Virus record (IMG/VR): IMGVR_UViG_3300001419_000004
Coordinates: 49,026 to 113,025 of that record
From: a virus
Strand: one strand, 5' to 3'
Length of the DNA stretch: 64,000 nucleotides
Numbering within the stretch: position 1 is the stretch's first letter; every line of letters begins with the position of its first letter. The position numbers were made by a program, and so were the translations under genes. The notes under the pieces were generated by a model, which worked only from the letters and a program-made list of their open reading frames with translations, did not search any database and had not been told where the DNA came from. This document shows, piece after piece, positions 1-64,000 of the stretch.

Positions 1-153
1 AACAATCATAAAGTAGGGAATTGAGTCAGGATTTTCTGTGGATTCATTGGATATAAGCCACAAATGATAATAGTCAATCACTAACATGTGGTGTTCAAAT
101 TGCGGCATACAAACTGGGACATCAACAGCGCATGCGATAGATATAACACCCAT
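1..153 (-). CDS. Small paralogous protein, family A (partial, runs off the window)
   Basis: Reading frame with an ATG at 153-151 that continues past the left edge of the window. The visible 51 residues contain a stretch around residues 27-50 (LVIDYYHLWLI, then NPDSIPYF) that lines up with the central part of three other small proteins here (153-464, 2150-2470, 2473-2784). The ATG shares one base with the stop codon of the upstream gene (TAATG), so the two genes are translationally coupled. Function unknown. That it is a paralog is inferred from this short alignable block. Confidence 0.6.
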   Translation of the reverse strand, partial: MGVISIACAVDVPVCMPQFEHHMLVIDYYHLWLISNESTENPDSIPYFMIV

Positions 154-464
154 TACAACCCCGATATAAATTTCTTAATCTCTGATTCAACAGCATTTTT
201 AAACTCTTGGAAATTTATGCATCTAGCATTGTTTATAATCATATAATCATCCAAATCGTCTAAGTCTATAATAGCCGCACAATAACTAAAATATTGCTTA
301 CCATACATATAACAAACTGCCTCCACAGAAAAAGCGGGAGTGCTAGATGGATTACATATGTCGCCATCGGCAATTAGTTCTATATGAAATGACCTGACCA
401 CAAATTCACGTCGGACATTTAATTCAGTACGCGGCAGAAATTTAGGGGCGTCACTAATATTCAT
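153..464 (-). CDS. Small paralogous protein, family A
   Basis: A 103-residue protein of unknown function. Its centre (SFHIELIADGDICNPSS, about residues 25-42) matches the centres of the proteins at 2150-2470 and 2473-2784, which read SFGLYMVANGEIADPSS and SFNLSIVSYGEISDPAS. The family pattern is S-F-x-L-x-x-V-x-x-G-E-I-x-D-P-x-S followed by a hydrophobic beta-like segment. There is no signal peptide or membrane segment. The gene is divergent from the plus-strand gene starting at 623 and coupled to the partial copy downstream. Confidence 0.7.
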   Translation of the reverse strand: MNISDAPKFLPRTELNVRREFVVRSFHIELIADGDICNPSSTPAFSVEAVCYMYGKQYFSYCAAIIDLDDLDDYMIINNARCINFQEFKNAVESEIKKFISGL

Positions 465-557
465 TATTATTATGTTCCGTGTGGTTTTGTCTCAAGCGAT
501 ATGTCCGAGAAATTAGACACCCCGCCGTCTATAGCCCTATAAACTGAGAATAATATA

Positions 558-600
558 TGAGGCTCGTTTTGTATTTAAGACTCATACAAAACGAGCCTCA
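558..600. repeat. Perfect 17-bp inverted repeat (5' leader hairpin)
   Basis: Bases 558-574 pair perfectly with 584-600 around a 9-base loop. It lies between divergent genes, immediately before the ribosome-binding site (AGGAAGGA, 609-616) of the gene at 623. No T-run follows on either strand, so it looks more like a leader hairpin or operator than a standard terminator. Confidence 0.75.
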
Positions 601-622
601 CAGAGGCCAGGAAGGACAGAAA

Positions 623-1018
623 ATGAGCACATTAGGATTTAAATTCAAACGCGCAAAAACCAAGCCAACCACCCGCCGTACCGGTGAGGCCGCCACGCTA
701 GAAGAACGTAGCACTTGGTCAAACAGTAAGGTCATCCATCAATTGAAGATGAGTATTAGGACTGATTTTGGCGGCAAAAAGACTGAAGCCGAGAAAAAGC
801 AGGTTGTTCTTGATAGGGTTCAGGCTTTTGTTGAAAAAGAAGAAGCATGTACTAATCTCATCGAGAAGCTTGCAACTTTCAATTCTGATGAATTAGACAC
901 CCTTGCTAGGATTATAATGGCCCAATGCACACATACTCGGGACGGCATCGCTAAGCGTGTAAAGAATCATTTAGATGAACTAGAGAGAAGACTTTCCAAG
1001 CCCAATTTGATATCATAA
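623..1018 (+). CDS. Hypothetical basic/charged protein
   Basis: A 131-residue protein starting MSTLGFKFKRAK. This start was chosen because AGGAAGGA lies about 7 bases upstream; longer readings would begin inside the 17-bp hairpin at 558-600. The N-terminus is rich in Lys, Arg and Thr, and the rest is predicted helical and charged (VQAFVEKEEACTNLIEKL), without membrane segments. No family recognised. It is followed after 18 bases by another small gene (1037-1252), and the pair ends at a second perfect hairpin (1261-1305), so the two probably form one transcript with structured ends. Confidence 0.7.
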   Translation: MSTLGFKFKRAKTKPTTRRTGEAATLEERSTWSNSKVIHQLKMSIRTDFGGKKTEAEKKQVVLDRVQAFVEKEEACTNLIEKLATFNSDELDTLARIIMAQCTHTRDGIAKRVKNHLDELERRLSKPNLIS

Positions 1019-1036
1019 CTAATAGAAAGAATCATT

Positions 1037-1252
1037 ATGGCAAAGCCAGTAATAGGTAGTGAAGAACAAGACGACAAATTTCAAGAAATTCAACGCGCTG
1101 TTGAGAAAATCACAGCTGCATTATGCAGGAATCAGAACCAAAAAGCTCTTCGTAGCATGAAAAAAGCGTTATGGAATGCTTACGGTTTGTGTGATGAGTA
1201 TCTAGATATCCGCAACGAGCAAGGACGTGGTGGTCTGAAAAAGAAGAGCTAG
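1037..1252 (+). CDS. Hypothetical small protein
   Basis: A 71-residue, charged, probably helical protein (KFQEIQRAVEKITAALCR) with a basic C-terminus (GRGGLKKKS). It lies 18 bases behind the 623-1018 gene and probably shares its transcript. The stop is followed within 10 bases by a perfect 17-bp hairpin. No family recognised. Confidence 0.65.
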   Translation: MAKPVIGSEEQDDKFQEIQRAVEKITAALCRNQNQKALRSMKKALWNAYGLCDEYLDIRNEQGRGGLKKKS

Positions 1253-1260
1253 GAAATTAA

Positions 1261-1305
1261 GAAATTAGGCAGTTGCTACTAAGAATACAGCAACTGCCTA
1301 ATTTC
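1261..1305. repeat. Perfect 17-bp inverted repeat, possible terminator
   Basis: Bases 1261-1277 pair perfectly with 1289-1305 around an 11-base loop. It lies 8 bases after the stop of the 1037-1252 gene. The stem is AT-rich at its base, but no clean T-run follows, so terminator function is likely but not certain. Confidence 0.65.
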
Positions 1306-1335
1306 TGATACGCCCGCACAATTATACCAACATGC

Positions 1336-1608
1336 ATGCGGCTGCTACACATCACGCTAGGCATTTTTGGTTTTTTACTAATGCTTGGGTCATTACTGCC
1401 TATGCTTATCGGTCTGTGTATGGTGTTCATGGGCGAAGATGGCGGGGGCTATATATTGGCTATTGTGGCCCCGATATTGTTTGCTGGGGCATTTTTATAT
1501 AACCGGTACCAAGATGCAATAGAGGAACCTACTCCGAGCCAACAGCCTTCAAGCTTATCTCCACCTTTACCAGGCTCAAAGGATACTGGTAGGACTTTAG
1601 AAATATGA
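1336..1608 (+). CDS. Small two-helix membrane protein
   Basis: A 90-residue protein with two hydrophobic segments, about residues 4-31 (HITLGIFGFLLMLGSLLPML) and 38-54 (GYILAIVAPILFAGAFL). A polar, Pro/Ser-rich tail follows. It is probably an inner-membrane protein. An ATG four bases upstream, at 1332, is out of frame. No family recognised. Small membrane proteins in phage accessory regions often affect superinfection or lysis timing, but nothing here shows that. Confidence 0.55.
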   Translation: MRLLHITLGIFGFLLMLGSLLPMLIGLCMVFMGEDGGGYILAIVAPILFAGAFLYNRYQDAIEEPTPSQQPSSLSPPLPGSKDTGRTLEI

Positions 1609-1615
1609 AAGTACC

Positions 1616-1641
1616 CTCTTATTTGGGAAAGCAAATAAGAG
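1616..1641. repeat. 10-bp perfect hairpin
   Basis: Bases 1616-1625 pair with 1632-1641 around a 6-base loop, just after the membrane-protein gene. A weak terminator or an RNA-processing hairpin is possible; no T-run follows. Confidence 0.45.
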
Positions 1642-1721
1642 CATATGAGCATATGCATCATGCAAACCATAGTGCACCAAGCATATGCAATATGCTAAGA
1701 AATTACTAACGGAGTATGCGA

Positions 1722-2159
1722 ATGGACACACAACCGCTAAAACAAATCCCAGACGATGTGCCACCATCTGAAATCGATGCTATAACAGCGCGTGTTGTGG
1801 GGCCTGTTCGTATTGTGATGGATGGGAATAACACAGCAGAGCCGGGAGATGATTCATATTTTCTTTCTGAGGATTTATTAAACCCAGATGGTTCTAAGCT
1901 GTATTTTCTTATAGAAGTATGGCAAGATGCATGTCCTTACGATAATAGCCACGATTATATTACAGATGGGAGTAGATTCTGGGGTGTTAGCATAGGTACG
2001 CCAGCCTCGCTAATTGATGATGACCGCAATATACCGCTTGCTTATGGATGGAGACGGTCAATCATAATGCGTTCTATTATTATGACGCCAGAGATTGAGG
2101 CTTGTAAAGCAGCCATCAAGAGATACTGCAACGGAGTTGAATCAATTAAATGCAAATAA
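1722..2159 (+). CDS. Small paralogous protein, family B
   Basis: A 145-residue protein of unknown function. The start at 1722 is preferred over the ATG at 1716 because the GGAG at 1711-1714 is 7 bases from it. It shares a core with the protein at 2777-3205: a GxVR segment, then YFLS-D, then PDGSKLYFLIEV, then a DYIT...FWGV block. The central NPDGSKLYFLI resembles the DPSSxxLFxI block of family A, so the two families may share a fold. It overlaps the next gene by 10 bases, forming a B-A-A-B gene string. Confidence 0.7.
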   Translation: MDTQPLKQIPDDVPPSEIDAITARVVGPVRIVMDGNNTAEPGDDSYFLSEDLLNPDGSKLYFLIEVWQDACPYDNSHDYITDGSRFWGVSIGTPASLIDDDRNIPLAYGWRRSIIMRSIIMTPEIEACKAAIKRYCNGVESIKCK

Positions 2160-2470
2160 AACAGGCCATATCTGGTCATGTTCAACTACCGGTAACTCCT
2201 GTTGACGGCCACTTTGATAGCTGTATTTCTTCATTTGGATTATATATGGTGGCAAATGGCGAAATAGCAGACCCATCTTCTGAAGTGCTTTTTGGAATAG
2301 TGATTCATGCATGGAACGAGAGCCAGCGAAACGTTTCTTCATCGATATTCCAATTTAGCTGTCTAGATATGCTTAAATTATTGATATTAGACCGCCATGG
2401 CGATATAGCTAATTTACAAATACTTCTTGATGCAGTACAAAGTGAAATTGATAATTTCTTGCAAGCATAA
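2150..2470 (+). CDS. Small paralogous protein, family A
   Basis: A 106-residue protein with the family A core (SFGLYMVANGEIADPSS, about residues 30-46). Its start codon lies inside the end of the 1722-2159 gene (10-base overlap), suggesting translational coupling. The C-terminus (LLDAVQSEIDNFLQA) resembles the C-terminus of the protein at 153-464 (FKNAVESEIKKFISGL), which extends the relationship beyond the core. Function unknown. Confidence 0.7.
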   Translation: MQIKQAISGHVQLPVTPVDGHFDSCISSFGLYMVANGEIADPSSEVLFGIVIHAWNESQRNVSSSIFQFSCLDMLKLLILDRHGDIANLQILLDAVQSEIDNFLQA

Positions 2471-2472
2471 GT

Positions 2473-2784
2473 GTGCCAAAATTGAGAAAATTCTTAAATA
2501 GAATCAGCCTAACAGAAGGTTGGGCATGCCTACCAGGTGCAGAATATAGAAATTCTTCGATTTCTTCGTTTAATTTATCTATAGTATCATATGGGGAAAT
2601 TTCTGACCCAGCTTCTAAAGTTCACTTCCAAATAGTACTTATATTTAATGCCGCCTCATCTATGGCATTATATTTCAAAAGTATGCTAGAGCTTAAGAAC
2701 AAGCTACACATACATTGTTCAAACGCAGTGAACTGTCAAGATTTGCTCGATATGGTGGAAAGATTGGTGGTGCCTGGTGAATAG
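2473..2784 (+). CDS. Small paralogous protein, family A (GTG start)
   Basis: A 103-residue protein beginning at a GTG two bases after the preceding stop. The core SFNLSIVSYGEISDPAS and the C-terminal LLDMVERLV mark it as a third full family A copy. It overlaps the next gene by 8 bases. The paralogs are clearly diverged, so the duplication is old or selection for difference has been strong. Confidence 0.65.
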   Translation: MPKLRKFLNRISLTEGWACLPGAEYRNSSISSFNLSIVSYGEISDPASKVHFQIVLIFNAASSMALYFKSMLELKNKLHIHCSNAVNCQDLLDMVERLVVPGE

Positions 2785-3205
2785 CAATTATGGACCAATA
2801 ACTGGCAAGAAGCTCACGCGAATGCCTAACCACGTTCGACCATTAACAATATCCCATGACCTATCCTCATATGGCAAAGTATTAGGGCTCGTACGCCTGA
2901 TAGATAGTGGCACAAATGATTATTACGTATTGTCAGACGATGTTGCTGAGCCAGACGGTGCAGAATTGTATTTTTTAATCTATGTGCAATTTAATGATGA
3001 TAATCACTACATTACGCGTGACTGCAAACATTTTTGGAGAGTGCTAGAAGATTATAACCCTGCAGTTCGAGAAGAAATTTCAGCGTTTGGTATTGTATTT
3101 GGTGTTGACCGCCCACATCTTGGCAATAGAGCCAATATCAATGAGATAGAAGTGGCAATGTGCAAAAACTTGCTGGGCAACTTTGATGTGAATGCATGTC
3201 AATAG
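2777..3205 (+). CDS. Small paralogous protein, family B (GTG start)
   Basis: A 142-residue protein starting at a GTG that overlaps the previous stop. It aligns with 1722-2159 over GLVRLID, YYVLSDDVAEPDGAELYFLI and HYITRDCKHFWRV. Function unknown. It closes the B-A-A-B string. Immediately downstream is a remnant-rich region without an intact gene. Confidence 0.65.
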   Translation: MNSNYGPITGKKLTRMPNHVRPLTISHDLSSYGKVLGLVRLIDSGTNDYYVLSDDVAEPDGAELYFLIYVQFNDDNHYITRDCKHFWRVLEDYNPAVREEISAFGIVFGVDRPHLGNRANINEIEVAMCKNLLGNFDVNACQ

Positions 3206-3290
3206 CCAAACAATCCTTGCATTTGGCTTTGCCTTTATAGAACCTATCTAATGGCTTGTCCTGGTTGCAGTGTCTACAAGTTTTAGTCTC
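3199..3290 (-). pseudogene. Remnant encoding a four-cysteine zinc knuckle (HNH/endonuclease-VII-type)
   Basis: On the minus strand this stretch encodes TCRHCNQDKPLDRFYKG then KCKDCL, a CxxC...CxxC knuckle typical of the N-terminus of phage HNH or endonuclease VII-like proteins. The frame has stop codons directly upstream and no usable start, so it appears to be a broken fragment. It overlaps the 3' end of the family B gene at 2777-3205. With the capsid-like remnant at 3316-3349 it accounts for part of the gene-free stretch 3206-3516; nothing else was seen there. Confidence 0.45.
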
Positions 3291-3315
3291 ATTTTATATT
3301 CATAAATCCATAAAT

Positions 3316-3349
3316 AGGATTTATAAGTCACAGTAACGACACCGTAGTA
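3316..3349 (-). pseudogene. Remnant resembling the 3' end of the major capsid gene
   Basis: On the minus strand this short stretch encodes GLYYGVVTV, identical to nine residues at the C-terminus of the major capsid protein encoded at 5413-6960 (GLYYGVVTVSNL). The DNA matches at about 18 of 23 positions, so the two copies have diverged at synonymous sites. It lies on the far side of the endonuclease-methyltransferase gene (3517-5244), in the orientation expected if that element was inserted near the capsid 3' end and displaced the old one. The match is short; confidence is moderate. Confidence 0.45.
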
Positions 3350-3516
3350 AAGACCTCTCGTTGATAATAGCGTCGGTAAAATCGCCAGGGACTAGCAATC
3401 ATTTAAATATCAATATAGGCTCAAAAGTTGACTCTCATCATCAGGGACTTGTTCTAGCGGCCTCATGCTTATTAGTGCTTTCGGCGATCGCTTTTAGAAA
3501 TTATATAGTGATTAAG

Positions 3517-5244
3517 TTATTTAAATATCTCCACAAAAAATTCTGTAGGAGCTTTACTTCTATTGATGGAGGCAACATCAGTGATGCTGACATCAAAATC
3601 ATCTACCAACTTGTTTTTAATGCGATTATCTACATGAAGGATTGTACGACCACATGAAGATTCTATCAAGCCCACAATGAAATCTTTGTACCATTTATCA
3701 AATAGGCCATAATCAACACCATCTAAATAGTTTTCCTTATTCCAAAATGGCGGAGAAGTAAGCATAAAATCATAATTTTTTGGTGCGTGGTCTTGCCACT
3801 TATTATTATTGATCGTGGCATTGATATTGAATTCTTCAGCTATTTTGACCAGTCCATCATAACTTACACCTGGGTCTGTGCATTCATAATCAATCCCGGC
3901 CAAATATGATGCGATAAGCCTATTGCCCCACCCGGCGCATGGGTCGTACCAATTACCACTAAGTTTAAATAATTTGATGGCAGCCAAGAAAACTGGAACA
4001 CTGGTCAGAGACGCACGGGTAAATCCGGCGAACAGCATTTCACGTATAAGTCTACGTGGATATATGTGTTTATTAGGAGTAGTAAGCAACGCATTAACAG
4101 CTTTTTTTACCATCTTCCTATTGTTAGTGAATTCAGCAATAGCAGTATTATTATTTATAGCGACATACCAGATGGATGGTTGGAACTTCTCAATAATTCG
4201 ATTGCCGGGAGATAATCCAGTACGTACATGATTATCAACAATATATCTATCTATGTTTATCGATTTACATTTATCCCAATCATCAGATGCGTCGATAGTA
4301 GGATTTGCCCACCCAGAATTAATCAGCCTATCCGTAAAACCATCAACAATATCACTACAATCTTTTCTATTAATTACATGGTTTGTGCTATAAATAAACT
4401 CAAAATCCCATATATTATTAAACGAATATATCTTAGTATCACTGAATTCTAACTTTCTAACAAATTTTCTATCTAAATATACAGTAGCATCACTATAAAG
4501 CCAATCAAGGAAATTGACTAATTTGTTATTGCCATTATAGGTTAGTGAATATACTGACTTCCTCCTATATGGTTTTTTAATCTCCCCCCAAACTTGTTCT
4601 AATTTTTGCCCAAACAAAACCAGAGGAGCTTCATATTTACATACTATATTGATATACCAATCTTTATTCGGACGCAAACCACCATCTACAGATTTCCGAA
4701 TACCATAACTTATGCACCCATCACCATCAAAATATCCCCTAATAAAATGATTAAATAAAATAGGCGGCACAGTATTGATGATTGAGCAGTCCCCAGATTG
4801 TTTATATTCCATCCACCCACTATTAATTAAGGATCTACATAATTTTATAGAATTAAACACTATTCCAACCCTAGGATGATTATCTCTATTATCAGGATGG
4901 AATTTCCCTTTATAATTAAAAAATTTCGCCAACTTTTTTAAATGCGGCATATCACCACGTTTCAAAAACACACGAATAGCCCTTTTAGTACCACCAGATT
5001 TTGCTATACATCCATCGGCCAAAAGAAAACCCAACCAATATGCCTTTTCTTCAGTATCAATTATTTTAAAGACATCTTCATTGATTTTGTACTTTCTAGT
5101 TCCTTTACTTTTCCCATATAATTTCAATTCGCGCATCTTCCTGCGTATAGTAGTAATACTACATTTTAAAATTTTGGCCATTTCTTTTTGTGTTTTCCCT
5201 ATTTGATGTAATTCTTGAATTTGATTTTCAATTGCTAGTTTCAT
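3517..5244 (-). CDS. LAGLIDADG homing endonuclease fused to a DNA amino-methyltransferase
   Basis: A 575-residue protein from the ATG at 5244, which has AGGA about 9 bases upstream; a longer TTG reading from 5352 would begin inside an inverted repeat. Order of parts: a helix-turn-helix near residues 5-45 (KTQKEMAKILKCSITTIRRK); two LAGLIDADG helices, LGFLLADG at 71-78 and IRGYFDGDG at 168-176, each ending in the acidic catalytic residue; a linker; then a methyltransferase with motif I DPCAGWGNR (434-442) and motif IV TSPPFW (496-501), typical of N4-cytosine or N6-adenine enzymes. The first half should cut a long DNA site and the second should methylate DNA. It follows the capsid gene across a terminator. 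The natural inference is that the methyltransferase protects the element's own genome or site. The fusion is seen directly; the protective role is inferred. Confidence 0.85.
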   Translation of the reverse strand: MKLAIENQIQELHQIGKTQKEMAKILKCSITTIRRKMRELKLYGKSKGTRKYKINEDVFKIIDTEEKAYWLGFLLADGCIAKSGGTKRAIRVFLKRGDMPHLKKLAKFFNYKGKFHPDNRDNHPRVGIVFNSIKLCRSLINSGWMEYKQSGDCSIINTVPPILFNHFIRGYFDGDGCISYGIRKSVDGGLRPNKDWYINIVCKYEAPLVLFGQKLEQVWGEIKKPYRRKSVYSLTYNGNNKLVNFLDWLYSDATVYLDRKFVRKLEFSDTKIYSFNNIWDFEFIYSTNHVINRKDCSDIVDGFTDRLINSGWANPTIDASDDWDKCKSINIDRYIVDNHVRTGLSPGNRIIEKFQPSIWYVAINNNTAIAEFTNNRKMVKKAVNALLTTPNKHIYPRRLIREMLFAGFTRASLTSVPVFLAAIKLFKLSGNWYDPCAGWGNRLIASYLAGIDYECTDPGVSYDGLVKIAEEFNINATINNNKWQDHAPKNYDFMLTSPPFWNKENYLDGVDYGLFDKWYKDFIVGLIESSCGRTILHVDNRIKNKLVDDFDVSITDVASINRSKAPTEFFVEIFK

Positions 5245-5277
5245 AGAAGTATCCTGTAGAAGTATTCGTTTACAATA

Positions 5278-5364
5278 TTTTATTTTTGATTGAATACTTC
5301 TACGAAGAATAGAACTATTGTAGCCTATTGAAATTTCCGTAGAAGTATTCAATCAAAAATAAAA
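5278..5364. repeat. 27-bp perfect inverted repeat flanking the endonuclease gene
   Basis: Bases 5278-5304 are the exact reverse complement of 5338-5364, with a 33-base spacer. The core GAATACTTCTAC recurs again just before the start of the endonuclease-methyltransferase gene, and CTGTAGAAGT (5255-5264) recurs inverted at the 3' end of the capsid gene (5408-5417). It could be an element boundary, an operator for the fused protein, or its recognition sequence. Confidence 0.7.
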
Positions 5365-5398
5365 AAAGACCCCGATCAAAATAGCCGGGGTCTTTTTT
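5362..5398 (-). terminator. Rho-independent terminator of the capsid operon
   Basis: A 13-bp stem (5362-5374 with 5386-5398) containing GACCCCG/CGGGGTC and flanked by A and T runs. It lies 15 bases beyond the capsid stop codon. Read on the minus strand, the stem is followed by a T-run. Symmetry would let it act in both directions. Confidence 0.9.
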
Positions 5399-5412
5399 AC
5401 GTACTATGACTT

Positions 5413-6960
5413 CTACAGGTTAGAAACTGTTACGACACCATAATAGAGGCCGCCATCCTCAATCAACTTTTTACCGTATCTCGTCATGATTCCCTTATTC
5501 GGGGTAAAGGAATTAGGATCAAGTACAGTAGGAGTACTCAGCAATGGTATGTACGGAGCGTAGAAGTAACCGGCATCCAGAACGCTACCACCCTTGTATC
5601 CCAGCAGGATTTTGCAGTTCGGGAACAGTGGGTCTTTGTACAGGTGCATCTTGCCCTGTATCGTACCGGCGTTCATAATGCCAATGTCTAGACCTTCGTC
5701 GACAAAGGCATCACTGCCTCTGAAGTCATTTAGCTGCTCGAACTTCGAGCTGATATCGGCGGAGGTTACCATCCAGTTCGCCGGGCCACGCAGTGTGGTA
5801 CGGTGGATGATATTGGCAACTTCAAGGACCTTGTACAGCAACGCAATGTTGCGGTCAGTAAAGTTGACAGATGCTCCGGCGGCTGTAGCGAAATTATGCT
5901 GTGCCCTAATTGCGGCTGCAATAATTAGGTCATTGATAATTTCACGGTCAATTTCCGCGACCATCTCGTCAGCCATAAGGTCGGTCAGGGTGCTCTCGGC
6001 GTCGATATTGTGAACGGCCTTGAGGTCCTGAGCGGCTTCCAGCGACCAAGCAGTCTTCAGCTTACGAGTAACAGCAGCAACGCTGTCGCTATCGATGCTG
6101 AGGGTCAACTCAGGCTGGAATGGGTTGGCTTCCAGGTCGTATTCGTAGTTGGCTCTTGCGAATGCACCTGTTGGGATGGCACCACCAGTCAAGATAACGG
6201 TGACCGAACCATCGCTCGAATCGAACGTACTGTTGGTGGTATCAACAGTCAGGCCGGAAGTCACATCAGTGTCGTCACGCGTAATAACGACATCAACTGC
6301 ACCGTCAGCATCGAAGGTAACCTGCAGGAACGGAACTAGATTATCGCAGTTCTCGGTCAGCTGGTCAGCCTCGAAAATATTGACTACAACTGTACCCGCA
6401 AGAATTGGGCGGTGTTGCAGGGTACCGGAAATGGTGCCACCATCACTAGCTGCAGCCGTAGTCAGGTCTTCGTCGCGAACCTGCTGCGAGCTGTAATATG
6501 GGTCAAGCGCCCAGCCGTTTTGCTTGGCGAAAGCTTGGCTGGTGTTCTGACGCATGATTTGCGTGCCAGCAACAGTCTGGCCCTTGGACAGGGCATAACG
6601 GTACCTGATATAGAAAATCAGGGATGCTGGTTGGCTCATCGGCTGCACACCAACCAGATTATCGGAAATCAGGCGGGCGTAACTCTTGCGAATGAGTGGC
6701 AGAGCAAACCGCGTAAAATCGGCGACATTGCCGGTAGTAGTAATATCCTCAAACAGGACAGTCCTGTTCTTCGGGTCCCAAGCCTTATGCTGGTTTTCCA
6801 GCAAAGACGCCATTAGGCCGAGTTTCTTCTGCGGAATCTCTTTGCACTTCTGAAGAACGGCTGACCATCTCTTGACATCCGAATTCTTACGTGCTTCCGT
6901 AATTACAGCCTTCTGGTGAGCATCATTTTGCTCAGTGATTGTGTTTACATGCTCTGGCAT
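5413..6960 (-). CDS. Major capsid protein (T4 gp23-like)
   Basis: A 515-residue protein, the usual size for T4-like major capsid proteins. It is last in the order portal, core, protease, scaffold, capsid on the minus strand. Family-like features include the N-terminal region with LMASLLENQ, the DxxxFTRFALPLIRKSYARL block (about residues 80-100) and YGKKLIEDGGLYYG at the C-terminus. A serine/threonine- and aspartate-rich insert at about residues 180-280 (TRDDTDVTSGLTVDTTNS) looks like a surface beta-domain. AGGAG precedes the start. In T4-like phages the N-terminus is removed by the prohead protease, encoded here at 10055-10750. A strong terminator follows. Confidence 0.9.
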   Translation of the reverse strand: MPEHVNTITEQNDAHQKAVITEARKNSDVKRWSAVLQKCKEIPQKKLGLMASLLENQHKAWDPKNRTVLFEDITTTGNVADFTRFALPLIRKSYARLISDNLVGVQPMSQPASLIFYIRYRYALSKGQTVAGTQIMRQNTSQAFAKQNGWALDPYYSSQQVRDEDLTTAAASDGGTISGTLQHRPILAGTVVVNIFEADQLTENCDNLVPFLQVTFDADGAVDVVITRDDTDVTSGLTVDTTNSTFDSSDGSVTVILTGGAIPTGAFARANYEYDLEANPFQPELTLSIDSDSVAAVTRKLKTAWSLEAAQDLKAVHNIDAESTLTDLMADEMVAEIDREIINDLIIAAAIRAQHNFATAAGASVNFTDRNIALLYKVLEVANIIHRTTLRGPANWMVTSADISSKFEQLNDFRGSDAFVDEGLDIGIMNAGTIQGKMHLYKDPLFPNCKILLGYKGGSVLDAGYFYAPYIPLLSTPTVLDPNSFTPNKGIMTRYGKKLIEDGGLYYGVVTVSNL

Positions 6961-6988
6961 GATTCAACTCCTAGTTAATTTTAAATTA

Positions 6989-7729
6989 TTAGTCCATCTG
7001 GGCCGCGATGCCATGAGGTGTGAATCCACCTAAAGCAGCTGGGGCTGGCGAATCATCGACCTTCTTCTGCGGCTTAGCAAGTTGGCCTTCGCTTGTCTTC
7101 CTGGAAGTCACTGGCTTCTGCGCCTTGCGTCCTTCAGCGATAGTCTTTTTGGACTTCTTCTTGCCTTTATCTTCGGTCTTTTTGGCCTTAGATTCTGCAA
7201 TTGGAGTCTCACTACGCTTGGCAGCTTCAGCTAGTTCCTTGGAAAGAACCTTATTCCTATCCAGAGTCTTTTCGGCGATAGAATGCGAACGATTCGCCTT
7301 TTCCGCGAGTATCTTGTTCTGAGACTCGACCTTGCGGATTTGCTCACGCAGCTCTTTAACCTGCTTTTGTGCGGCTTGGAGGTCTGCATTGTTGCCTTCG
7401 CCATTTACTTCTACGCCTTCCAATAAGGATGCTATAGCGTGAAGTTTGGTTTCAGCGGCAGAATCCTTAATTGCCACTTGCTTCGCAATTTGCTGCTCGA
7501 TTTTCTCCACTCTGGATTCGAAGAAAATCTGCGTTTTTTGAGCTAAATCTCGTTTGTAAGTTTCTACTTCTTCTAAGCAAGCTTCTTTAGCTGTATTAAG
7601 ACGTTGGCTATATTGGTTTTTGATATCCTCTTCAACCTTAGTCTTGTAGGCACTCAGAGACTCGATAATCTGAGTGACCAGCTCTTTAGAACCGCCTATT
7701 TGTTCAAGCAATGCCCTAATCTTATCCAT
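6989..7729 (-). CDS. Prohead scaffold/core protein (gp22-like)
   Basis: A 246-residue, strongly helical and charged protein. It begins MDKIRALLEQIGGSKELVTQII, has long coiled-coil stretches (about residues 30-170) and then a lysine-rich low-complexity tail. Placement directly upstream of the capsid gene, size and composition match the T4 scaffold gp22, which forms the prohead core and is degraded by the protease. Sequence identity to gp22 cannot be claimed by eye; the call rests on position and composition. Confidence 0.75.
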   Translation of the reverse strand: MDKIRALLEQIGGSKELVTQIIESLSAYKTKVEEDIKNQYSQRLNTAKEACLEEVETYKRDLAQKTQIFFESRVEKIEQQIAKQVAIKDSAAETKLHAIASLLEGVEVNGEGNNADLQAAQKQVKELREQIRKVESQNKILAEKANRSHSIAEKTLDRNKVLSKELAEAAKRSETPIAESKAKKTEDKGKKKSKKTIAEGRKAQKPVTSRKTSEGQLAKPQKKVDDSPAPAALGGFTPHGIAAQMD

Positions 7730-7790
7730 CTTGAATCTCCAAATCTATTTTTGCGTGGAATTTGAATTATTAAATTACCTATTACAACCA

Positions 7791-8108
7791 TTATGGCTGT
7801 TCTCTTACATTCTTGCCACCAAGATTCTTGCCACCAAGATTAGTCGTCTTCAAACCAACATTCGCCTTCGGCATTTCCTTTGGCCCTTGGCCGCCGCCAG
7901 CAATGCCTTTACCACCAAGTGGCTTTAGTTTAACATCACCACTTGCAGCCTTTCCACCACTAGTTACACCAGTAACATTGCCACCAACCGGACGAACACC
8001 CTTCGTGCTTAGCATTTTGCCAAGATTCTTCAGCGTGCCAGCGAGGTTGTTTTGACCGCTAGTGCTAGGTGAGCCGAAACCTTCCAATGTTTTCTTTTGT
8101 TTGGCCAT
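7791..8108 (-). CDS. Small Gly/Lys-rich head-region protein
   Basis: A 105-residue, basic, glycine-rich, probably disordered protein with a near-repeat (NLGGKNLGGKN) at the C-terminus. AGGAGAAA precedes the ATG, and a late-promoter-like motif (8154-8170) lies about 50 bases upstream. It sits in the head operon between protease and scaffold, where T4-like phages often carry small core or capsid-associated proteins. No family recognised. Confidence 0.65.
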   Translation of the reverse strand: MAKQKKTLEGFGSPSTSGQNNLAGTLKNLGKMLSTKGVRPVGGNVTGVTSGGKAASGDVKLKPLGGKGIAGGGQGPKEMPKANVGLKTTNLGGKNLGGKNVREQP

Positions 8109-8153
8109 TATTTTCTCCTATTGTATTTAATAGATGAATCTCGTCCATCATAT

Positions 8154-8170
8154 CCAAGTTATATTTGATA
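8154..8170 (-). promoter_or_regulatory. Candidate late promoter
   Basis: The minus strand reads TATCAAATATAACTTGG, matching the recurrent TCAAATATAAT motif upstream of virion genes here. It would drive the 7791-8108 gene and the scaffold and capsid genes behind it. Confidence 0.55.
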
Positions 8171-8178
8171 GGAGCTAT

Positions 8179-8508
8179 ATGAACAAAATATTAAATATAT
8201 TAAAATCTATGGGTGCTAATAATATCGTCAGCGAAGACCCAGTTTTGCTAAGGAACGAAGTCTGCATCAGATGCTCAAAATGCCAAAAAGAAGTAGTTGT
8301 GTCGGCTGAAGCAGTATACCGACAACACAAACGAGGAAATGACAAATATATCTGCAAATCCTGTGCTGGTAAGAAGGGGTGGACACCTACAAAAAAGGAG
8401 ATTGCCAGGAACCGTAGTTTACGATTCTGGCAATCTCCCGATTATGCTGGGACTATTACTGGCAAAGCTATAGCCCGCGAAATTATTAAATCTATAACAG
8501 ACCTATAA
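8179..8508 (+). CDS. Truncated homing-endonuclease N-terminal module (zinc ribbon)
   Basis: A 109-residue protein starting MNKILNILK with GGAG (8171-8174) upstream. It has a zinc ribbon (CIRCSKCQKEV ... YICKSCAGKK, about residues 33-72) and one short tryptophan repeat (SLRFWQSPDY). The same combination forms the N-terminus of the large nuclease-Mom-like proteins at 24017-25645 and 59447-60952, but here the nuclease and C-terminal domains are absent. Its stop codon directly abuts the stop codon of the minus-strand gene 8509-9987. It is either a remnant left when that gene arrived or a small DNA-binding protein still in use; the intact ribosome-binding site favours expression. Confidence 0.65.
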   Translation: MNKILNILKSMGANNIVSEDPVLLRNEVCIRCSKCQKEVVVSAEAVYRQHKRGNDKYICKSCAGKKGWTPTKKEIARNRSLRFWQSPDYAGTITGKAIAREIIKSITDL

Positions 8509-9987
8509 TTACCGCTCATATAAAAATTTTAATTTTTCCTTACCGTAGACTTTCTTATAAGAATGTTTAGTAGCATATTCTTTTTCCGTCATAGCCATCG
8601 CTTTAGCCCTACCATATAATGTTCTCTTATGCATTATCCATTCCTTTGGCGAGCTATACCAATAATCAGGCTTAATTGTACTGACCTGCTTGAAGTTAGC
8701 AGCTAAATATATAGTCCCATAGTGTTCAAATGTCGTATCACTATAAGCAGTAACTTTGGAATATTGCTTCGGTAGTTTTTTAATACATCTACTGATAAAC
8801 CATGATGCAAAATTCTTCTTCTGATAACTTGGGTTAATACAAAACCTCGATAACTCACGTGTATTTTGCGAATCGTCAACGTTCTGCCTTATCGGAGGTG
8901 AGAAAATACATACAGCGATTAGTTTATCGCCCAAATAAGCGCCATATGATATGCCACCACGCCCGGCATTCGCAAGATAGTGGTATTTAGACAACAACAA
9001 TTTATAATCGGACCTTGGTGATTTCCTAATCTGCAAATCTGCAAAGTCAAAATCTATCAATATAGGCTGTTCTAAACCCAACCAATGCTTTATCGATGTT
9101 AAAACATGGTTCTTATTAGAAAATTCATGTTCCCAAATATATTTCAACTCATATTGGCCTTGGAAATTATTCGAGATATACGAAGCCTTCTGAACATCTT
9201 TTTCTATAGTCCTTTTTAATGAATGCCAATACTCGCCTTGCACTTCTATTAATAAAGTTGGTCTGTTATCTCTAGGAACCACACAGTCGAAGCTATATGG
9301 GCCTATCCGGCATTGCACATCATCTTCTTTATCATTATATTCCCTATAATAAGCAACTTGTAAATCATCAAGCATAGAATACAGAGCTTCTTGAATTACT
9401 GAGACCTTTTGTGTAGAGGCTATAGCAAGTGACATTTGGTTTTTATAATTATCATCTTTCCATAATCTCTTACTTATTCTAGATTGGATTATGGCTTTCT
9501 GCTCGGGTGGGCGTTTTATGCCAAATTTTCGTTTATAGTAATTCAACGTCGAAATATTAATACCATATTTGTCGGAGATTTCACCACATGTCATTTTTTG
9601 GTCTACGAATCGTATGCGCAACCATTCTTCATCAACTGACTGCGACCTTGATTTAGAAATATATCTAGAAGGTTGTGATACTTTCTCGGCTTCGGCTAAA
9701 GAGCGTGATTTTATATCATTGCATTTCAAAATTCTATAAATCTCACTAGGGCTTACACCAAATTCAACAGCAGTCTTAATTGCAGAGTTTCCAGCAACAT
9801 AATAATCACATATTTGCTGTGCATTCTGACGCTTCTTCTTTTGTTTTTTATTTGTTGGTATGTTATTCTCTTTCAGGATTCTATGAGCAGTGCTCTTGCC
9901 TATACCAAGTTTTTTAGCTACTTGATAGATTGACATCCCAGATTTATATCGAGCTATTACTTCTTCGGCGTTTATATTATGCTTCAT
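8509..9987 (-). CDS. Vsr-type homing endonuclease fused to a Mom-like acyltransferase domain (copy 1)
   Basis: A 492-residue protein; start MKHNINAEEV chosen for the GGAG 6 bases upstream. Parts in order: three helix-turn-helix units (about residues 5-45, 50-88, 120-160), e.g. MSIYQVAKKLGIGKSTAHRI; a Vsr/EDxHD-type nuclease core (about 195-300) with YREYNDKEDD, YSFDCVVPR, LLIEVQGEYWH and YELKYIWEHEF; and a C-terminal domain (about 310-490) with YHYLANAGRGG, SYGAYLGDKLIAVCIF, RELSRFCINPSYQKKNFASW, YSDTTFEHYGTIYLAANF and a PDYWY element. That last pattern resembles the GNAT-fold Mom DNA-modification family of phage Mu. It lies between the prohead protease and the small head gene. The nuclease assignment is firm at motif level; Mom-like is my recognition and needs a profile search. 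Confidence 0.8.
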   Translation of the reverse strand: MKHNINAEEVIARYKSGMSIYQVAKKLGIGKSTAHRILKENNIPTNKKQKKKRQNAQQICDYYVAGNSAIKTAVEFGVSPSEIYRILKCNDIKSRSLAEAEKVSQPSRYISKSRSQSVDEEWLRIRFVDQKMTCGEISDKYGINISTLNYYKRKFGIKRPPEQKAIIQSRISKRLWKDDNYKNQMSLAIASTQKVSVIQEALYSMLDDLQVAYYREYNDKEDDVQCRIGPYSFDCVVPRDNRPTLLIEVQGEYWHSLKRTIEKDVQKASYISNNFQGQYELKYIWEHEFSNKNHVLTSIKHWLGLEQPILIDFDFADLQIRKSPRSDYKLLLSKYHYLANAGRGGISYGAYLGDKLIAVCIFSPPIRQNVDDSQNTRELSRFCINPSYQKKNFASWFISRCIKKLPKQYSKVTAYSDTTFEHYGTIYLAANFKQVSTIKPDYWYSSPKEWIMHKRTLYGRAKAMAMTEKEYATKHSYKKVYGKEKLKFLYER

Positions 9988-10021
9988 AATATCTCCGTAC
10001 ATTGCTGGTTAATTAATACAT

Positions 10022-10055
10022 AAAAATAATGCCCCATTAATGGGGCATTATTTTT
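10022..10055. terminator. Terminator after the prohead protease gene
   Basis: A 14-bp perfect stem (10022-10035 with 10042-10055) containing TGCCCC/GGGGCA and flanked by A and T runs on both sides, so it could work in both directions. It overlaps the protease stop codon and separates that gene from the homing gene. Confidence 0.85.
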
Positions 10056-10750
10056 CAAAGTTCTAATGTACGCCGCAATTCGTCTAGCAAAGCAAGTTCT
10101 GGGTCACTCTGACGTAACTTAGCTCTTGTAATGATGCCTCTATTCTTGCTTTCCATTACGGACATAGTTGCCTCTTGCACAGAAGGCTCACCAACCACAT
10201 CCCATGTCACGAATCTATAGCCAGGCTGGACAATATACCGTTCATCGTCCATTCCCTCATTTACACATTCCATGTCACCAACACCGCGTGACGAAATACC
10301 AATTTTTACACCAGCTCTCAATAAGGCAGATAAATTGCGGCCATGTGTGGTGCCTTCTACTACTTCCGCCTCACCATAAACATATTTCCCTTCCATCCAT
10401 ACCTTAGTGATTAGATGGCTGACTCGTTCTAAGTGAATCTTAGCATCCGGCGGGTGGTCAAACTCACCCATAACAACTCGACGCCCAATATCATCCTGAA
10501 TCGCCCCCACAGCTTCAGACAAGATATCATGCGGATACTGTCGGCCGTTTTGATTCAAGTCATCTGACTTCTGGAAGACTCCAGTAATCCTCAAAGCTGG
10601 CTTGCCATCGCCACTAGCTTCTGAGACGACCTGTTTGATGTCTTTTATCTCAAGCGGGTAAGTCTCTTGTAAGAATTGTGCACCAGTAGGAATAGCCCCA
10701 GTTTGTGCAACCAACCCTCTATTAAATGTACTATACTGCCTAGTAATCAT
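10055..10750 (-). CDS. Prohead maturation protease (T4 gp21-like)
   Basis: A 231-residue serine protease of the phage prohead family. Motifs seen: NQNGRQYPHDIL (about residues 66-77), GEFDHP with the likely catalytic His (about 95-100) and GISSRG with the likely catalytic Ser (about 151-156), followed by FVTWDVVGEPSVQEA. In T4 this enzyme cleaves core, scaffold and capsid proteins during head maturation. It sits between core and scaffold genes as in T4. AGGAG precedes the ATG, with a late-promoter-like motif upstream. Confidence 0.9.
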   Translation of the reverse strand: MITRQYSTFNRGLVAQTGAIPTGAQFLQETYPLEIKDIKQVVSEASGDGKPALRITGVFQKSDDLNQNGRQYPHDILSEAVGAIQDDIGRRVVMGEFDHPPDAKIHLERVSHLITKVWMEGKYVYGEAEVVEGTTHGRNLSALLRAGVKIGISSRGVGDMECVNEGMDDERYIVQPGYRFVTWDVVGEPSVQEATMSVMESKNRGIITRAKLRQSDPELALLDELRRTLEL

Positions 10751-10763
10751 ATTTTACTCCTGT

Positions 10764-10780
10764 TAATTTATATTTGCTGG
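10764..10780 (-). promoter_or_regulatory. Candidate late promoter of the protease gene
   Basis: The minus strand reads CCAGCAAATATAAATTA, an instance of the CAAATATAA motif, about 15-30 bases upstream of the protease start. Confidence 0.55.
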
Positions 10781-10786
10781 CATATA

Positions 10787-10820
10787 GAAACGGCGTAAGA
10801 CCAAAATCTTACGCCGTTTC
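10787..10820 (-). terminator. Hairpin terminator after the large acidic core gene
   Basis: A 14-bp perfect stem (10787-10800 with 10807-10820, GAAACGGCGTAAGA) with a 6-base loop, 17 bases beyond the stop of the gene at 10837-13530. Only a short T-rich tail follows. Confidence 0.75.
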
Positions 10821-10836
10821 ATTTGAGATTTGCTAT

Positions 10837-13530
10837 TTATTCTTCGTCGTTCTCTTCAGCTTCGTCTTCACTATCATCTTCGTCGTTCTCTTCAGCTTCG
10901 CCCTTAGCTTTGAATTTGTGCTTTTCTAACGCTGGAGGTAAACTTTCTGACACTGCCTCAGACCCTTCTGCTTCTTCACTGGCTTCAGACTCCTCAACTA
11001 CCTCTTCGCCGTCTGGCTCAGCAGTGAGTTCTTCAACCCGCTCCATAGCATCTGGCCCATCAGCCTGCTCTTCCATAATTTTTGCTGTCTCATCAATCGA
11101 GTCCTCTGTAATTCTTAAGGATTCAATATGTTGATCCAACCATTCCACAAAAGCATCTGCTTCAGCTTCCTGGTCGGACATAGCCGACAGGAACAACGCG
11201 CCAGCGACTAACTCATCTGGTACTGGCACCTGGACTTCGCCATTCTCACTTAAAACAGCGGTAGGCTTTTCAGTGTGGTCCAGGACGAATTTAACATCTT
11301 TAAACTGCCCTAAAACTGCATTATCCATTTTATCAAGCCACTGGAATTTGCCTTCTTTAACTAGCTTACTTACAGCAGCCTTCTTCAGCCCGCGCTTTGA
11401 TAATTGCACCAATGGACTCTTATATTGATTCTCACTTATCCCATCATCAGAATCCTTACCCTCACCCATGCCCTGTTTCCTAGCCTCTAGCCTCTTAGCA
11501 AGTAATTGGCCAGCCAAATCAGTGACATCTTGCTGCTGTTGTTTTGGGTCTTGAACACCACCAATTTTGGCTTTCATCTTATCGCGAACCCATGCTTCAG
11601 CATGTGCCTGCAATGCATCCGGGTCTTCTTCTTCTGGATTTTCTAGAGAATCGCCAAATGCTACAGCGTCGGAATCAGAAATCTCTTCCATAAATGTCTG
11701 GTAGCTCTTATCGATTTGGACATCTTCTAATTCAATGTCCGCCGGAAGGCTATATGGGTCGTCTGATTCTTCTACAACTTCTTCTACTTCTTCAGTCTCA
11801 ACTTCCTCTACTTCTACACTTTCATCTACACTATCTTGTGTAATATCAATTACGCCACCATCAATGCCTTCACTCTTCAAAAAATCAGCTACCGCATCAT
11901 CGGATTCCGCAGATTCAGAAATTGGCTCATCGTCTTTCTCTTTCGAGGCGGCTAAATTTAGCTTCTCTTCCTCTTCCTCATCACCAATGTCTTCGCCTTC
12001 CAAGTCTATATCATCAAGCGATGATAAATCAAACTTGCTGCCCTCTTCTTCAGCAGACGGCTCCAAGGCCGGGGCTGGGGCTGATGCCTGTGCACCTTGT
12101 GCCATTGCGACTGGATCCATCTCTATGCTAACTTTAAGCGGTTTATCTCCACCACCACTAACTGTTGCCGCATCAAGACTACCAGCCTCGCCAAGCCCTG
12201 CATCAGCATCAAGGTCGCCAGCTGGCTCATCCTCTAGTGGGCCAGGCATTTCATCGAAGTCATCCATCCCTTGCATCTTATCGATATGGCGTCTCACTGA
12301 GTCTAGAGTCTCCATAGCTTTCCATACAGCTTGAGAATCTCCAGTCTGCCTCAGGTCCTGAATCATGGCATCCAACTCTTCCTTAGTTGGGTCATCAACA
12401 TCGCCACTTTCGACCTTCTGCTTCAGCATTTCCAAACCACTTATCAGTGCACCCTTAGTGACTTCACCAGTAGCTTCTAGTATCACACCTAAGAATTGGT
12501 CGTATGCCTCTTCAAAGTCCTTAGCTTCAGATAACGTGTCAACATTTTCTAGCATTACTGGATGATTTGCACGTTCGGCTGTCTTACGCCAAGCTTCAAT
12601 CAGGTCAATGCGGTTTGCCTTTAAATTAGTCTTGCGCATCAACGTAGCAACATCGCCAATCAGGTCTTCATTAAAACACGCCTTGGTTGCTAAGGTATTC
12701 GCAACCAATGTATTCCAATTATGGGCATCTAGCAGACAAAATTCCTGGTGTTCGCGCAAGAATTTGCCAGCATATTCTACAGCCTGCTCAAGATTGTCTT
12801 TGCAGATTAATCCAGCGATGGTCTCTACAAGCGTTTGGAAATTACTACTTTGATATGCACCCTTGGCCGCTTCTTGCATGTGACGAGCGACTAGCTTGCG
12901 GGTCGTAAGCTCCGTCACACCTAATTTCAAGTCGCGGAAATCATCATCAATAAATGAAGCCTCTATTTGGCCAGACTCATTCAGAGTAACTTTATCAGAT
13001 AGACATTCAATAATTCTATCCGCTAGCGTGCGTCCATTGCTGTCTTCGCTGACCGCAATATGGCGAATAATTCCATCTTTTGTCTTCACAATGCCGCTAG
13101 TAGGCACTGCGGTAGACCTAAATCGACTGGCTGCAATTTTATTGAAAGCCGCATCGACAGCTTTCGCATCACCTGTCTCAATCGCCTCAACTAGAGCAAG
13201 GCAAGATTGCTCAAATAGTTCTGGCTTTTTATCTTCATGCAGCTCAATCATTTTGACATTAGTAATCTTGACCCTACCGCCTTTTTCACGTGCATGTTCG
13301 GCGACCATGAAGTCGTGTGATTCAACGTCTTCAATAATCATCCTATTGCTTTGTAATGCGGTAAGTTCCCACTCGCGGCCATAACGCCCACCCAATCGTC
13401 TAACAGCATCTTCAAAAAATGCCACTTGAGATTGCGCAGAATTATTGATGGCAGACAAGAACTTCCTGGTATCCATTGTCATTTTCTCATCAATGACGGA
13501 TGCAGTAGACTCCTGATTTCTATTAGCCAT
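10837..13530 (-). CDS. Large acidic head/core protein (unknown)
   Basis: An 897-residue protein from MANRNQES (GGAG upstream; a TTG-initiated extension of four residues is less likely). The first about 320 residues look folded (FFEDAVRRLGGRYGREWELTA; DKPELF-like segments). From about residue 400 it becomes extremely Glu/Asp-rich (DDIDLEGEDIGDEEEEEK), ending in EENDEDDSEDEAEENDEE. It lies between portal and protease, where T4 has its prohead core proteins gp67/gp68, and acidic, Glu-rich composition is typical of core proteins digested in head maturation. The role is inferred from position and composition; no family recognised. Confidence 0.75.
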   Translation of the reverse strand: MANRNQESTASVIDEKMTMDTRKFLSAINNSAQSQVAFFEDAVRRLGGRYGREWELTALQSNRMIIEDVESHDFMVAEHAREKGGRVKITNVKMIELHEDKKPELFEQSCLALVEAIETGDAKAVDAAFNKIAASRFRSTAVPTSGIVKTKDGIIRHIAVSEDSNGRTLADRIIECLSDKVTLNESGQIEASFIDDDFRDLKLGVTELTTRKLVARHMQEAAKGAYQSSNFQTLVETIAGLICKDNLEQAVEYAGKFLREHQEFCLLDAHNWNTLVANTLATKACFNEDLIGDVATLMRKTNLKANRIDLIEAWRKTAERANHPVMLENVDTLSEAKDFEEAYDQFLGVILEATGEVTKGALISGLEMLKQKVESGDVDDPTKEELDAMIQDLRQTGDSQAVWKAMETLDSVRRHIDKMQGMDDFDEMPGPLEDEPAGDLDADAGLGEAGSLDAATVSGGGDKPLKVSIEMDPVAMAQGAQASAPAPALEPSAEEEGSKFDLSSLDDIDLEGEDIGDEEEEEKLNLAASKEKDDEPISESAESDDAVADFLKSEGIDGGVIDITQDSVDESVEVEEVETEEVEEVVEESDDPYSLPADIELEDVQIDKSYQTFMEEISDSDAVAFGDSLENPEEEDPDALQAHAEAWVRDKMKAKIGGVQDPKQQQQDVTDLAGQLLAKRLEARKQGMGEGKDSDDGISENQYKSPLVQLSKRGLKKAAVSKLVKEGKFQWLDKMDNAVLGQFKDVKFVLDHTEKPTAVLSENGEVQVPVPDELVAGALFLSAMSDQEAEADAFVEWLDQHIESLRITEDSIDETAKIMEEQADGPDAMERVEELTAEPDGEEVVEESEASEEAEGSEAVSESLPPALEKHKFKAKGEAEENDEDDSEDEAEENDEE

Positions 13531-13560
13531 TACACGCTCCAATAACTAGTTACCCAAACT

Positions 13561-13576
13561 TATAAATATATTTGAA
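13561..13576 (-). promoter_or_regulatory. Candidate late promoter of the acidic core gene
   Basis: The minus strand reads TTCAAATATATTTATA, nearly identical to the motif at 57281-57296. It sits about 30 bases upstream of the start at 13530. Confidence 0.6.
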
Positions 13577-13597
13577 CAGACAGCATAAAAATACTAT

Positions 13598-16500
13598 CTA
13601 TCTCTCTACCAACACATCCCGAAATTCCATCACTACTTTATCACGTACCTCTTTGTCTATAATAGACTCAATAAGTACGTTTTCGCTATCCTTGCGTTTT
13701 AATCCGTCTAACTCATTATTATTTAACAAGTTAATATATGCTGACAAGCTTGGAGAATTTACTCGCTTATTGACACGAGATATAAATTCACGCAATAATT
13801 CATATTTATTCTGATTCGCTATTTCTATTAATATATTCTTATTGCGTTTATCTAGTCGCTCGCCCACCTCGCCTAACCCCGCCAAATCAGCCTCTGGTGG
13901 CTCCGCTGCAGCAGCTTCAGCTCCACCTTCGGCTTCTGCACCTTCTAACCCTTCTAGTCCGCCCTCACCTTCAAGACCTGGCAACTCTTCGCCACCACCG
14001 GGAAGGCCAAGGCCCCCGAGGCCGCCAAGGCCGCCACCCTCTTCTTCCGTCGGCAATTCAGTCTGTTTGGACATAATCTCAGATAACTCATCTATTTCGT
14101 CCGGGCTTAGGTCTGTAAACCGCGTCACAATCCATTCACGCGGGAACCAACCGAGGTCTTTAAGGTCAGACATAACAGCAGTGCGTCCTTGCCATGTTTC
14201 CATTCTATATAATTCATCAATTGCGCTGGTTGCACTCATACTGATTTCGAAATTCTTCAAATCATCAATCGAATATCCAGCCATGGCCAGATGACAAATT
14301 GCAACCTTGGTTAACCCAATAGAAATTTCGCGCTGCACCCACTGTACTGCTTTGGCGAATTGTGCATCGCTTGATGATAATGATTTCTCTTGTTCTTCCC
14401 CAGAGCCTTCACCGACACCCACACGTTTAAATGGGATTTTAGTCGGGGCAATCATCTTCTTTTTAAAATATTCAATATCAGCAATTTGGTCAAGATTCTC
14501 AGCACCCTTAAGAGTAGTAATATCTGGGCTGGTCCCGTCCGGTCTAACAGGAAGGAAGAAATCATCTTCTTGAATCAATGGGGAGAATCTTTCGTTGAAC
14601 TTCCCGGTTCTAGGGTCATAAAATCGTTGCTGCTTGAATGTTCGTGCGATGCTTTGCATAAACTCAGGGACATCTTTCGCTGCAATATTTCCAATTGGAA
14701 TCTTGAATATTCTTTTTTCTGGTGCTCTAGTAATCCTATAAATCAACGCAGCATCTTCCATTAAGCGCAACTGTTTAAATGCTTTCCTACCACCCTCCAT
14801 AATCGAATTATGTATAACTATGCCATCTGCGACAAAATTATGATATTCAGATTCAACCTGAATATCACCAACTTCTATTTCATCGCCTTCCTCTATTGAA
14901 ATTACTCTCTCAAATAACGCATTACCTTCAAAAGGCAATTCAGACTGATAATATGTTAATTGATGTCTTAACGCACCAAGTTCATCAGAATTAAATTTGT
15001 GATTATGCCCAGTACAAATATGCCCACACTTCACACCAATTTTATGCAGCAAAATTTTTAAACTAGTTATCAAGTTCATACTAGCAGTAACATGATGGAA
15101 TCTTAAATATTTTTCTCTATCTAAGTAGGCGCAACCATCAGAATCCAACAACCCTTGTACAAAATTAATAGCAATATCTTTACTAGAATTAAAAACCCAT
15201 TCTGGTATTTGTTTATGAGCAGCTTTCGCATTCAATCCCATGTCGAATAGCGTATCTGCTAAAACAGTATTATTCGCCATAACAGCTATGGGTTTGTTGT
15301 TTCTGTCATACCTAAAATTAATCTTAGATTCGCCAGAATATCTCGCCAGAATATTAATATAATATTCATTCAGTTTGTCATCCTCACCCAATGCAAACTG
15401 GACACAGGTCGACGATAGCCAACCGTCGCCAATCATAAATCCAAAAAATCTTGCAAATTCGTCGTCAACAAATTCTGGTAAACTACAATCTAATGATGTA
15501 CCCCAACCAGCACCAATTTTAGCATCATCCGCCAAACCATATAACTTAATAATCTTGTCAGCATTTTCCTTGGAGACTGCTGTATTTCTTCTTAAAAAGC
15601 CCCTCGTTATATTTCTACTAATTCCAGATAAGTTGGCACATTTCTTATATCCTATGCTATGTGATTCAATGATAGTACGATACTTCTCATTTAGCTTGTA
15701 TCTACGATACTGCCTTTTTATCGGGGTCGCCACATCATTAAATGCCAATTTAGGTATAACAAGCTCGTCACCAACTTTAAGATTTTTTGCAAGTACATAG
15801 TCCTGCACACCATCTTTATGCACCAGAACAGGATGTTCAGGTGTAATTACTTCTGAATAATGTCTAGTCTTAACTTTAATAGTCTTCTTGATACCATTAG
15901 AAACATATTTAACGACTTTAGTAGGCACAGCTTTTTTGCCATCCCAGGCGAATACATCGTCACCAGGTTTAAGGTCCTTCAGCCGTTTCCAGCCATTTGG
16001 CGTCCAAACCGGCGAATTAGAATCCTTACACCTCCCATATGGATGATATTGATTGCCATAATCAGTTAATCTTAAATGCATGGTTTGCCATGGATGCAGG
16101 AATTGTGGTTCTTCCATGACCTCATCTTGGTAAAAGAACCCAACCAAATCGCCATGCTTAGTTTCGACGCGTGTAAAATTATAGACATTTACAAATCGTA
16201 TAGATGCGACACCATCACGGTCTACTGTTGGTACGATTTCAAACGGCGCGTCGCCGTACTTACATAAATATCGCACCATCGGCCTTACATTGTTGTCAAT
16301 AAGCAATTGGTTGAAGAATAAATTCTCTAATTCTTCTTTAACGGTCTTACTTTGTGCTTTAATTATGATCGTATGCTTACGTTCTGGGTCAACAAGGCTC
16401 GATTCATCAGCATATAAGTCTAATGCTAATGACATCTCACCAGTTTCATCCATCTGGTCATAATCTTTATACCGTTCTAAACGGTTTATTTGTAAATTAG

Positions 16501-16657
16501 TTTGGTCTAATAGTGCTTGCTGCTGGCTGAAGTCTAACAAATCCCCACCAGCCATTATACGGTCTATAGATGACTGGTCCTGGAACAGCCGCTCTTGTTG
16601 GTATATCCCAGCAGTTCGGACTAACGATCGAATTCTATCAAATAAATGCCAACTCAT
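13598..16657 (-). CDS. Portal protein (T4 gp20-like) interrupted by a LAGLIDADG intein
   Basis: A 1019-residue precursor. The portal exteins (residues 1-209 and 618-1019, 611 residues together) carry features of the T4 gp20 family: EMSLALDLYADES, VRYLCKYGDAPFEIVP, HLRLTDYGNQYHPYGR, then SIMEGGRKAFKQLRLMEDA, YRITRAPEKRIFKIPIGN and a long C-terminal domain. A Gly/Glu/Ala-rich linker (about 880-945) precedes a helical C-terminus. The portal forms the dodecameric DNA channel at the head vertex and docks terminase. The intein (210-617) starts with Cys, ends HN and is followed by Ser. The gene follows the 16666-17205 gene after 8 bases. A functional portal requires protein splicing. Confidence 0.92.
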   Translation of the reverse strand: MSWHLFDRIRSLVRTAGIYQQERLFQDQSSIDRIMAGGDLLDFSQQQALLDQTNLQINRLERYKDYDQMDETGEMSLALDLYADESSLVDPERKHTIIIKAQSKTVKEELENLFFNQLLIDNNVRPMVRYLCKYGDAPFEIVPTVDRDGVASIRFVNVYNFTRVETKHGDLVGFFYQDEVMEEPQFLHPWQTMHLRLTDYGNQYHPYGRCKDSNSPVWTPNGWKRLKDLKPGDDVFAWDGKKAVPTKVVKYVSNGIKKTIKVKTRHYSEVITPEHPVLVHKDGVQDYVLAKNLKVGDELVIPKLAFNDVATPIKRQYRRYKLNEKYRTIIESHSIGYKKCANLSGISRNITRGFLRRNTAVSKENADKIIKLYGLADDAKIGAGWGTSLDCSLPEFVDDEFARFFGFMIGDGWLSSTCVQFALGEDDKLNEYYINILARYSGESKINFRYDRNNKPIAVMANNTVLADTLFDMGLNAKAAHKQIPEWVFNSSKDIAINFVQGLLDSDGCAYLDREKYLRFHHVTASMNLITSLKILLHKIGVKCGHICTGHNHKFNSDELGALRHQLTYYQSELPFEGNALFERVISIEEGDEIEVGDIQVESEYHNFVADGIVIHNSIMEGGRKAFKQLRLMEDAALIYRITRAPEKRIFKIPIGNIAAKDVPEFMQSIARTFKQQRFYDPRTGKFNERFSPLIQEDDFFLPVRPDGTSPDITTLKGAENLDQIADIEYFKKKMIAPTKIPFKRVGVGEGSGEEQEKSLSSSDAQFAKAVQWVQREISIGLTKVAICHLAMAGYSIDDLKNFEISMSATSAIDELYRMETWQGRTAVMSDLKDLGWFPREWIVTRFTDLSPDEIDELSEIMSKQTELPTEEEGGGLGGLGGLGLPGGGEELPGLEGEGGLEGLEGAEAEGGAEAAAAEPPEADLAGLGEVGERLDKRNKNILIEIANQNKYELLREFISRVNKRVNSPSLSAYINLLNNNELDGLKRKDSENVLIESIIDKEVRDKVVMEFRDVLVER
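14807..16030 (-). mobile_element. Intein with LAGLIDADG endonuclease in the portal gene
   Basis: Encodes precursor residues 210-617 (408 residues). Splicing blocks: N-terminal Cys with SPVWTPNGWKRLKDLKPGD (block A), VITPEHPVLV (block B with TxxH-type histidine), SEYHNFVADGIVIHN (blocks F and G, terminal His-Asn), and Ser as the +1 nucleophile. The endonuclease motifs are FFGFMIGDG (about 405-413) and FVQGLLDSDG (about 499-508), each ending in the acidic residue, so both splicing and DNA cleavage look intact. The insertion is in a conserved portal segment (GR/SIMEGGRKA), as expected for an intein. Confidence 0.93.
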
Positions 16658-16665
16658 GCTATACC

Positions 16666-17205
16666 TTATGGGGCGTTAGGGTCAAATCCTTCGTTATCGG
16701 GCACACTCTCGTCTAGCAACGCATTTAAGCCACCAACGTCAGTATTCTCTATTTTTATATTTTTGATAACTCCAGTCATTTTGGCTATGGAATCCAATAA
16801 CTTACTGGCATTTATCGATGTGCTAGCTTTGGTAGTTAACAGCGTGGTTAAAGCCTCAACATAACAAGTCTTCGTACTTTCGTGGTCAACAATTCTATCG
16901 GTAAAAATACCAATATAATGGTCGAGTTGTTCTCGGTCAACCTGTAATTTATTCCAAATTTGCCCAATCTTGTCGCCGAATTGTGATATTATTTCATCTG
17001 TCAATTTAGCCACAGCATCACTGGGTTGCCCTGATGGTGCAGCATCGTCGATATCACCAACATCTATTTGTATCAGCTGCGGCTCATGGCTTGCAATCGG
17101 GTCTTCCTCTACTTCTGGTGCTTCTGGTGCTTCTGGTATGTCATCACCACCATTCTCTATTTGGTTTATAACGTCATCTAAATCAAAGTCTGGGTTGTCA
17201 ACCAT
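16666..17205 (-). CDS. Hypothetical protein upstream of portal (possible small-terminase or core factor)
   Basis: A 179-residue acidic protein. The N-terminus is disordered and Glu/Pro-rich (PEAPEAPEVEE), followed by a helical C-terminal half (IGQIWNKLQVDREQLDHYI; LTTLLTTKASTSINASKLLD). It is divergent from the terminase large subunit gene, with 43 bases between starts, and directly upstream of portal. The small terminase (gp16) would be expected near here and has a comparable size and helical content, but no specific gp16 motif was recognised. Confidence 0.6.
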   Translation of the reverse strand: MVDNPDFDLDDVINQIENGGDDIPEAPEAPEVEEDPIASHEPQLIQIDVGDIDDAAPSGQPSDAVAKLTDEIISQFGDKIGQIWNKLQVDREQLDHYIGIFTDRIVDHESTKTCYVEALTTLLTTKASTSINASKLLDSIAKMTGVIKNIKIENTDVGGLNALLDESVPDNEGFDPNAP

Positions 17206-17233
17206 AATAAGTACACTCCCATTTTAAGTTTGC

Positions 17234-17248
17234 TGTAAATATAATATT
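17234..17248 (+). promoter_or_regulatory. Candidate late promoter directly abutting the terminase start
   Basis: TGTAAATATAATATT immediately precedes the ATG at 17249. It matches the recurrent AAATATAAT motif. If it is a promoter, the transcript would begin at or very near the start codon. Confidence 0.5.
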
Positions 17249-19651
17249 ATGGCAAATAAAGCGCAAATAATAGAATTTATTGGTAAGTGCAAAAAATCAG
17301 CATCTTTTTTTATGCAATCATGCTGTAAAATCAAGCACCCATTAATTGGCATTATACCATTTAAGTTATTTAAATACCAGCTTACTAGTCTGCGTGCATT
17401 CCGTGAAAATCGATTCAACATATTCAGAAAATGCAGGCAGTGCTTTATCGCTGGTACTCCAGTTTGGACCCCAAATGGCCCGGTTCCTATCGAAAGCATA
17501 AAACCTAACGACATTATATATACATTAAATGAGGGCACTGGTAAATTAGAAATAACAAAAGTATCGGCATCATATGATAACGGCATAGCGAACCTTATAG
17601 AAGTCCAGACCAAAGCTGGGCACAAATCTATATGCACACCAGACCATAAGTTTTATACAATATCCGGATACAAAGCAGCAAAAGAACTGACACCAAATGA
17701 TATTGTAATACAAATTGCAGAACCAAAATCTTATAAAGACGATTTAGATGGCTCTAAACCAATATTACCAAGCCAAGTCAAGTCGGTAACACAGCTAAAC
17801 GATGTTGCCAAAGTTTATGATTTGACTACCCCACCACATCATAATTATATAGTTGATGGTGCAGTTGTACACAACTGCGGTGCATCAACTCTTACAGGTA
17901 TATACGCTCTCTGGGTTGCTATGTTCTTTGGCAACAAAAAGATACTTATCGTATCCAAACGTGACCAAGACGCAAAAGAATTCCTAAAAGAAAATGTAAA
18001 ACTCGTGTATAACAATTTACCAGCATGGATGCATGGAATCTGGCCAGCCACCATAGAGAATGAGCACGAATTAGGATTTGGCAATGGGTCTATTATTCGG
18101 TCATTAACATCAAGTGCAGATACACTGCGGTCAAATGCGTCATTTCTAAACATCATCGATGAGGCAGCGTTTATGCCGGACATGGAAGCTATGTGGGCTG
18201 GAGGCTGGTCTACGTTGCAGCATGGTGGATCTGTGATAGTGATCTCCACGCCAAACGGTGTTGGCAACTGGTATTGGGACAAATGGACAGACGCTGAAGA
18301 GGGCGGCTTATTTAATCCAATTCTTATTCATTGGTGGAATATGGATTGGGTAATCGAAGCAAAGGACCCAATTAGCAATAAGAAAGTTCGAATCGCGCCA
18401 ACAGACGGTATAAGAAAATCAAAAACTAAGGCTGAAATAGAAAGATTTGGAAAATTCTGGTCTCCATGGCTTGAGAAAGAATTCCAAGGCTTGCAAGCCA
18501 GGGGTGAATCACATCTCTTTAGACAAGAAGTACTTGGAGAGTTTATTGGTAGCGGCGGCACAATATTGAGTGCATCAGCGTTACATGCCATAGGTAAATC
18601 AGTAGGGTCTGATGACACGCCAGAAGTTATGACCATAGCAGAACCTGTCACATGGACAAACCAAGCCACAGGTGACCAAGAGGAGTTAGATTTCGTAGGT
18701 GAAGATGAAAGAGAAGGGCTATGGATATGGGCCGAACCGGTAGCTGGGTCACCAGCAAAATACAAAAACGGTAGAATGGTAGACCGTGGTGAACCGGGCC
18801 ACACATATGTTATTGGGGTTGATATCGCAACGGGTGAAAACAATGATTATAGTGCCATAGAAGTTTTTGATATCACTACTATGGAACAAGTAGCAGAATT
18901 CATGGGACGCCCTCAAGTCGCAGAGTTCGCCAAAATGGTTGATTGGGTTGGTAGGTGGTATAATACCGCATTAGTCAATCCAGAGCGTACTGGCATCGGC
19001 ATACCATTCATACAAGACCTTCAAAACATAATATATCCTAGCATCTGGAGAGCCAAAAAACGGAAAACGCCAAGGCCCGGAGCCAAGGCCCGGTCATCGC
19101 AAGTTGGGTATACATATGGCCCGTATGGATTCCCAACAACCGGCCCCAGCAAGCCAACACTCAATAAAGCATTAATAAGCTATCTTGGGGGCCATGAGGG
19201 CGAAGGATACACAATCTATAGCCCGCGTTTGTATAAACAATTGCAGATTTATATCAGGCATAGGAATAGGCAAGGGATTGAGACCAAGAAAACTGGTGCC
19301 CAAGAAGGTCGTGGAAACCATGATGACTTAACAATAGCAGCAGCTCTCGCATTCGTTGCTGCTCCAGATGCTATTGACCTAGACCCAATGGGTTTAGTGC
19401 CAACTGGAAGCAAACAATTAGGGCGTGTGAAAACATCAACACAAGAAACTCGACCAAGCCCACAAGAGCAACAAAAGAAGATAATGAGCACAACTGATTA
19501 TAACACAATCATCCCATTGACATACAACACAATGCATAAAGGCAATCCATCTCCTGAAGAACAATTAGGGGCATTTGCACAGCAGTTGATAACAACACCA
19601 TCCAAGGTGCCAATAGTCAAGAAACCACGTATAGACATGAGGCCCCGATAA
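17249..19651 (+). CDS. terL: Terminase large subunit (T4 gp17-like) with a mini-intein in Walker A
   Basis: An 800-residue precursor; the exteins total 655. After splicing the Walker A region reads KCRQ/CGASTLTG, the gp17-type RQxGxST loop. Walker B is NIIDEAAFM (about residues 302-309). The nuclease domain begins near VIGVDIATGENNDYSAIEVFD, with the RNase H-like first Asp, and later aspartates lie in GNHDDLTIAAALAF. The protein pumps DNA into the prohead and cuts concatemers. The start is an ATG without a clear Shine-Dalgarno sequence, right behind an AAATATAAT motif. It is the only large head gene here on the plus strand. Splicing is required to build the ATP-binding loop. Confidence 0.93.
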   Translation: MANKAQIIEFIGKCKKSASFFMQSCCKIKHPLIGIIPFKLFKYQLTSLRAFRENRFNIFRKCRQCFIAGTPVWTPNGPVPIESIKPNDIIYTLNEGTGKLEITKVSASYDNGIANLIEVQTKAGHKSICTPDHKFYTISGYKAAKELTPNDIVIQIAEPKSYKDDLDGSKPILPSQVKSVTQLNDVAKVYDLTTPPHHNYIVDGAVVHNCGASTLTGIYALWVAMFFGNKKILIVSKRDQDAKEFLKENVKLVYNNLPAWMHGIWPATIENEHELGFGNGSIIRSLTSSADTLRSNASFLNIIDEAAFMPDMEAMWAGGWSTLQHGGSVIVISTPNGVGNWYWDKWTDAEEGGLFNPILIHWWNMDWVIEAKDPISNKKVRIAPTDGIRKSKTKAEIERFGKFWSPWLEKEFQGLQARGESHLFRQEVLGEFIGSGGTILSASALHAIGKSVGSDDTPEVMTIAEPVTWTNQATGDQEELDFVGEDEREGLWIWAEPVAGSPAKYKNGRMVDRGEPGHTYVIGVDIATGENNDYSAIEVFDITTMEQVAEFMGRPQVAEFAKMVDWVGRWYNTALVNPERTGIGIPFIQDLQNIIYPSIWRAKKRKTPRPGAKARSSQVGYTYGPYGFPTTGPSKPTLNKALISYLGGHEGEGYTIYSPRLYKQLQIYIRHRNRQGIETKKTGAQEGRGNHDDLTIAAALAFVAAPDAIDLDPMGLVPTGSKQLGRVKTSTQETRPSPQEQQKKIMSTTDYNTIIPLTYNTMHKGNPSPEEQLGAFAQQLITTPSKVPIVKKPRIDMRPR
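17441..17875 (+). other. Mini-intein (no endonuclease) in terL
   Basis: Encodes residues 65-209 (145 residues). Block A is Cys plus FIAGTPVWTPNGPVPIESI, block B is SICTPDHKFYT, block F is VYDLTTPPHHNYIVDG, block G is AVVHN, and Cys is the +1 residue. At 145 residues there is no room for LAGLIDADG or HNH domains, so mobility would need help in trans. It splits the Walker A P-loop. Confidence 0.93.
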
Positions 19652-19662
19652 ACGGGGCCTCA
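19638..19662 (+). terminator. Hairpin between convergent terL and acidic-protein genes
   Basis: A 10-bp GC-rich stem (19638-19647 with 19653-19662, TGAGGCCCCG) with a 5-base loop, overlapping the terL stop and lying 7 bases from the end of the convergent gene. There is no clear T-run; it probably works as a bidirectional barrier. Confidence 0.6.
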
Positions 19663-19669
19663 TGTACGA

Positions 19670-20860
19670 TTACTTAAAAACGTAGAACAAACGTCCCGCA
19701 GCACCTACGGGGTAGCACCTAGCATACTTGCTCATCGCACCAACTATGCCCTTGCTCTTACCTTCACTAATGGCATCAAACTCTGAATTTATAGCTTCGC
19801 ATAATTTTTTAAATGATTCATCATCACTCAAGAATTCTATACCATTATCTTTCTGTGCTGACCGTACTACAACTTCAATGCCTTTACCAGCAGCAAACTT
19901 AGTGACAGATTCAGCTAGCCCCATGCCTTTATCAGCAGCTTCGCAATCAGTCTCATCGGATTCTTTGTCGTCATCCTCCTCTGATTCTTCTTTCTCATCT
20001 TTATCTTCCCACGGCTTACCTTCAGTAATCTCGTCAACTGGCTTTATAGTAGATTCAAATGGGAGACCTTCCTCGGCGTCCTCAGAATCCTCAACCTCCC
20101 CAGCATCTCCGTCTACAGCTTCGTCTCCGTCTACAGCTTCGTCTCCGTCTACAGCTTCGTCTCCGCCTTCTTCAGCTTCGCCTTCTTCGCCACCAAATTC
20201 AGCGGCTTCTTCCGCTTCAGGCTCCGGGAAGCAACATTGCTTGATTTCTGGCAGGTCCGCTATAGTTAGGGTGCCGTCAATTGCCAACTCACCGATCTTA
20301 TCAACCAATTGCTCGCAATCAGTATGATCTAGTTCGCCTTCGGCGGCATCTTCAATATCATCAACTTCTTCGTCGCTTACTTCGGCCTCTTCTTCGGCCT
20401 CTTCTTCGGCCTCTTCTTCGGCCTCTTCTTCGGCCTCTTCTTCGGCCTCTTCATTTACCGGCTTTTTATCTTTATTAATTTGTTCATCCACTTCTTCAGT
20501 CTCGTCTTCGTCATCTTCGGCTTCATCATCGCCTTCAGTCTCAGCTTCTTCGTCTTCAACTTCAGTCTCAGTTTCAGTTTCTTCATCTTCCTCTTGCATC
20601 GAACCACATTCCGGGTCAGCAGCGCACTCATACCCCTTTTCTTTCACGAGCTTTACCAATGCTAGAAGTAAATCTTTATCAAGGCTAATAACTTGCTGTG
20701 CCATACCAATACCATCTGGGCTAGCATATTCAGGCTCCGTGTCAGGCCCCATATCTTCAGGCCCCATGCCCATTTCATAACCGGGGATTTTAGTCGGCAT
20801 CGTTGGCTCGCCGAATTCATTCATTTCTTCTGCAATTTTAAGGATATCTTTATCAGACAT
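19670..20860 (-). CDS. Highly acidic repeat protein
   Basis: A 396-residue protein starting MSDKDILKIAEEM. The start was chosen because GGAG lies upstream and the ATG follows the previous stop by one base; the longer MELRM reading overlaps that gene. The middle is extremely acidic, with six EEAE units and three DEAVDG units encoded by perfect DNA repeats. The C-terminus is different (GIEVVVRSAQKDNGIEFLSDD, then VGAMSKYARCYPVGAAGRLFYVFK) and looks folded, as do short cysteine-bearing segments. Possibly a virion or core protein or a DNA mimic; no family recognised. It is transcribed with the 20862-21725 and late sigma factor genes. Confidence 0.7.
   Translation of the reverse strand: MSDKDILKIAEEMNEFGEPTMPTKIPGYEMGMGPEDMGPDTEPEYASPDGIGMAQQVISLDKDLLLALVKLVKEKGYECAADPECGSMQEEDEETETETEVEDEEAETEGDDEAEDDEDETEEVDEQINKDKKPVNEEAEEEAEEEAEEEAEEEAEEEAEVSDEEVDDIEDAAEGELDHTDCEQLVDKIGELAIDGTLTIADLPEIKQCCFPEPEAEEAAEFGGEEGEAEEGGDEAVDGDEAVDGDEAVDGDAGEVEDSEDAEEGLPFESTIKPVDEITEGKPWEDKDEKEESEEDDDKESDETDCEAADKGMGLAESVTKFAAGKGIEVVVRSAQKDNGIEFLSDDESFKKLCEAINSEFDAISEGKSKGIVGAMSKYARCYPVGAAGRLFYVFK
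20106..20159. repeat. Three tandem 18-bp coding repeats
   Basis: Three exact copies of an 18-bp unit (20106-20123, 20124-20141, 20142-20159) encode DEAVDG repeats in the acidic protein. Exact DNA identity suggests recent slippage expansion. Confidence 0.9.
20381..20452. repeat. Six tandem 12-bp coding repeats
   Basis: Six copies of TTCGGCCTCTTC in a row encode the EEAE string of the acidic protein on the minus strand. Copy number probably varies between isolates through slippage. Confidence 0.9.
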
Positions 20861-20861
20861 T

Positions 20862-21725
20862 CTAAGCTCCATAAATTATTTGAATTATATTTGCACGATC
20901 ACCAGAGAGAATTAAATCTCTATCAGACAATCCCTTATGCTCACTGTATGTTTTGCTGGGCGTTGTGTCGCCATAGACTTTATAAATATTCGCATTATTA
21001 TTGCGAATTCGTTCAATCCAACAAAATTCCACCCCCCAATTATTCATCTCATTTAATATCGAGGCAGCATTATCAAAAGTCGTCAAATCACTCTGCTTAT
21101 CTACCGCGATCCCAGCATACTCCACGATTAAAGTATCACCCCATACATTATGTATAATCTCATCTATTTTAGATAACTTACCATCACCATCACCATATTG
21201 CTCCACAGCTTTCCTGATAGCAATAGATTCTGAAATAGGATTAATACTTTCCGCCATTTTGACTATTTGGCCACGTGTAGCATTAATTGCAGCTTCGATA
21301 AATGCAGTTGATACGATTTTATTCTCCGCAAACCGTTCCGGATGGGCTTTGTTCCTCTTCCCCTGCCGCCTAACGGCGGCTTTGCCTACACTTGTTTTTG
21401 TGGGGTCGTTATTCGCCGGTCTATGTGGGGTCGCGTCGATATTCTTGGTGCGAGGCGTGACTTTTTTGACCCTAACCTTGCGTGCAACTCTCTCATCAAC
21501 ACCCTGCCGCTGGGTCTCAGTGATTTCGCCCGTAGGGACATCAGATTCTTCTATTGATGGTCCCATGGTGATTTTGCAATCTAAAACATCGCCATTACCA
21601 TAAGTACCTAGGACCCTAATTTGATCGTCTCCAATAAGCTCAATAGAGGCAATCTTATTAGGGCCACAATCATATTGATGTATTAGTTTTTGAAGCCCTT
21701 CGACTAGTTGCTGCGTTGTTACCAT
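20862..21725 (-). CDS. Hypothetical protein downstream of the late sigma factor
   Basis: A 287-residue protein. The N-terminus (about 1-60) looks like a small alpha/beta domain (TTQQLVEGLQKLIHQYDCG; QIRVLGTYGNGDVLD). A basic linker (about 80-125, RVRVKKVTPRTKN) follows, then a C-terminal domain containing VWGDTLIVEYAGIAVD and WGVEFCWIERIRNNNANIY. The start overlaps the end of the sigma gene by 7 bases, and its stop is one base from the next start, so the three genes are coupled. No family recognised. Being in an operon with the sigma factor makes a transcription or DNA-related role possible, but this is only context. Confidence 0.65.
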   Translation of the reverse strand: MVTTQQLVEGLQKLIHQYDCGPNKIASIELIGDDQIRVLGTYGNGDVLDCKITMGPSIEESDVPTGEITETQRQGVDERVARKVRVKKVTPRTKNIDATPHRPANNDPTKTSVGKAAVRRQGKRNKAHPERFAENKIVSTAFIEAAINATRGQIVKMAESINPISESIAIRKAVEQYGDGDGKLSKIDEIIHNVWGDTLIVEYAGIAVDKQSDLTTFDNAASILNEMNNWGVEFCWIERIRNNNANIYKVYGDTTPSKTYSEHKGLSDRDLILSGDRANIIQIIYGA

Positions 21726-23914
21726 GATTCATCCTCTGACGCCACAGACCCCAATTTTTGGTGTTGGTCATTCATGGGCGAATCTGTAAATTCGCTGCCT
21801 CTTAATCTAATCATTTTCAAAAAATTAGTAACTTGTGCCCTAGATTGATCAGATAATTTTACCAACTTGCCTATAATGCCTTCATATGGCCTATCATCAG
21901 TCTTCATGATAAATTCCAAAGCATCAATAATATCCATATGGTTCTTATTATATTTGCATATCTCTTTGGCCTCAGATAGGAATCTTAAAAATGCTTCATC
22001 TGTTTTCGGTGCTCTTTTATTATCTAAATGGACTTTATATGCATCAGAATTTTTATGGTCGCGGCTTTCTTTTTTAATATATGCCAATATTACTGTCCGT
22101 GCAACCTGTGAATTATGTGATATAATTCCATTAGCAACATAAGAGTGATCGTCTGAATCAACTGATATTTCACATACTGGGCTTTCTGACTCATCAATGC
22201 TTATAACTGGGAGCCAAATAGTTTTTACACTATTACTATTATATTGATTAAGCCTAGATTTAATCAATTTTATGTCTGGATCATCAATATGATTGTCCCA
22301 ATTTTCCATTAATTCGCTGGCTTTATTTGCTTCACATTTAATCCTATCTTCGCGTATCGCTGTTCTTATTTTGTTATACCCCAATTTACCACAGCCATAT
22401 TTCTTATATAATCTTCTAAAACTCGAATTCAAACCATATATGAATTCTCTGCTAGGCGTTAATTGGTGCGACTTCGCTTGTTTATAGCTGACCTTAAACC
22501 CTATCGAACTATAAAATTTCATTGACGCAGACGTAGAACATATCAATTGATATGTTCTACGTCTATTAGAATCATACTGTCTGTTATTTTTTATGAATCG
22601 CGATATGCTGCGGTTATCAATCTGTATTTTTGTTAAAATTCCCAAATTAAGTAGAACCATTCGCAATTGTCTAATTAACATAATAGATGTACTTGTGTAC
22701 CCAACACACCCATTATGCTTCGATGAATGCCCATTACCATCAAACAACCCAGACAACATCGATATGATGTTGTCTTTAGACGCTATGAGCATTCTATGTG
22801 GAATTATTTTCTCACAAGCACTATCTCCTATTTGTAATAATTTTATAAATTCCACAAATCTTTTATTGTTACACACTATACATTGCCTATCTGGATAGTG
22901 TATAAATTTTAATCCAAGGTTATTATTGACTAAAGCATCTATAACATCACTATTTATATTATATATTGCTAATTGTCCATGTGAGCACGAACCTTCAGCA
23001 ATATATAATCCTATGATATATGCCAGTTCTGAGTTCATTACATTCGGCAATTGCCAATCTATTGATTTGACCCCACTACATCCAGCCCGATTTTCTGTTA
23101 GCTCTATATCTGATAAATTATTATCATCAACAAAAAATTGTTGGTTATACTGTATAGTTACCAAATCGCCAATAGATATCTTATTTGCTTGCTTCCAAGC
23201 ACCATCGCATAAAATAGAATGCTCAGGTGTACACCCTATTTCAAATCCGAGTTCAGTTTTTATGTCTAAAACACGTCTTGATGTCTTCGTCAAACCAGCT
23301 ACTACTTTACTAGGCTTACCACCTTCCCCTATTGTCCAAATTTCTTGTTTATCATCATACTTGTTTCTAGTAGAAACATTCTTAATATTATTAATACCAT
23401 TTGTCGTAAGAAGCAATGTATCAGGCCGCACACACCACATATTGAATATCTTAGAGCACCCACGATATATTACTCTACTTGGAATCTTTTTGCATGATGG
23501 GCATTTCAACCGCTTTTTTAGAACATCCTCAGGTGTTATGATATTGTATTCGGTTGGTTCTGGGTTGTGTATACATGATTCTGCAGGGCGAATTGGATTA
23601 TAGCAATTAGCACAATGAACCCTCGCTTTATATTTATATAATGTCCTCTCTATTTGAACCCAAGCCGTTTGATATAGGTCCATGAATGCCGATTCTTCCT
23701 GGCCTGGATAGATGCGATGTAGATTGTGTGCCCTTATAATCTGGCGTATCAATTCCTCAGTATTCTTCATGATATTGTCGCGCAGAGCCGCATCGGTGCA
23801 ACCAGTCCACCGATATCGCAACATTAAATCTTCGACCTTATTATTGTCGAAATATAATTTTCGGTCTGGCGACGTAGGGGTAGGAAATATAATAACTTCA
23901 GGAATTTTACTCAT
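21719..23914 (-). CDS. Late-transcription sigma factor (T4 gp55-like) with intein and zinc-ribbon insert
   Basis: A 731-residue precursor from MSKIPEV; exteins total 290 residues against 185 in T4 gp55. After splicing, sigma region 2 reads KIFNMW/SQVARTVILAYIKKESRD, matching the conserved gp55/sigma core-binding segment. Upstream is FMDLYQTAWVQIERTLYKYK, also gp55-like. Between these lies an inserted four-cysteine segment (CANC ... CPSC, about residues 101-141 of this start), a probable zinc ribbon absent from T4 gp55. gp55 directs host RNA polymerase to TATAAATA-type late promoters; the AAATATAAT motif found upstream of virion genes here fits. An intein occupies precursor residues 161-601. 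An alternative start 14 codons upstream exists. Confidence 0.85.
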   Translation of the reverse strand: MSKIPEVIIFPTPTSPDRKLYFDNNKVEDLMLRYRWTGCTDAALRDNIMKNTEELIRQIIRAHNLHRIYPGQEESAFMDLYQTAWVQIERTLYKYKARVHCANCYNPIRPAESCIHNPEPTEYNIITPEDVLKKRLKCPSCKKIPSRVIYRGCSKIFNMWCVRPDTLLLTTNGINNIKNVSTRNKYDDKQEIWTIGEGGKPSKVVAGLTKTSRRVLDIKTELGFEIGCTPEHSILCDGAWKQANKISIGDLVTIQYNQQFFVDDNNLSDIELTENRAGCSGVKSIDWQLPNVMNSELAYIIGLYIAEGSCSHGQLAIYNINSDVIDALVNNNLGLKFIHYPDRQCIVCNNKRFVEFIKLLQIGDSACEKIIPHRMLIASKDNIISMLSGLFDGNGHSSKHNGCVGYTSTSIMLIRQLRMVLLNLGILTKIQIDNRSISRFIKNNRQYDSNRRRTYQLICSTSASMKFYSSIGFKVSYKQAKSHQLTPSREFIYGLNSSFRRLYKKYGCGKLGYNKIRTAIREDRIKCEANKASELMENWDNHIDDPDIKLIKSRLNQYNSNSVKTIWLPVISIDESESPVCEISVDSDDHSYVANGIISHNSQVARTVILAYIKKESRDHKNSDAYKVHLDNKRAPKTDEAFLRFLSEAKEICKYNKNHMDIIDALEFIMKTDDRPYEGIIGKLVKLSDQSRAQVTNFLKMIRLRGSEFTDSPMNDQHQKLGSVASEDESW
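22112..23434 (-). mobile_element. Intein with LAGLIDADG endonuclease in the late sigma gene
   Basis: Encodes 441 residues. It starts with Cys (VRPDTLLLTTNGINNIKNV, block A), has IGCTPEHSILCD (block B), two LAGLIDADG-type helices (IIGLYIAEGS and MLSGLFDGNG), CEISVDSDDHSYVANG (block F) and IISHN (block G), with Ser as the +1 residue. In the second motif the terminal acidic position reads FDGNG, slightly degenerate. The insertion splits the most conserved sigma region 2 helix. Confidence 0.92.
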
Positions 23915-24016
23915 AGTAAATTTATATACTAATGAAGCGACGATAAAGCGCGTCATTTATATTTATAATTACAATTCTATATGAATATATTGACGGGCAA
24001 AAATGTAACGTTAAAT

Positions 24017-25645
24017 TCACCTCTCATAGATGAACTTCAACTTCTTTCCTCCCCATATCTTCTTATATCCATTAGCCTCGGCATATTCTCCCTCCTTCAT
24101 CCTCATCTTGACAGCATGATTATATAGAGTTTTCTTATGCATCACCCACCCATCTTTTGAAGCATACCAATAATCTGGTCTTACTTCGCCATCTAGTTTA
24201 AAATTTGCTGCTTTGTAAACTGCGCCATCATGATTAAAAGTTGTATCACAATAAGAAATAACACATTTAAACTTTGTATCTAGCTGCTTTATGCATCGTG
24301 AAACAAACCATGATGCAAAATTCTTTTTCTGATACCTCGGATGGATACATAACCGAGACAAATCCCTGACTTGATTAACAGCACATGATTTTATTCTAAT
24401 ATTCTGCCTGCTTAATGGTGAGAAGACACAGACTGCGATCAATTCATTGACAAGATAAGCACCATACGCAATTCCACCACGCCCGGCGTTCGGTAAATAA
24501 TGATATTTCGAAAGTAATAATTTGTAATCTTTGGCAGAACATCGTCTTATTTCTAAATCACTAAAATTAAAATTAATAGTTTCTAATTCTGTAATCCCTA
24601 ACCAATATTTTATTAATTCATTGATTCTATGGAAATTAGCAAATTCATGTTCCCATAAGTATTTAAGTTCGTATTGGCCTTGAAAGTTATTCGCAATATA
24701 CGAAGCCTTAGATTTATCATTAACAATACTTTTTTTTAAAGAGTGCCAATAATCGCCTTGGCATTCTATTAATAGGTCTGGTTTATTGCTTCTCGGGACT
24801 ACACAATCAAAAGTCCATGGTCCGATTTTACATTGTGGGTCGTCAAGCCTATCATTATATTCTCTATAATATTGCACACCTAAATCATCTAAAATCGAAT
24901 AAAGAATACCTTGAATATTAGAAACTTTTGGGCAATTAGCCCTAGCAACAGCCATTTTCTCCTTAACTTCAGGACGGTTTAATGAATCTGAAATTTTATG
25001 ACCAATTTCTTGTTTGTATTCCTCTGATGATTTCGAGTTGAGTATTTTCTTCCTATATGCTGCGTCTCTCCATAAATTAGATGACCTCTTAGAGGCCATA
25101 TTGATGAATTCTTCATCATGCAACATCTCTTCCATATTCTTCCTATATTCTTTATCGCTCCATTGAACCTTCATTCTGTCTGAAACTTGTTTGCGGAATT
25201 TCTCACCGCGAAAAATCTCTATTAAAGCATTCCTAAAATCAGGGTCAGACCACATCGCCACATTTGCAGCAGAACGTCTCTTCCGAGCTTGCTCTGTATT
25301 ACATGATAATTTATGCCTGCGACGATATTCCTCATCTTCCCATAGCTGTTTTGATTGTAATGAAAGCTTAGCTTTGTGTACTGGGTCATTGCCCAACCGC
25401 TTCATCGATTCGGAAATTTTACTGCCGAAGCAGCTCTTGCAATATCGCGACTTTTTCCGTTTTATTTCTTTATAGACAATATGATAAATCTTGCCACAAT
25501 TCGGGCATTTATAAATTACTCTTTTGTTTGATAATTTAGAGGTGTCTCTTGTAATTTTATATATAGAGAATGTTTTATCCCAGTCAATAAAAGCATAAAA
25601 GTTATTTTGGTCTTCTAAATCTTGATTTAATGAATTTCTGTGCAT
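24017..25645 (-). CDS. Vsr-type homing endonuclease fused to a Mom-like domain (copy 2)
   Basis: A 542-residue protein starting MHRNSLNQD with AAGGTG upstream. The N-terminal module differs from copy 1: a zinc ribbon (YKCPNCGKIYH ... YCKSCFG, about 46-74), then about six short repeats of the form LWxDxEYRxK (QLWEDEEYRRR, MWSDPDFRN, QWSDKEYRK, LWRDAAYRKK). The nuclease core (about 245-345) has YREYNDRLDD, WTFDCVVPR, LLIECQGDYWH and YELKYLWEHEF. The Mom-like domain (about 360-542) has YHYLPNAGRGG, YGAYLVNELIAVCVF, RLCIHPRYQKKNFASW, YCDTTFNHDGAVYKAANF and RPDYWY. Its start lies inside the last codons of the helicase gene, so the element sits exactly at the helicase 3' end. Confidence 0.82.
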   Translation of the reverse strand: MHRNSLNQDLEDQNNFYAFIDWDKTFSIYKITRDTSKLSNKRVIYKCPNCGKIYHIVYKEIKRKKSRYCKSCFGSKISESMKRLGNDPVHKAKLSLQSKQLWEDEEYRRRHKLSCNTEQARKRRSAANVAMWSDPDFRNALIEIFRGEKFRKQVSDRMKVQWSDKEYRKNMEEMLHDEEFINMASKRSSNLWRDAAYRKKILNSKSSEEYKQEIGHKISDSLNRPEVKEKMAVARANCPKVSNIQGILYSILDDLGVQYYREYNDRLDDPQCKIGPWTFDCVVPRSNKPDLLIECQGDYWHSLKKSIVNDKSKASYIANNFQGQYELKYLWEHEFANFHRINELIKYWLGITELETINFNFSDLEIRRCSAKDYKLLLSKYHYLPNAGRGGIAYGAYLVNELIAVCVFSPLSRQNIRIKSCAVNQVRDLSRLCIHPRYQKKNFASWFVSRCIKQLDTKFKCVISYCDTTFNHDGAVYKAANFKLDGEVRPDYWYASKDGWVMHKKTLYNHAVKMRMKEGEYAEANGYKKIWGGKKLKFIYER

Positions 25646-27131
25646 CAATAACACCTTTTTTAAATATTACTTTAGCATCATATCCCATACTAACTATGGT
25701 TTTTAATCTTTTTCTTGAATGCCCATATAAATAGTGGTTACATAGAAAAAAGAAATCATATATCTGTGCACATCCACGCTTATTTTTGCGTACAGCTCGC
25801 CCGACTTTTTGATTAAAATCCGATTGCAGCTTGCCGCCAGTTGCTATTACTAGGATTTCACAGCCACCTTTCAAATCCAATCCACGCTTGACAATCTTAC
25901 CGCCTATCAATACTCTAGTTTCTCGATTTTCAAAACTTTGTATTGTTTTTTTGCGTTCAGTCATACGATGGTCGCCACATATAAATTTAGAGTCGCTTAT
26001 TATACTCTCTAACGCATAACCTAGCGGCTTGCTCTCAACTAAAATTAACGCACCATATGATGGGTCGATCAAGCTTTTTTCTGTCACTACCTTAACGAGC
26101 TTATGGAATGATGGGCTTTCAATGAGATGTTCTTTCATAGCAATATCATAAGCAGATTTGTCTTTGATATTCGCATCGTCGCCAACTGCAAGTGCTGTAT
26201 ATGACACAGGGATGATTCTGCCAATTTTTTCTAATTCTCTGCGATCAACTTCAAAAATTATATTCCCAAGATGTTCCCTAAGAAGCATATTATTTACAGG
26301 CTTGCTGGGGTCATATGGAGTCCCCGAAAAGCCATATCTTCTACGCCCTTTAAACCAATGCCAGAATAAATTCCGCCAATGCCGTCCAGCAACGTCACAT
26401 TCATCTACTAATAACAAATCGCATTTGCTAACTATCTCTCGCAGCTTCCTGGCATTTCTGCGACGAGTTTTAAATGCTTTCAATTTCTTGGCATACGTCT
26501 CTGGCGTATCTTTTTTGGTTTTCTTTGGTACTGATGGTATAGTCAATGATTGGAACGAACCAACTATAATCTGTTGCCCATTCGGCCTCCTACCAGCATA
26601 AAACATACCAACTTCTTCTGTAACGCCCCTTAACTCAAGACGATTTTTAAGCTGGTCAACCACCACTGTCATATCACATAAAATAATGGTCGGGCAATTC
26701 ATGATTTTGGCTATACCAGCCATCATCTCCGATTTGCCACCGCCAGTAGGACATGAAATAATCCCAACTTCCTCAGTACACACTGATTTGATTCCATCTA
26801 TCTGGTGCTGGTCTAATGTAATCCCAGATAACAAATCTGGTGTAACATCTGATGCCTTTGGTTTGTATTTTGGCGATGGCCTATTATCCACAATCATCAA
26901 TGGCAGCCCATGCTTATTACAAGCAGCCTCCAATTCATGTAAGAACGGGCGTGCCAACCTATGATGAAATTTGTTATATTTATGATATACGCCATCAAAA
27001 AACCCAACACCAGCATCTATATATTGTGCTCTTGGATGCTTAACACTAAATTCATCATCTAAGATACCTTCTTCAGCCACCGAGGCTTGTTCAATATATA
27101 TCCATTTGTCGTCAATAATCCTAGCTAGCAT
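25602..27131 (-). CDS. uvsW: UvsW-like SF2 DNA helicase
   Basis: A 509-residue helicase from MLARIIDDKW (GGCGGAG upstream; the start lies within the end of the preceding gene). Motifs: Q-like LDQHQIDGIKS, Walker A CPTGGGKSEM (about 132-141), DECD box in LLVDECDVAG (about 242-251), FSGTPYDP (motif III), GLDLKGG (motif V) and QKVGRAVRKNKRG (motif VI). An N-terminal domain of about 110 residues precedes the core, as in T4 UvsW, which unwinds branched DNA and R-loops and drives the switch from origin- to recombination-dependent replication. The length is close to T4 UvsW. Its 3' end overlaps the homing gene downstream by 44 bases. Confidence 0.85.
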   Translation of the reverse strand: MLARIIDDKWIYIEQASVAEEGILDDEFSVKHPRAQYIDAGVGFFDGVYHKYNKFHHRLARPFLHELEAACNKHGLPLMIVDNRPSPKYKPKASDVTPDLLSGITLDQHQIDGIKSVCTEEVGIISCPTGGGKSEMMAGIAKIMNCPTIILCDMTVVVDQLKNRLELRGVTEEVGMFYAGRRPNGQQIIVGSFQSLTIPSVPKKTKKDTPETYAKKLKAFKTRRRNARKLREIVSKCDLLLVDECDVAGRHWRNLFWHWFKGRRRYGFSGTPYDPSKPVNNMLLREHLGNIIFEVDRRELEKIGRIIPVSYTALAVGDDANIKDKSAYDIAMKEHLIESPSFHKLVKVVTEKSLIDPSYGALILVESKPLGYALESIISDSKFICGDHRMTERKKTIQSFENRETRVLIGGKIVKRGLDLKGGCEILVIATGGKLQSDFNQKVGRAVRKNKRGCAQIYDFFFLCNHYLYGHSRKRLKTIVSMGYDAKVIFKKGVIDAQKFIKSRFRRPK

Positions 27132-27762
27132 CAAAAATTCTCCGCCAGTCATTCAACATAGCCCGTTTAATCTTGCCTTTTAATTTATGATTACTCAAAA
27201 TATCCATACGCGCCAATATCAATTCTTTGCCACTAGGCATCATGCACCGCTCTAATTTATCTAACTTTATCATCGCCTCATGGCATTTCTCAGACAATGA
27301 CAAATATACTTCTGAAATATTCCCTTCAATATACCATCGTACTATATTAGACATACCACGTGCATACTTTTTCCCCAATAAATCAGCGTGTGCAACCAAC
27401 TTATAATCCGCTTTAACTCTATCTATTAACTTATCTTCTGAAATATGACCCTGCAAAATCACATCGCAGCATTCTGACAACACTCTCTCTGACGTTAATA
27501 GAGAAAGCCCCTTATGCAATTGTTTGTTTTTAGTAGCATATTTAATTATCGCTTCAATTAGTTGGTGTATAGCATCAGTTGATGCCTCCATCTCTTCCAA
27601 TTTTTTAACAAACCCAACTAAATATCGCCACTTATATGTCTTTTTAGGGTCAGTATTCTTTGGAAATGTTAAAGAAATACCTGCCTTTCTGAACTTATCT
27701 TGGCAGTATTTAAAAATCTTCCAAATTTTAATATCAGGAGTTTGCACAATGTCAGATGACAT
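27121..27762 (-). CDS. Hypothetical helical protein upstream of the helicase
   Basis: A 213-residue, mostly helical, Lys-rich protein (WKIFKYCQDKFRKAGISLTF; LIEAIIKYATKNKQLHKGLSLL). GAGGG precedes the start. It overlaps the helicase gene by 11 bases and so is cotranslated with it. Its first codons overlap those of the divergent gene starting at 27749, on the opposite strand. No family recognised; a replication or recombination accessory role is possible from context only. Confidence 0.65.
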   Translation of the reverse strand: MSSDIVQTPDIKIWKIFKYCQDKFRKAGISLTFPKNTDPKKTYKWRYLVGFVKKLEEMEASTDAIHQLIEAIIKYATKNKQLHKGLSLLTSERVLSECCDVILQGHISEDKLIDRVKADYKLVAHADLLGKKYARGMSNIVRWYIEGNISEVYLSLSEKCHEAMIKLDKLERCMMPSGKELILARMDILSNHKLKGKIKRAMLNDWRRIFDAS

Positions 27763-28030
27763 AATTGACCCTCAAATAGAAACTAAACAACCTCAAAATA
27801 CTAACGACGACGCAACCACTACAGATGAGCAACGTGGTGACTTTTTCGTAAAAGAGTTAGATGAGAAATTAAACACTGAAGATGTCAAAGTTGCGTTTGT
27901 ATTTATTATAGACCCCAAATCAAAACAACCAATTTTATACTGTCGAGGAACGACATACCAACTAGCCAAAGTCACAGTAGATATGGCGAAGTATTTTAAA
28001 ACGCGTTTAAACCAAGAGTTGGAAGTATAA
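27749..28030 (+). CDS. Small acidic protein preceding the methyltransferase
   Basis: A 93-residue protein starting MSDDIIDPQIE, with CAGGAG 8 bases upstream. The N-terminus is disordered and acidic; the C-terminal half has a folded look (VKVAFVFIIDPKSKQPILYC). It is divergent from and overlaps the 5' end of the 27121-27762 gene by 14 bases. Its stop overlaps the methyltransferase start (TAATG). No family recognised. Confidence 0.65.
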   Translation: MSDDIIDPQIETKQPQNTNDDATTTDEQRGDFFVKELDEKLNTEDVKVAFVFIIDPKSKQPILYCRGTTYQLAKVTVDMAKYFKTRLNQELEV

Positions 28031-28764
28031 TGTTAAATACATGTTTAAATAGTGACAGCCTCAGTTGGATGCAATCGACTACCAATCCCTTTGCTGACTT
28101 AATTATTGCAGACCCTCCATTCAATATAGGATATCAATATGATTCCTATAATGATGATAGGTCTGATAGCGATTACCTTGGTTGGTGTGGGAAATGGTTA
28201 ACAGAATGCAAGAGATTGCTACACGCAGATGGCAATATGCTTGTATGCATGGGCGACGAATATGTGTCAGATATTGATATCTTGTGCCGTAAACTGAAAT
28301 TAAATCGCGAAAATTGGATTATATGGCATTATAAATTCGGGCAAAGCGGAAAACTAGATACACGCAAAAGATTTACTAAAAGCAAAGTACACATATTGCG
28401 ATATACAAAAAGCCGAACTCCGTATTTCGACGCCGCTAGTGTAGCAATTCCGTCAGACCGACAACGACAATATAACGACAAGCGTGCAGACCCTCGTGGG
28501 AAATGCCCAGATGATACATTTGTATTCAAACGCATTGCCGGGACCCACCATGAGAGGGTGAAAGGTATTGCCACTCAAATGCCAGTTGCTTTATTAAGAA
28601 TTTGGGTTCGTTCCATGTGCAAACCTGGCGGTACAGTTTTTGACCCATTCCCAGGCAGTGGTGCAAGTCTAATAGCGGCCAAACAAGAAGATAGGAATTA
28701 TTTTGGTGTTGAGCTAAGCCCCAATTACACCCAAAATATTTTAAATAGGCTCAAAAGCATTTAA
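28030..28764 (+). CDS. DNA N4-cytosine/N6-adenine methyltransferase (beta-type order)
   Basis: A 244-residue methyltransferase. The catalytic motif IV DPPFNIGYQYDSY lies near the N-terminus (about residues 29-41) and the AdoMet motif I FDPFPGSGASLIAA lies near the C-terminus (about 205-218), the order of the beta group (DPPY/SPPY enzymes). There is no target-recognition insert large enough for long sites, so a short recognition sequence is likely. It is coupled to the small acidic gene upstream and ends 3 bases from the convergent gp6-like gene. It could protect phage DNA from host restriction. No cognate restriction enzyme is adjacent. Confidence 0.85.
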   Translation: MLNTCLNSDSLSWMQSTTNPFADLIIADPPFNIGYQYDSYNDDRSDSDYLGWCGKWLTECKRLLHADGNMLVCMGDEYVSDIDILCRKLKLNRENWIIWHYKFGQSGKLDTRKRFTKSKVHILRYTKSRTPYFDAASVAIPSDRQRQYNDKRADPRGKCPDDTFVFKRIAGTHHERVKGIATQMPVALLRIWVRSMCKPGGTVFDPFPGSGASLIAAKQEDRNYFGVELSPNYTQNILNRLKSI

Positions 28765-28767
28765 ATA

Positions 28768-30345
28768 TTATCTTGCTGCTTCATAATAATATTTAATCTC
28801 TTTGTTCCCTAAAGAGATTAATTCATTGATATCAACACCGGGGTCGCCACTATCTACTTTGCCAGTCACCAGAATATTGTCAGCTGGCGCGAAGATATCA
28901 ACATATTTGACACCATCAACCTGGTTAATTGCATCATATAATTGAGAAACGAACAACGCTTCGCCCAATTCCCAATTCTTCAAGGCGAAGAAATCTTCAA
29001 TGGCCTTATCAACATTAATCCTCACGATAGACGCATCAGAACTCCTACTAATAGCCACAGTAGCGTCTATATCTATAGCTCTTATCTTACCGTCTAGAAC
29101 CACAGCGTCATCAGTTAACGCATTTAATTCATCAACATAGCTTTCAACTGCACGTTTCAATCCGGCGGTCGGTGCTATCGGCCCACTAGCGCCCTCAGCC
29201 AGGATATATAATTCAACTCTATTCGCATTTAAACCAGTACGAACTGTCGCAACTGCTTTAGATACTGTACCAAACACAGGATGGCTGTAAGACCCCACCA
29301 ATTGTGCATAATCGGTTTCAGTAATAATCGCTTCATGCGTAGCAAAATCTCGTGGTGCCCTCTTTTTTGCTTCTTCAATATTCTCTTTATCAGTGCCACC
29401 AGAACTCGGGGTGATATTCCTAAAAGTGACTATCACTGGGGCTGTAAATGGGAAATCAGGCGTAGCGGACCGCTGTTCATTTATAACTCCAGCACCAATG
29501 CGACCTCTAAGACCACCGCCCACGCGGTATGTCATCGAAATTTCTGAGCCAGCTACAGGGATGACACCGGTGCTATTGTCGCCGAATATAAACTCTATTC
29601 GATTATCAAAAAATCTAACTTCATAAGCTTTATCATTAGCATTAGCACGTTCTATAAAGTCAATTTGATTCCATTCTTCTGTGATGCCACTACTAGTGAT
29701 TTCAACTTTAATAGGTGATTCAATAGCATTATCGCTCAAATTGATGGTTATCTTTTGATTTGCCCCGCCATCACTGGTGACTTTAGTGTTGGTAGTAGTA
29801 CCCTCAACACCATATGCAACCACACCACGTTTTCCAGACGGAATTACTATTTGGCTAGTCAAATCAGTGGGCGACCTAAACAACTCATACACCACAGCAT
29901 CACCATCTTCACCAATAATTGAAAATTGCGACCCGGCAGTAATACGCACATCAGAGCCAACTGGGTTCACAACCGAACATTCAACATCAGTAACTGCTGG
30001 TGTCGCACGCCGAACAGCTTGCCCAATCAATGCCAAATGATTTGCAACCGCTTCCTCTGTAGTAGCAGTTGGCAAGAATGACTCATTCGTTAGCATATCG
30101 GACCGCAAACTAAGAACTGCCGTAAGATACGACAGTAATTCTACCAACATCATCACGCCATTATTATTAACAAAATCATTAAAATCATTTGGGAAATACG
30201 TCTTGATATACTCAATTAATGCACGTCTTGCAGTAGAAAATTCTAATGCACTAAAATCTATTTTCCGAAGTTCTGATGGCGGAAGAAGTACACTAAACTC
30301 TTCTGGGTCAGTTGGTAGCTGAAATAACGTGCCTTCACTTGTCAT
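28768..30345 (-). CDS. Baseplate wedge protein (T4 gp6/baseplate J-like)
   Basis: A 525-residue protein with baseplate J/gp6 family features: an N-terminal segment (DFSALEFSTARRALIEYIKTYFPNDF) followed by LLSYLTAVLSLRSDMLTNESFLPTA, typical of the family helical domain, a central beta-rich region, and a C-terminal part with TETDYAQLVGSY and INQVDGVKYVDIF. gp6 rings join the wedges of contractile-tail baseplates. It is last in the baseplate operon running from 38735, directly behind the gp25-like gene, as in many contractile-tail systems. Confidence 0.85.
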   Translation of the reverse strand: MTSEGTLFQLPTDPEEFSVLLPPSELRKIDFSALEFSTARRALIEYIKTYFPNDFNDFVNNNGVMMLVELLSYLTAVLSLRSDMLTNESFLPTATTEEAVANHLALIGQAVRRATPAVTDVECSVVNPVGSDVRITAGSQFSIIGEDGDAVVYELFRSPTDLTSQIVIPSGKRGVVAYGVEGTTTNTKVTSDGGANQKITINLSDNAIESPIKVEITSSGITEEWNQIDFIERANANDKAYEVRFFDNRIEFIFGDNSTGVIPVAGSEISMTYRVGGGLRGRIGAGVINEQRSATPDFPFTAPVIVTFRNITPSSGGTDKENIEEAKKRAPRDFATHEAIITETDYAQLVGSYSHPVFGTVSKAVATVRTGLNANRVELYILAEGASGPIAPTAGLKRAVESYVDELNALTDDAVVLDGKIRAIDIDATVAISRSSDASIVRINVDKAIEDFFALKNWELGEALFVSQLYDAINQVDGVKYVDIFAPADNILVTGKVDSGDPGVDINELISLGNKEIKYYYEAAR

Positions 30346-30346
30346 A

Positions 30347-30736
30347 TTATGTCTCCAACCTAACGATAGGTACTTCTATCTCTTCTTCGAATATATGATT
30401 GGGCTCATTAGTAAATGTGCCACTCAACTTAATACGCAGTATAGACTCATCTTCATTCACAACAAATGAAACATTAATATCCACACGTGGCTCATTTACC
30501 GACAATTGCCTTATGATGTCGCCTTTTAATTGGTTAGTTAACTGGTCATCTAATGGGTCGAATACAGACGCATTGATTAATGTGCCCCAATCAGGACGCA
30601 TCACACGTTCACCTTTATTCGTTAATAGTAATTGCAAAACATCATTAACAATAATTTGGTCACCAGATTGCCTTGACATAACATTCTGATGGCCTCCGAA
30701 AAAAGGCGGATTATAACCGTAGTAATTAATTGCCAT
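30347..30736 (-). CDS. Baseplate wedge protein (T4 gp25-like)
   Basis: A 129-residue protein of the gp25 family. Visible features are NDVLQLLLTNKGERVMRPDWGT (shown in parts: LLLTNKGERVMRPDWG), with the GERxMxPxxG signature, FDPLDD, and a C-terminal EPRVDI-type beta strand. gp25 initiates sheath assembly at the baseplate. It sits between gp6-like and coiled-coil virion genes with 1-base spacings. Confidence 0.9.
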   Translation of the reverse strand: MAINYYGYNPPFFGGHQNVMSRQSGDQIIVNDVLQLLLTNKGERVMRPDWGTLINASVFDPLDDQLTNQLKGDIIRQLSVNEPRVDINVSFVVNEDESILRIKLSGTFTNEPNHIFEEEIEVPIVRLET

Positions 30737-30737
30737 A

Positions 30738-31463
30738 TTAAGTTATCAACGTAGCTAGAGACCTAAGTTCGTCGTGCTTAGCCCTGATTGAGTCGGGCAA
30801 CGTGTTCAATTCTACAATATCATTATCTATGGTTTCCTGTGCAGTGTTTTTTGATTGTTCTACTTGAGCCTTTGCATTCTGAATTCCTATATTGCCAGGG
30901 TCTTTATCTAAAATGATATCCAAACCACTAATAACCCTATTAGCCTCGTTGATAATTTTTTGTTGGCTTATAATATCAACTTCTAAATCATCTTTGCGCT
31001 TCTGCAAACCTTCCAATTCTAACAAAGTTTGTGTTTGTACTGCAACAGCATTTGCCTCGATATTTAAAAGTTCATCATTATTTAGCCCAATATTTTCTGG
31101 CCCAACCCGCAATAAATCGTGTTGTGTCTCAATAGCACTATTTATTGTTCCCACAGAATTAGTGGTCTCATTAGTAAATTCTAAAACCTCCCCCACATAA
31201 AACAATTGGCCGCCCACGACTGTATCTGCTGGTTGATTATTCTTAATAGTAAATATCAACTCACCCAAATTTGCCCTTCGAACAGCATCAGACATAGTTC
31301 TTGGGCTTCTTGCTCTAGCCTCGATACCAGTTGGTATTTGGCTAGTATTTAATGGCAATCTTGGCGGGTCAGTATCACTTACAGTATACACCACACTAGT
31401 AGACTCATCCGGGTCTTGTGGGAGAACTGTTACATACGAGCCTGTTGGATAATTAATTATCAT
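30738..31463 (-). CDS. Coiled-coil virion protein (unknown)
   Basis: A 241-residue protein. The N-terminus (about 1-100) is beta-rich (GSYVTVLPQDPDEST); the rest is long coiled coil (LLELEGLQKRKDDLEVDIISQ). Its ATG overlaps the stop of the spike-like gene (ATGA). The location inside the baseplate operon implies a baseplate or tail role. No family recognised. Confidence 0.65.
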   Translation of the reverse strand: MIINYPTGSYVTVLPQDPDESTSVVYTVSDTDPPRLPLNTSQIPTGIEARARSPRTMSDAVRRANLGELIFTIKNNQPADTVVGGQLFYVGEVLEFTNETTNSVGTINSAIETQHDLLRVGPENIGLNNDELLNIEANAVAVQTQTLLELEGLQKRKDDLEVDIISQQKIINEANRVISGLDIILDKDPGNIGIQNAKAQVEQSKNTAQETIDNDIVELNTLPDSIRAKHDELRSLATLIT

Positions 31464-33556
31464 AGTCTATTTTCTGGTTCTACTTTACCAGGTAATGCTT
31501 CCACTTGTAAATTTGATACTGGGTCTCCACCTCCAGATGCCTCACCAATCCCTCTGCCACTAACCACTGCGGGCCGTTCTGCGTTCGGAAGTCGTGCAAA
31601 AACATTTGTTGCGTGAATACTGCCATTTGTACGCAAAGCATCTGGCCCAAATGTATAATTCGTTCCGCCAGCATCCATCCGTATCTGGTTACCACTCATC
31701 TCTATAGCATTACCACGCAATCCAACTACTTTATCAGATATAATTTCTACATTCCCAGCACAATATATTTGTACTTTCCCAGATGATTCTGCATTATGTA
31801 GTACTATATTATTATCATTGTCGTCGAGCCAAATATGAATATTCGAACCATCTTTGGCCCGCCATATCCCAACAGATTCTTGCCTACTAAACCAGATACC
31901 ACGTTTATCTATGTCAACAATTTCAGTCCATGGGTTGTCTTCTGGCGCGTCATGGATTTCAATCCCAGCGTGTTCACCAGACGCAGCAGCCCCCAATTTC
32001 TGGGTTCTTGACGGGTCGCCAGAACCAGCCCTACTTTTTAATCTAATCGCCTCCCTGCCATGGTCTAAAATAAGATGGTGTGTAGATGAAGCCAGATTCT
32101 GGCCCTCAGCAGAACTTTCTAGAAATTCATTGTCTTCTAAATTTTTCCAAGACGACGGGAAAGATGGAAGCCTACTACAAATAGCCAAGAATTCTTCGTT
32201 ATCATCCATCTCCATCAATTGGCCCATCGGTGTGCCCCAAGTAGTGCTATTTCTATCTGGGCGTTCATCAAATTGCCAATAATACCCAATTGGGTTGCCA
32301 GACTGCTCACTATATGGGTCAGCTATAGTACCAGGAGTCGCTCGGCCTTTAACCAACACCCCTATACCAATGTCGGTATTCTTTAAATCTGGATTCTGTG
32401 CTTTTTTATTATCACTAGTGCGGTCATCTAAAGCTATTTTTATGCCGCTCCTAGTGACGAAACGAATAAATCTAGCATCGTCACCAAATTTGTCTTCATC
32501 ATCAAGATTTGGCTCTTTAGCTTCATCTATCAGCAGCCGCTTTATAAATTCATCTTCTTCTGGGTCTGAGCCAACATCACATAATTGGATTAAATGACCA
32601 CCTTTGGTGCGCATTTTAACCCAACGCTGGTCGTCCCCATCACCAATAATACGCACATCAGACGAAAATTCACCCTCTCTGGTTTTGTTCCACCCAACGT
32701 CACGCATTTCAAACTTGTGGCCATATCTTGTGAGTTGCATTATGCGGCGTTGGTCATGGCCTGTTGGGTTATCTTCATGCAAGACTCGCTGCATGTATTT
32801 CCAACGTGCGATTTCAAATTCTTCATCATTATCAAAATCACCTTCAAATTCACCCAACCCGCCTTCTTTTTTCCAAACATAGCCCATATCAGCTTGCAGA
32901 ATCAGCATCCCATACTTAGTAAGACGACACATCATTTTAGAATCAGGATTGTTTGATTCTGGTATATGTTGCGATTGCTTGAAATCGCTCTTAGTCAGTG
33001 GGTCTGCATCCGGCGGCGGCGTCTTCTCGGCATGCTCAGCCGGGAAAAACCCCGTTGCATTGTGGATATCTAAACTTCCATATCGGTCTTGCCAACCATG
33101 GCTCATTGGCCTTTCATCTTTTGGTAGATATGCTTCATCATAATCATCTGGTGGTTGAGTGACATTGCTATTCTGGTCCACTGGGATTTGTGTTTTGCCG
33201 TACAGAGATGGTAGCGCATAAAATTTTCGCCTTGTTGGGTCGGCGAATCCAGTATAAATAGGGCCATATGGATGGTTCTTCTCAAAAGTTATCCATATAT
33301 GGTCCCCTATGCATGGATAAGAGAATCGACCGCATCTTTTCGTGCCCAAATCATATGCTGGCACCGCCCACGGGCAATCATCTGGTTTTAGGTCCCAGTC
33401 ATGCAATTCCGGCATTTTAAACCGAACACGCCGCATCCGTAGTGGGTCGTTTGTTTCGACAACCACGGCACGATATGTCCCATTAAACCGAATCTGCAGC
33501 GGCTTAATTCGTTGGGCAAAAAAGCTGTCCCAAACTTGCGAAAGGTTGTCGCTCAT
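31460..33556 (-). CDS. Baseplate hub/spike protein (T4 gp5/VgrG-like)
   Basis: A 698-residue protein. The N-terminal OB-fold (about residues 25-115) has YRAVVVETNDPLRMRRVRFK, WAVPAYDLG and GDHIWITFEKNHPYGPIYTG, the standard gp5/VgrG spike-base pattern. The middle is composed of repeated RIMQLTRYGHKFEMRD- and RFVTRSGIKIALDD-type strands, and the C-terminus reads IVLHNAESSGKVQIYC, EIISDKVVGLRGN and IRMDAGG, the repeat style of the triple-stranded beta-helix needle. No lysozyme domain was seen, unlike T4 gp5. It would puncture the outer membrane. Confidence 0.85.
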   Translation of the reverse strand: MSDNLSQVWDSFFAQRIKPLQIRFNGTYRAVVVETNDPLRMRRVRFKMPELHDWDLKPDDCPWAVPAYDLGTKRCGRFSYPCIGDHIWITFEKNHPYGPIYTGFADPTRRKFYALPSLYGKTQIPVDQNSNVTQPPDDYDEAYLPKDERPMSHGWQDRYGSLDIHNATGFFPAEHAEKTPPPDADPLTKSDFKQSQHIPESNNPDSKMMCRLTKYGMLILQADMGYVWKKEGGLGEFEGDFDNDEEFEIARWKYMQRVLHEDNPTGHDQRRIMQLTRYGHKFEMRDVGWNKTREGEFSSDVRIIGDGDDQRWVKMRTKGGHLIQLCDVGSDPEEDEFIKRLLIDEAKEPNLDDEDKFGDDARFIRFVTRSGIKIALDDRTSDNKKAQNPDLKNTDIGIGVLVKGRATPGTIADPYSEQSGNPIGYYWQFDERPDRNSTTWGTPMGQLMEMDDNEEFLAICSRLPSFPSSWKNLEDNEFLESSAEGQNLASSTHHLILDHGREAIRLKSRAGSGDPSRTQKLGAAASGEHAGIEIHDAPEDNPWTEIVDIDKRGIWFSRQESVGIWRAKDGSNIHIWLDDNDNNIVLHNAESSGKVQIYCAGNVEIISDKVVGLRGNAIEMSGNQIRMDAGGTNYTFGPDALRTNGSIHATNVFARLPNAERPAVVSGRGIGEASGGGDPVSNLQVEALPGKVEPENRL

Positions 33557-33849
33557 TATGTTCCAAGCACATAAGCAGCACTGGGTATTTGCACTTCGTC
33601 ACCAGCCCTAGGCCAATTTATATCTGTCTTGTTATTGTAGTACAAAATAGCCCACCAGAAATCTACTGAACCCAAATATTGGGCAGCAATCAAATCTGCC
33701 CTACCAGCTTGGCTTGCAGTAGCTACTATAGTAGATGTTGGTGTTGATTCCAACCAATCTTCGCCAGACCACAAACCTAATGTTTCTTTCCCATTGTGTT
33801 TGATAGCACTGGTATTCAAATATCTAGAATTTAACGGCACATCAACCAT
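33556..33849 (-). CDS. Baseplate wedge protein (T4 gp53/LysM-like)
   Basis: A 97-residue protein from MVDVPLNSRY (GGAG six bases upstream; ATG codons at 33852 and 33861 are alternatives). The C-terminal half contains ADLIAAQYLGSVDFWWAILY followed by a LysM-like end (GDEVQIPSAAYV), the usual pattern of gp53-type proteins that help close the baseplate wedge ring. Its stop overlaps the spike gene start. Confidence 0.75.
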   Translation of the reverse strand: MVDVPLNSRYLNTSAIKHNGKETLGLWSGEDWLESTPTSTIVATASQAGRADLIAAQYLGSVDFWWAILYYNNKTDINWPRAGDEVQIPSAAYVLGT

Positions 33850-33851
33850 CA

Positions 33852-34460
33852 TTATCTCCATTGAGGTTGCAATATAGTCGAGACTTCACTTAACCACGGA
33901 AGTTTAATCATTTCTTTTATTTCTCCGCCTTCTCGTATCTCTCCATTTGACCACAATTTTAATTTCATGGAAAATTCAGTCTTTAGTGGATAGACACCAG
34001 TACCGTCATTGACTATAGTATCACTATGGCTAATATCAATGCTCTCTGACCTAAATGATATCCCATCTGTGCTTGTAACCAAACCGATAACATCATAGCA
34101 TTGGAAATGAATACTTTGGTCTTTACTCTTAAATGCATTATTCGTTTGGTAATAAAAACCGCGAATCCTCTTAACTGCCTTAGCGATATTTTCACAATTC
34201 CACACATAGTTATTACTATGCTTCGAGCCAGTAACTATATACACCCATTTGAGTGTTATGGACCTTGGTTTAGACCCTTTGAATATGGCCATTGGTTCAA
34301 CATTAAACATACTCCGCTCTTCATAATCTATGCCCTTATTATCTGATTTAAGGACAGGCGGAAATTGAAACTTAACAACCCATGGCTCTACCTCACCCCT
34401 CATATCTAAGACAACCTGGCTTATCAGTTTATTATCAATTGTAGTTAGTTCAAATCCCAT
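33852..34460 (-). CDS. Baseplate/tail-tube-associated protein (unknown)
   Basis: A 202-residue protein from MGFELTTIDN; the longer reading overlaps the tape measure stop. It contains PWVVKFQFPPVLKSDNKG, SITLKWVYIVTG and a mixed beta pattern ending FSMKLKLWS. Lying between tape measure and gp53-like genes, it may be the counterpart of a T4 gp48/gp54-type tube-initiation protein, but no diagnostic motif was recognised. Confidence 0.65.
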   Translation of the reverse strand: MGFELTTIDNKLISQVVLDMRGEVEPWVVKFQFPPVLKSDNKGIDYEERSMFNVEPMAIFKGSKPRSITLKWVYIVTGSKHSNNYVWNCENIAKAVKRIRGFYYQTNNAFKSKDQSIHFQCYDVIGLVTSTDGISFRSESIDISHSDTIVNDGTGVYPLKTEFSMKLKLWSNGEIREGGEIKEMIKLPWLSEVSTILQPQWR

Positions 34461-34465
34461 AATTA

Positions 34466-37348
34466 TCACCCAAGACCAGAACCCCATTGGTTAGTTTGTG
34501 TCGCCAAACCCTTGTCTTTTTCAGCAATCTCAGGCAGCCACAGTACTACCTGCTTCCTAATTTCTTCAAGGTGTGCTGTAGTTTCACCACCAACAATTAT
34601 ATCTGCAACTATAGATGTTAATGTTCCTAACGCACCCTTTATGTCCTCAAGTAGTTCGGTCTGTCCAGCCCTATCTTCAGCCTCTCTTTGTTTATCTTCG
34701 AGTTCTGTCTTAACAGTCACAGTGGCCGCTGTGCGTACCATCTCATCTAGCCCAGACAATTTCAGTAGCCACATTGAACGAGTTACTTCCATTATCGCAG
34801 AGCTAACCCGCGCAGCAGAATTCTCAACATAATATGCATATGCCCGCATTCCGTTGCTAATAGTCCATAAAGCCATGGAAATTCCACGTGCCATATGCAG
34901 CATCTTATTGCTACTAGTTATTTCATCTGGTAGTCTCGCGAGCTTAGCAAATTCAGCATTAAATGTTGGCAGCCTATCGACAGCTGATGAATCTATAGCA
35001 TCAAGAATCTGCTCTATACCACCAGATAGAATTTTAGCCCCAGCCCGGAACTTAACCCACGAGGCGTCTGCTATTTGCCAAGAGCCAGCATTGATAGCCC
35101 GCATAGCATTATAAAAATGCTTACTAGTTGCTTCCAATGTAGCCTCTCGGCCAGACAATGCACCAAATATATTATTAATTCCGCCAGCCATTATTATGCT
35201 AGCTGCATAAAATATTGCACCTGGCACTATGAGTGCAGCACCCACCAACATTGCTGCTGATAACATAGCCATGCCTGCCACCAGCAATACACCAGCCGCA
35301 ACTGAAGTGGTGCCAAAGAATAACAAATCTGTGCCAAGCTGAACTAGTGGAATCTCTGCCATCACAGAAAATGCATGTGCAGCAATTAAAATTGAGGTGG
35401 CTATAAGAATCAACGCAACGCCGAATACCACAAATGCAGCAGCAACCACTATTAATGCTGGCCCAAGCGGTGCCAATAATGACATTGTAATAGCTGCCGC
35501 AGCCATCAGTGCTATTATTGCTATCAGCCCATACCACATATCTGCGCCATAGGTTTTAAATCCCCAACCCATAAGAATCAAAGCGCCAGCGAATATCAGA
35601 ATCGCTGCACCAACCACCACCATAGCTGCGGCAGATTTCATAGCACCTTGGAATGAGTCGATAAAAGCCCTTATGCCCTGCCCAAGCTTCTTAAATAGGC
35701 TTGGCTTAGCAACACTTTCAATTGCTGTGCTTGCGCCCTTGGCAGCACTACGAAGACTCCAAAGCCAACCAACAAACTTCAATATCATTAATTTCTTCAA
35801 CACAACACCCAAAGCGACCGCAGCCATACCCCATTTCATTATCCACATAACAATACCAGATATCGTTGGGTATGTGTCTTGAAGGGTCTTAACCCATATC
35901 GTAAACTTAGCAGTCGCTATTACTATTGGTGTAATGAATTCGACAAACTCTTGTTTAAGATAATCCAATGCCCCAGCAAGCGATCGTGTAGCATCTTGTA
36001 ATATTCGCTCTTTACGTGCCTCTTCACTGATTTGTTCTATAGATACCTGCCCAGCATCTATTCGCTTCTGTAATTCAGCAGTATCTATCCCCCTGGCCTT
36101 AGCAGCATTTTCGAACGCATCAGTCATCTCTGACAACTGCTTGACCGATACACCAAGCATATCTTTGGAGAAACTCTCTCGCATATGCTTCGGCAGGCCA
36201 TCTATTATATTCATCCACTCACCAGCGTTGCTAGCCATAATAGCAAATTGCTGGCCAGGGTCCTCTAAATCTATTGCTTCCCCTAACAAAACAATATATT
36301 TCTTAGCATCTTTATTTAATTGGTCGAATATTTGAGATAATTCACTCATATCCATACCAGCAGCCTTAGCTTCTCCGGCCCAAATCACCATCTGTTCTGA
36401 TGCTTTTGTTATTCCTTCTTCAATATCATCAAACCCAGTTGCCAGCAATCTAGCATTGTCCGCCATAACTTTATTGAGTACATCAGCATCTTTGCCTGTA
36501 ATGCCGTACTGCGCCATAGCATTTTCAGTCTTATCTAAATGTTTCTGTAGCGAGGCATTCTCTATCCCCAATGCCTGCCATGACTTTGCGAGTTTGGCTG
36601 TTTGTTCTACAGACGCCCCTGTTCTAAGCGTGAATAGCCCAATCGTCGTAGCCGCCGCTTTCATGCTATCCTTGTCTATCGCCACATCAGCCAGTGCTTT
36701 AGCTGCAGCCTCAGCTTCCTTTTGAAGCAAAGCAGATTCCGTAGCTATTTTGCGTGTCATACTTGCCATATCTTGCAAACTGCCATATAGTTGATAGTTT
36801 TGATTCCTCCAGTTTGCAGCCTGTTTTGCATTCTCAGCGAACATCTTAGACCAAAACGATATCTGCCCAAGCAACGTTCCAAATTTTACTAGATTATCAT
36901 ATTGCTTCCCTAATCCAACCTCTTCAAATGCCTTAGCCCATGCGCTAGTGGAGTCCACAGCACCATTAATCTCTTTCCTAATCCTAGTTATATCACCAGC
37001 CAAAGTAGATATTTTGGCTGGCTGACCTGGGAATAACTCCATATCTTCTTTGGAAATTCCCTTCAATATAACTTCGACACCTTCCAAAGTTCGCAAGACA
37101 TTTTGCATCTCCTCAGTGTCGTCTTTATGCAACCTAACCATCATATCGGCACGTTTAATTAAATCCTCCTGAAGCGCGAGTATGGTTTGAGTCTGTTTGA
37201 CTTGCTCGCCACCAACCTTATGCATTTCGTCAAAAGCCACATTTAGAGCCTGCACTTCTTGCGCAGCTTGCTGTAAAGCCTTAAACATATCGCCAAGGCT
37301 TTGCTCATCAATAGACATCATTATAGATAATTCACTAACGCCGTCCAT
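34466..37348 (-). CDS. Tape measure protein
   Basis: A 960-residue protein. The N-terminal half is alpha-helical and coiled coil (EQSLGDMFKALQQAAQEVQA; TAELQKRIDAGQVSIEQISE). The middle has several hydrophobic segments (about residues 470-720: GIVMWIMKWGMAAVALGV, MVVVGAAILIFAGALILMG, LAPLGPALIVVAAAFVV), followed by a helical tail. This is the usual build of a phage tape measure protein, which sets tail length and helps DNA pass the inner membrane. Position next to baseplate hub genes fits. Confidence 0.85.
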   Translation of the reverse strand: MDGVSELSIMMSIDEQSLGDMFKALQQAAQEVQALNVAFDEMHKVGGEQVKQTQTILALQEDLIKRADMMVRLHKDDTEEMQNVLRTLEGVEVILKGISKEDMELFPGQPAKISTLAGDITRIRKEINGAVDSTSAWAKAFEEVGLGKQYDNLVKFGTLLGQISFWSKMFAENAKQAANWRNQNYQLYGSLQDMASMTRKIATESALLQKEAEAAAKALADVAIDKDSMKAAATTIGLFTLRTGASVEQTAKLAKSWQALGIENASLQKHLDKTENAMAQYGITGKDADVLNKVMADNARLLATGFDDIEEGITKASEQMVIWAGEAKAAGMDMSELSQIFDQLNKDAKKYIVLLGEAIDLEDPGQQFAIMASNAGEWMNIIDGLPKHMRESFSKDMLGVSVKQLSEMTDAFENAAKARGIDTAELQKRIDAGQVSIEQISEEARKERILQDATRSLAGALDYLKQEFVEFITPIVIATAKFTIWVKTLQDTYPTISGIVMWIMKWGMAAVALGVVLKKLMILKFVGWLWSLRSAAKGASTAIESVAKPSLFKKLGQGIRAFIDSFQGAMKSAAAMVVVGAAILIFAGALILMGWGFKTYGADMWYGLIAIIALMAAAAITMSLLAPLGPALIVVAAAFVVFGVALILIATSILIAAHAFSVMAEIPLVQLGTDLLFFGTTSVAAGVLLVAGMAMLSAAMLVGAALIVPGAIFYAASIIMAGGINNIFGALSGREATLEATSKHFYNAMRAINAGSWQIADASWVKFRAGAKILSGGIEQILDAIDSSAVDRLPTFNAEFAKLARLPDEITSSNKMLHMARGISMALWTISNGMRAYAYYVENSAARVSSAIMEVTRSMWLLKLSGLDEMVRTAATVTVKTELEDKQREAEDRAGQTELLEDIKGALGTLTSIVADIIVGGETTAHLEEIRKQVVLWLPEIAEKDKGLATQTNQWGSGLG

Positions 37349-37352
37349 ACTA

Positions 37353-38735
37353 TTATCCTATCGCACTAGCATTCCAGTCGAGCCTCGCAAGATACACATC
37401 AGTGTCCCACCCACGAGCCGACAAAATATGATGCCAACCATAAAGAAGCCAATCACCATCCAAAAATCGAGGTTTAGTTCCGCCGCCATCTTCGTCATTA
37501 GGCTTTAACCATCTAACAGTTACTTTAGACCTACCTAGTTCAGTAGAATCATACAACCTAGGTTGCCCTCTAGCAGTCACCCTAAGACGCATCAACATAT
37601 TAAGCATTTCCATATACTTTTGGCGGGCACGGCCATCGATATACTTTTCATATTTATGTCCAATCTCGCCACCACTATAAGCCTCAGGAATAGAGGAAAT
37701 ATGCGTCCAACCTCTCTTCGAATATGGCCGAAAAATACCAGTGCCAGATATTGTGCCAGTATCTGTTTTAGGCTTAGTAAAACTCTGTCGTTTATTGATT
37801 TTTGGGCTTACTTTGTTGCTAGTATTTTCATCTTTTACATATACTATATTCTCTTTATCGTCCAAAATTTTATCGAAATATTGGCCAGACATTGCCGACA
37901 TACCACTCGTCAGCAATTTAACATTCAATGCCGATATAAAATTATCAGCCAAAATCTCCCACTTCAAAATATCAGGTGCATTATTGCCACCGCCACCATA
38001 TGACAACACAAATGGCCCATCATCGCCAGGTATCCCAACTGGATATTTCAATGACGGAGTATATGATTCCTGCACATTTATAGAAATAATCTTCTCTTGT
38101 GAATCTTGACCATTTGCAACAAGCCACGATGTTTTATGCTTCGTAAATGGGCTAGACCAATCCAATAACGACGAAATAAATGTCTTTGGGTCCTGCCGCA
38201 TCATCCAATATGTGCTAGCTTCATCATTTGTTTCACCAACTTCAAACTTAGTTGTAAATCCGCCTATTGACTTCGGAATATAATCTTTCAACACTTGGCT
38301 TATTACACCACCAGGCCCACCAATCTTCCCATTATAAGCTGTACCAGAGCAGTCTCCAGAATTAACAAAATAAGATATTGGGTCTACTGCTATGAATTCA
38401 AACGACCCAAGCATTGAATCTTTACCAGATGCATGTAAATCAGAAATCAACGCAATCATCGTCTTAGTTTCGAAGACTGGTTGCGACATCCATTGCAGCT
38501 TAAATTCCACTAATGTGAGTTTATCGGACTGCCTGCCGGTCTCCAATAACGCACCATTATCTTCAATTACAGTATCTAGAATTTGGAAATATGGGTCTTC
38601 TACTTTAACACGAATCACATATCCGCCATTAACCATGCTTTTCCATTCTAACCGAATCACATGGCCACTAACATCTACGCGTCTATCGCCTATTTTGCAC
38701 TTAACTGCCCAAGTTGCGCCTGAAGGCGTGCCCAT
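37353..38735 (-). CDS. Baseplate hub protein (T4 gp27/gpD-like)
   Basis: A 460-residue beta-rich protein directly upstream of the tape measure gene. The N-terminal WAVKCKIGDRRVDVSGHVIRL and EDPYFQILDTV, the middle YWMMRQDPKTFISSLLDW and the C-terminal LRVTARGQPRLYDSTELG follow the tube-like hub domain pattern of gp27/phage gpD proteins. In T4 the gp27 trimer joins spike to tube. The assignment rests on pattern and position. A terminal YGWHHILSARGWDTDVYLAR resembles the end of phage late-control D family proteins. Confidence 0.7.
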   Translation of the reverse strand: MGTPSGATWAVKCKIGDRRVDVSGHVIRLEWKSMVNGGYVIRVKVEDPYFQILDTVIEDNGALLETGRQSDKLTLVEFKLQWMSQPVFETKTMIALISDLHASGKDSMLGSFEFIAVDPISYFVNSGDCSGTAYNGKIGGPGGVISQVLKDYIPKSIGGFTTKFEVGETNDEASTYWMMRQDPKTFISSLLDWSSPFTKHKTSWLVANGQDSQEKIISINVQESYTPSLKYPVGIPGDDGPFVLSYGGGGNNAPDILKWEILADNFISALNVKLLTSGMSAMSGQYFDKILDDKENIVYVKDENTSNKVSPKINKRQSFTKPKTDTGTISGTGIFRPYSKRGWTHISSIPEAYSGGEIGHKYEKYIDGRARQKYMEMLNMLMRLRVTARGQPRLYDSTELGRSKVTVRWLKPNDEDGGGTKPRFLDGDWLLYGWHHILSARGWDTDVYLARLDWNASAIG

Positions 38736-38779
38736 AAATACTCCTTATCCAAAGTATATTTTATCAATCACTTATTAGT

Positions 38780-38795
38780 AGTAAATATATATACG
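38780..38795 (+). promoter_or_regulatory. Candidate late-type promoter
   Basis: AGTAAATATATATACG lies 6 bases before the ATG at 38802. It belongs to the AAATATAAT-type motif group, and there is no Shine-Dalgarno sequence between it and the start. Confidence 0.4.
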
Positions 38796-38801
38796 AATAC
38801 T

Positions 38802-39092
38802 ATGAAACTTTATTGGATTAGATATCAGCGTGGCAATAACAGCCCCAAGCGAATGCTAGTGTTAGTTCTTGGAACTAAAGATAATAAATTATATTGCCTA
38901 GACACAGACAAACTGAATAGTTCAGACAAAGAATTTATTAGGTCTAGGAATAATTATTTTAGCAAATTAGGTCTAGAGGACCGAATCACACAACTAAGAG
39001 ATGTAAGACCAAGCGTAATGAAGTGCTACAGAACAATAAGTACTAGTAATTTTGTTGTCGACAAAGAATATAGTATCAATTCGAGTTCATAA
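38802..39092 (+). CDS. Small basic protein (unknown)
   Basis: A 96-residue protein (KLYWIRYQRGNNSPKRMLVL; LGTKDNKLYCLDTDKL). It looks like a small beta-barrel followed by helices. There is no clear ribosome-binding site. The end overlaps the convergent primase gene by 17 bases. The pattern resembles small phage proteins of unknown function; no family recognised. Confidence 0.6.
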   Translation: MKLYWIRYQRGNNSPKRMLVLVLGTKDNKLYCLDTDKLNSSDKEFIRSRNNYFSKLGLEDRITQLRDVRPSVMKCYRTISTSNFVVDKEYSINSSS

Positions 39093-40101
39093 TAAATTCG
39101 ATTATATCGCTCTGTGTCAGTGGCCTTATCGAATTTTCAAATATATCACGGATTTCTGACCAATCCATTACTTTCTTGCTGCCTAAATCATTCCAATCTT
39201 TAGTATATTGGTCGTCGCCATATTTTATTACAGGCGGTGTGGCGTAATATAACTTATTAAAGTATGGTGACAATAATTGGTAATTAGAAATTATACTGTC
39301 AATCCCAGCTTTGTCGTTATCTGGCGACAATATAACTCCATTGACCGGATTTAGTATTCGAATCTTCTTAACTTGTGCATTAGTAAGTACAGCACCACCA
39401 CTTGCGATGCATTGGTCATCTAGAGTTATGCTATCAAATATAGCTTCAGTAACAATCACATAATCACTTGGCTCTACCATATCAAAGCCATATAAAAACA
39501 TGCCCTTCGTGACGCCAACATTTTCAGAAGGAAACCTAAATACTTTGTTTAGCCTATTTCTCTCTTGCCAATATACTAATGAATCGTATTCATAATATGG
39601 CCATACCACATTCATTGAATGATAGTATAGGTTATATTTCTCGATGCCATCTAAATTAATACCACGACTAGCAAGCCACGACGTCAACATCTTGGCAGTT
39701 GTAGTACTGGCATCAGCCAAAGGCTCACTACCTGCTGGCAATGCAATATCATATTTGCGTTCTTCTTCTTCTACTTTTCGTTCGTTTCTCAGCTTCGCAT
39801 ATATAGAACCCATAGTAACATCTTTACCACAGACCTCTTTAAATGCCTCTACAAATGAGCAGTTTCTATACAGCTGTACGAACCTAAGAAATGTGCGTGA
39901 CTTGCCTTTAGCCCAATCATCGCCGCGCCAATCATGTGCTATGGCTTTAGAAATAGATATATTGAATTTATACCCGGTATCATCGCAAAACGGACTATTA
40001 ATTAAATATTCGTCACCATTTTTACGCGTTTTGTAATCAAAATTCGCCTCTATCCATGCTCGGATTTGTGCCGGTTTCGGCTTGAACTTCAGTTTACCCA
40101 T
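39076..40101 (-). CDS. DNA primase with TOPRIM domain
   Basis: A 341-residue protein from MGKLKFKPKP. The N-terminal part holds a binding region (FDYKTRKNGDEYLINSPFCD, with SKAIAHDWRG) and WLASRGINLDGIEKYNLYY. The TOPRIM fold follows with YVIVTEAIFDSITL (catalytic Glu, about residue 220) and SPDNDKAGIDSI (the DxD, about 265-275). It would synthesise RNA primers for lagging-strand replication. It is smaller than bacterial DnaG and closer to phage T4 gp61 size (342). The canonical N-terminal zinc-binding cysteines are not apparent. Confidence 0.8.
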   Translation of the reverse strand: MGKLKFKPKPAQIRAWIEANFDYKTRKNGDEYLINSPFCDDTGYKFNISISKAIAHDWRGDDWAKGKSRTFLRFVQLYRNCSFVEAFKEVCGKDVTMGSIYAKLRNERKVEEEERKYDIALPAGSEPLADASTTTAKMLTSWLASRGINLDGIEKYNLYYHSMNVVWPYYEYDSLVYWQERNRLNKVFRFPSENVGVTKGMFLYGFDMVEPSDYVIVTEAIFDSITLDDQCIASGGAVLTNAQVKKIRILNPVNGVILSPDNDKAGIDSIISNYQLLSPYFNKLYYATPPVIKYGDDQYTKDWNDLGSKKVMDWSEIRDIFENSIRPLTQSDIIEFIMNSN

Positions 40102-40113
40102 ATACGTCAAATA

Positions 40114-40353
40114 CTATGAGCTGAACAGATCGCGAAATACTGCATCGAATTCTTTAACTTTTTGTGCTTTATATTCTTCAGAGAATTTGGGTGGCTTTTC
40201 ACTGCACTGCATCTCATAAGCAAAGCTACAAGCGTCACATGGCTTGCCGTCTATTTCGCCATAGCCTCCGTTGCAACAGTTATTGCCACATTTTCCGCAT
40301 CTTACAAATGCGTCACAACAAACACCGCAATAATCCCAAGTGTGTTTTATCAT
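40114..40353 (-). CDS. Cysteine-rich zinc-binding small protein
   Basis: A 79-residue protein with many paired cysteines (YCGVCCDAFVRCGKCGNNCC, then CDAC), clearly capable of binding one or two zinc ions in the first 45 residues, and a charged helical tail. Its ATG overlaps the stop of the upstream structural gene (ATGA). It lies 12 bases upstream of the primase gene, so it could be a separate zinc-ribbon partner for the primase, which seems to lack its own. That link is inference. Confidence 0.7.
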   Translation of the reverse strand: MIKHTWDYCGVCCDAFVRCGKCGNNCCNGGYGEIDGKPCDACSFAYEMQCSEKPPKFSEEYKAQKVKEFDAVFRDLFSS

Positions 40354-41339
40354 ATTGTTGGTGTTCTTTGCGGTAGTATCGGCGACCGCTTAATCTTGTT
40401 CATGATATGTACCAATGATGAACGAACATCTTTTTTAATAGCCACAATCGTCGGACCATTTAAATAGCATGTAGTAACATCATATGTAATCGGAATATTA
40501 TCCAAAGTATCATTTCGCAACACAAACATATAATAATCTTCTATGTTTCTTCCACGCTTCCAAAGCATGACTCTAGCCTGCAATGATTGGTATTTTGCAC
40601 GGTCAAATAAATACCGTTCCAACTTTAAATATGGAAATTGATTTGGAACTTGTTCTGTCCTTACCGAGTCGCTACTTGATTGTATGGCAACATATAATGC
40701 ACCAGATGGCACAGTTACAATCTGTGGCCTGTGAGGGCCTTGTGCTGTGCCATTATCAATATCTTCATAATAAGGAGCTGGGCCTAATAGACCAGCAGGG
40801 GCATATCTAAAATATACACATTGCGTAGCATAGACCGTATGGGTCTGTGGGTTGCAACCTTCGAAAGTTATTGTGACGGTTTGCGACCCATAATTGTTAT
40901 TCCATTGATTTTGGTCATGAAACCCCAACACCAGCTCATCTGCTGATAATGGGACTTCAGCCACGTAATCTGACCCAATAAAGAAAGGTTCACTAACTAT
41001 CGCATCTTGGTCACCCAACGATAAGCCAAACAATTCATCCACGCTTAGTCTATATAATTCCCCAAGTTCGAGATGGAATAGGCTTGCATCAGTGCCAGCC
41101 CAAAAGCCAATCAGCGAGCCTCTATTCAATGACGGTCGTGGCAAAGCAACACTACCATATGTATTGCTAGTGTAATCTATATCAATCGCAGTGGCTGTAC
41201 CACCATCAGCATCAGAAACACATGTAGAAGTTCTACACCATCTCCAGCCGCCTAAAACTTCAGAATTTGAGCCAACAACTTCAGTCGCTGATTCAATAGT
41301 AATTAGCTCCGCCCATCTATTTTGTGCTACTGTAGTCAT
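40350..41339 (-). CDS. Tail/virion structural protein (unknown)
   Basis: A 329-residue beta-rich protein (SLFHLELGELYRLSVDEL; QTVTITFEGCNPQTHTVYA) in a run of surface-type genes (40350-43801). Aromatic and glycine-rich loops suggest a tail-fibre or decoration protein. A terminal basic segment (VHIMNKIKRSPILPQRTP) is unlike the rest. It overlaps neighbours by 4 bases on both sides. No family recognised. Confidence 0.65.
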   Translation of the reverse strand: MTTVAQNRWAELITIESATEVVGSNSEVLGGWRWCRTSTCVSDADGGTATAIDIDYTSNTYGSVALPRPSLNRGSLIGFWAGTDASLFHLELGELYRLSVDELFGLSLGDQDAIVSEPFFIGSDYVAEVPLSADELVLGFHDQNQWNNNYGSQTVTITFEGCNPQTHTVYATQCVYFRYAPAGLLGPAPYYEDIDNGTAQGPHRPQIVTVPSGALYVAIQSSSDSVRTEQVPNQFPYLKLERYLFDRAKYQSLQARVMLWKRGRNIEDYYMFVLRNDTLDNIPITYDVTTCYLNGPTIVAIKKDVRSSLVHIMNKIKRSPILPQRTPTI

Positions 41340-42175
41340 GCTGGTGGTATCAATTCTGTAAATGGTATATTGCCAACCTGCTCACATTCAACATCGATTG
41401 TCGATATTACAAACACCGATGTATAATCAACAGCAGCTGCCGCGACCACTACACCAGATATTGTGTCGTCAGCAGCAAGTGTGTAAAATGGAGTGCCATC
41501 AACTATCACGCCACCGACACCAGATTTATCAACGCTTAAATCATATAGCACAATACCATATGGCGTGACAATACCAATACCAGTATCGTCCACATCATCT
41601 GGGTACGAGGTCGCAGGATAAAACCTACTTATATCACTTTCATTGCTGCTATCTGTCACAGTCGCAATAATCTGCCTCCTAAATGTGTCGCCAATACGCG
41701 TTGTATACGTATGGCTAGCATTAAAGGTGCCAACTGCCGTCAAACTAGAGACATCAGAGCTTCCATCACCCCAGTTGATAGTAATAGTAAAAACTTCATC
41801 AGTACCAGGGTCAGTGAAGATAACTGCAATATTCACTACGCCAGTGTTATTATTTAATATACCAGAGCTACTAGTTATTGTGGGTGGCTTGTTATTTACA
41901 TCAATCAACAGACCGCCATTATTGGAGGCCGCGCCAGCATAAATATCAGCCCTTATATCAAACGACCCACCATCATTATAAGTGTGCCCATATGTTTCAT
42001 CGTATGCTGGGCCAGCGGCAAGAACTGTGTTGACCTCATGTTCGCCATCACCCCAAGTTATACGAACTTCATGGTCAGCAGCAATGCCCGTCCACCTAAC
42101 GCGCAGAAGTACTGTATCTCCCTGGTCTATATCACCAGCTGGGGTCCTAGTAACGATGACATTGGTAATGGCCAT
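41336..42175 (-). CDS. Virion protein with two PKD-like domains
   Basis: A 279-residue protein. Two immunoglobulin-like PKD repeats are visible: VRITWGDGEHEV ... YGHTYNDGG (about 35-75) and ITINWGDGSSDV ... SHTYTTRIG (about 130-165); the WGDG and HTY signatures are diagnostic. The C-terminal third differs. PKD-type Ig folds are common on phage tails and capsids and probably mediate weak surface binding. Confidence 0.8.
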   Translation of the reverse strand: MAITNVIVTRTPAGDIDQGDTVLLRVRWTGIAADHEVRITWGDGEHEVNTVLAAGPAYDETYGHTYNDGGSFDIRADIYAGAASNNGGLLIDVNNKPPTITSSSGILNNNTGVVNIAVIFTDPGTDEVFTITINWGDGSSDVSSLTAVGTFNASHTYTTRIGDTFRRQIIATVTDSSNESDISRFYPATSYPDDVDDTGIGIVTPYGIVLYDLSVDKSGVGGVIVDGTPFYTLAADDTISGVVVAAAAVDYTSVFVISTIDVECEQVGNIPFTELIPPA

Positions 42176-42957
42176 TATTGTACTCTAATAACTACAGAAC
42201 CTGCCTCAAACAATATTCCGTCACCATCATATACTGACCTACTAGGATTTAATTGAAGTGCATATATTAAATTCCCACCCGATGCCGCATCGAACAACCC
42301 CAGATGTGTCATCAAACCCCAGTTCCCACCAGAGGCTGTGAATTCAATCTGCGGTGCAGAAATAGTGTAGACACCGTTCCCGGCGCTTGTAAATGCAGTC
42401 ACCAGGGTCCTACTGTACCCAGCGGACGGTTCGGAAAGAGAATCGTTATATGCTCCAGATATCGTACCAATACCTGCATATATAGCAGCCGGTGAAGAAA
42501 ATGCTGGGCTATTATTTCGCAAAGTTAAATTCAGAATCCCATTCCTAGAATAAAGACTAAACGCACCAGCCGCACCAATATCTAACTCACCAGCATCAAT
42601 TCGGAATATTGCACTAGTTGACACAGCCTTTGCAATAGTAAGCGCACCCCACCACAGCAGATTTCCAGCTGCAATTGAGTCAAAAACACCGATATAGCTT
42701 GCACTGCCCCAATTTGCTAAGGCAGCTGGCCATACAATACTACTGACATTAGCAGTTGCACCACTAGCCGCCGAGGAAAATCCAGTCGCTGTCACCTGCT
42801 GCCGCTGATAATTCGACCCTGAAAATTCTGTAATAATGTCGCCATCATTAGATAAATCAGATAATATTCCTATATATGTAGATGTTGGTGGGGTATAGGC
42901 AGCTATCCCTAAAGTATGTCTAATGAGTTGGTGTTCTAGGTAATTTGATATATTCAT
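42175..42957 (-). CDS. Tail-fibre-type protein with an internally duplicated domain
   Basis: A 260-residue protein made of two similar halves. Half 1 contains TPPTSTYIGILS, SNYQRQQVTATGF, IVWPAALANWGSASYIGVFD and GNLLWWGALT. Half 2 contains FSSPAAIYAGIGT, SAGYSRTLVTAF, IEFTASGGNWGLMTHLGLFD and GNLIYALQL. This build is common in phage tail or fibre accessory proteins. It is coupled to neighbours by 1-base overlap or spacing. Confidence 0.75.
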   Translation of the reverse strand: MNISNYLEHQLIRHTLGIAAYTPPTSTYIGILSDLSNDGDIITEFSGSNYQRQQVTATGFSSAASGATANVSSIVWPAALANWGSASYIGVFDSIAAGNLLWWGALTIAKAVSTSAIFRIDAGELDIGAAGAFSLYSRNGILNLTLRNNSPAFSSPAAIYAGIGTISGAYNDSLSEPSAGYSRTLVTAFTSAGNGVYTISAPQIEFTASGGNWGLMTHLGLFDAASGGNLIYALQLNPSRSVYDGDGILFEAGSVVIRVQ

Positions 42958-42958
42958 G

Positions 42959-43801
42959 TTAGGAAACCGTCATATAAAAGTCACCGCTAATTCTAGTCGA
43001 GCCATCTGGCAACAACACTTTCACTCTATATCGATACGTACCAATAAAAAATCGGCATGTATCGAGCACATAACTAATAACCCACGGATTACTTCTAAAC
43101 GAACCTTGTCTTCGCTTAATGGTTGCAGCCTCATTAGAAACAACCACTTCACCCGCATCAGTCCATATAGATATTGTAGGTGTTAGATATGGTATTATTG
43201 GTGCAACTAAGTTGTAATTGTAGTCATATAATGGAAGTGGCATTATACCAACTTCCAATGGTCTTCGCTCTGGCTTGCGGAACTTAATATCTAATGGTTC
43301 AAACCCTAACCGAATTGTATCCAAGCCGCCATCAACATACCAATTATCTGGATAAACCCAAAATTGATTACATTGTGTTAAAAGCTCGTCTTCATGTGAC
43401 GACAAGTCATCGGTGCCACTTGGTTGGGTCGAAAAGAAGTACCATTGGTCGAAATAAACATCAGGGACAACAGCATCAGACGGCACTGACCACACAAGTC
43501 TAAATCGGCCAGTAGACGCATCAGACCCTTCAATATCGCCAGAATCACAGTCCGGCGGCGTCGGACAATTCTCCGCTGGTGTTGCTGGGTCTGGCTGTCT
43601 AACCAACGGGGATGGATAAGATGAGGCTGCTGGGTCTGCTATATCGATAGCATCAACAATATTTTGGGCCGAAACACTCCCCCTAAATATTTCTACTCGA
43701 TAAATTGCATATGGGTCTGCCAGTTGGCCACCCATATAGAACGTAGCATCTAACGCCACATCTTGCCCGCGCCTAGCAGAAATACGATTATATGTAGCCA
43801 T
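42959..43801 (-). CDS. Virion structural protein (unknown)
   Basis: A 280-residue protein that is beta-rich (ALDATFYMGGQLADPYAIYR; YRYRVKVLLPDGSTRISGDF), with a Pro/Cys-rich loop (PATPAENCPTPPDCDSGD, about 90-107) whose closely spaced cysteines may bind or bridge. First gene of the 43801-to-40350 surface-protein operon, behind a late-type promoter motif. No family recognised. Confidence 0.65.
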   Translation of the reverse strand: MATYNRISARRGQDVALDATFYMGGQLADPYAIYRVEIFRGSVSAQNIVDAIDIADPAASSYPSPLVRQPDPATPAENCPTPPDCDSGDIEGSDASTGRFRLVWSVPSDAVVPDVYFDQWYFFSTQPSGTDDLSSHEDELLTQCNQFWVYPDNWYVDGGLDTIRLGFEPLDIKFRKPERRPLEVGIMPLPLYDYNYNLVAPIIPYLTPTISIWTDAGEVVVSNEAATIKRRQGSFRSNPWVISYVLDTCRFFIGTYRYRVKVLLPDGSTRISGDFYMTVS

Positions 43802-43813
43802 TATAAATCCTTT

Positions 43814-43828
43814 GCTATATATTTGAAT
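43814..43828 (-). promoter_or_regulatory. Candidate late promoter of the surface-protein operon
   Basis: The minus strand reads ATTCAAATATATAGC, about 13-27 bases upstream of the start at 43801, matching the TCAAATATA motif. Confidence 0.6.
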
Positions 43829-43851
43829 ATGTATATTATGCCTGGCTACAA

Positions 43852-44136
43852 TCAGATACTTTGGGTTCTCCCAGGACCCTGACTTTTTGCGGCTTTATTT
43901 TGCTCTTCGTGGTACTTCTTTAGCCTATTAACCCACCACTCTCTGTCTTCCGCAGTCAATGAATCCATTTCGGAAAAAGACATATTACCGTGCATCTTCA
44001 GCTGGAACATTTGTTCCAATACATGGTTATATTCATTCTCTAACTCTTCAGGATTGTCTATCGCTCGTTGGACGAAAAAAGCTTTCCGTAATCGGCAACT
44101 CCGCGCGGAATTCTGCCGCACAATCCGGGCATTCAA
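43852..44136 (-). CDS. Small baseplate-assembly-type protein, start or frameshift unresolved
   Basis: This frame overlaps the end of the gp26-like gene by 89 bases. From about 44060 onward it reads AIDNPEELENEYNHVLEQMF, then LKMHGNMSFSEMDSLTAEDREWWVNRL, a pattern of small phage baseplate or tail assembly proteins (gp28/gp51-like). The listed ATG at 44136 lies deep in the upstream gene and has no ribosome-binding site. A run TTTTTTC at the overlap could permit slippage from the upstream frame; a non-ATG start is the alternative. The C-terminal half is very probably translated; the true N-terminus is unknown. Confidence 0.55.
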   Translation of the reverse strand: MNARIVRQNSARSCRLRKAFFVQRAIDNPEELENEYNHVLEQMFQLKMHGNMSFSEMDSLTAEDREWWVNRLKKYHEEQNKAAKSQGPGRTQSI

Positions 44137-45037
44137 CCATTATAGTGGTGTCAATCCCTGGACTGCTTTCTTTTAAGAATTGCCTAATTGTAGCTGTATC
44201 CTTCGCGTGCATGCGGTCAACTAATGCCTTGATGCTGGCCCTGCTGCGAACTTCACCCTCAGCGTTAGCCCCACCAAACGCTGTAATCACTAATGACAGA
44301 TTTTCTGTAACGGTCTGGTCAATAACAATTTGCCTCTGTTGTTTATTGGGTGCCCCAGAGCGTACTCTCTTGTTAAACTTCTGCCTACCAGCAATAGTAG
44401 AAACATCACGCCCACGCATAAACCTGACCTTAACCCATACCTCTCGACCAAGAACTTCGGACATGTACGGCAGAACAATTTTAAACGGCTCGTCTCCCAA
44501 TGACGAATCCGGGAAAGTAATCGTTTGCGCTAACTCATTGAGATCATATTGCTGTACAGCATTTGTTCCGCAATTCGGACATTTCATAAGGAATTCATAA
44601 ATATTGCCATGCGTAATGCCTCTTAAAACATACAATAAGAATATTCTATCGCCAGAAAGCAGGTCTGATTGGTCAAATTCATCTGGTAATTGCACACAGT
44701 ATTTGAATAAATAATCAATTGACTGTCCAGTTTGAGCCAAACGCTGTGTTGCTAAAATTTTATCAGCATGTATGCCCATCGCACGAACTCGCACCACGCC
44801 ACCAGGTATCCTGCCGCTATAATATTCACCTCGGCTCGGAAGAGTGACTTCTTCCCATGGAATAAAGTCATCCTCATTCATACTAATGATTTCTTCTAAC
44901 AACGATTCAGCAGTAGAAGCACCCCTTACTTTATTAGACAAGTCTACTTTGTGTTGAGGGACTTTAGACTCCTCTGGTTGCTGCGTCATAGATACTTCTT
45001 CTTCGTTTTGGTCTTCTGGGCCAAGCTCATCTAGCAT
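44048..45037 (-). CDS. T4-type baseplate protein (gp26-like family) with zinc-binding cysteines
   Basis: A 329-residue protein. Family features: FIPWEEVTLPSRGEYYSG, VRVRAMGIHADKILAT, SDLLSGDRIFLLYVLRGITH, MKCPNCGTNAVQQYDL, and near the C-terminus MVECPDCAAEFRAELP. The paired CxxC motifs should bind one zinc. The pattern is that of the T4 baseplate protein family, which acts in hub assembly. A second ATG (MTQQPEESK, codon 17) also has plausible context. The small overlapping frame downstream may be made from it by frameshift. Confidence 0.75.
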   Translation of the reverse strand: MLDELGPEDQNEEEVSMTQQPEESKVPQHKVDLSNKVRGASTAESLLEEIISMNEDDFIPWEEVTLPSRGEYYSGRIPGGVVRVRAMGIHADKILATQRLAQTGQSIDYLFKYCVQLPDEFDQSDLLSGDRIFLLYVLRGITHGNIYEFLMKCPNCGTNAVQQYDLNELAQTITFPDSSLGDEPFKIVLPYMSEVLGREVWVKVRFMRGRDVSTIAGRQKFNKRVRSGAPNKQQRQIVIDQTVTENLSLVITAFGGANAEGEVRSRASIKALVDRMHAKDTATIRQFLKESSPGIDTTIMVECPDCAAEFRAELPITESFFRPTSDRQS

Positions 45038-45089
45038 AATAGTTCTCCATTATTTGCTGGTTTTATTTACTATCTGATGTGATGGTTAC

Positions 45090-45590
45090 TTAATTCAAGA
45101 TTGCCCACGTATATGCCAGAGTCACATTGGCATTATTAATGCCGCTAGACTCATATGTCAATCTTGAGAATGAAATTGATTTGACCCAACTATTATGTAA
45201 CACCCAACTATAAGCAGGTGTGCCATCCATATATTCCATAGCGATAGTGGTTTGTGCCATATAGGAATTTGCTGTTTTAATGCCTTGCTCTTGATTCCAT
45301 ACTTTACGCGATAATGCATCAAGCTTAGCACCAAGACCCTGCGTATCATAAAATGATAGTTTTATGTCTTGCCATTTGATGCCTTTTGCGAATTCATATG
45401 TAGCATGCCCGGTTTTAATTGATTCAGTACTGATCGTAAAACTAGGTAGATTAGCCTCTTTTAAGAACACAACTGCTTTATCAACGTCTTCACCAAGCAA
45501 CCTAGTGACATCCCAAGTATAAGTATATACAACATTCCGTGGAAGTTGTTTTTGGCCTTGTTGCTCTTGCGCTATTACAAACCCAGGCAT
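45090..45590 (-). CDS. Tail tube protein paralog 1 (gp19-like)
   Basis: A 166-residue protein beginning MPGFVIAQEQQG. It shares an MPGF N-terminus and YTYTWDVTRLLG, KWQDIKLSFYDTQG and YESSGINNANVTLAYTW strands with the two proteins encoded immediately upstream. These match the T4 gp19 fold: a beta-barrel with C-terminal SDIxxIxVTxxYD. It lies directly behind the sheath gene in the order sheath, tube, tube, tube. Confidence 0.8.
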   Translation of the reverse strand: MPGFVIAQEQQGQKQLPRNVVYTYTWDVTRLLGEDVDKAVVFLKEANLPSFTISTESIKTGHATYEFAKGIKWQDIKLSFYDTQGLGAKLDALSRKVWNQEQGIKTANSYMAQTTIAMEYMDGTPAYSWVLHNSWVKSISFSRLTYESSGINNANVTLAYTWAILN

Positions 45591-46159
45591 TATACTGTTC
45601 CAGGAGTCGATGGAGTTGGTGACGCTGGCCGTTCCAGCAATTTTTTCTCGGATGCAGAATCATACGTCAATGTAACTTGAATCGTCGATATGTCGCTATT
45701 AGCATATGATAATTCAGATGGGTCTACTTTCGATGGCCATGCATTATTTAAAACATATAAATGAATATCTGAGCCATCGCCAGTCTCCAAATAAATCGAC
45801 GTATTAGTCCTAAATTTATTATTTATAGTGTTAGTATTGAAATTAACTACTGGGTTATTATTGGCCCAATAATCAAATATTGAACTAGTAGTAACACCTA
45901 ATTCAAAATCTGCAGTTTCATAGAATTTGACATTGATAGGATTCCATCTATACTTAGCAGGCATACGAATTTGATTTTGCTTATAGTGCATATTATTCGT
46001 GTCTATTTGCATCGATGGTCGCTGACACGACAATGCATATAGTTGTACATTCGACAACTTATGGATTTGGTCAAATTCTAAACGCCAACGGTGAGTGCGT
46101 ACAACCTCCGTAAGACTGGCAGGGCCGCTGCCATCACCATTGATATTAAAACCTGGCAT
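45590..46159 (-). CDS. Tail tube protein paralog 2 (gp19-like)
   Basis: A 189-residue protein (MPGFNINGDGSGPASLTEVV). Shared features are THRWRLEFDQI, WNPINVKFYET and SYANSDISTIQVTLTYDSA, which follow the gp19/tube pattern. A Pro/Thr-rich tail (ERPASPTPSTPGTV) is absent from the other two. Start and stop overlap neighbours by one base. Confidence 0.85.
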   Translation of the reverse strand: MPGFNINGDGSGPASLTEVVRTHRWRLEFDQIHKLSNVQLYALSCQRPSMQIDTNNMHYKQNQIRMPAKYRWNPINVKFYETADFELGVTTSSIFDYWANNNPVVNFNTNTINNKFRTNTSIYLETGDGSDIHLYVLNNAWPSKVDPSELSYANSDISTIQVTLTYDSASEKKLLERPASPTPSTPGTV

Positions 46160-46171
46160 ACCATTCTCTAA

Positions 46172-46711
46172 TTACGCAGAGCCACCGACCCTTACAGCAC
46201 GGTCGAACCTGAATTTGACTTCGATTAACTGCAGGTCACTGGAAGTATAATCCAATGCCCCCCAGTTGACAGCCTGTGGCCAACCATTATAGATTGCCCA
46301 TCTTTCGCTATCACTACCATCGCCTTTAGTCATTTTTAGGATTGACTCAGTGGCCTTATATTCCCTCGGCACACTCACATTCATTGCGTTACCACCAGCC
46401 AATGTCAGGCATTTCTCAACCCAATCGTGCATCGCGCCGGATACATCCGGGTCTTGCTCAATATCATACCATGAAAGCGCAAGAGCTTCCCATGTATGCT
46501 TCCCAGCGAAATAGACCTGTTCTTGATTGTGGTGCATCGGTGGCTCTTCAAAGGTCAATGATGGCCTAGAAGCCGATTTTAAAACTAATCGAACTTCTCG
46601 AGCCAACAGATTCCCTGGGCCTAATGACTCAAAAAGCCACCTATGCGTACGTCTGACCTCAGACAAGGCATTCGGGCCAGTTCCTTCACCATTAATTACG
46701 AAGCCGGGCAT
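46172..46711 (-). CDS. Tail tube protein paralog 3 (gp19-like)
   Basis: A 179-residue protein (MPGFVINGEGTGPNALSEVR) with THRWLFESLG, HTWEALALSWYDIEQ and DYTSSDLQLIEVKFRFDRA. It is closest to paralog 2 at the N-terminus. It is the first tube gene after the sheath gene, 11 bases downstream, and is thus the most likely main tube subunit by position. All three are too diverged to be a recent duplication. Confidence 0.85.
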   Translation of the reverse strand: MPGFVINGEGTGPNALSEVRRTHRWLFESLGPGNLLAREVRLVLKSASRPSLTFEEPPMHHNQEQVYFAGKHTWEALALSWYDIEQDPDVSGAMHDWVEKCLTLAGGNAMNVSVPREYKATESILKMTKGDGSDSERWAIYNGWPQAVNWGALDYTSSDLQLIEVKFRFDRAVRVGGSA

Positions 46712-46722
46712 AATAACTCCTC

Positions 46723-49581
46723 TTATGCAGTCACAACGCCGCCAGCAGCTAGGACTTCCTGCGCGCCGAAGTTTGCACCAGTTCTAAGTACAACCAAGTT
46801 TAACACGATAAATTCAGCAACCCTAGTAGGCTTGATGAATACGCTCACCCAAAGCTCGTTGCGGTCAATACGCTCCGGTGTGTTGTTTGTTTCGTCGCAT
46901 ACAACATTAAATGCAGTCACACCACGTCTAGCAGCAATATCGCCCAGGAATGGGTTGATAGTACTAACAATCTGTGCTCTAGTTGCCTGGTCGTTCTGCT
47001 CGAACACAAAATTATTCAATGTTATAGATAGATTCTTCTTCAAATAAATCAATAACATTCTAACATTAACTCTATCAAGAGCTGTTGATGTTCTTTGGAG
47101 CGTTCTCTGACCCCAAACCGTAATACCTTGTTGTATAAAGTTTACGACTGGGTTAACAGCATTCCCACTACCATATAATGCATCCCGCTCGCCTTGGGTT
47201 GGATTATATTCAATATCCAATGCACTCAACAGCTGCCCTCTATTCAAGCCAGCAGGTGCAAACCATTGCTCTGTTTCGCGTTCAGTGCGTGCGAATACGG
47301 CAGCAACATGGCCGCATGGTGGGACCCAAATAGTGCCGCCATTAAACACATCATTCGTCTTCAGCCAACTCCAATATAATGCAGCATAGCTGGTATTAAT
47401 CGCAGCCGTTAAATCACTAGTTAGCATACCATTATGCCAGTCGATGGCTTGCTGCGGCCTCAAACCAAATGGCGGGTCAACGATATACAGACAGTCACCT
47501 CTATTCTCGCAGAATTGGACTGCTTGGGCGATGACCGGACCACTAGCAAAGCCAGGAATCAATAGCAGATTGAAGTCAAATGATTCTGGATTCTGGTATG
47601 CATAAATGCCAGTCGACAATGATGGGTTGCCAATAACAACAGAATCAAGCTCAGTACTATCTGCTGCTTCGGTCGGAATGCCATTAGCACCGCCGGTGAA
47701 TTCGCCACTGGAGAATGGGCTTGGATTTCTAACAGTGGTCCCTAGGTACGATGGTCTATTTTCCCATGTATAGAAATCATTACCATTCTCACCACCAAGC
47801 GAGGTGCCTGGATTAACCACATTTCCAATATATCTAGTGTCGGTAGAATCAAAACTCACATCTTCAACAACATCCAGAGTAGTGCCGCTACCGTCCTTTA
47901 AAGTAACTTTAAACCGACCAGCCGCATCACCAACACCCTCAGTGAAGACTGCCAAATCAATCGTATAGTCATCAATCCAAGTGCCAGGGTACTTAGCAAC
48001 GAACCACCCAACGATATTGGCGTAATAATCTGAGTCTAGCTCGCACTGCGTGCTAAGAGGGTCAGTATCACATGATGCTGGTTGGCTCGGAGTGGTAGAA
48101 CTCGACGTTGGTAGTTCTACTCTCGTATCAGTAAATGTTCTGTAATTTAGAGTATATGGGAAGTTAATGCCAAGCTCTTCAGCAAATCTTAGAGTCGCTA
48201 AATATGAAAATGTGGCCTGCAACTTTAATTGGTCAAAATGCCTGGTAGTTGACGTAACAATCACGACATGCTCAGTGCCGCCTGGTACAGTTAGCGCGAA
48301 CGACTCAAAGTAAGCCGTACCCTGCCAAGTATTATTGGCATCAATATTAGCCGCAACTGCACTAGCTGTCGTACCAGTAGCAACAGGAATGCTGAAATCA
48401 AATTGCACAGTCTCTTCCGCGCCAATCACATCTAGAACAACACGGTTATTTGAACTACTAAACCCATACAACTCTTGGTTCGTGCCAATCAAATAGCTTC
48501 TCGGAATATCATAAGTATATTGATCAATGCCAACTTCACCAGCAAATGCGCAAGTACCAGTTAATTGTATCCATTCTCCAGCTGTATCAGTCCTGATAGC
48601 GGGAACTTCATTGCCATCAGCATCCTCAGAAACAACCGCATCAAAATCAACCGGCCCAGCAGAATTAATGGCTGCTGCGAAGGCTGTCGCAGTAGTGTAC
48701 GTTCCCGCCGCAAGTGTCAAAGTCTCTGCGGTCGCACCTTCTACAACAACAGTCGCAGTCATATTATCCGGCTGGGCCGTGAAGATAATTGTATCATTCG
48801 TTCCAACAGCCCCGCTAACAACAATATAAAAAGTAACACCTAAGTCAGGAAGCGTGATAACATCACTTTGGGTATCTGGGCCTGTGCCAGCCGTCAAAGT
48901 ACCTGAAGTTATAGTGTCACCAGCACTGTCTGTAATTGTATATGTAGCACCCTCAAGTGGGCCTGTGCCAGTGGGGTCACCAGTTACTAAAAAGGTGTAG
49001 ACCTCATCCAAGCATCCGCTATAATCAACATTAGTGAATACTACATCTGCAGTTACAGCCCCTGCAGACTCATCTGCAATCTCTGCGTCATTATATGCAC
49101 CTTGTAGTAATTCACCTGCGCCTGTAGTTGTAGTACCAATAATCCCGGCATCATGCAATACCACTGGAGCAGGGTTATTGCCAGTACCATCCCCGACCTG
49201 CCTGAACCTGATAATACCGTGGTCAATACCAGAAAAGACCGATTTTCGGCCCCAGCCTTCCACTTTCGTTCCAGATGTATCAATAGCAATATCTGCCAAA
49301 TCTGCATCCATGCCGTCTTGGTGTTCAACCCCGACACGTTCTACATAACATGAAGCACCCTCTTCTAGAAATGCTATCACAGCATAACCTAAATAGCTCT
49401 CTGGGAATGGGTTGCCGAAAGTATCAACAAACTGCTGGGCAGATGTTATTAATGTTGGCTCATTCAACGGGCCTTTGCTGGCCACGCCTATAAAAGCTGG
49501 CCTCAATGCACCTGTCGCTGCGGGCAGAATGCTGAGGTCAACTTCTCTCGTAAATACACCTGGACTTAGAAAGACTGCCAT
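46723..49581 (-). CDS. Tail sheath protein (gp18-like), enlarged
   Basis: A 952-residue protein, well above T4 gp18 (659). The N-terminus FLSPGVFTREVDLSILPAA is the standard sheath start, and the C-terminal part contains WAVK-style sheath segments: TAINTSYAALYWSWLKTND, GTIWVPPCGHVAAVFART, FIQQGITVWGQRTL and DRVNVRMLLIYLKKNL. The extra length lies in the middle (about residues 130-600), which is Thr/Gly/Asp-rich and beta-like (DSAGDTITSGTLTAGTG), as expected for surface domains facing outward. A late promoter motif and GGAG precede it. Confidence 0.9.
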   Translation of the reverse strand: MAVFLSPGVFTREVDLSILPAATGALRPAFIGVASKGPLNEPTLITSAQQFVDTFGNPFPESYLGYAVIAFLEEGASCYVERVGVEHQDGMDADLADIAIDTSGTKVEGWGRKSVFSGIDHGIIRFRQVGDGTGNNPAPVVLHDAGIIGTTTTGAGELLQGAYNDAEIADESAGAVTADVVFTNVDYSGCLDEVYTFLVTGDPTGTGPLEGATYTITDSAGDTITSGTLTAGTGPDTQSDVITLPDLGVTFYIVVSGAVGTNDTIIFTAQPDNMTATVVVEGATAETLTLAAGTYTTATAFAAAINSAGPVDFDAVVSEDADGNEVPAIRTDTAGEWIQLTGTCAFAGEVGIDQYTYDIPRSYLIGTNQELYGFSSSNNRVVLDVIGAEETVQFDFSIPVATGTTASAVAANIDANNTWQGTAYFESFALTVPGGTEHVVIVTSTTRHFDQLKLQATFSYLATLRFAEELGINFPYTLNYRTFTDTRVELPTSSSTTPSQPASCDTDPLSTQCELDSDYYANIVGWFVAKYPGTWIDDYTIDLAVFTEGVGDAAGRFKVTLKDGSGTTLDVVEDVSFDSTDTRYIGNVVNPGTSLGGENGNDFYTWENRPSYLGTTVRNPSPFSSGEFTGGANGIPTEAADSTELDSVVIGNPSLSTGIYAYQNPESFDFNLLLIPGFASGPVIAQAVQFCENRGDCLYIVDPPFGLRPQQAIDWHNGMLTSDLTAAINTSYAALYWSWLKTNDVFNGGTIWVPPCGHVAAVFARTERETEQWFAPAGLNRGQLLSALDIEYNPTQGERDALYGSGNAVNPVVNFIQQGITVWGQRTLQRTSTALDRVNVRMLLIYLKKNLSITLNNFVFEQNDQATRAQIVSTINPFLGDIAARRGVTAFNVVCDETNNTPERIDRNELWVSVFIKPTRVAEFIVLNLVVLRTGANFGAQEVLAAGGVVTA

Positions 49582-49604
49582 TGTTAGCTCCTGTCAATCA
49601 TCAC

Positions 49605-49620
49605 TGCATTATATTTGAGC
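49605..49620 (-). promoter_or_regulatory. Candidate late promoter of the sheath-tube operon
   Basis: The minus strand reads GCTCAAATATAATGCA, about 24-39 bases upstream of the sheath start. It is the best match to the TCAAATATAAT consensus in the window. Confidence 0.65.
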
Positions 49621-49638
49621 GATAGCATGAAATTTAAA

Positions 49639-49851
49639 TTATTTCTCTTCTATAATTGAAATATCGCCTCGACCACGACAGTTTTCGATTTGCGCCCAAT
49701 TGAGATACGTTTTAGGTAGGGTCACTGACTTATTTGGGTTAAGTCTTACCTGGTGTTCCTCATAAAAGAAATCACCCTTAGGCGGCCTTACCTGCAACGG
49801 AATCATTTGTCTGCTACGGTTGGTAATCACTACATCTGTACTTGCTGGCAT
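49639..49851 (-). CDS. Small virion-region protein (unknown)
   Basis: A 70-residue beta-rich protein (VVITNRSRQMIPLQVRPPKG; VRLNPNKSVTLPKTYL). AAGGGAA precedes the ATG. It stands alone between neck and sheath genes with its own promoter motif (49871-49890), which suggests a virion component needed in quantity. No family recognised. Confidence 0.65.
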   Translation of the reverse strand: MPASTDVVITNRSRQMIPLQVRPPKGDFFYEEHQVRLNPNKSVTLPKTYLNWAQIENCRGRGDISIIEEK

Positions 49852-49870
49852 GATGAATTCCCTTGTAATA

Positions 49871-49890
49871 GAATTTATTATATTTACTCA
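49871..49890 (-). promoter_or_regulatory. Candidate late promoter of the small virion gene
   Basis: The minus strand reads TGAGTAAATATAATAAATTC; the motif overlaps the stop codon of the upstream neck gene. Confidence 0.5.
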
Positions 49891-50690
49891 ACCTCAATCG
49901 ATAAGACTGTGCCAACTATAGTTGGCATAACCTTTTCTGGAAGAGACAACCACGCCTCTGCAGAATACGATATTTCATATTTTACTTTAGCATGTTGTTC
50001 TGCAGACGCCTCTTTTTCACTGGTATCAGATGAAGATATCAATTTCATCTGTACGTAGCCAAAGTTGTGGTCATCTGTCACAGCCAATTCAGCGAGTGGG
50101 TTGAATCTAGTAAGTATCTGGTATAGTGCATATTCAGCATCACGTTTATGTTCGGACCAGATATTCAGCGTATAATCTACAATATATGGGACTGGTCTAT
50201 ATGATAAAGCCACCATTGTTTTAGCACTATTAACAAATCTTCTTCTTAACGGCCTATATGGCGGGGTAAATTTGTCTGGGTTATAGTTTTGTCCAGTTCT
50301 ACTAATTGATATAACCGGCAGCTTCACACGACCATGTTTTAATTCTTCATTCCAAATTTGTAAGCTCGGACGCATACCAGCAATCTTAGTCCTTAAAAAT
50401 CTATAAGAATCTTTCGTAGGAATTCTTATATCTGACCAATAGTTCTTCATAGCAGCATCTAAGTATCTAAACCCTGGGTCTATAAAATCTTCTATATCGC
50501 TTGATTCTACTCTGTGAATCTCCCAAGTGTTAGCAACCCGACCACTCTGAACATGAGAATTCTGACTCATACCAGGCGCGTATGGATTAATATGCGGATT
50601 CGGCTGTGTAGCACCTGCTACTGCCGCTGGCCCAATGCCACGCGGAGTATTCACAAACGTAAATCTGCTTCCAAATTCATAAACTGGCAT
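49884..50690 (-). CDS. Neck/tail terminator protein (T4 gp15-like)
   Basis: A 268-residue protein. The central block LSYRPVPYIVDYTLNIWSEH followed by KRDAEYALYQILTRFNPLAEL matches the style of gp15-type tail sheath terminators (IYELSIFTRYEDDMFQIVEQ in T4), which cap the tail and join the neck. The extended N-terminus (about 1-60) is Pro/Gly-rich and unrelated. It sits between neck and sheath genes as in T4. Confidence 0.7.
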   Translation of the reverse strand: MPVYEFGSRFTFVNTPRGIGPAAVAGATQPNPHINPYAPGMSQNSHVQSGRVANTWEIHRVESSDIEDFIDPGFRYLDAAMKNYWSDIRIPTKDSYRFLRTKIAGMRPSLQIWNEELKHGRVKLPVISISRTGQNYNPDKFTPPYRPLRRRFVNSAKTMVALSYRPVPYIVDYTLNIWSEHKRDAEYALYQILTRFNPLAELAVTDDHNFGYVQMKLISSSDTSEKEASAEQHAKVKYEISYSAEAWLSLPEKVMPTIVGTVLSIEVE

Positions 50691-50691
50691 A

Positions 50692-50985
50692 TCAATCTTT
50701 CAATAGTGTCGGTAGAACAGACCACGACCGTTTAACCAAGTTCAACTTATCAGCTACCTTCACCTCTTCAGGCTTTCCTATGAAAATCTTAACTGCATCT
50801 TTTCCGTCGCGATTCTTCTCATATACTATCACTTCTGGTTCTACTTTACCGCCGCTATCGTTGCGCATCTTCATCGCAATCTTATTGCCGACTGCTTCAA
50901 GTTTATCGACAATCTGAGATTTTAGACGCTCTTTGATAACGTCTAAAATCTTTGGGTCTTCTAAATTTGTCGAAAATTTTATCAT
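50692..50985 (-). CDS. Small neck-region protein (unknown)
   Basis: A 97-residue protein from MIKFSTNLEDPK, whose ATG overlaps the upstream stop (ATGA). Helical N-terminal half (DPKILDVIKERLKSQIVDKL) and a beta-like end. Probably a head-tail joining component by position; no family recognised. Confidence 0.65.
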   Translation of the reverse strand: MIKFSTNLEDPKILDVIKERLKSQIVDKLEAVGNKIAMKMRNDSGGKVEPEVIVYEKNRDGKDAVKIFIGKPEEVKVADKLNLVKRSWSVLPTLLKD

Positions 50986-51548
50986 TCTGGTTCTATAGTA
51001 ATGTCGTCCGCCAGGTTTTCGACAGTACAACTCCAATATAGCCAATTGTATCTAAAGTTTCCAGAGTCAAAAGCATTTAAAACTCTATACCGATCAGGCC
51101 GCAATGCAGACGCATTATATGGCAACTCAACCACATCACCAATCCGTATCATCCTATCGCCAAACTCACCGCGTACTTGTTCTTTCGAAAAGACAATAGT
51201 AGCTTGGTTCTCAACATCAACCCCCCACGGTGTAAGTTGTGCAGAGATAGGCTGCGGCACGAAATAAGCCTTCAATCTTTTACCAACTTTATATGTTGGG
51301 TCGGGGTCTTCTTCATAAACATCATCAAATGCCTCACTATCTGTTCTAACATATACTACAACCTGGCCGCCGCTTATGTTTATAATCTCTTCTGCTATAC
51401 TGCCTGCGAGACCATGGTCCAGACTTTCGCTGTCATGTAATTGTATAAGCGGATTAGACTGAGACATATCATCTCTATGCCCAATGCGTTGCTGCCCTGG
51501 TGCGATTCTGGTGATTGTCTCTGCCGACTTTGAAAATCTGTGTATCAT
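50982..51548 (-). CDS. Neck protein (T4 gp14-like, tentative)
   Basis: A 188-residue protein from MIHRFSKS, with GGAGAGG 8 bases upstream. VDVENQATIVFSKEQVRGEFG and IRIGDVVELPYN are reminiscent of the TIVFSK...RPxxGDLI block in T4-like gp14 neck proteins, and NWLYWSCTVENL is a beta strand near the end. gp14 with gp13 closes the head-tail connector. Coupled to neighbours on both sides by 4-base overlaps. Confidence 0.65.
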   Translation of the reverse strand: MIHRFSKSAETITRIAPGQQRIGHRDDMSQSNPLIQLHDSESLDHGLAGSIAEEIINISGGQVVVYVRTDSEAFDDVYEEDPDPTYKVGKRLKAYFVPQPISAQLTPWGVDVENQATIVFSKEQVRGEFGDRMIRIGDVVELPYNASALRPDRYRVLNAFDSGNFRYNWLYWSCTVENLADDITIEPE

Positions 51549-51949
51549 TCTTGGCCTCTCCATTGCGGCCTAGTAACACATGGATCAATAGAAAAAGCAT
51601 CACACCCAAGTATCTCATTAATCTCTTCCTCAGTGGCTGATTCAGAGCACAGTCCTCTTATTGTTTCATACCAATCTTCATGAGTGGTGCATGGACAAGT
51701 TTGGTCTTCACTAGGTAGAATTAATATCTTGCTACTGCCCATATGGCCTGAATTTGGGATATACTCAGTGTATGCACCTGGTATAGCCTCTAAAATATCA
51801 GCCAAATCAACAATAGCACATTGACACAATCCTAATCGGTTCATCTCGGCCATCATCCTGGTTGAAGTCAATGTACTCGTCGGCTCGCATCCTGGGACAA
51901 GAACCCTATCACCACGTATCACATTTAATCTGCGATTAATTGTAGCCAT
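51545..51949 (-). CDS. Small head-tail connector-region protein (unknown)
   Basis: A 134-residue protein from MATINRRLNVIRG (the longer reading lies inside the upstream gene). It has an unusual cysteine content (LGLCQCAIVDL; DQTCPCTTHEDW; GCDAFSIDPC), so metal binding is possible. It begins 1 base after the split neck gene and overlaps the gp14-like gene by 4 bases, in a tightly packed neck operon. No family recognised. Confidence 0.65.
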   Translation of the reverse strand: MATINRRLNVIRGDRVLVPGCEPTSTLTSTRMMAEMNRLGLCQCAIVDLADILEAIPGAYTEYIPNSGHMGSSKILILPSEDQTCPCTTHEDWYETIRGLCSESATEEEINEILGCDAFSIDPCVTRPQWRGQE

Positions 51950-51950
51950 A

Positions 51951-52706
51951 TTAGTACCTGTAAATTGCAGAAGCATATGGGTCATCTGAGAGCAGGATAG
52001 CATCCTGCATGACTTTATCACGCAACTCTTGCCCTTTCTGCTTGAGGTCACCGCCATCTAAGCTCAATGACCCACCATCTGGGCTAGGTATACCACTAAA
52101 CTTACCTCTAGCGCTCCCTAACATAATCATGCTTTCAGCCAATAGCATATCCATTGCCAGTAGCTTGTTGGCAGGGGTACGCCATGTGGAAATAGGTGGA
52201 ATGTACAAAACAGTAACAGGGAATGAACCTTTCGGCGTTGGATACAATCTTATTTTATTATCGCCCAAAACTTCCCAATGGCCCTCATTGCCCAATAACC
52301 GTTGACTGAACCTTCTATATGACTGCAACAGATGGTAATCAGTAAGAATTTGCTGTATGCCAGTAATATTTCCGATGTTCCCCGCAATATTGCTCGGTAT
52401 TCCAAGCCTGCGTCTTATCTTATCAAATTCAGAATTGTGCGGCGGAATTTTTCCGTACGACTGCAAGCAAGTCTGTTTCCATTCTTCATCATGGTCTGCG
52501 CCAGAAATAAAATGGGCCATCTCATCAGCAATTACATCTAGAAAGTCACCGTTGCAATAACGATATTGGGATAGATAAATTGTGCCTTCATCAATATCTG
52601 TAAACGCATTGACACTAGTGAGAGGCGACAGATTTATTTTTAGCCTTGGCTTTGAACTTGCATCGGTGAAATGGGCCAAGTTGGTCTGTGTATTTATAGT
52701 GGTCAT
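51951..52706 (-). CDS. Chimeric protein: SprT-like segment joined to the C-terminal half of a neck protein
   Basis: A 251-residue protein with GAGGT before the ATG. Residues 1 to about 95 resemble an SprT-like metallopeptidase (GTIYLSQYRYCNGDFLDVIA, then DEMAHFISGADHDEEWKQ); the usual HExxH reads DEMAH, so the first zinc ligand is changed. From about residue 107 (AGNIGNITGIQQILTDYHLL, later FSGIPSPDGGSLSLDGGDL) it is the C-terminal part of the neck protein whose N-terminal half is encoded at 53705-54421. The two halves are separated by a Hint domain and an endonuclease gene. Whether the halves are joined by trans-splicing or work as separate chains is not known. Confidence 0.75.
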   Translation of the reverse strand: MTTINTQTNLAHFTDASSKPRLKINLSPLTSVNAFTDIDEGTIYLSQYRYCNGDFLDVIADEMAHFISGADHDEEWKQTCLQSYGKIPPHNSEFDKIRRRLGIPSNIAGNIGNITGIQQILTDYHLLQSYRRFSQRLLGNEGHWEVLGDNKIRLYPTPKGSFPVTVLYIPPISTWRTPANKLLAMDMLLAESMIMLGSARGKFSGIPSPDGGSLSLDGGDLKQKGQELRDKVMQDAILLSDDPYASAIYRY

Positions 52707-53601
52707 GTTCTACCTCTTTTAATTCATTAATATCTTTGAGCCACAAAGTATAGCATGACCCCAATTTTAATGATTTTACATTTCTAAAACCAATTCTGTC
52801 ATAATTATACCCACCAATAAACAAATCATATCCTAACTTACGTTCATCATTGGTCAATCCTCTAAACTTTATGCCAGCTTTTTTTGCTGCATATGAGGCG
52901 TATAGCCGCTTCATATGTGGAACCATTTTATTGGCTGGTTTAACTTCAACCCATCGGTCGCCGCTTTTAGCTTGAATTGAAAAATCAACATAATACATTC
53001 TCATGCGTCTCTTTATTACATCCATATATGGGATTTTAATTAGTTCATAATCCCATGACTCAACATCTGGGTCGTTATCAAGCAATAATGCATAACATAG
53101 CTCATGCAATGACTTGAACAATACTAACTTTTCTGATTTAACTGGATGATATTCAAATCTTGACCGTCTTTTGTTTATCTTGGCTATATTTATCGGATTA
53201 TGCCCAGGATGAAGATACCCTGTCTTTTTCATATATCGCAACTGCATTGAAATTGAAGCATTTTTAGGGTCTTTTTTAAACCCAAATTCGCGCGTTCGAT
53301 TCCTAATAGTATTAAAATGGAATCCAGTTTCTTCCGCTATTGTCTTAGCATCCTTATTCTGAACAACATATTCTTGATATAAAAATTCCTTAGTTAATTT
53401 AGAAGTGTCTTTTAAAGATTTACGATGTGCATCTAAAGCCAATTGACTATGATTGTGAATTGAAGTGTCGACACCAACAAACTGCAATTTGCGTTTTATA
53501 GTTACTTTAGAGCAATTAAATTTAATTGCACATTGTTTTAAAGTATGATTTTTGAAATATTCTTTTAACTCATCTACTTGTATATCTATTTTATTGCTCA
53601 C
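52615..53601 (-). CDS. Free-standing homing endonuclease, PD-(D/E)XK type
   Basis: About 328 residues from a GTG at 53601 (VSNKIDIQVDEL); upstream in-frame ATGs would add a hydrophobic stretch that looks non-coding. Two or three helix-turn-helix units fill the N-terminal half (LKQCAIKFNCSKVTIKRKL; AKTIAEETGFHFNTIRNR). The nuclease part contains LHELCYALLLDNDPDVESWD, YELIKIPYM, MYYVDFSIQAKSG and WVEVKPANK, i.e. E...VDF...EVK, a PD-(D/E)XK arrangement of the TnsA type. It is inserted inside a split neck gene and overlaps the downstream fragment by 92 bases. A TATAAATA-like motif overlaps the GTG. Confidence 0.75.
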   Translation of the reverse strand: MSNKIDIQVDELKEYFKNHTLKQCAIKFNCSKVTIKRKLQFVGVDTSIHNHSQLALDAHRKSLKDTSKLTKEFLYQEYVVQNKDAKTIAEETGFHFNTIRNRTREFGFKKDPKNASISMQLRYMKKTGYLHPGHNPINIAKINKRRSRFEYHPVKSEKLVLFKSLHELCYALLLDNDPDVESWDYELIKIPYMDVIKRRMRMYYVDFSIQAKSGDRWVEVKPANKMVPHMKRLYASYAAKKAGIKFRGLTNDERKLGYDLFIGGYNYDRIGFRNVKSLKLGSCYTLWLKDINELKEVEHDHYKYTDQLGPFHRCKFKAKAKNKSVASH

Positions 53602-53704
53602 ATATTTATATTTGATTGCCCATATAAGTATGATAATCAGAATCATCGCCAAATACGCCACCAGCGGTTATACTTCCATCATAATATATCGAAAAATTAT
53701 TCAT

Positions 53705-54421
53705 CTAACTCACCAATATAGGTTGTCCATCTACACTTGCCCAAAAACAATGTGCCCCAGGCACAATAATAGAGTTGGTAGGGCCATTCAATTCTTTAAC
53801 ACTAACAACTTTAGATGGTCCGTCGCTCGTCATTATATCGGAGCCAACAACACATTCATCAGCAGGCACCCATCCATCCATCATATCGTCTAAACTACTC
53901 GTCTTTAGTGGATGGTTTGGCGTGACTACAATTTTCCCATATTCATGTTCAATTTCTAGCAACTGCTGGTCTTTATCATGTTTTTCTATTTTAATCTTCT
54001 TGTCGCCAAATGGTGTTTTGGCCTTATAATCCTCTTGCCATTCATCAATAAGAATCATCTCACCATCTGACCGCAGAATTTTGGTGCCAGGACCAAAACA
54101 GAATAAAAAGCTCTCCGCACCGAATATTTGGTCAATCATTGTCGTTACTGGATCCCATGCCACCTCTTGAATCCAATATGCATTATTCGGTAAATCATAT
54201 GTGTTCTCTAGAGGCGTGGTGTAGAAAACAGCAAACATCTGCTCTTTTGAAAAGTAATGAGCTATGAAATTGCCAGTAGTACGTAGGACCGTTTCCCACT
54301 GGTCTTCTGTGATTTCTACCTCAACCACCGGGTGACCCAATTTAGATAATACGTATTTCTTCATTGGGTCGCTATCAACTTGCAAAATGTATGGTAAATC
54401 TGACGGACCTACTATCGCCAT
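53705..54421 (-). CDS. N-terminal half of a neck protein fused to a Hint (intein-like) domain
   Basis: A 238-residue protein. Residues 1-107 are the N-terminal part of a virion neck protein (LGHPVVEVEITEDQWETVL; AYWIQEVAWDPVTTMIDQIF; GAESFLF). From Cys108 a Hint domain begins: CFGPGTKILRSDG (block A), VVTPNHPLKT (block B), SIIVPGAHCFWASVDGQP (block F-like), then ILVS and an amber stop where the terminal His-Asn should be. The C-terminal neck half is encoded about 1.4 kb downstream at 51951-52706. This resembles a fractured gene with a split or decaying intein. Confidence 0.8.
   Translation of the reverse strand: MAIVGPSDLPYILQVDSDPMKKYVLSKLGHPVVEVEITEDQWETVLRTTGNFIAHYFSKEQMFAVFYTTPLENTYDLPNNAYWIQEVAWDPVTTMIDQIFGAESFLFCFGPGTKILRSDGEMILIDEWQEDYKAKTPFGDKKIKIEKHDKDQQLLEIEHEYGKIVVTPNHPLKTSSLDDMMDGWVPADECVVGSDIMTSDGPSKVVSVKELNGPTNSIIVPGAHCFWASVDGQPILVS
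53708..54100 (-). other. Hint domain lacking the C-terminal His-Asn
   Basis: Encodes residues 108-238 of the split neck protein. The nucleophilic N-terminal Cys, block B TxxH (TPNHP) and block F are present, but the chain stops (TAG, 53705-53707) directly after ILVS, without the Asn and the +1 nucleophile. It could cleave its N-terminal junction, or act as one part of a trans-splicing pair, or be inactive. Confidence 0.75.
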
Positions 54422-54432
54422 AGTTGCACCTC

Positions 54433-54446
54433 ATATTATATTTGCC
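54433..54446 (-). promoter_or_regulatory. Candidate late promoter of the neck operon
   Basis: The minus strand reads GGCAAATATAATATG, about 12-25 bases upstream of the start at 54421. Confidence 0.6.
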
Positions 54447-54520
54447 AAATAATCAATTATGCCCATGAGCAATCGTCATAATCAAACATAGTATATAAAA
54501 ATGAAGGAAATTGAAACTAA

Positions 54521-55984
54521 ATGATAAATCACAAAAATAAAGATGAGTTACAAACCGCATATTCAATAATGAGTATCAGAGACATAGCAAAGCGATGCTC
54601 AGTGTCTCCAGCTACAATCCGATATTATGTAAAGAAATTTGGCATTAAAACCAGAAGCATAAGTAAAGGAATGTTACTAAAATCCGACCATATATCGCAA
54701 CGTTCTAAAAACCACTGGTCGAATAAAGCCAATAGGACAAAACATTCAGAAATAATGAAAAGGATACAAAGCAACAGAAAGCAAAAATTATCAGAATCAG
54801 CTAAAAAGAATTGGGAAAAGAATCGTGATAGTATCATTGCTGGCATAAAAAAATCCACAACCGACGTAAAAAAGAAGAAGATATCTGAATCATTAAAGAA
54901 AAGTTGGACACCAGCACGTAAAAAATTGCAATCAGAACTGGCAGTGAAGTTGTGGAAAGATTCAGAATACTTTATTAAAACAACTCAAGGAATAAACCTA
55001 GCAACCAGTTCAGATGAATTCAAACAAAAAGTAAGTGCCAATTCAAAGAGGATGTGGAAGTCAAAACAATATAGACAAAAACAAGCTACAGCTATATCTA
55101 ACTTGTCACCTATATCCATATTAGATAACATAATTATTAATTCCCTGCAAAGCATGGGAATCGATGCACAACCAATAAGCCTAGGACCATGGTCATTTGA
55201 TGTCGGTTTTTCCTATAAAGATCGCAATATTTTAATCGAATGCCAAGGAGAATATTGGCATTCACGCCCATCTAGAATAACTAGAGACAAACAAAAGAAG
55301 ACATATTTCGACAAATATTTGTCTGATAAATGGGAATTATATTATATTTACGAACACCAGTTTTATGGCTTAAATAGTATTAGACATATCTTAAAGAATG
55401 TCCTACATCAAGAGGATATATCAAAACAATTTGACCTCAAACATGTTGAAGTTAAAATCATCCGTAAAAGCGTGATAAATGATTTCTTTAATCTATATCA
55501 TTACTTATCTAAAGGTAGAGCGGGGTTGGGTATTGGTGCATTTCTGGACAACAAATTAGTAGCGGCAATAAATTATACAGGCATCACAAGATTACAGACG
55601 GCCGCTAGATTGAATTTAGAACACAAAGAAATATTAGAGTTGCAACGGTTATGCATCCACCCTGAATATCATAAAAAGAATTTCGCATCGTGGTTTATAG
55701 CGAAATCTATGAAATTTATTCCAAAGCATATCAAAACATTAATAGCATTTTCAGACATAGGGGCTGGACACAGCGGCACCGTTTATAAAGCAGCTGGGTG
55801 GCAAGAAGACGGGAGGACAAAACCGTCTTACTGGTATATTGATTCTAATGGTACAAGATATTACAAAAAATCAGTATGGGATCAAGCTAAGCGGCTGAGA
55901 ATGAAAGAACAAGATTATGCAAATACAAACGGTCTGCATAAAATAAAGGGCCTAGAAGTCCTAAGGTTCATTAAACATCTTTAA
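54521..55984 (+). CDS. Vsr-type homing endonuclease fused to a Mom-like domain (copy 3)
   Basis: A 487-residue protein. N-terminal helix-turn-helix (SIRDIAKRCSVSPATIRYYV, about 17-36), then about five short W repeats (NHWSNKANRTK, NWEKNRD, SWTPARKK, LWKDSEYF, MWKSKQYRQK). The nuclease core (about 205-295) is the most diverged of the five: PWSFDVGFSYKDRNILIECQ, then GEYWHSRP and YYIYEHQF, still with the D, E and H-bearing motifs. The C-terminal domain (about 315-487) has YHYLSKGRAGLGIGAF, LQRLCIHPEYHKKNFASW, FSDIGAGHSGTVYKAAGW and KPSYWY. It is divergent from the neck operon and in the opposite orientation to the surrounding genes. Confidence 0.8.
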   Translation: MINHKNKDELQTAYSIMSIRDIAKRCSVSPATIRYYVKKFGIKTRSISKGMLLKSDHISQRSKNHWSNKANRTKHSEIMKRIQSNRKQKLSESAKKNWEKNRDSIIAGIKKSTTDVKKKKISESLKKSWTPARKKLQSELAVKLWKDSEYFIKTTQGINLATSSDEFKQKVSANSKRMWKSKQYRQKQATAISNLSPISILDNIIINSLQSMGIDAQPISLGPWSFDVGFSYKDRNILIECQGEYWHSRPSRITRDKQKKTYFDKYLSDKWELYYIYEHQFYGLNSIRHILKNVLHQEDISKQFDLKHVEVKIIRKSVINDFFNLYHYLSKGRAGLGIGAFLDNKLVAAINYTGITRLQTAARLNLEHKEILELQRLCIHPEYHKKNFASWFIAKSMKFIPKHIKTLIAFSDIGAGHSGTVYKAAGWQEDGRTKPSYWYIDSNGTRYYKKSVWDQAKRLRMKEQDYANTNGLHKIKGLEVLRFIKHL

Positions 55985-56030
55985 ACATCACAGGGTATGC
56001 GTCAACATATATTGCCGTCTTGCAATGCTC

Positions 56031-56252
56031 TTATTTCTCAGGTGTATTCCGGCGTGGGCATGTTGCTCTGCGTGCTGCCCGCTCTTGCTTCTTAGCAAGA
56101 GACTGTGCACGTCTGCCAGTACCTCGCCCCACACCACCGCCAGTGCCATCTTTCACGCCTTGGCCTCTACCGCCACCGAAGCCTCTACCCAAACCTAAAC
56201 CTCTCTTAAAGCCAAAACCTCTTCCAAAACCAAATGCTGGTAACGCCATCAT
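56031..56252 (-). CDS. Small Gly/Arg-rich basic protein
   Basis: A 73-residue protein; after MMALPA it is almost entirely Gly, Arg, Phe and Lys (GFGRGFGFKRGLGLGRGFGG) with a basic C-terminus (QERAARRATCPRR). AAGGA precedes the ATG, and it follows the 56254-56691 gene by one base. The composition suggests a disordered nucleic-acid-binding or capsid-internal protein. No family recognised. Confidence 0.6.
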   Translation of the reverse strand: MMALPAFGFGRGFGFKRGLGLGRGFGGGRGQGVKDGTGGGVGRGTGRRAQSLAKKQERAARRATCPRRNTPEK

Positions 56253-56253
56253 C

Positions 56254-56691
56254 TTATCCTTTCATGAATTGATTACCATCTAATGCGATATATGAAATTG
56301 ACCCAGGGTCCTCATTAGTATTAACATACGCAACACCATCATACTCATGATTTTTCAGTGCATCTCGGATTCCTTCAAAAGCAGCCTTAATGCCCTTATT
56401 ATCTAAAATCTTCTTAATAACAGGAATAAGGTCCGCTGTTATGCCTGGATTGTTTCCTGCAACAATATCTTGTGCTAATGCAACTGGATTAATATTATGA
56501 GACCGTCCAGAATCCACCATAGTTGCCGGGCTATTTAATTTCAAAATTCCACGATGAATATCACGTCCTATAGATGCTTTTTGTGCTGCGGCCATAGTTC
56601 CAAAATGAAGAAGAATACCTTCTGACGACCCAGCCCGAAAAACCACAGGGTCTGCGCTGCCCATTGTCTCATATAGCATCGGTAGTTTCAT
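56254..56691 (-). CDS. ADP-ribosyltransferase-like small protein
   Basis: A 145-residue protein. PVVFRAGSSEGILLHFGTMA (about residues 15-34), LKLNSPATMVDSGR, and especially HEYDGVAYVNTNEDPGSISY (about 114-133) followed by IALDGNQ match the pattern of small phage-associated ADP-ribosyltransferase domains: a start R, a mid beta segment, and the YDGxxYxNxxEDxGSxSYI end with the likely catalytic Glu. T4 uses such enzymes (Alt, Mod) on host proteins. It lies among virion-like genes, so it might be packaged and injected. Function is inferred from the pattern only. Confidence 0.6.
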   Translation of the reverse strand: MKLPMLYETMGSADPVVFRAGSSEGILLHFGTMAAAQKASIGRDIHRGILKLNSPATMVDSGRSHNINPVALAQDIVAGNNPGITADLIPVIKKILDNKGIKAAFEGIRDALKNHEYDGVAYVNTNEDPGSISYIALDGNQFMKG

Positions 56692-56697
56692 GTTAGA

Positions 56698-57264
56698 TTA
56701 TAACGGAAAATGTAATCCACCACGACCATATTTAACGCCGTTTATTTCCAGTTTAATCATCTCGACTTCAACTGACTCTATGGCACCTTCTAATGCCGTC
56801 TTTAATGCTCTAGCAGCACTTCTATTAGCTGCATTTGGCTCAGTGCTAATAGTGTAGGCGGGTGTGCCAGTAGCCGGACCATTCCATACTCTACCGCCGC
56901 TTATTAATTGTTTTTCACTATACGGAATAACATTAGAGCCTTCATAGAATCCCACCACCGTCAGAGTATCTGGTGACTCGCCGAACTGAGGTTTTACCGC
57001 AACAGCACCCATATTGCTTGACAACGAACTATCACTAGCAGCCAAGCCCCAATGTATTGAGCCGCCAGGGACTGTGAAATTGGCACCAACAGTCGTTCCT
57101 AGTCCAGTTCCAGCACCGGGGATAGCATTTTCCAGGTTCGTATTTAAATCATTCCAGACTAAACGGGCAAATCGTTCACGACTCCGCTGAATCTCGAATC
57201 TCTTTCCGCTGCCACGCTCCGGAACAATCTTGAAATAGGCTGTAAATGGTACTCTATTAGGCAT
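56698..57264 (-). CDS. Virion-region protein (unknown)
   Basis: A 188-residue protein from MPNRVPFTAYF (TTGGAG upstream). It mixes a basic N-terminus (GKRFEIQRSRERFARLVW) with beta-rich, Gly/Thr/Pro-rich stretches. A strong late promoter motif lies at 57281-57296, in the gap behind the homing gene. It is probably a structural protein; no family recognised. Confidence 0.65.
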   Translation of the reverse strand: MPNRVPFTAYFKIVPERGSGKRFEIQRSRERFARLVWNDLNTNLENAIPGAGTGLGTTVGANFTVPGGSIHWGLAASDSSLSSNMGAVAVKPQFGESPDTLTVVGFYEGSNVIPYSEKQLISGGRVWNGPATGTPAYTISTEPNAANRSAARALKTALEGAIESVEVEMIKLEINGVKYGRGGLHFPL

Positions 57265-57280
57265 ATCTGTTCTCCAATTC

Positions 57281-57296
57281 TGTAAATATATTTGAA
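57281..57296 (-). promoter_or_regulatory. Candidate late promoter of the 56698-57264 operon
   Basis: The minus strand reads TTCAAATATATTTACA, nearly identical to the motif at 13561-13576. It starts 17 bases upstream of the ATG at 57264 and only 7 bases beyond the homing-gene stop. Confidence 0.65.
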
Positions 57297-57302
57297 GAAA
57301 TC

Positions 57303-58847
57303 CTAATACAGTCGCAACCAATAAATATATCGATATTTTTCCTTGCCATAGATTTTTGATAACTCATTCTGGCATGCAAATTCAGATTCTTTCATATCTG
57401 ATTTAACAGCTTTATTATAAACAGTTTTCTTGTGCCAAACAAAACCATCAACATCAAGATACCAATAACTGGGGGGCACCACACCATTGAACTCCCAATT
57501 TCCGGCCTTGTATATGGTACCAACATGGTTGTGCGACAAATCTGCAAATGCAATTATAGCTTTTGCATTTTGAAAATCGTTGCGAATCTTTTTAATAAAT
57601 TTAGCAGTCAACCAGGTCGCAAAGTTCTTCTTCTGATAGCTTGGGTGAATACATAGTCTGGTATATTCTATTAATTCGTCATATTTTAATTCAAGTCTAT
57701 CTGCTGATTGTTTTCTAGTGATTGGACCAAACGACCCAACTGCAATCAATTCATCTCCAAGGAATGCACCATAATTTTTGGAATTTTTTCTGGCTGTGCC
57801 TATATAGTGATAGGCACCAAGCAGTTTAATAGCCTCAACATAGTTAATTTGACGTATATTTACCATATTAAATTGGAACTTAATAACATCTAGTTTATGC
57901 AATCCAACCCAATATCTAATTAATTGTTTCACTCTATCTATATTAGCGAAATCATGTTCCCATAAATATTTTAAGTCATAAGCATCATTCTGGTATTTAT
58001 AAATATAATTCGATTTTCTGCGGTCATTTGCCACTACTTCTGGCAGCGAATGCCAATAGTCACCATTACATTCAATTATAAGATTTTTAGCATCATGCTT
58101 CGGAATCACACAATCAAAATGCCAATACCCAATTACACATTGCACATCGTCTTCTTTATCATTATGTTCTCTATAGTATTCAATTCCCATCTCATCTAAT
58201 ATGCCATATAATTTTGTCTGCAATGAAGATACTTTCGGATATGCTGCCATTTTAGCGAGCATAAATTTGCGATATTCAGGGTCACACCATTTATCACGCA
58301 TCCTCTTTGATATCTTATTAGATTGCATCAGCATGGCTTCAGAGTTGGACCTCATTTCAAGGCCAAGCTCCGCCATCGTGTCATGCACAAAAGTAGTTGA
58401 CCAGCCAACACCCGATGCTATCTCCGATACAGATTTACTTTCATATTGTTCTATCAACCATTGCGAATTTGCCCATTCGCATAATGGTTTCTTACCATAT
58501 CCCAATCTTATCTGGGTAGCATTTTTATGGTCTCTACTTTTAATGCCATATTTTTTCATCCATTTATGGACTACTGATTGTGAAACCCCATAAATTTTAG
58601 ATATTTGGGATTGGCTTAATTGTTGAGTACAATATAGCTTCTCTAAATCTTTTCGGGTAGGCATAGGTGCAGATAACGATTCTGATGTACTTCTAGATTT
58701 AATCCCAAATTGTTTACATGCGAAAATCATAGCTCTTTTCGAAACCCCAACAATATTTGACATCTGCGAATATGATAATTTTTTATTATAATAATGGTCA
58801 TATAACCATTCAGAATTACGCCAAATTTTCCGCTCTAAATTAGCCAT
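57303..58847 (-). CDS. Vsr-type homing endonuclease fused to a Mom-like domain (copy 4)
   Basis: A 514-residue protein with three N-terminal helix-turn-helix units (LSYSQMSNIVGVSKRAMIFA; LSQSQISKIYGVSQSVVHKW; SVSEIASGVGWSTTFVHDTM). The nuclease core (about 205-300) has YREHNDKEDD, WHFDCVIPK, LIIECNGDYWH and YDLKYLWEHDF. The Mom-like domain (about 325-514) has YHYIGTARKNS, YGAFLGDELIAVGSFG, TRLCIHPSYQKKNFATW, FADLSHNHVGTIYKAGNW and PPSYWY. The C-terminal domain here reads most clearly as Mom-family. It lies between two small virion-like genes and is followed directly by a late promoter for the next gene. Confidence 0.83.
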   Translation of the reverse strand: MANLERKIWRNSEWLYDHYYNKKLSYSQMSNIVGVSKRAMIFACKQFGIKSRSTSESLSAPMPTRKDLEKLYCTQQLSQSQISKIYGVSQSVVHKWMKKYGIKSRDHKNATQIRLGYGKKPLCEWANSQWLIEQYESKSVSEIASGVGWSTTFVHDTMAELGLEMRSNSEAMLMQSNKISKRMRDKWCDPEYRKFMLAKMAAYPKVSSLQTKLYGILDEMGIEYYREHNDKEDDVQCVIGYWHFDCVIPKHDAKNLIIECNGDYWHSLPEVVANDRRKSNYIYKYQNDAYDLKYLWEHDFANIDRVKQLIRYWVGLHKLDVIKFQFNMVNIRQINYVEAIKLLGAYHYIGTARKNSKNYGAFLGDELIAVGSFGPITRKQSADRLELKYDELIEYTRLCIHPSYQKKNFATWLTAKFIKKIRNDFQNAKAIIAFADLSHNHVGTIYKAGNWEFNGVVPPSYWYLDVDGFVWHKKTVYNKAVKSDMKESEFACQNELSKIYGKEKYRYIYWLRLY

Positions 58848-58881
58848 TAATCATTTCTATCGGTTAATTAAAATACAAAAC

Positions 58882-58905
58882 GAAGGGCCAGTTTCCTGGC
58901 CCTTC
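58882..58905 (-). terminator. Rho-independent terminator after the 58937-59344 gene
   Basis: A 10-bp stem (58882-58891 with 58896-58905, GAAGGGCCAG) with a 4-base loop, followed on the minus strand by a T-rich tail. Confidence 0.85.
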
Positions 58906-58936
58906 TTGGTGTTTGTCAAGTTTAATTTTAACAGGC

Positions 58937-59344
58937 TTACAGCCTGTTGGTTGTACCACCGGTAGTGTCGCGAGCGTCCTGATGTACGTCGCCACCAACG
59001 GTAGCTGCAGTTTCCTGAACAAATTTGTCGCCACCGATTTCGACTGGGAAATCGACGCCAGAAATTTGCTGGACCACGCTGAAGTCCTTGACCGCCTGGA
59101 CCCCAACAACAATTGGATGACCTCTTTGTGCCACTGCGCTTGCCTCTCCCATGTAGGTCGAGAAGTCGGTAACGCTAGTATCACGCGATACGACTGCTGT
59201 CCTTACTTCTTCACCCGGCGCAATTAAGATTAGCCGACGAAGCTTGCCCGTGATGTTCTTGATTGAGTCATGACGCTGCGGTTCGCGTTGCGCCCTAACC
59301 CTGCGGAAAACTTGAATCTGTGTGTTTAGTGGCTGACTTGCCAT
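58937..59344 (-). CDS. Small virion-type protein with strong expression signals
   Basis: A 135-residue protein (MASQPLNTQIQVFRRVRAQR). It has an excellent AAGGAG, a late promoter motif (59374-59390) and a strong terminator, the arrangement of an abundant structural protein such as a capsid decoration or head protein. Beta-rich features are seen (LRRLILIAPGEEVRTAVV; GHPIVVGVQAVKDFSV). No family recognised. Confidence 0.7.
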   Translation of the reverse strand: MASQPLNTQIQVFRRVRAQREPQRHDSIKNITGKLRRLILIAPGEEVRTAVVSRDTSVTDFSTYMGEASAVAQRGHPIVVGVQAVKDFSVVQQISGVDFPVEIGGDKFVQETAATVGGDVHQDARDTTGGTTNRL

Positions 59345-59374
59345 TTTCTTTCTCCTTTACTCAGGACAAACACC

Positions 59375-59417
59375 TTATATTATTTTTGATGTGTGCCAGT
59401 ATTCAAAAATAATATAA
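59375..59417. promoter_or_regulatory. Divergent late-type promoters arranged as a perfect inverted repeat
   Basis: Bases 59375-59389 are the exact reverse complement of 59403-59417 (TCAAAAATAATATAA), with a 13-base spacer. Each arm resembles the TCAAATATAAT motif and points outward, one towards the small virion gene (minus) and one towards the homing gene (plus). Confidence 0.65.
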
Positions 59418-59446
59418 TGCGAACCTTTCAATAAAGGAATTCACAT

Positions 59447-60952
59447 ATGATATTGTGGGACAAAACCAAGAAAAAATATGGAATCACAAAGGAAACTGCA
59501 AAAAATAAAGACAGTGTTATTATTCAATGCTCTAAATGCAATAAAATTACACAACAGAATTATAAAGGATATAAATTGCTGCGCAAAAAGAACCCAATTT
59601 ATGTATGTAGGGCCTGTGTTAATAAAAGCGACAAATACAAAACAAAGCAATCTGACAACATGAAGAGGGTATGGCAGGACCAATCTTATAGGGCCAATAA
59701 AAAAGTGCCAAAAAATAAACAACCACACTCGCCTGCAACTAAAAAGAAAATAAGCGAAAAATCCAAAAAATTGTGGCAAGACCCAGAATTCGGACAAAAA
59801 ATAACCGAATCATTGCGGAAGTTATGGCTAGACCCAGAATTCAAACAAAAAATGGCCACAATTAATGCATCGCAAATAGAAAAGTTAAGGAGCATATCAA
59901 ACCATTTATGGAAGTCACCAGAACACAGAAGCAAGTATTACAAAGCTATAAGAAAACCAGGATTCATAGAGAAACAAATAAAGTCGCATAAAACAACTGA
60001 ATATTTAGAAAAACAAGCTATTAGGCTCGCCAATACACCAAAAGTATCCAATATTCAAAGTATGTTATATTCAATATTAGATGATTTAAACATAACATAC
60101 TTCAGAGAATATAATGACAAGCCTGATGACCCACAATGTAGAATAGGGCCATGGTCATTCGATTGTGTTATACCAAGACCCAATAGCAAAACATTACTAA
60201 TTGAATGCCAAGGCGATTATTGGCACAATAATACAAAGACGAAATTAAGAGACATCAGAAAGCAAGAATATGTGAAAAATTATTTGGCATCCGAATATGA
60301 GCTTAAATACTTATGGGAACACGAATTTTACCAACACAACAAGATTATTAATACTATAGAATATTGGCTCAATATAAGCAATACCAAACTTATAAGCTTT
60401 AGTTTCGATGATGTTGCAATACATAAATCAAAATCGAACGAATACACACCACTACTTGCAAAATACCACTATCTAGCGACCGCAGGACGTGGTGGAATCG
60501 CTTACGGGGCATATTTGGAGAACAAATTAATTGCTATATGCATTTTCTCGCCATTGGTTAGACAAAACATCCAAATCGCTAATTATAACAAGTCGTGCGT
60601 AAGAGAATTGTCAAGATTCTGCATACACCCCAAATACCAGAAGAAAAATTTTGGGTCATGGTTAATATCTAAATGCATAAACAAATTGCCCAAGAAATAC
60701 AAATGCATTATCGCATATACTGATACTACATTTAACCACACGGGGTCGTTGTATCTAGCATGCAACTTTAAACTAGATAAAACAATCCCGCCTAGCTATT
60801 GGTATGTCTCTCAAGATAAATGGGTCATGCATAAAAAAACTTTATATAATCGCGCTATTAAAATGGGGATGAAAGAATCAGAATTCGCCGAAAAATTCGG
60901 ATATACAAAAGTGCATGGGTCTCAAAAGAAACGATTTATCCTGCACTTATAA
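59447..60952 (+). CDS. Vsr-type homing endonuclease fused to a Mom-like domain (copy 5)
   Basis: A 501-residue protein. N-terminal zinc ribbon (CSKCNKITQQNYKGY ... YVCRACVNK, about 26-62) and W-D repeats (VWQDQSYRANK, LWQDPEFGQK, LWLDPEFKQK, LWKSPEHRSK). The nuclease core (about 205-305) has FREYNDKPDD, PWSFDCVIPR, LLIECQGDYWH and YELKYLWEHEF. The C-terminal domain (about 320-501) has YHYLATAGRGG, AYGAYLENKLIAICIF, RELSRFCIHPKYQKKNFGSW, YTDTTFNHTGSLYLACNF and PPSYWY. It is closest to copy 2 in layout and sequence. It is driven by one arm of the inverted promoter pair. Confidence 0.82.
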   Translation: MILWDKTKKKYGITKETAKNKDSVIIQCSKCNKITQQNYKGYKLLRKKNPIYVCRACVNKSDKYKTKQSDNMKRVWQDQSYRANKKVPKNKQPHSPATKKKISEKSKKLWQDPEFGQKITESLRKLWLDPEFKQKMATINASQIEKLRSISNHLWKSPEHRSKYYKAIRKPGFIEKQIKSHKTTEYLEKQAIRLANTPKVSNIQSMLYSILDDLNITYFREYNDKPDDPQCRIGPWSFDCVIPRPNSKTLLIECQGDYWHNNTKTKLRDIRKQEYVKNYLASEYELKYLWEHEFYQHNKIINTIEYWLNISNTKLISFSFDDVAIHKSKSNEYTPLLAKYHYLATAGRGGIAYGAYLENKLIAICIFSPLVRQNIQIANYNKSCVRELSRFCIHPKYQKKNFGSWLISKCINKLPKKYKCIIAYTDTTFNHTGSLYLACNFKLDKTIPPSYWYVSQDKWVMHKKTLYNRAIKMGMKESEFAEKFGYTKVHGSQKKRFILHL

Positions 60953-60971
60953 AACAAGTATAGTGTATTTG

Positions 60972-62345
60972 ATGTCTATGAGCATATATCAGTCACCACT
61001 AGTCGGCAGAAGTGCATCACCAGAAATGGCACATATATGGAGCGATGAATATAAATTCAATTTATGGAGAGAGTTGTGGTGCAATTTAGCACGCGCACAA
61101 TCGCAATTGGGGTTATCTATTACAAACAAACAATTAAATGAACTAGAGTCTGCTCTGAAAGATGCTGATATGGGGCGTGCAGAAGAGTATGAAAAAGAAT
61201 TACATCATGATGTAATGGCACATATCAAGGCGTTTGGCGACCAAGCACCATCTGCGCGTGGAATCATCCATCTAGGTGCCACGAGCCAATTCGTGGTAGA
61301 CAATGCTGATTCAATGCGAATTAAAACATCGTTGTCTCTAATCATCACAAAATTAAAATCATTAATTGTAAATATTGGCGAATTTGCCAACAACCATAAG
61401 TCAGTAGCGACACTGGGGCTAACACATTTCCAACCAGCACAACCAACAACAGTTGGCAAACGAGCCTCGCTGTGGGCATATGACCTATATCTAGTTCTGT
61501 CTGAGATTAATCATAAATATCTTAATCTAAAGGCACGCGGAGTAAAAGGGGCGACAGGAACGCAAGCATCATATTTGGAATTATTCGACGGCAATCACGA
61601 CAAAGTCAAGTCGCTGGATACTCTAATTTGCAATATGATGGGATTTGGGCAAAACAAGTATGCTGTTACTGGTCAAGTCTACCCAAGAATAGACGATTCT
61701 ATTTTAGTATGTCTGATGTCGTCACTGGCCGCAGTATGTCAAAAAATAGCCACAGACATACGGCTGTTAGCCGGTAAGAAAGAATTAGCCGAAGGATTTG
61801 GAGCTAAACAAGTTGGTTCATCTGCAATGCCATACAAAAAGAACCCGCTATATTGCGAACGAGTATGCGGTATTGCAAAATTTGCCATTGGGTTATCAAC
61901 AACCGCTTTAATTACAGCATCAGAACAATGGTTGGAACGCTCACTAGATGATTCTAGTGCCCGCAGATTAGTATTGCCAGAAATCTTCTTATCGGTCGAT
62001 GGCATATTGAACACAATGATAAAAATATTTGGTGGTCTGGTAGTAAATCACACAGCCATCGCTGACAATCTCAACACCGAAATCGCACTCATGACTGTCG
62101 AAAAAATTCTAATGGCTGCCGTCAAACGTGGAGCTGACCGACAAGAATTGCATGAGAAGCTACGACAATGCTCATTGAATTATTCTGGCGATGAATTGAT
62201 AAAGGAACTCTCGGCGATGAAAGAGCTAAAAGACATCGACATTAGCGAATATCAAAACGACATCTTAGTGGGCCGTGCAGTTGAACAAGTAGATGAGTTC
62301 TTCAATGACTTTATAAAACCGTTGAAGAATCAACAAATGGTATAA
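60972..62345 (+). CDS. purB: Adenylosuccinate lyase (eukaryotic-type)
   Basis: A 457-residue protein from MSMSIYQSPL (a second Met is two codons later; no clear ribosome-binding site). It catalyses fumarate release in purine synthesis (SAICAR to AICAR, and adenylosuccinate to AMP). Motifs: YQSPLVGRSASPEMAHIWSD at the N-terminus, HHDVMAHIKAFG, GIIHLGATSQFVVDNAD, GLTHFQPAQPTTVGKRA (general acid/base His) and GSSAMPYKKNP (the signature loop with the catalytic Ser). These resemble animal ADSL more than E. coli PurB. In phages the enzyme could raise adenylate pools or serve a 2-aminoadenine pathway (which forms an adenylosuccinate-like intermediate); no PurZ was seen in this window. Confidence 0.92.
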   Translation: MSMSIYQSPLVGRSASPEMAHIWSDEYKFNLWRELWCNLARAQSQLGLSITNKQLNELESALKDADMGRAEEYEKELHHDVMAHIKAFGDQAPSARGIIHLGATSQFVVDNADSMRIKTSLSLIITKLKSLIVNIGEFANNHKSVATLGLTHFQPAQPTTVGKRASLWAYDLYLVLSEINHKYLNLKARGVKGATGTQASYLELFDGNHDKVKSLDTLICNMMGFGQNKYAVTGQVYPRIDDSILVCLMSSLAAVCQKIATDIRLLAGKKELAEGFGAKQVGSSAMPYKKNPLYCERVCGIAKFAIGLSTTALITASEQWLERSLDDSSARRLVLPEIFLSVDGILNTMIKIFGGLVVNHTAIADNLNTEIALMTVEKILMAAVKRGADRQELHEKLRQCSLNYSGDELIKELSAMKELKDIDISEYQNDILVGRAVEQVDEFFNDFIKPLKNQQMV

Positions 62346-62955
62346 TCCCATTTAACCGGCTTATGCTAGAACAAGAAAATATCTTAATATTGTTGTTCAG
62401 AGCTACTTTAACACCATCCCTAAAATATTTAAAATATCCGTCCAATGACGACACCATTTTGTCAAGTCTTGTGCCATAACCATTGTGATAATGCGTTTTA
62501 TTGCCGCTAGTTGCTAAATCTATCCCAAGCATATAAATTTCATCATATCTCAATAATACCGCTAATTGCATCGCACAATAACCGCTACAATTGCCATTCC
62601 TAAAATCGCCCCAATCGAATCCAATTCCAGCATGCTTCTTGCTTTTGATAATTACATCGAACCCGGCCAGATTATAATGTCGCTTGGTCTTCGTGCATAA
62701 TATCCTGCCATCATCATCCTTTAGAGTCCCACCAGCATAGTTCGAAACAAAAAATGAATTAGCACTCGACTCAGCTATTTGTCGTCTAACACCTTTTGTT
62801 TTATTCAAAAAGCTATGGTCAATAGTAATAAAATATTTTGGGTTTGGCACATTAAATAACGATTTATTGATAGTTATGCAGTCATGTCCATCTAAGGACT
62901 TAAAATTAAATCCCCCCAGGCTGGGGCCGCCGCCAATAATAAATACTTTAGACAT
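62311..62955 (-). CDS. MptE/DUF115-like protein (possible sugar- or nucleotide-related enzyme)
   Basis: A 214-residue protein starting MSKVFIIGGGPSLGGFNF. The GGGPSL loop, then ITINKSLFNVPNPKYFITID, SGYCAMQLAVLLRYDEIYML and GIDL follow the Rossmann-like pattern of DUF115/MptE-type proteins, seen in phage and bacterial glycan loci. It is convergent with purB (35-base overlap) and near a glycosyltransferase, so a role in modifying DNA or surface sugars is possible. Substrate unknown. Confidence 0.6.
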   Translation of the reverse strand: MSKVFIIGGGPSLGGFNFKSLDGHDCITINKSLFNVPNPKYFITIDHSFLNKTKGVRRQIAESSANSFFVSNYAGGTLKDDDGRILCTKTKRHYNLAGFDVIIKSKKHAGIGFDWGDFRNGNCSGYCAMQLAVLLRYDEIYMLGIDLATSGNKTHYHNGYGTRLDKMVSSLDGYFKYFRDGVKVALNNNIKIFSCSSISRLNGIIPFVDSSTVL

Positions 62956-62995
62956 ATATTATCTACTAGCAAAAATAGTATAAAGAGGATTAATT

Positions 62996-63337
62996 ATGTC
63001 ATTCGAAACAATCACTATAACACGACAGTTACCAATAATTAACGGCTTCGTGCAGCTACCAAACAACCTAGAGAAAAATAAGTCCGCAGTGTCACTCAAT
63101 GATGCGGTCACAGAAAATCCAAATATAGCTATATCATCACTAACAGCTAAAACGGGCGGAGCTAGACTAGCTGGCGGGAAATTTGGTGTACAAGAATGGC
63201 TGGAGCTTACCGAAACTATCGCGTGCTGTAATATCGATGATGCTGTAGAAGACTTAAAAGACCTGCAATCAAATAATTCTACAGTTCCAAATAACGACCG
63301 CCCACCGCCAGGTGAAGGTGAATGGAATGAGATATGA
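62996..63337 (+). CDS. Hypothetical small protein
   Basis: A 113-residue protein with AGAGGA before the ATG. Mixed composition (MSFETITITRQLPIINGFVQ; LAGGKFGVQEWLELTETI) and a Pro/Gly-rich, acidic C-terminus (NDRPPPGEGEWNEI). It is divergent from the 62311-62955 gene. No family recognised. Confidence 0.6.
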   Translation: MSFETITITRQLPIINGFVQLPNNLEKNKSAVSLNDAVTENPNIAISSLTAKTGGARLAGGKFGVQEWLELTETIACCNIDDAVEDLKDLQSNNSTVPNNDRPPPGEGEWNEI

Positions 63338-63366
63338 ATGTGAGATAGCCGAGCTGATGCAACACT

Positions 63367-64000
63367 TTAACGCTTCGGCTTATGTAGCGAGATTTTGCCT
63401 TCTATAATTGGCTTTGGCTTCGATTTTAATGGCCTTACTCGCTTTCTGTTGATTTTGGTACTCAGCGACAGCGCCCTCGCCACATCGCGACCGCTTCTTC
63501 CAGCACCAGCCTTAAGATTGCGTCTCCGTGTTCTAGGTGTTGTAACACGTTGTCTATAAAATGTTGGTTGTAGTCCAATGCTTCTTCGTATATAATCCTT
63601 ACCTCTTACACCAGTCCAATGCATTATCAATGCATCTGGATTGTCGCCATCAATACGAAGCCACTGGTATTCCGGTGGCATAATAACTATGTTACGATTT
63701 CGCTCTTGTATCAGCCGGTTTAAAACTTCTTGGTCACCACGTATCCTATTAGCAGCTAAACAGTCTCTAGCCCAATCTATCATAAGTTTATTGCTATGCG
63801 ATACTGATACAACACCGCTCGCAACGCAATTATCAGTCTTAATCCACGGATTATGTGGGTCAAGAGTGAGGCCCACACCTTGGTCGGCAAACTCAAGTAG
63901 TGGCAATAAGTCACCGCGAACTTCACAATCGCTATCAACCCACAATATCTTCTGATATTGGCAAGCCAATATCGCCAATGGCTTTTTAAACCAATTCTTA
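63367..64000 (-). CDS. Glycosyltransferase, GT-A type (partial, runs off the window)
   Basis: The frame is open through the right edge of the window; at least 211 residues are visible. KILWVDSDCEVRGDLLPLLE carries the DxD motif that binds the metal and sugar nucleotide. ASGVVSVSHSNKLMIDWA, GDQEVLNRLI and ALIMHWTG complete a GT-A/GT8-like arrangement. A long basic tail (TPRTRRRNLKAGAGRSGRD; KINRKRVRPLKSKPKP) follows, unusual for the family and possibly nucleic-acid binding. It may add sugars to DNA or to a surface structure. The N-terminus is outside the window. Confidence 0.75.
   Translation of the reverse strand, partial: KNWFKKPLAILACQYQKILWVDSDCEVRGDLLPLLEFADQGVGLTLDPHNPWIKTDNCVASGVVSVSHSNKLMIDWARDCLAANRIRGDQEVLNRLIQERNRNIVIMPPEYQWLRIDGDNPDALIMHWTGVRGKDYIRRSIGLQPTFYRQRVTTPRTRRRNLKAGAGRSGRDVARALSLSTKINRKRVRPLKSKPKPIIEGKISLHKPKR

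What the first reader, a model, noticed from the sequence alone, without database searches (positions are those of the whole stretch)
53705..54421. Neck gene fractured by a Hint domain, an endonuclease gene and an SprT-like segment
The neck protein's N-terminal half (53705-54421) ends in a Hint domain that lacks the terminal His-Asn; its C-terminal half (51951-52706) has an SprT-like N-terminus; a PD-(D/E)XK homing gene lies between (52615-53601). Fractured genes with split inteins and a free-standing endonuclease are known in phages, but an SprT-like piece in the intein C-half position is not a type I recognise. The protein should be essential, so the halves must work together somehow.
Basis: partly seen in the sequence, partly recalled or inferred. 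Interest (0 to 1): 0.72.

Follow-up and report, generated by a model that had tools for sequence, protein, structure and literature searches.

The report
Neck gene split between Hint and metalloprotease
In several unrelated giant bacteriophages the same essential head-to-tail connector gene is cut at exactly the same residue, with a self-cleaving intein-like domain on the end of one half and a metalloprotease-like domain on the front of the other, which suggests a new way for a virus to trim, and perhaps rejoin, a broken protein.

Summary
The window's neck (head-tail adaptor) gene is broken exactly between F107 and N108 of the intact protein seen in relatives. The N-half carries a complete Hint domain that starts with Cys at the junction and lacks the final Asn. 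The C-half carries a 109-aa SprT-like domain fused directly before N108. A TnsA-like homing endonuclease lies between them. Eight distinct C-halves from eight sample sets have an SprT-like domain at this same site; in four it keeps a canonical HExxH. Six distinct N-halves have the Hint domain, and five of them end in His-stop exactly where an intein would read His-Asn. The endonuclease type varies; Hint and SprT-like do not. About 50 other distinct necks are intact and have neither domain. Standard inteins in the same phages end in HN|S. This is therefore not a split intein: the Hint fold is complete in the N-half, and there is no C-intein, terminal Asn or +1 nucleophile. Best reading: Hint activates and releases the N-half as a (thio)ester, the SprT-like domain cuts itself off before N108, and the freed amine probably ligates. 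Both trimming activities are inferred from conserved catalytic residues; ligation is undetermined. No description was found in the papers searched.

The parts
54101..54421 (-). Neck/head-tail adaptor N-extein, residues 1-107 (MAIVGPSD...FGAESFLF)
   Evidence: 82-89% identical to residues 1-107 of intact necks L002-L004; PHROG head-tail adaptor Ad2 for intact relatives
53708..54100 (-). Complete Hint domain fused after F107: Cys1, TPNH (block B), GAHCF (block F), GQPILVS then stop; no terminal Asn
   Evidence: NCBIfam intein_Nterm 4.7e-6; Foldseek to BIL, gp41-1, VidaL, Hedgehog; alignment of relatives and RecA intein
53705..53707 (-). Stop codon at the place of the intein terminal Asn
   Evidence: Five of six distinct N-halves read ...His-stop here; the window reads ...Ser-stop
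52615..53601 (-). Free-standing TnsA-like PD-(D/E)XK homing endonuclease with HTH region; overlaps the C-half start by 92 nt
   Evidence: Pfam Tn7_TnsA-like_N 1.5e-7; 56% identical to the L033 copy
52380..52706 (-). SprT-like (zincin) domain at the front of the C-half; motif DEMAH..H instead of HExxH..H; ends GIPSNIAG directly before N108
   Evidence: A11 vs SprT family hhalign E 3.4e-9; D57, E62, H65, H72, W76 and P104 invariant in 7 members
51954..52379 (-). Neck C-extein, residues 108-249 (NIGNITGIQQ...ASAIYRY)
   Evidence: 82-89% identical to residues 108-249 of intact necks

Best explanation
A bipartite, homing protein-processing element sits at one site of the neck gene. (1) Shown by sequence: a Hint domain is fused scarlessly after F107 and an SprT-like domain scarlessly before N108, with a homing endonuclease gene between. 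(2) Inferred: Cys1 (or Ser1) of Hint converts the F107-Cys bond to a (thio)ester. (3) Inferred: the SprT-like domain cleaves itself off at the P-x(0-2)-[IL]-[AG]-x|N108 boundary, exposing the Asn108 amine. (4) Inferred, less sure: the two neck halves, held together by their own fold, bring that amine to the thioester and direct aminolysis rebuilds F107-N108, replacing the Asn cyclization and +1 nucleophile of inteins. (5) Inferred: the endonuclease spreads the cassette to intact neck genes.
For: Same site in 8 distinct C-halves and 6 distinct N-halves. A Hint match over the full profile occurs in the six virus records whose sequence covers an N-half (G001, G002, G009, G010, G045, G046), and all six also have the SprT-like domain; none of the 42 intact-neck records has a full-length Hint match or an SprT-like match. 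Hint: Cys1 in 5 of 6 (Ser1 in L059) and T-x-N-H in 6 of 6, at 24-43% identity. SprT-like: Glu and the 2nd and 3rd zinc ligands conserved in 8 of 8; the first ligand is His in 4 and Asp in 4. Terminal His-stop in 5 of 6 Hint domains. Conserved P..[IL][AG]x|N boundary in 8 of 8. Endonucleases differ (TnsA-like in five cassettes, Mom-associated in G051), so Hint plus SprT is the constant core. Scattered on the neck tree: 8 changes, at least 6 forced by supported branches.
Against: Nothing shows the reaction. Half of the SprT-like domains, the window's included, have Asp in place of the first zinc-binding His and may be weak or inactive. The window Hint ends in Ser, not His. Direct aminolysis of a Hint thioester by an extein alpha-amine is chemically reasonable but not the known route of inteins. 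Asn108 invariance is partly built in by the search pattern. Structure models were of low confidence (mean pLDDT 43 and 51), so no docking was possible.
Confidence: 0.5

Rival explanations
1. Trim without ligation: Hint hydrolyses itself off the N-half, the SprT-like domain cuts itself off the C-half, and the two neck fragments assemble non-covalently into a working neck, as a protein in pieces.
For: Hint domains without a +1 nucleophile (BIL) predominantly give cleaved products (PMC7664689). A phage ribonucleotide reductase split by a homing endonuclease works as two peptides (cited in PMC10448857). Each half has its own gene start here.
Against: Conservation of the terminal His at the carboxyl end suggests a role beyond N-terminal hydrolysis, and a nucleophilic (thio)ester exchange domain is costly if only hydrolysis is needed. 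Neither point is decisive.
Confidence: 0.3
2. The SprT-like domain is not a working protease here but a docking or decoy remnant that pairs with Hint or with the endonuclease; only Hint is processed, or the domain is cut by a phage or host protease.
For: The first zinc ligand is Asp in 4 of 8 members, the window included.
Against: Glu and the other two zinc ligands are invariant in all eight, four keep HExxH, and PF10263 matches reach 6.6e-5.
Confidence: 0.13
3. An ordinary or decaying split intein whose C-half was lost; the SprT-like piece is a chance fusion and the neck is non-functional or rescued.
For: The window Hint lacks His-Asn, and there is no nucleophile at +1.
Against: Same architecture in eight phages at 24-53% domain identity with open frames and conserved catalytic residues; the split neck is the only copy where long contigs allow the test.
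Confidence: 0.04
4. An RNA intron or other RNA-level joining removes the whole insert.
For: Phage essential genes are often interrupted by introns with endonucleases (PMC10448857).
Against: No Rfam match up to E = 1 in the region. Both flanking domains are in frame with their exteins and conserved as proteins, and start and stop codons are conserved at the halves.
Confidence: 0.02

Closest known systems
Fractured genes with split inteins and a free-standing homing endonuclease (Dassa et al. 2009, known here through citations and own knowledge)
   Same: A conserved phage gene broken in two with a free-standing endonuclease gene between; Hint-type domain on the N-half; scarless at one conserved site
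   Different: The Hint domain is whole on the N-half; the C-half bears an SprT-like domain, not intein blocks F and G; no terminal Asn and no +1 Cys/Ser/Thr; endonuclease is TnsA-like or Mom-associated
B-type bacterial intein-like (BIL) domains and the Hedgehog Hog-Hint domain
   Same: Complete Hint fold with Cys1 and TxxH, without terminal Asn and without a +1 nucleophile; Foldseek best matches are BIL domains
   Different: Split over an essential structural gene, always paired with an SprT-like domain on a second polypeptide, and carried by a homing cassette
SprT-like/Spartan zinc metalloproteases (PF10263)
   Same: Core strands, HExxH-type helix and H-x3-W/F third ligand; free-standing phage SprT-like proteins (L150, L151, L153) are the nearest relatives outside necks
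   Different: Short, without zinc ribbon, fused in frame to a neck half; Asp replaces the first His in half of the members
Genes in pieces that work as separate peptides (NrdA interrupted by a homing endonuclease)
   Same: Essential phage gene split by an endonuclease gene with function presumably kept
   Different: Here both break ends carry processing domains that would restore clean termini

Membership tests
Split intein | Hint fold divided, with blocks F and G on the C-fragment | tested here: not met
   Blocks A, B, F and G up to His are all on the N-half; the C-half has no Hint match
Split intein | Terminal Asn (or Gln) of the intein and Cys/Ser/Thr at +1 | tested here: not met
   Stop in place of Asn in 6 of 6 N-halves; residue before the C-extein is Gly, Ala, Leu or Phe; +1 is Asn
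Split intein | Cys1/Ser1 and block B T-x-x-H for the N-S(O) acyl shift | tested here: met
   Cys1 in 5, Ser1 in 1; T-x-N-H in 6 of 6
Hint superfamily | Hint fold | tested here: met
   intein_Nterm above cut-off; Foldseek probability 1.00 to BIL and intein structures despite modest model confidence
B-type BIL / Hog-like Hint | Intein motifs present except the C-terminal HN and +1 nucleophile | tested here: met
   definition from PMC7765530
SprT-like metalloprotease | Sequence profile relationship to PF10263 | tested here: met
   hhalign E 3.4e-9 for the family; single-sequence matches below the curated cut-off; none for the window copy alone
SprT-like metalloprotease | HExxH plus third His | tested here: inconclusive
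   HExxH..H in L056, L059, L066, L081; DExxH..H in window, L033, L053, L154
SprT-like metalloprotease | Proteolytic activity | not testable with these tools
   Needs protein
Homing element (endonuclease-linked mobile insertion) | Free-standing nuclease inside the insertion and scattered presence at one site | tested here: met
   TnsA-like or Mom-associated nucleases; 8 label changes on the neck tree, at least 6 forced

The most novel reading that the evidence does not exclude
A new class of protein trans-splicing in which a Hint domain on one polypeptide activates the N-half and a metalloprotease-like domain on the other frees the C-half, so that peptide ligation needs neither Asn cyclization nor a +1 nucleophile.
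Probability: 0.42. Interest if true: 0.93.

Novelty: new variant of a known kind. Interest (0 to 1): 0.8.

Why it matters
Every known natural way to rejoin a broken gene product through a Hint domain ends with Asn cyclization or a similar step inside the intein. Here that half of the machine is consistently missing and a protease-like domain stands in its place, at a structural gene presumed to be essential. If the halves are ligated, it is a new splicing chemistry with possible use as a tool that imposes no Cys/Ser/Thr at the joint. If they are only trimmed, it shows how a homing element can keep a virion protein working in two pieces. The question can be settled with two small proteins co-expressed in a laboratory E. 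coli strain.

Tried and rejected
Chance or local artefact: rejected, the architecture recurs in eight phages. The 341-kb contig is not an independent copy: the window is 100% identical to it over all 64 kb. HN|S in the window SprT part (PPHNSEF) as a hidden intein end: rejected, N and S are not conserved in L033 (PPHSDLM) and the break lies 18 residues further on. RNA intron: no Rfam match. tblastn matches of the SprT part to phage baseplate proteins and Phi92 gp146: a short chance-level stretch, not SprT. Structure prediction of the C-half: too poor to use (pLDDT 43; Foldseek meaningless). A second Hint/SprT pair in another gene: none in 50 records with profile searches; one pattern scan for the SprT domain outside necks gave only free-standing SprT-like genes. 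Literature: no paper joining SprT or a metallopeptidase with a phage intein was found (open-licence papers only).

Full report
What is there. On the minus strand the window holds three ORFs in a row: 54421-53705, 53601-52615 and 52706-51951. Close relatives of the neck protein in IMG/VR (L002, L003, L004) are intact proteins of 249 residues that read ...DQIFGAESFLF-NIGNITGIQQ.... In the window the first ORF is residues 1-107 followed at once by CFGPGTKILRSDG..., and the third ORF is a 109-residue domain followed at once by NIGNITGIQQ.... The break is thus exactly F107|N108, without a scar on either side. Intact relatives match the PHROG 'head-tail adaptor Ad2' (8.7e-5 and 2.4e-4) and lie just upstream of a gp15-type tail sheath stabiliser and the tail sheath, so 'neck' is a fair name.

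The three added pieces. The tail of the N-half is a Hint domain: NCBIfam intein_Nterm above its cut-off, and Foldseek of the model matches BIL domains, gp41-1, VidaL, Prp8 and Hedgehog Hint structures. It is complete: the alignment to gp41-1 covers the whole of that fused split intein. It ends ...GQPILVS-stop. The middle gene is a TnsA-like nuclease (Pfam 1.5e-7). The front of the C-half resembles SprT: weakly for the two-row alignment (window plus L033; P = 2e-5), strongly for the family (E = 3.4e-9); control comparisons of unrelated alignments gave 0.5 and 0.13.

It recurs. L033, from another sample set, has the same three parts at the same site, with Hint 43%, nuclease 56% and SprT-like 53% identical. 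A pattern scan for the start of the C-extein, NIGNI[ST]G[IV]Q, found 75 neck loci in viral contigs. Most are intact (GAESFLF|NIGNISG). Eight loci have an SprT-like domain directly before N108; L053 and L058 encode the same cassette, and L063 and L087 are the window and L033 again. The same scan of bacterial and archaeal genome contigs added one more, a phage-like contig binned with a Lokiarchaeota MAG (L145/L154), whose N-half lies on another contig of the same MAG (L155). That makes eight distinct C-halves and six distinct N-halves; two C-halves (L066, L081) lie at contig ends, so their N-halves are not in view. A profile search of 50 records found the SprT-like domain only in the eight split records. 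The full-length Hint match occurs only in the six records whose sequence covers an N-half; none of the 42 intact-neck records has it. The other Hint hits in these records are partial matches to cis inteins. Long split contigs hold no second neck.

What is conserved. Hint: Cys1 in five and Ser1 in one (L059); T-[PI]-N-H in all six. Five of six end ...[V/I/G]-His-stop, exactly where inteins read His-Asn; the window reads ...Ser-stop. Standard inteins in the same phages (RecA, a sigma-like protein, portal, a helicase-like protein) all end HN|S. SprT-like: Glu, the second and third metal ligands and the following Trp are in all eight; the first ligand is His in L056, L059, L066 and L081 and Asp in the window, L033, L053 and L154. 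Just before the joint all eight read P-x(0-2)-[IL]-[AG]-x|N. The nuclease is not conserved in kind: TnsA-like in five cassettes (on the opposite strand in L059) and Mom-associated in G051, with a partial gene of the second look in L081. The constant core is therefore Hint plus SprT-like.

Evolution. On a tree of 57 necks built from the C-extein alone, split necks are scattered: 8 changes, at least 6 forced by well-supported branches, with intact near neighbours such as L104 beside L059. This is the pattern of a homing element with repeated gain or loss. The SprT-like subtypes (long ones in window/L033/L053, HExxH with the FGIP tail in L056/L059, short ones in L066/L081) fall in matching parts of the neck tree, so long residence with loss also contributes (inference).

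How it may work. The Hint end can make the (thio)ester at F107, because the residues for that step are kept. It cannot do Asn cyclization, because there is no Asn. The +1 residue is Asn108, which cannot accept the acyl group through a side-chain thiol or hydroxyl. What stands where the intein C-terminus should be is a metalloprotease-like domain with a conserved boundary. The simplest full mechanism is that it cuts itself off and that the freed Asn108 amine attacks the thioester. The conserved terminal His would be well placed to help. The domain anatomy and residue conservation are shown here; cleavage by either domain is inferred from established Hint and SprT chemistry; ligation is a hypothesis. 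The main rival is trimming without ligation, for which BIL domains (PMC7664689; PMC7765530) and a split phage ribonucleotide reductase (cited in PMC10448857) are precedents.

Limits. The Asn at 108 is partly imposed by the search pattern. Structure models are weak. Most records are fragments; only two split records are longer than 200 kb (341 and 257 kb). No cultured phage with this neck was found. The literature search covers open-licence papers only.

Noticed in passing
L017:13238-14926 (G001, outside the window): RecA of the same phage carries a cis mini-intein without an obvious endonuclease (MFG|CLHGDT...VIVHN|SPETT).
   Followed up: partly
about window 23150-23308 (L137): A sigma-factor-like protein (745-aa frame) with a large cis intein (region between blocks looks endonuclease-like) ending ISHN|S; a homologous one is in G009 (L136).
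   Followed up: partly
about window 15758-15889 (L139); L138 in G002: Portal-like protein with a large cis intein ending IHN|S; the relative G002 has an intein in the same gene at a different site (LDLY|CLHGDT...VHN|SDEASL).
   Followed up: partly
window 54521-55984 (+), 57303-58847 (-), 59447-60952 (+): Three similar HTH/nuclease genes with a Mom/GNAT-like C-terminal part are scattered among the head and tail genes; relatives carry others nearby, so this neighbourhood is dense in homing genes.
   Followed up: no
window 52615-52706; L033:3683-3795; L053:4040-4152: The C-half gene starts inside the end of the endonuclease gene in another frame; the 92-113 nt overlap is kept in three phages.
   Followed up: partly
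L145/L154 and L155 (G051): A contig binned as a Lokiarchaeota MAG carries jumbo-phage neck and tail-type genes, most likely a misbinned phage or an unrecognised virus.
   Followed up: no
window 56031-56252 (-): A 73-aa glycine-rich ORF with GFGRGFGFKRGLGLGRG repeats next to the neck region.
   Followed up: no
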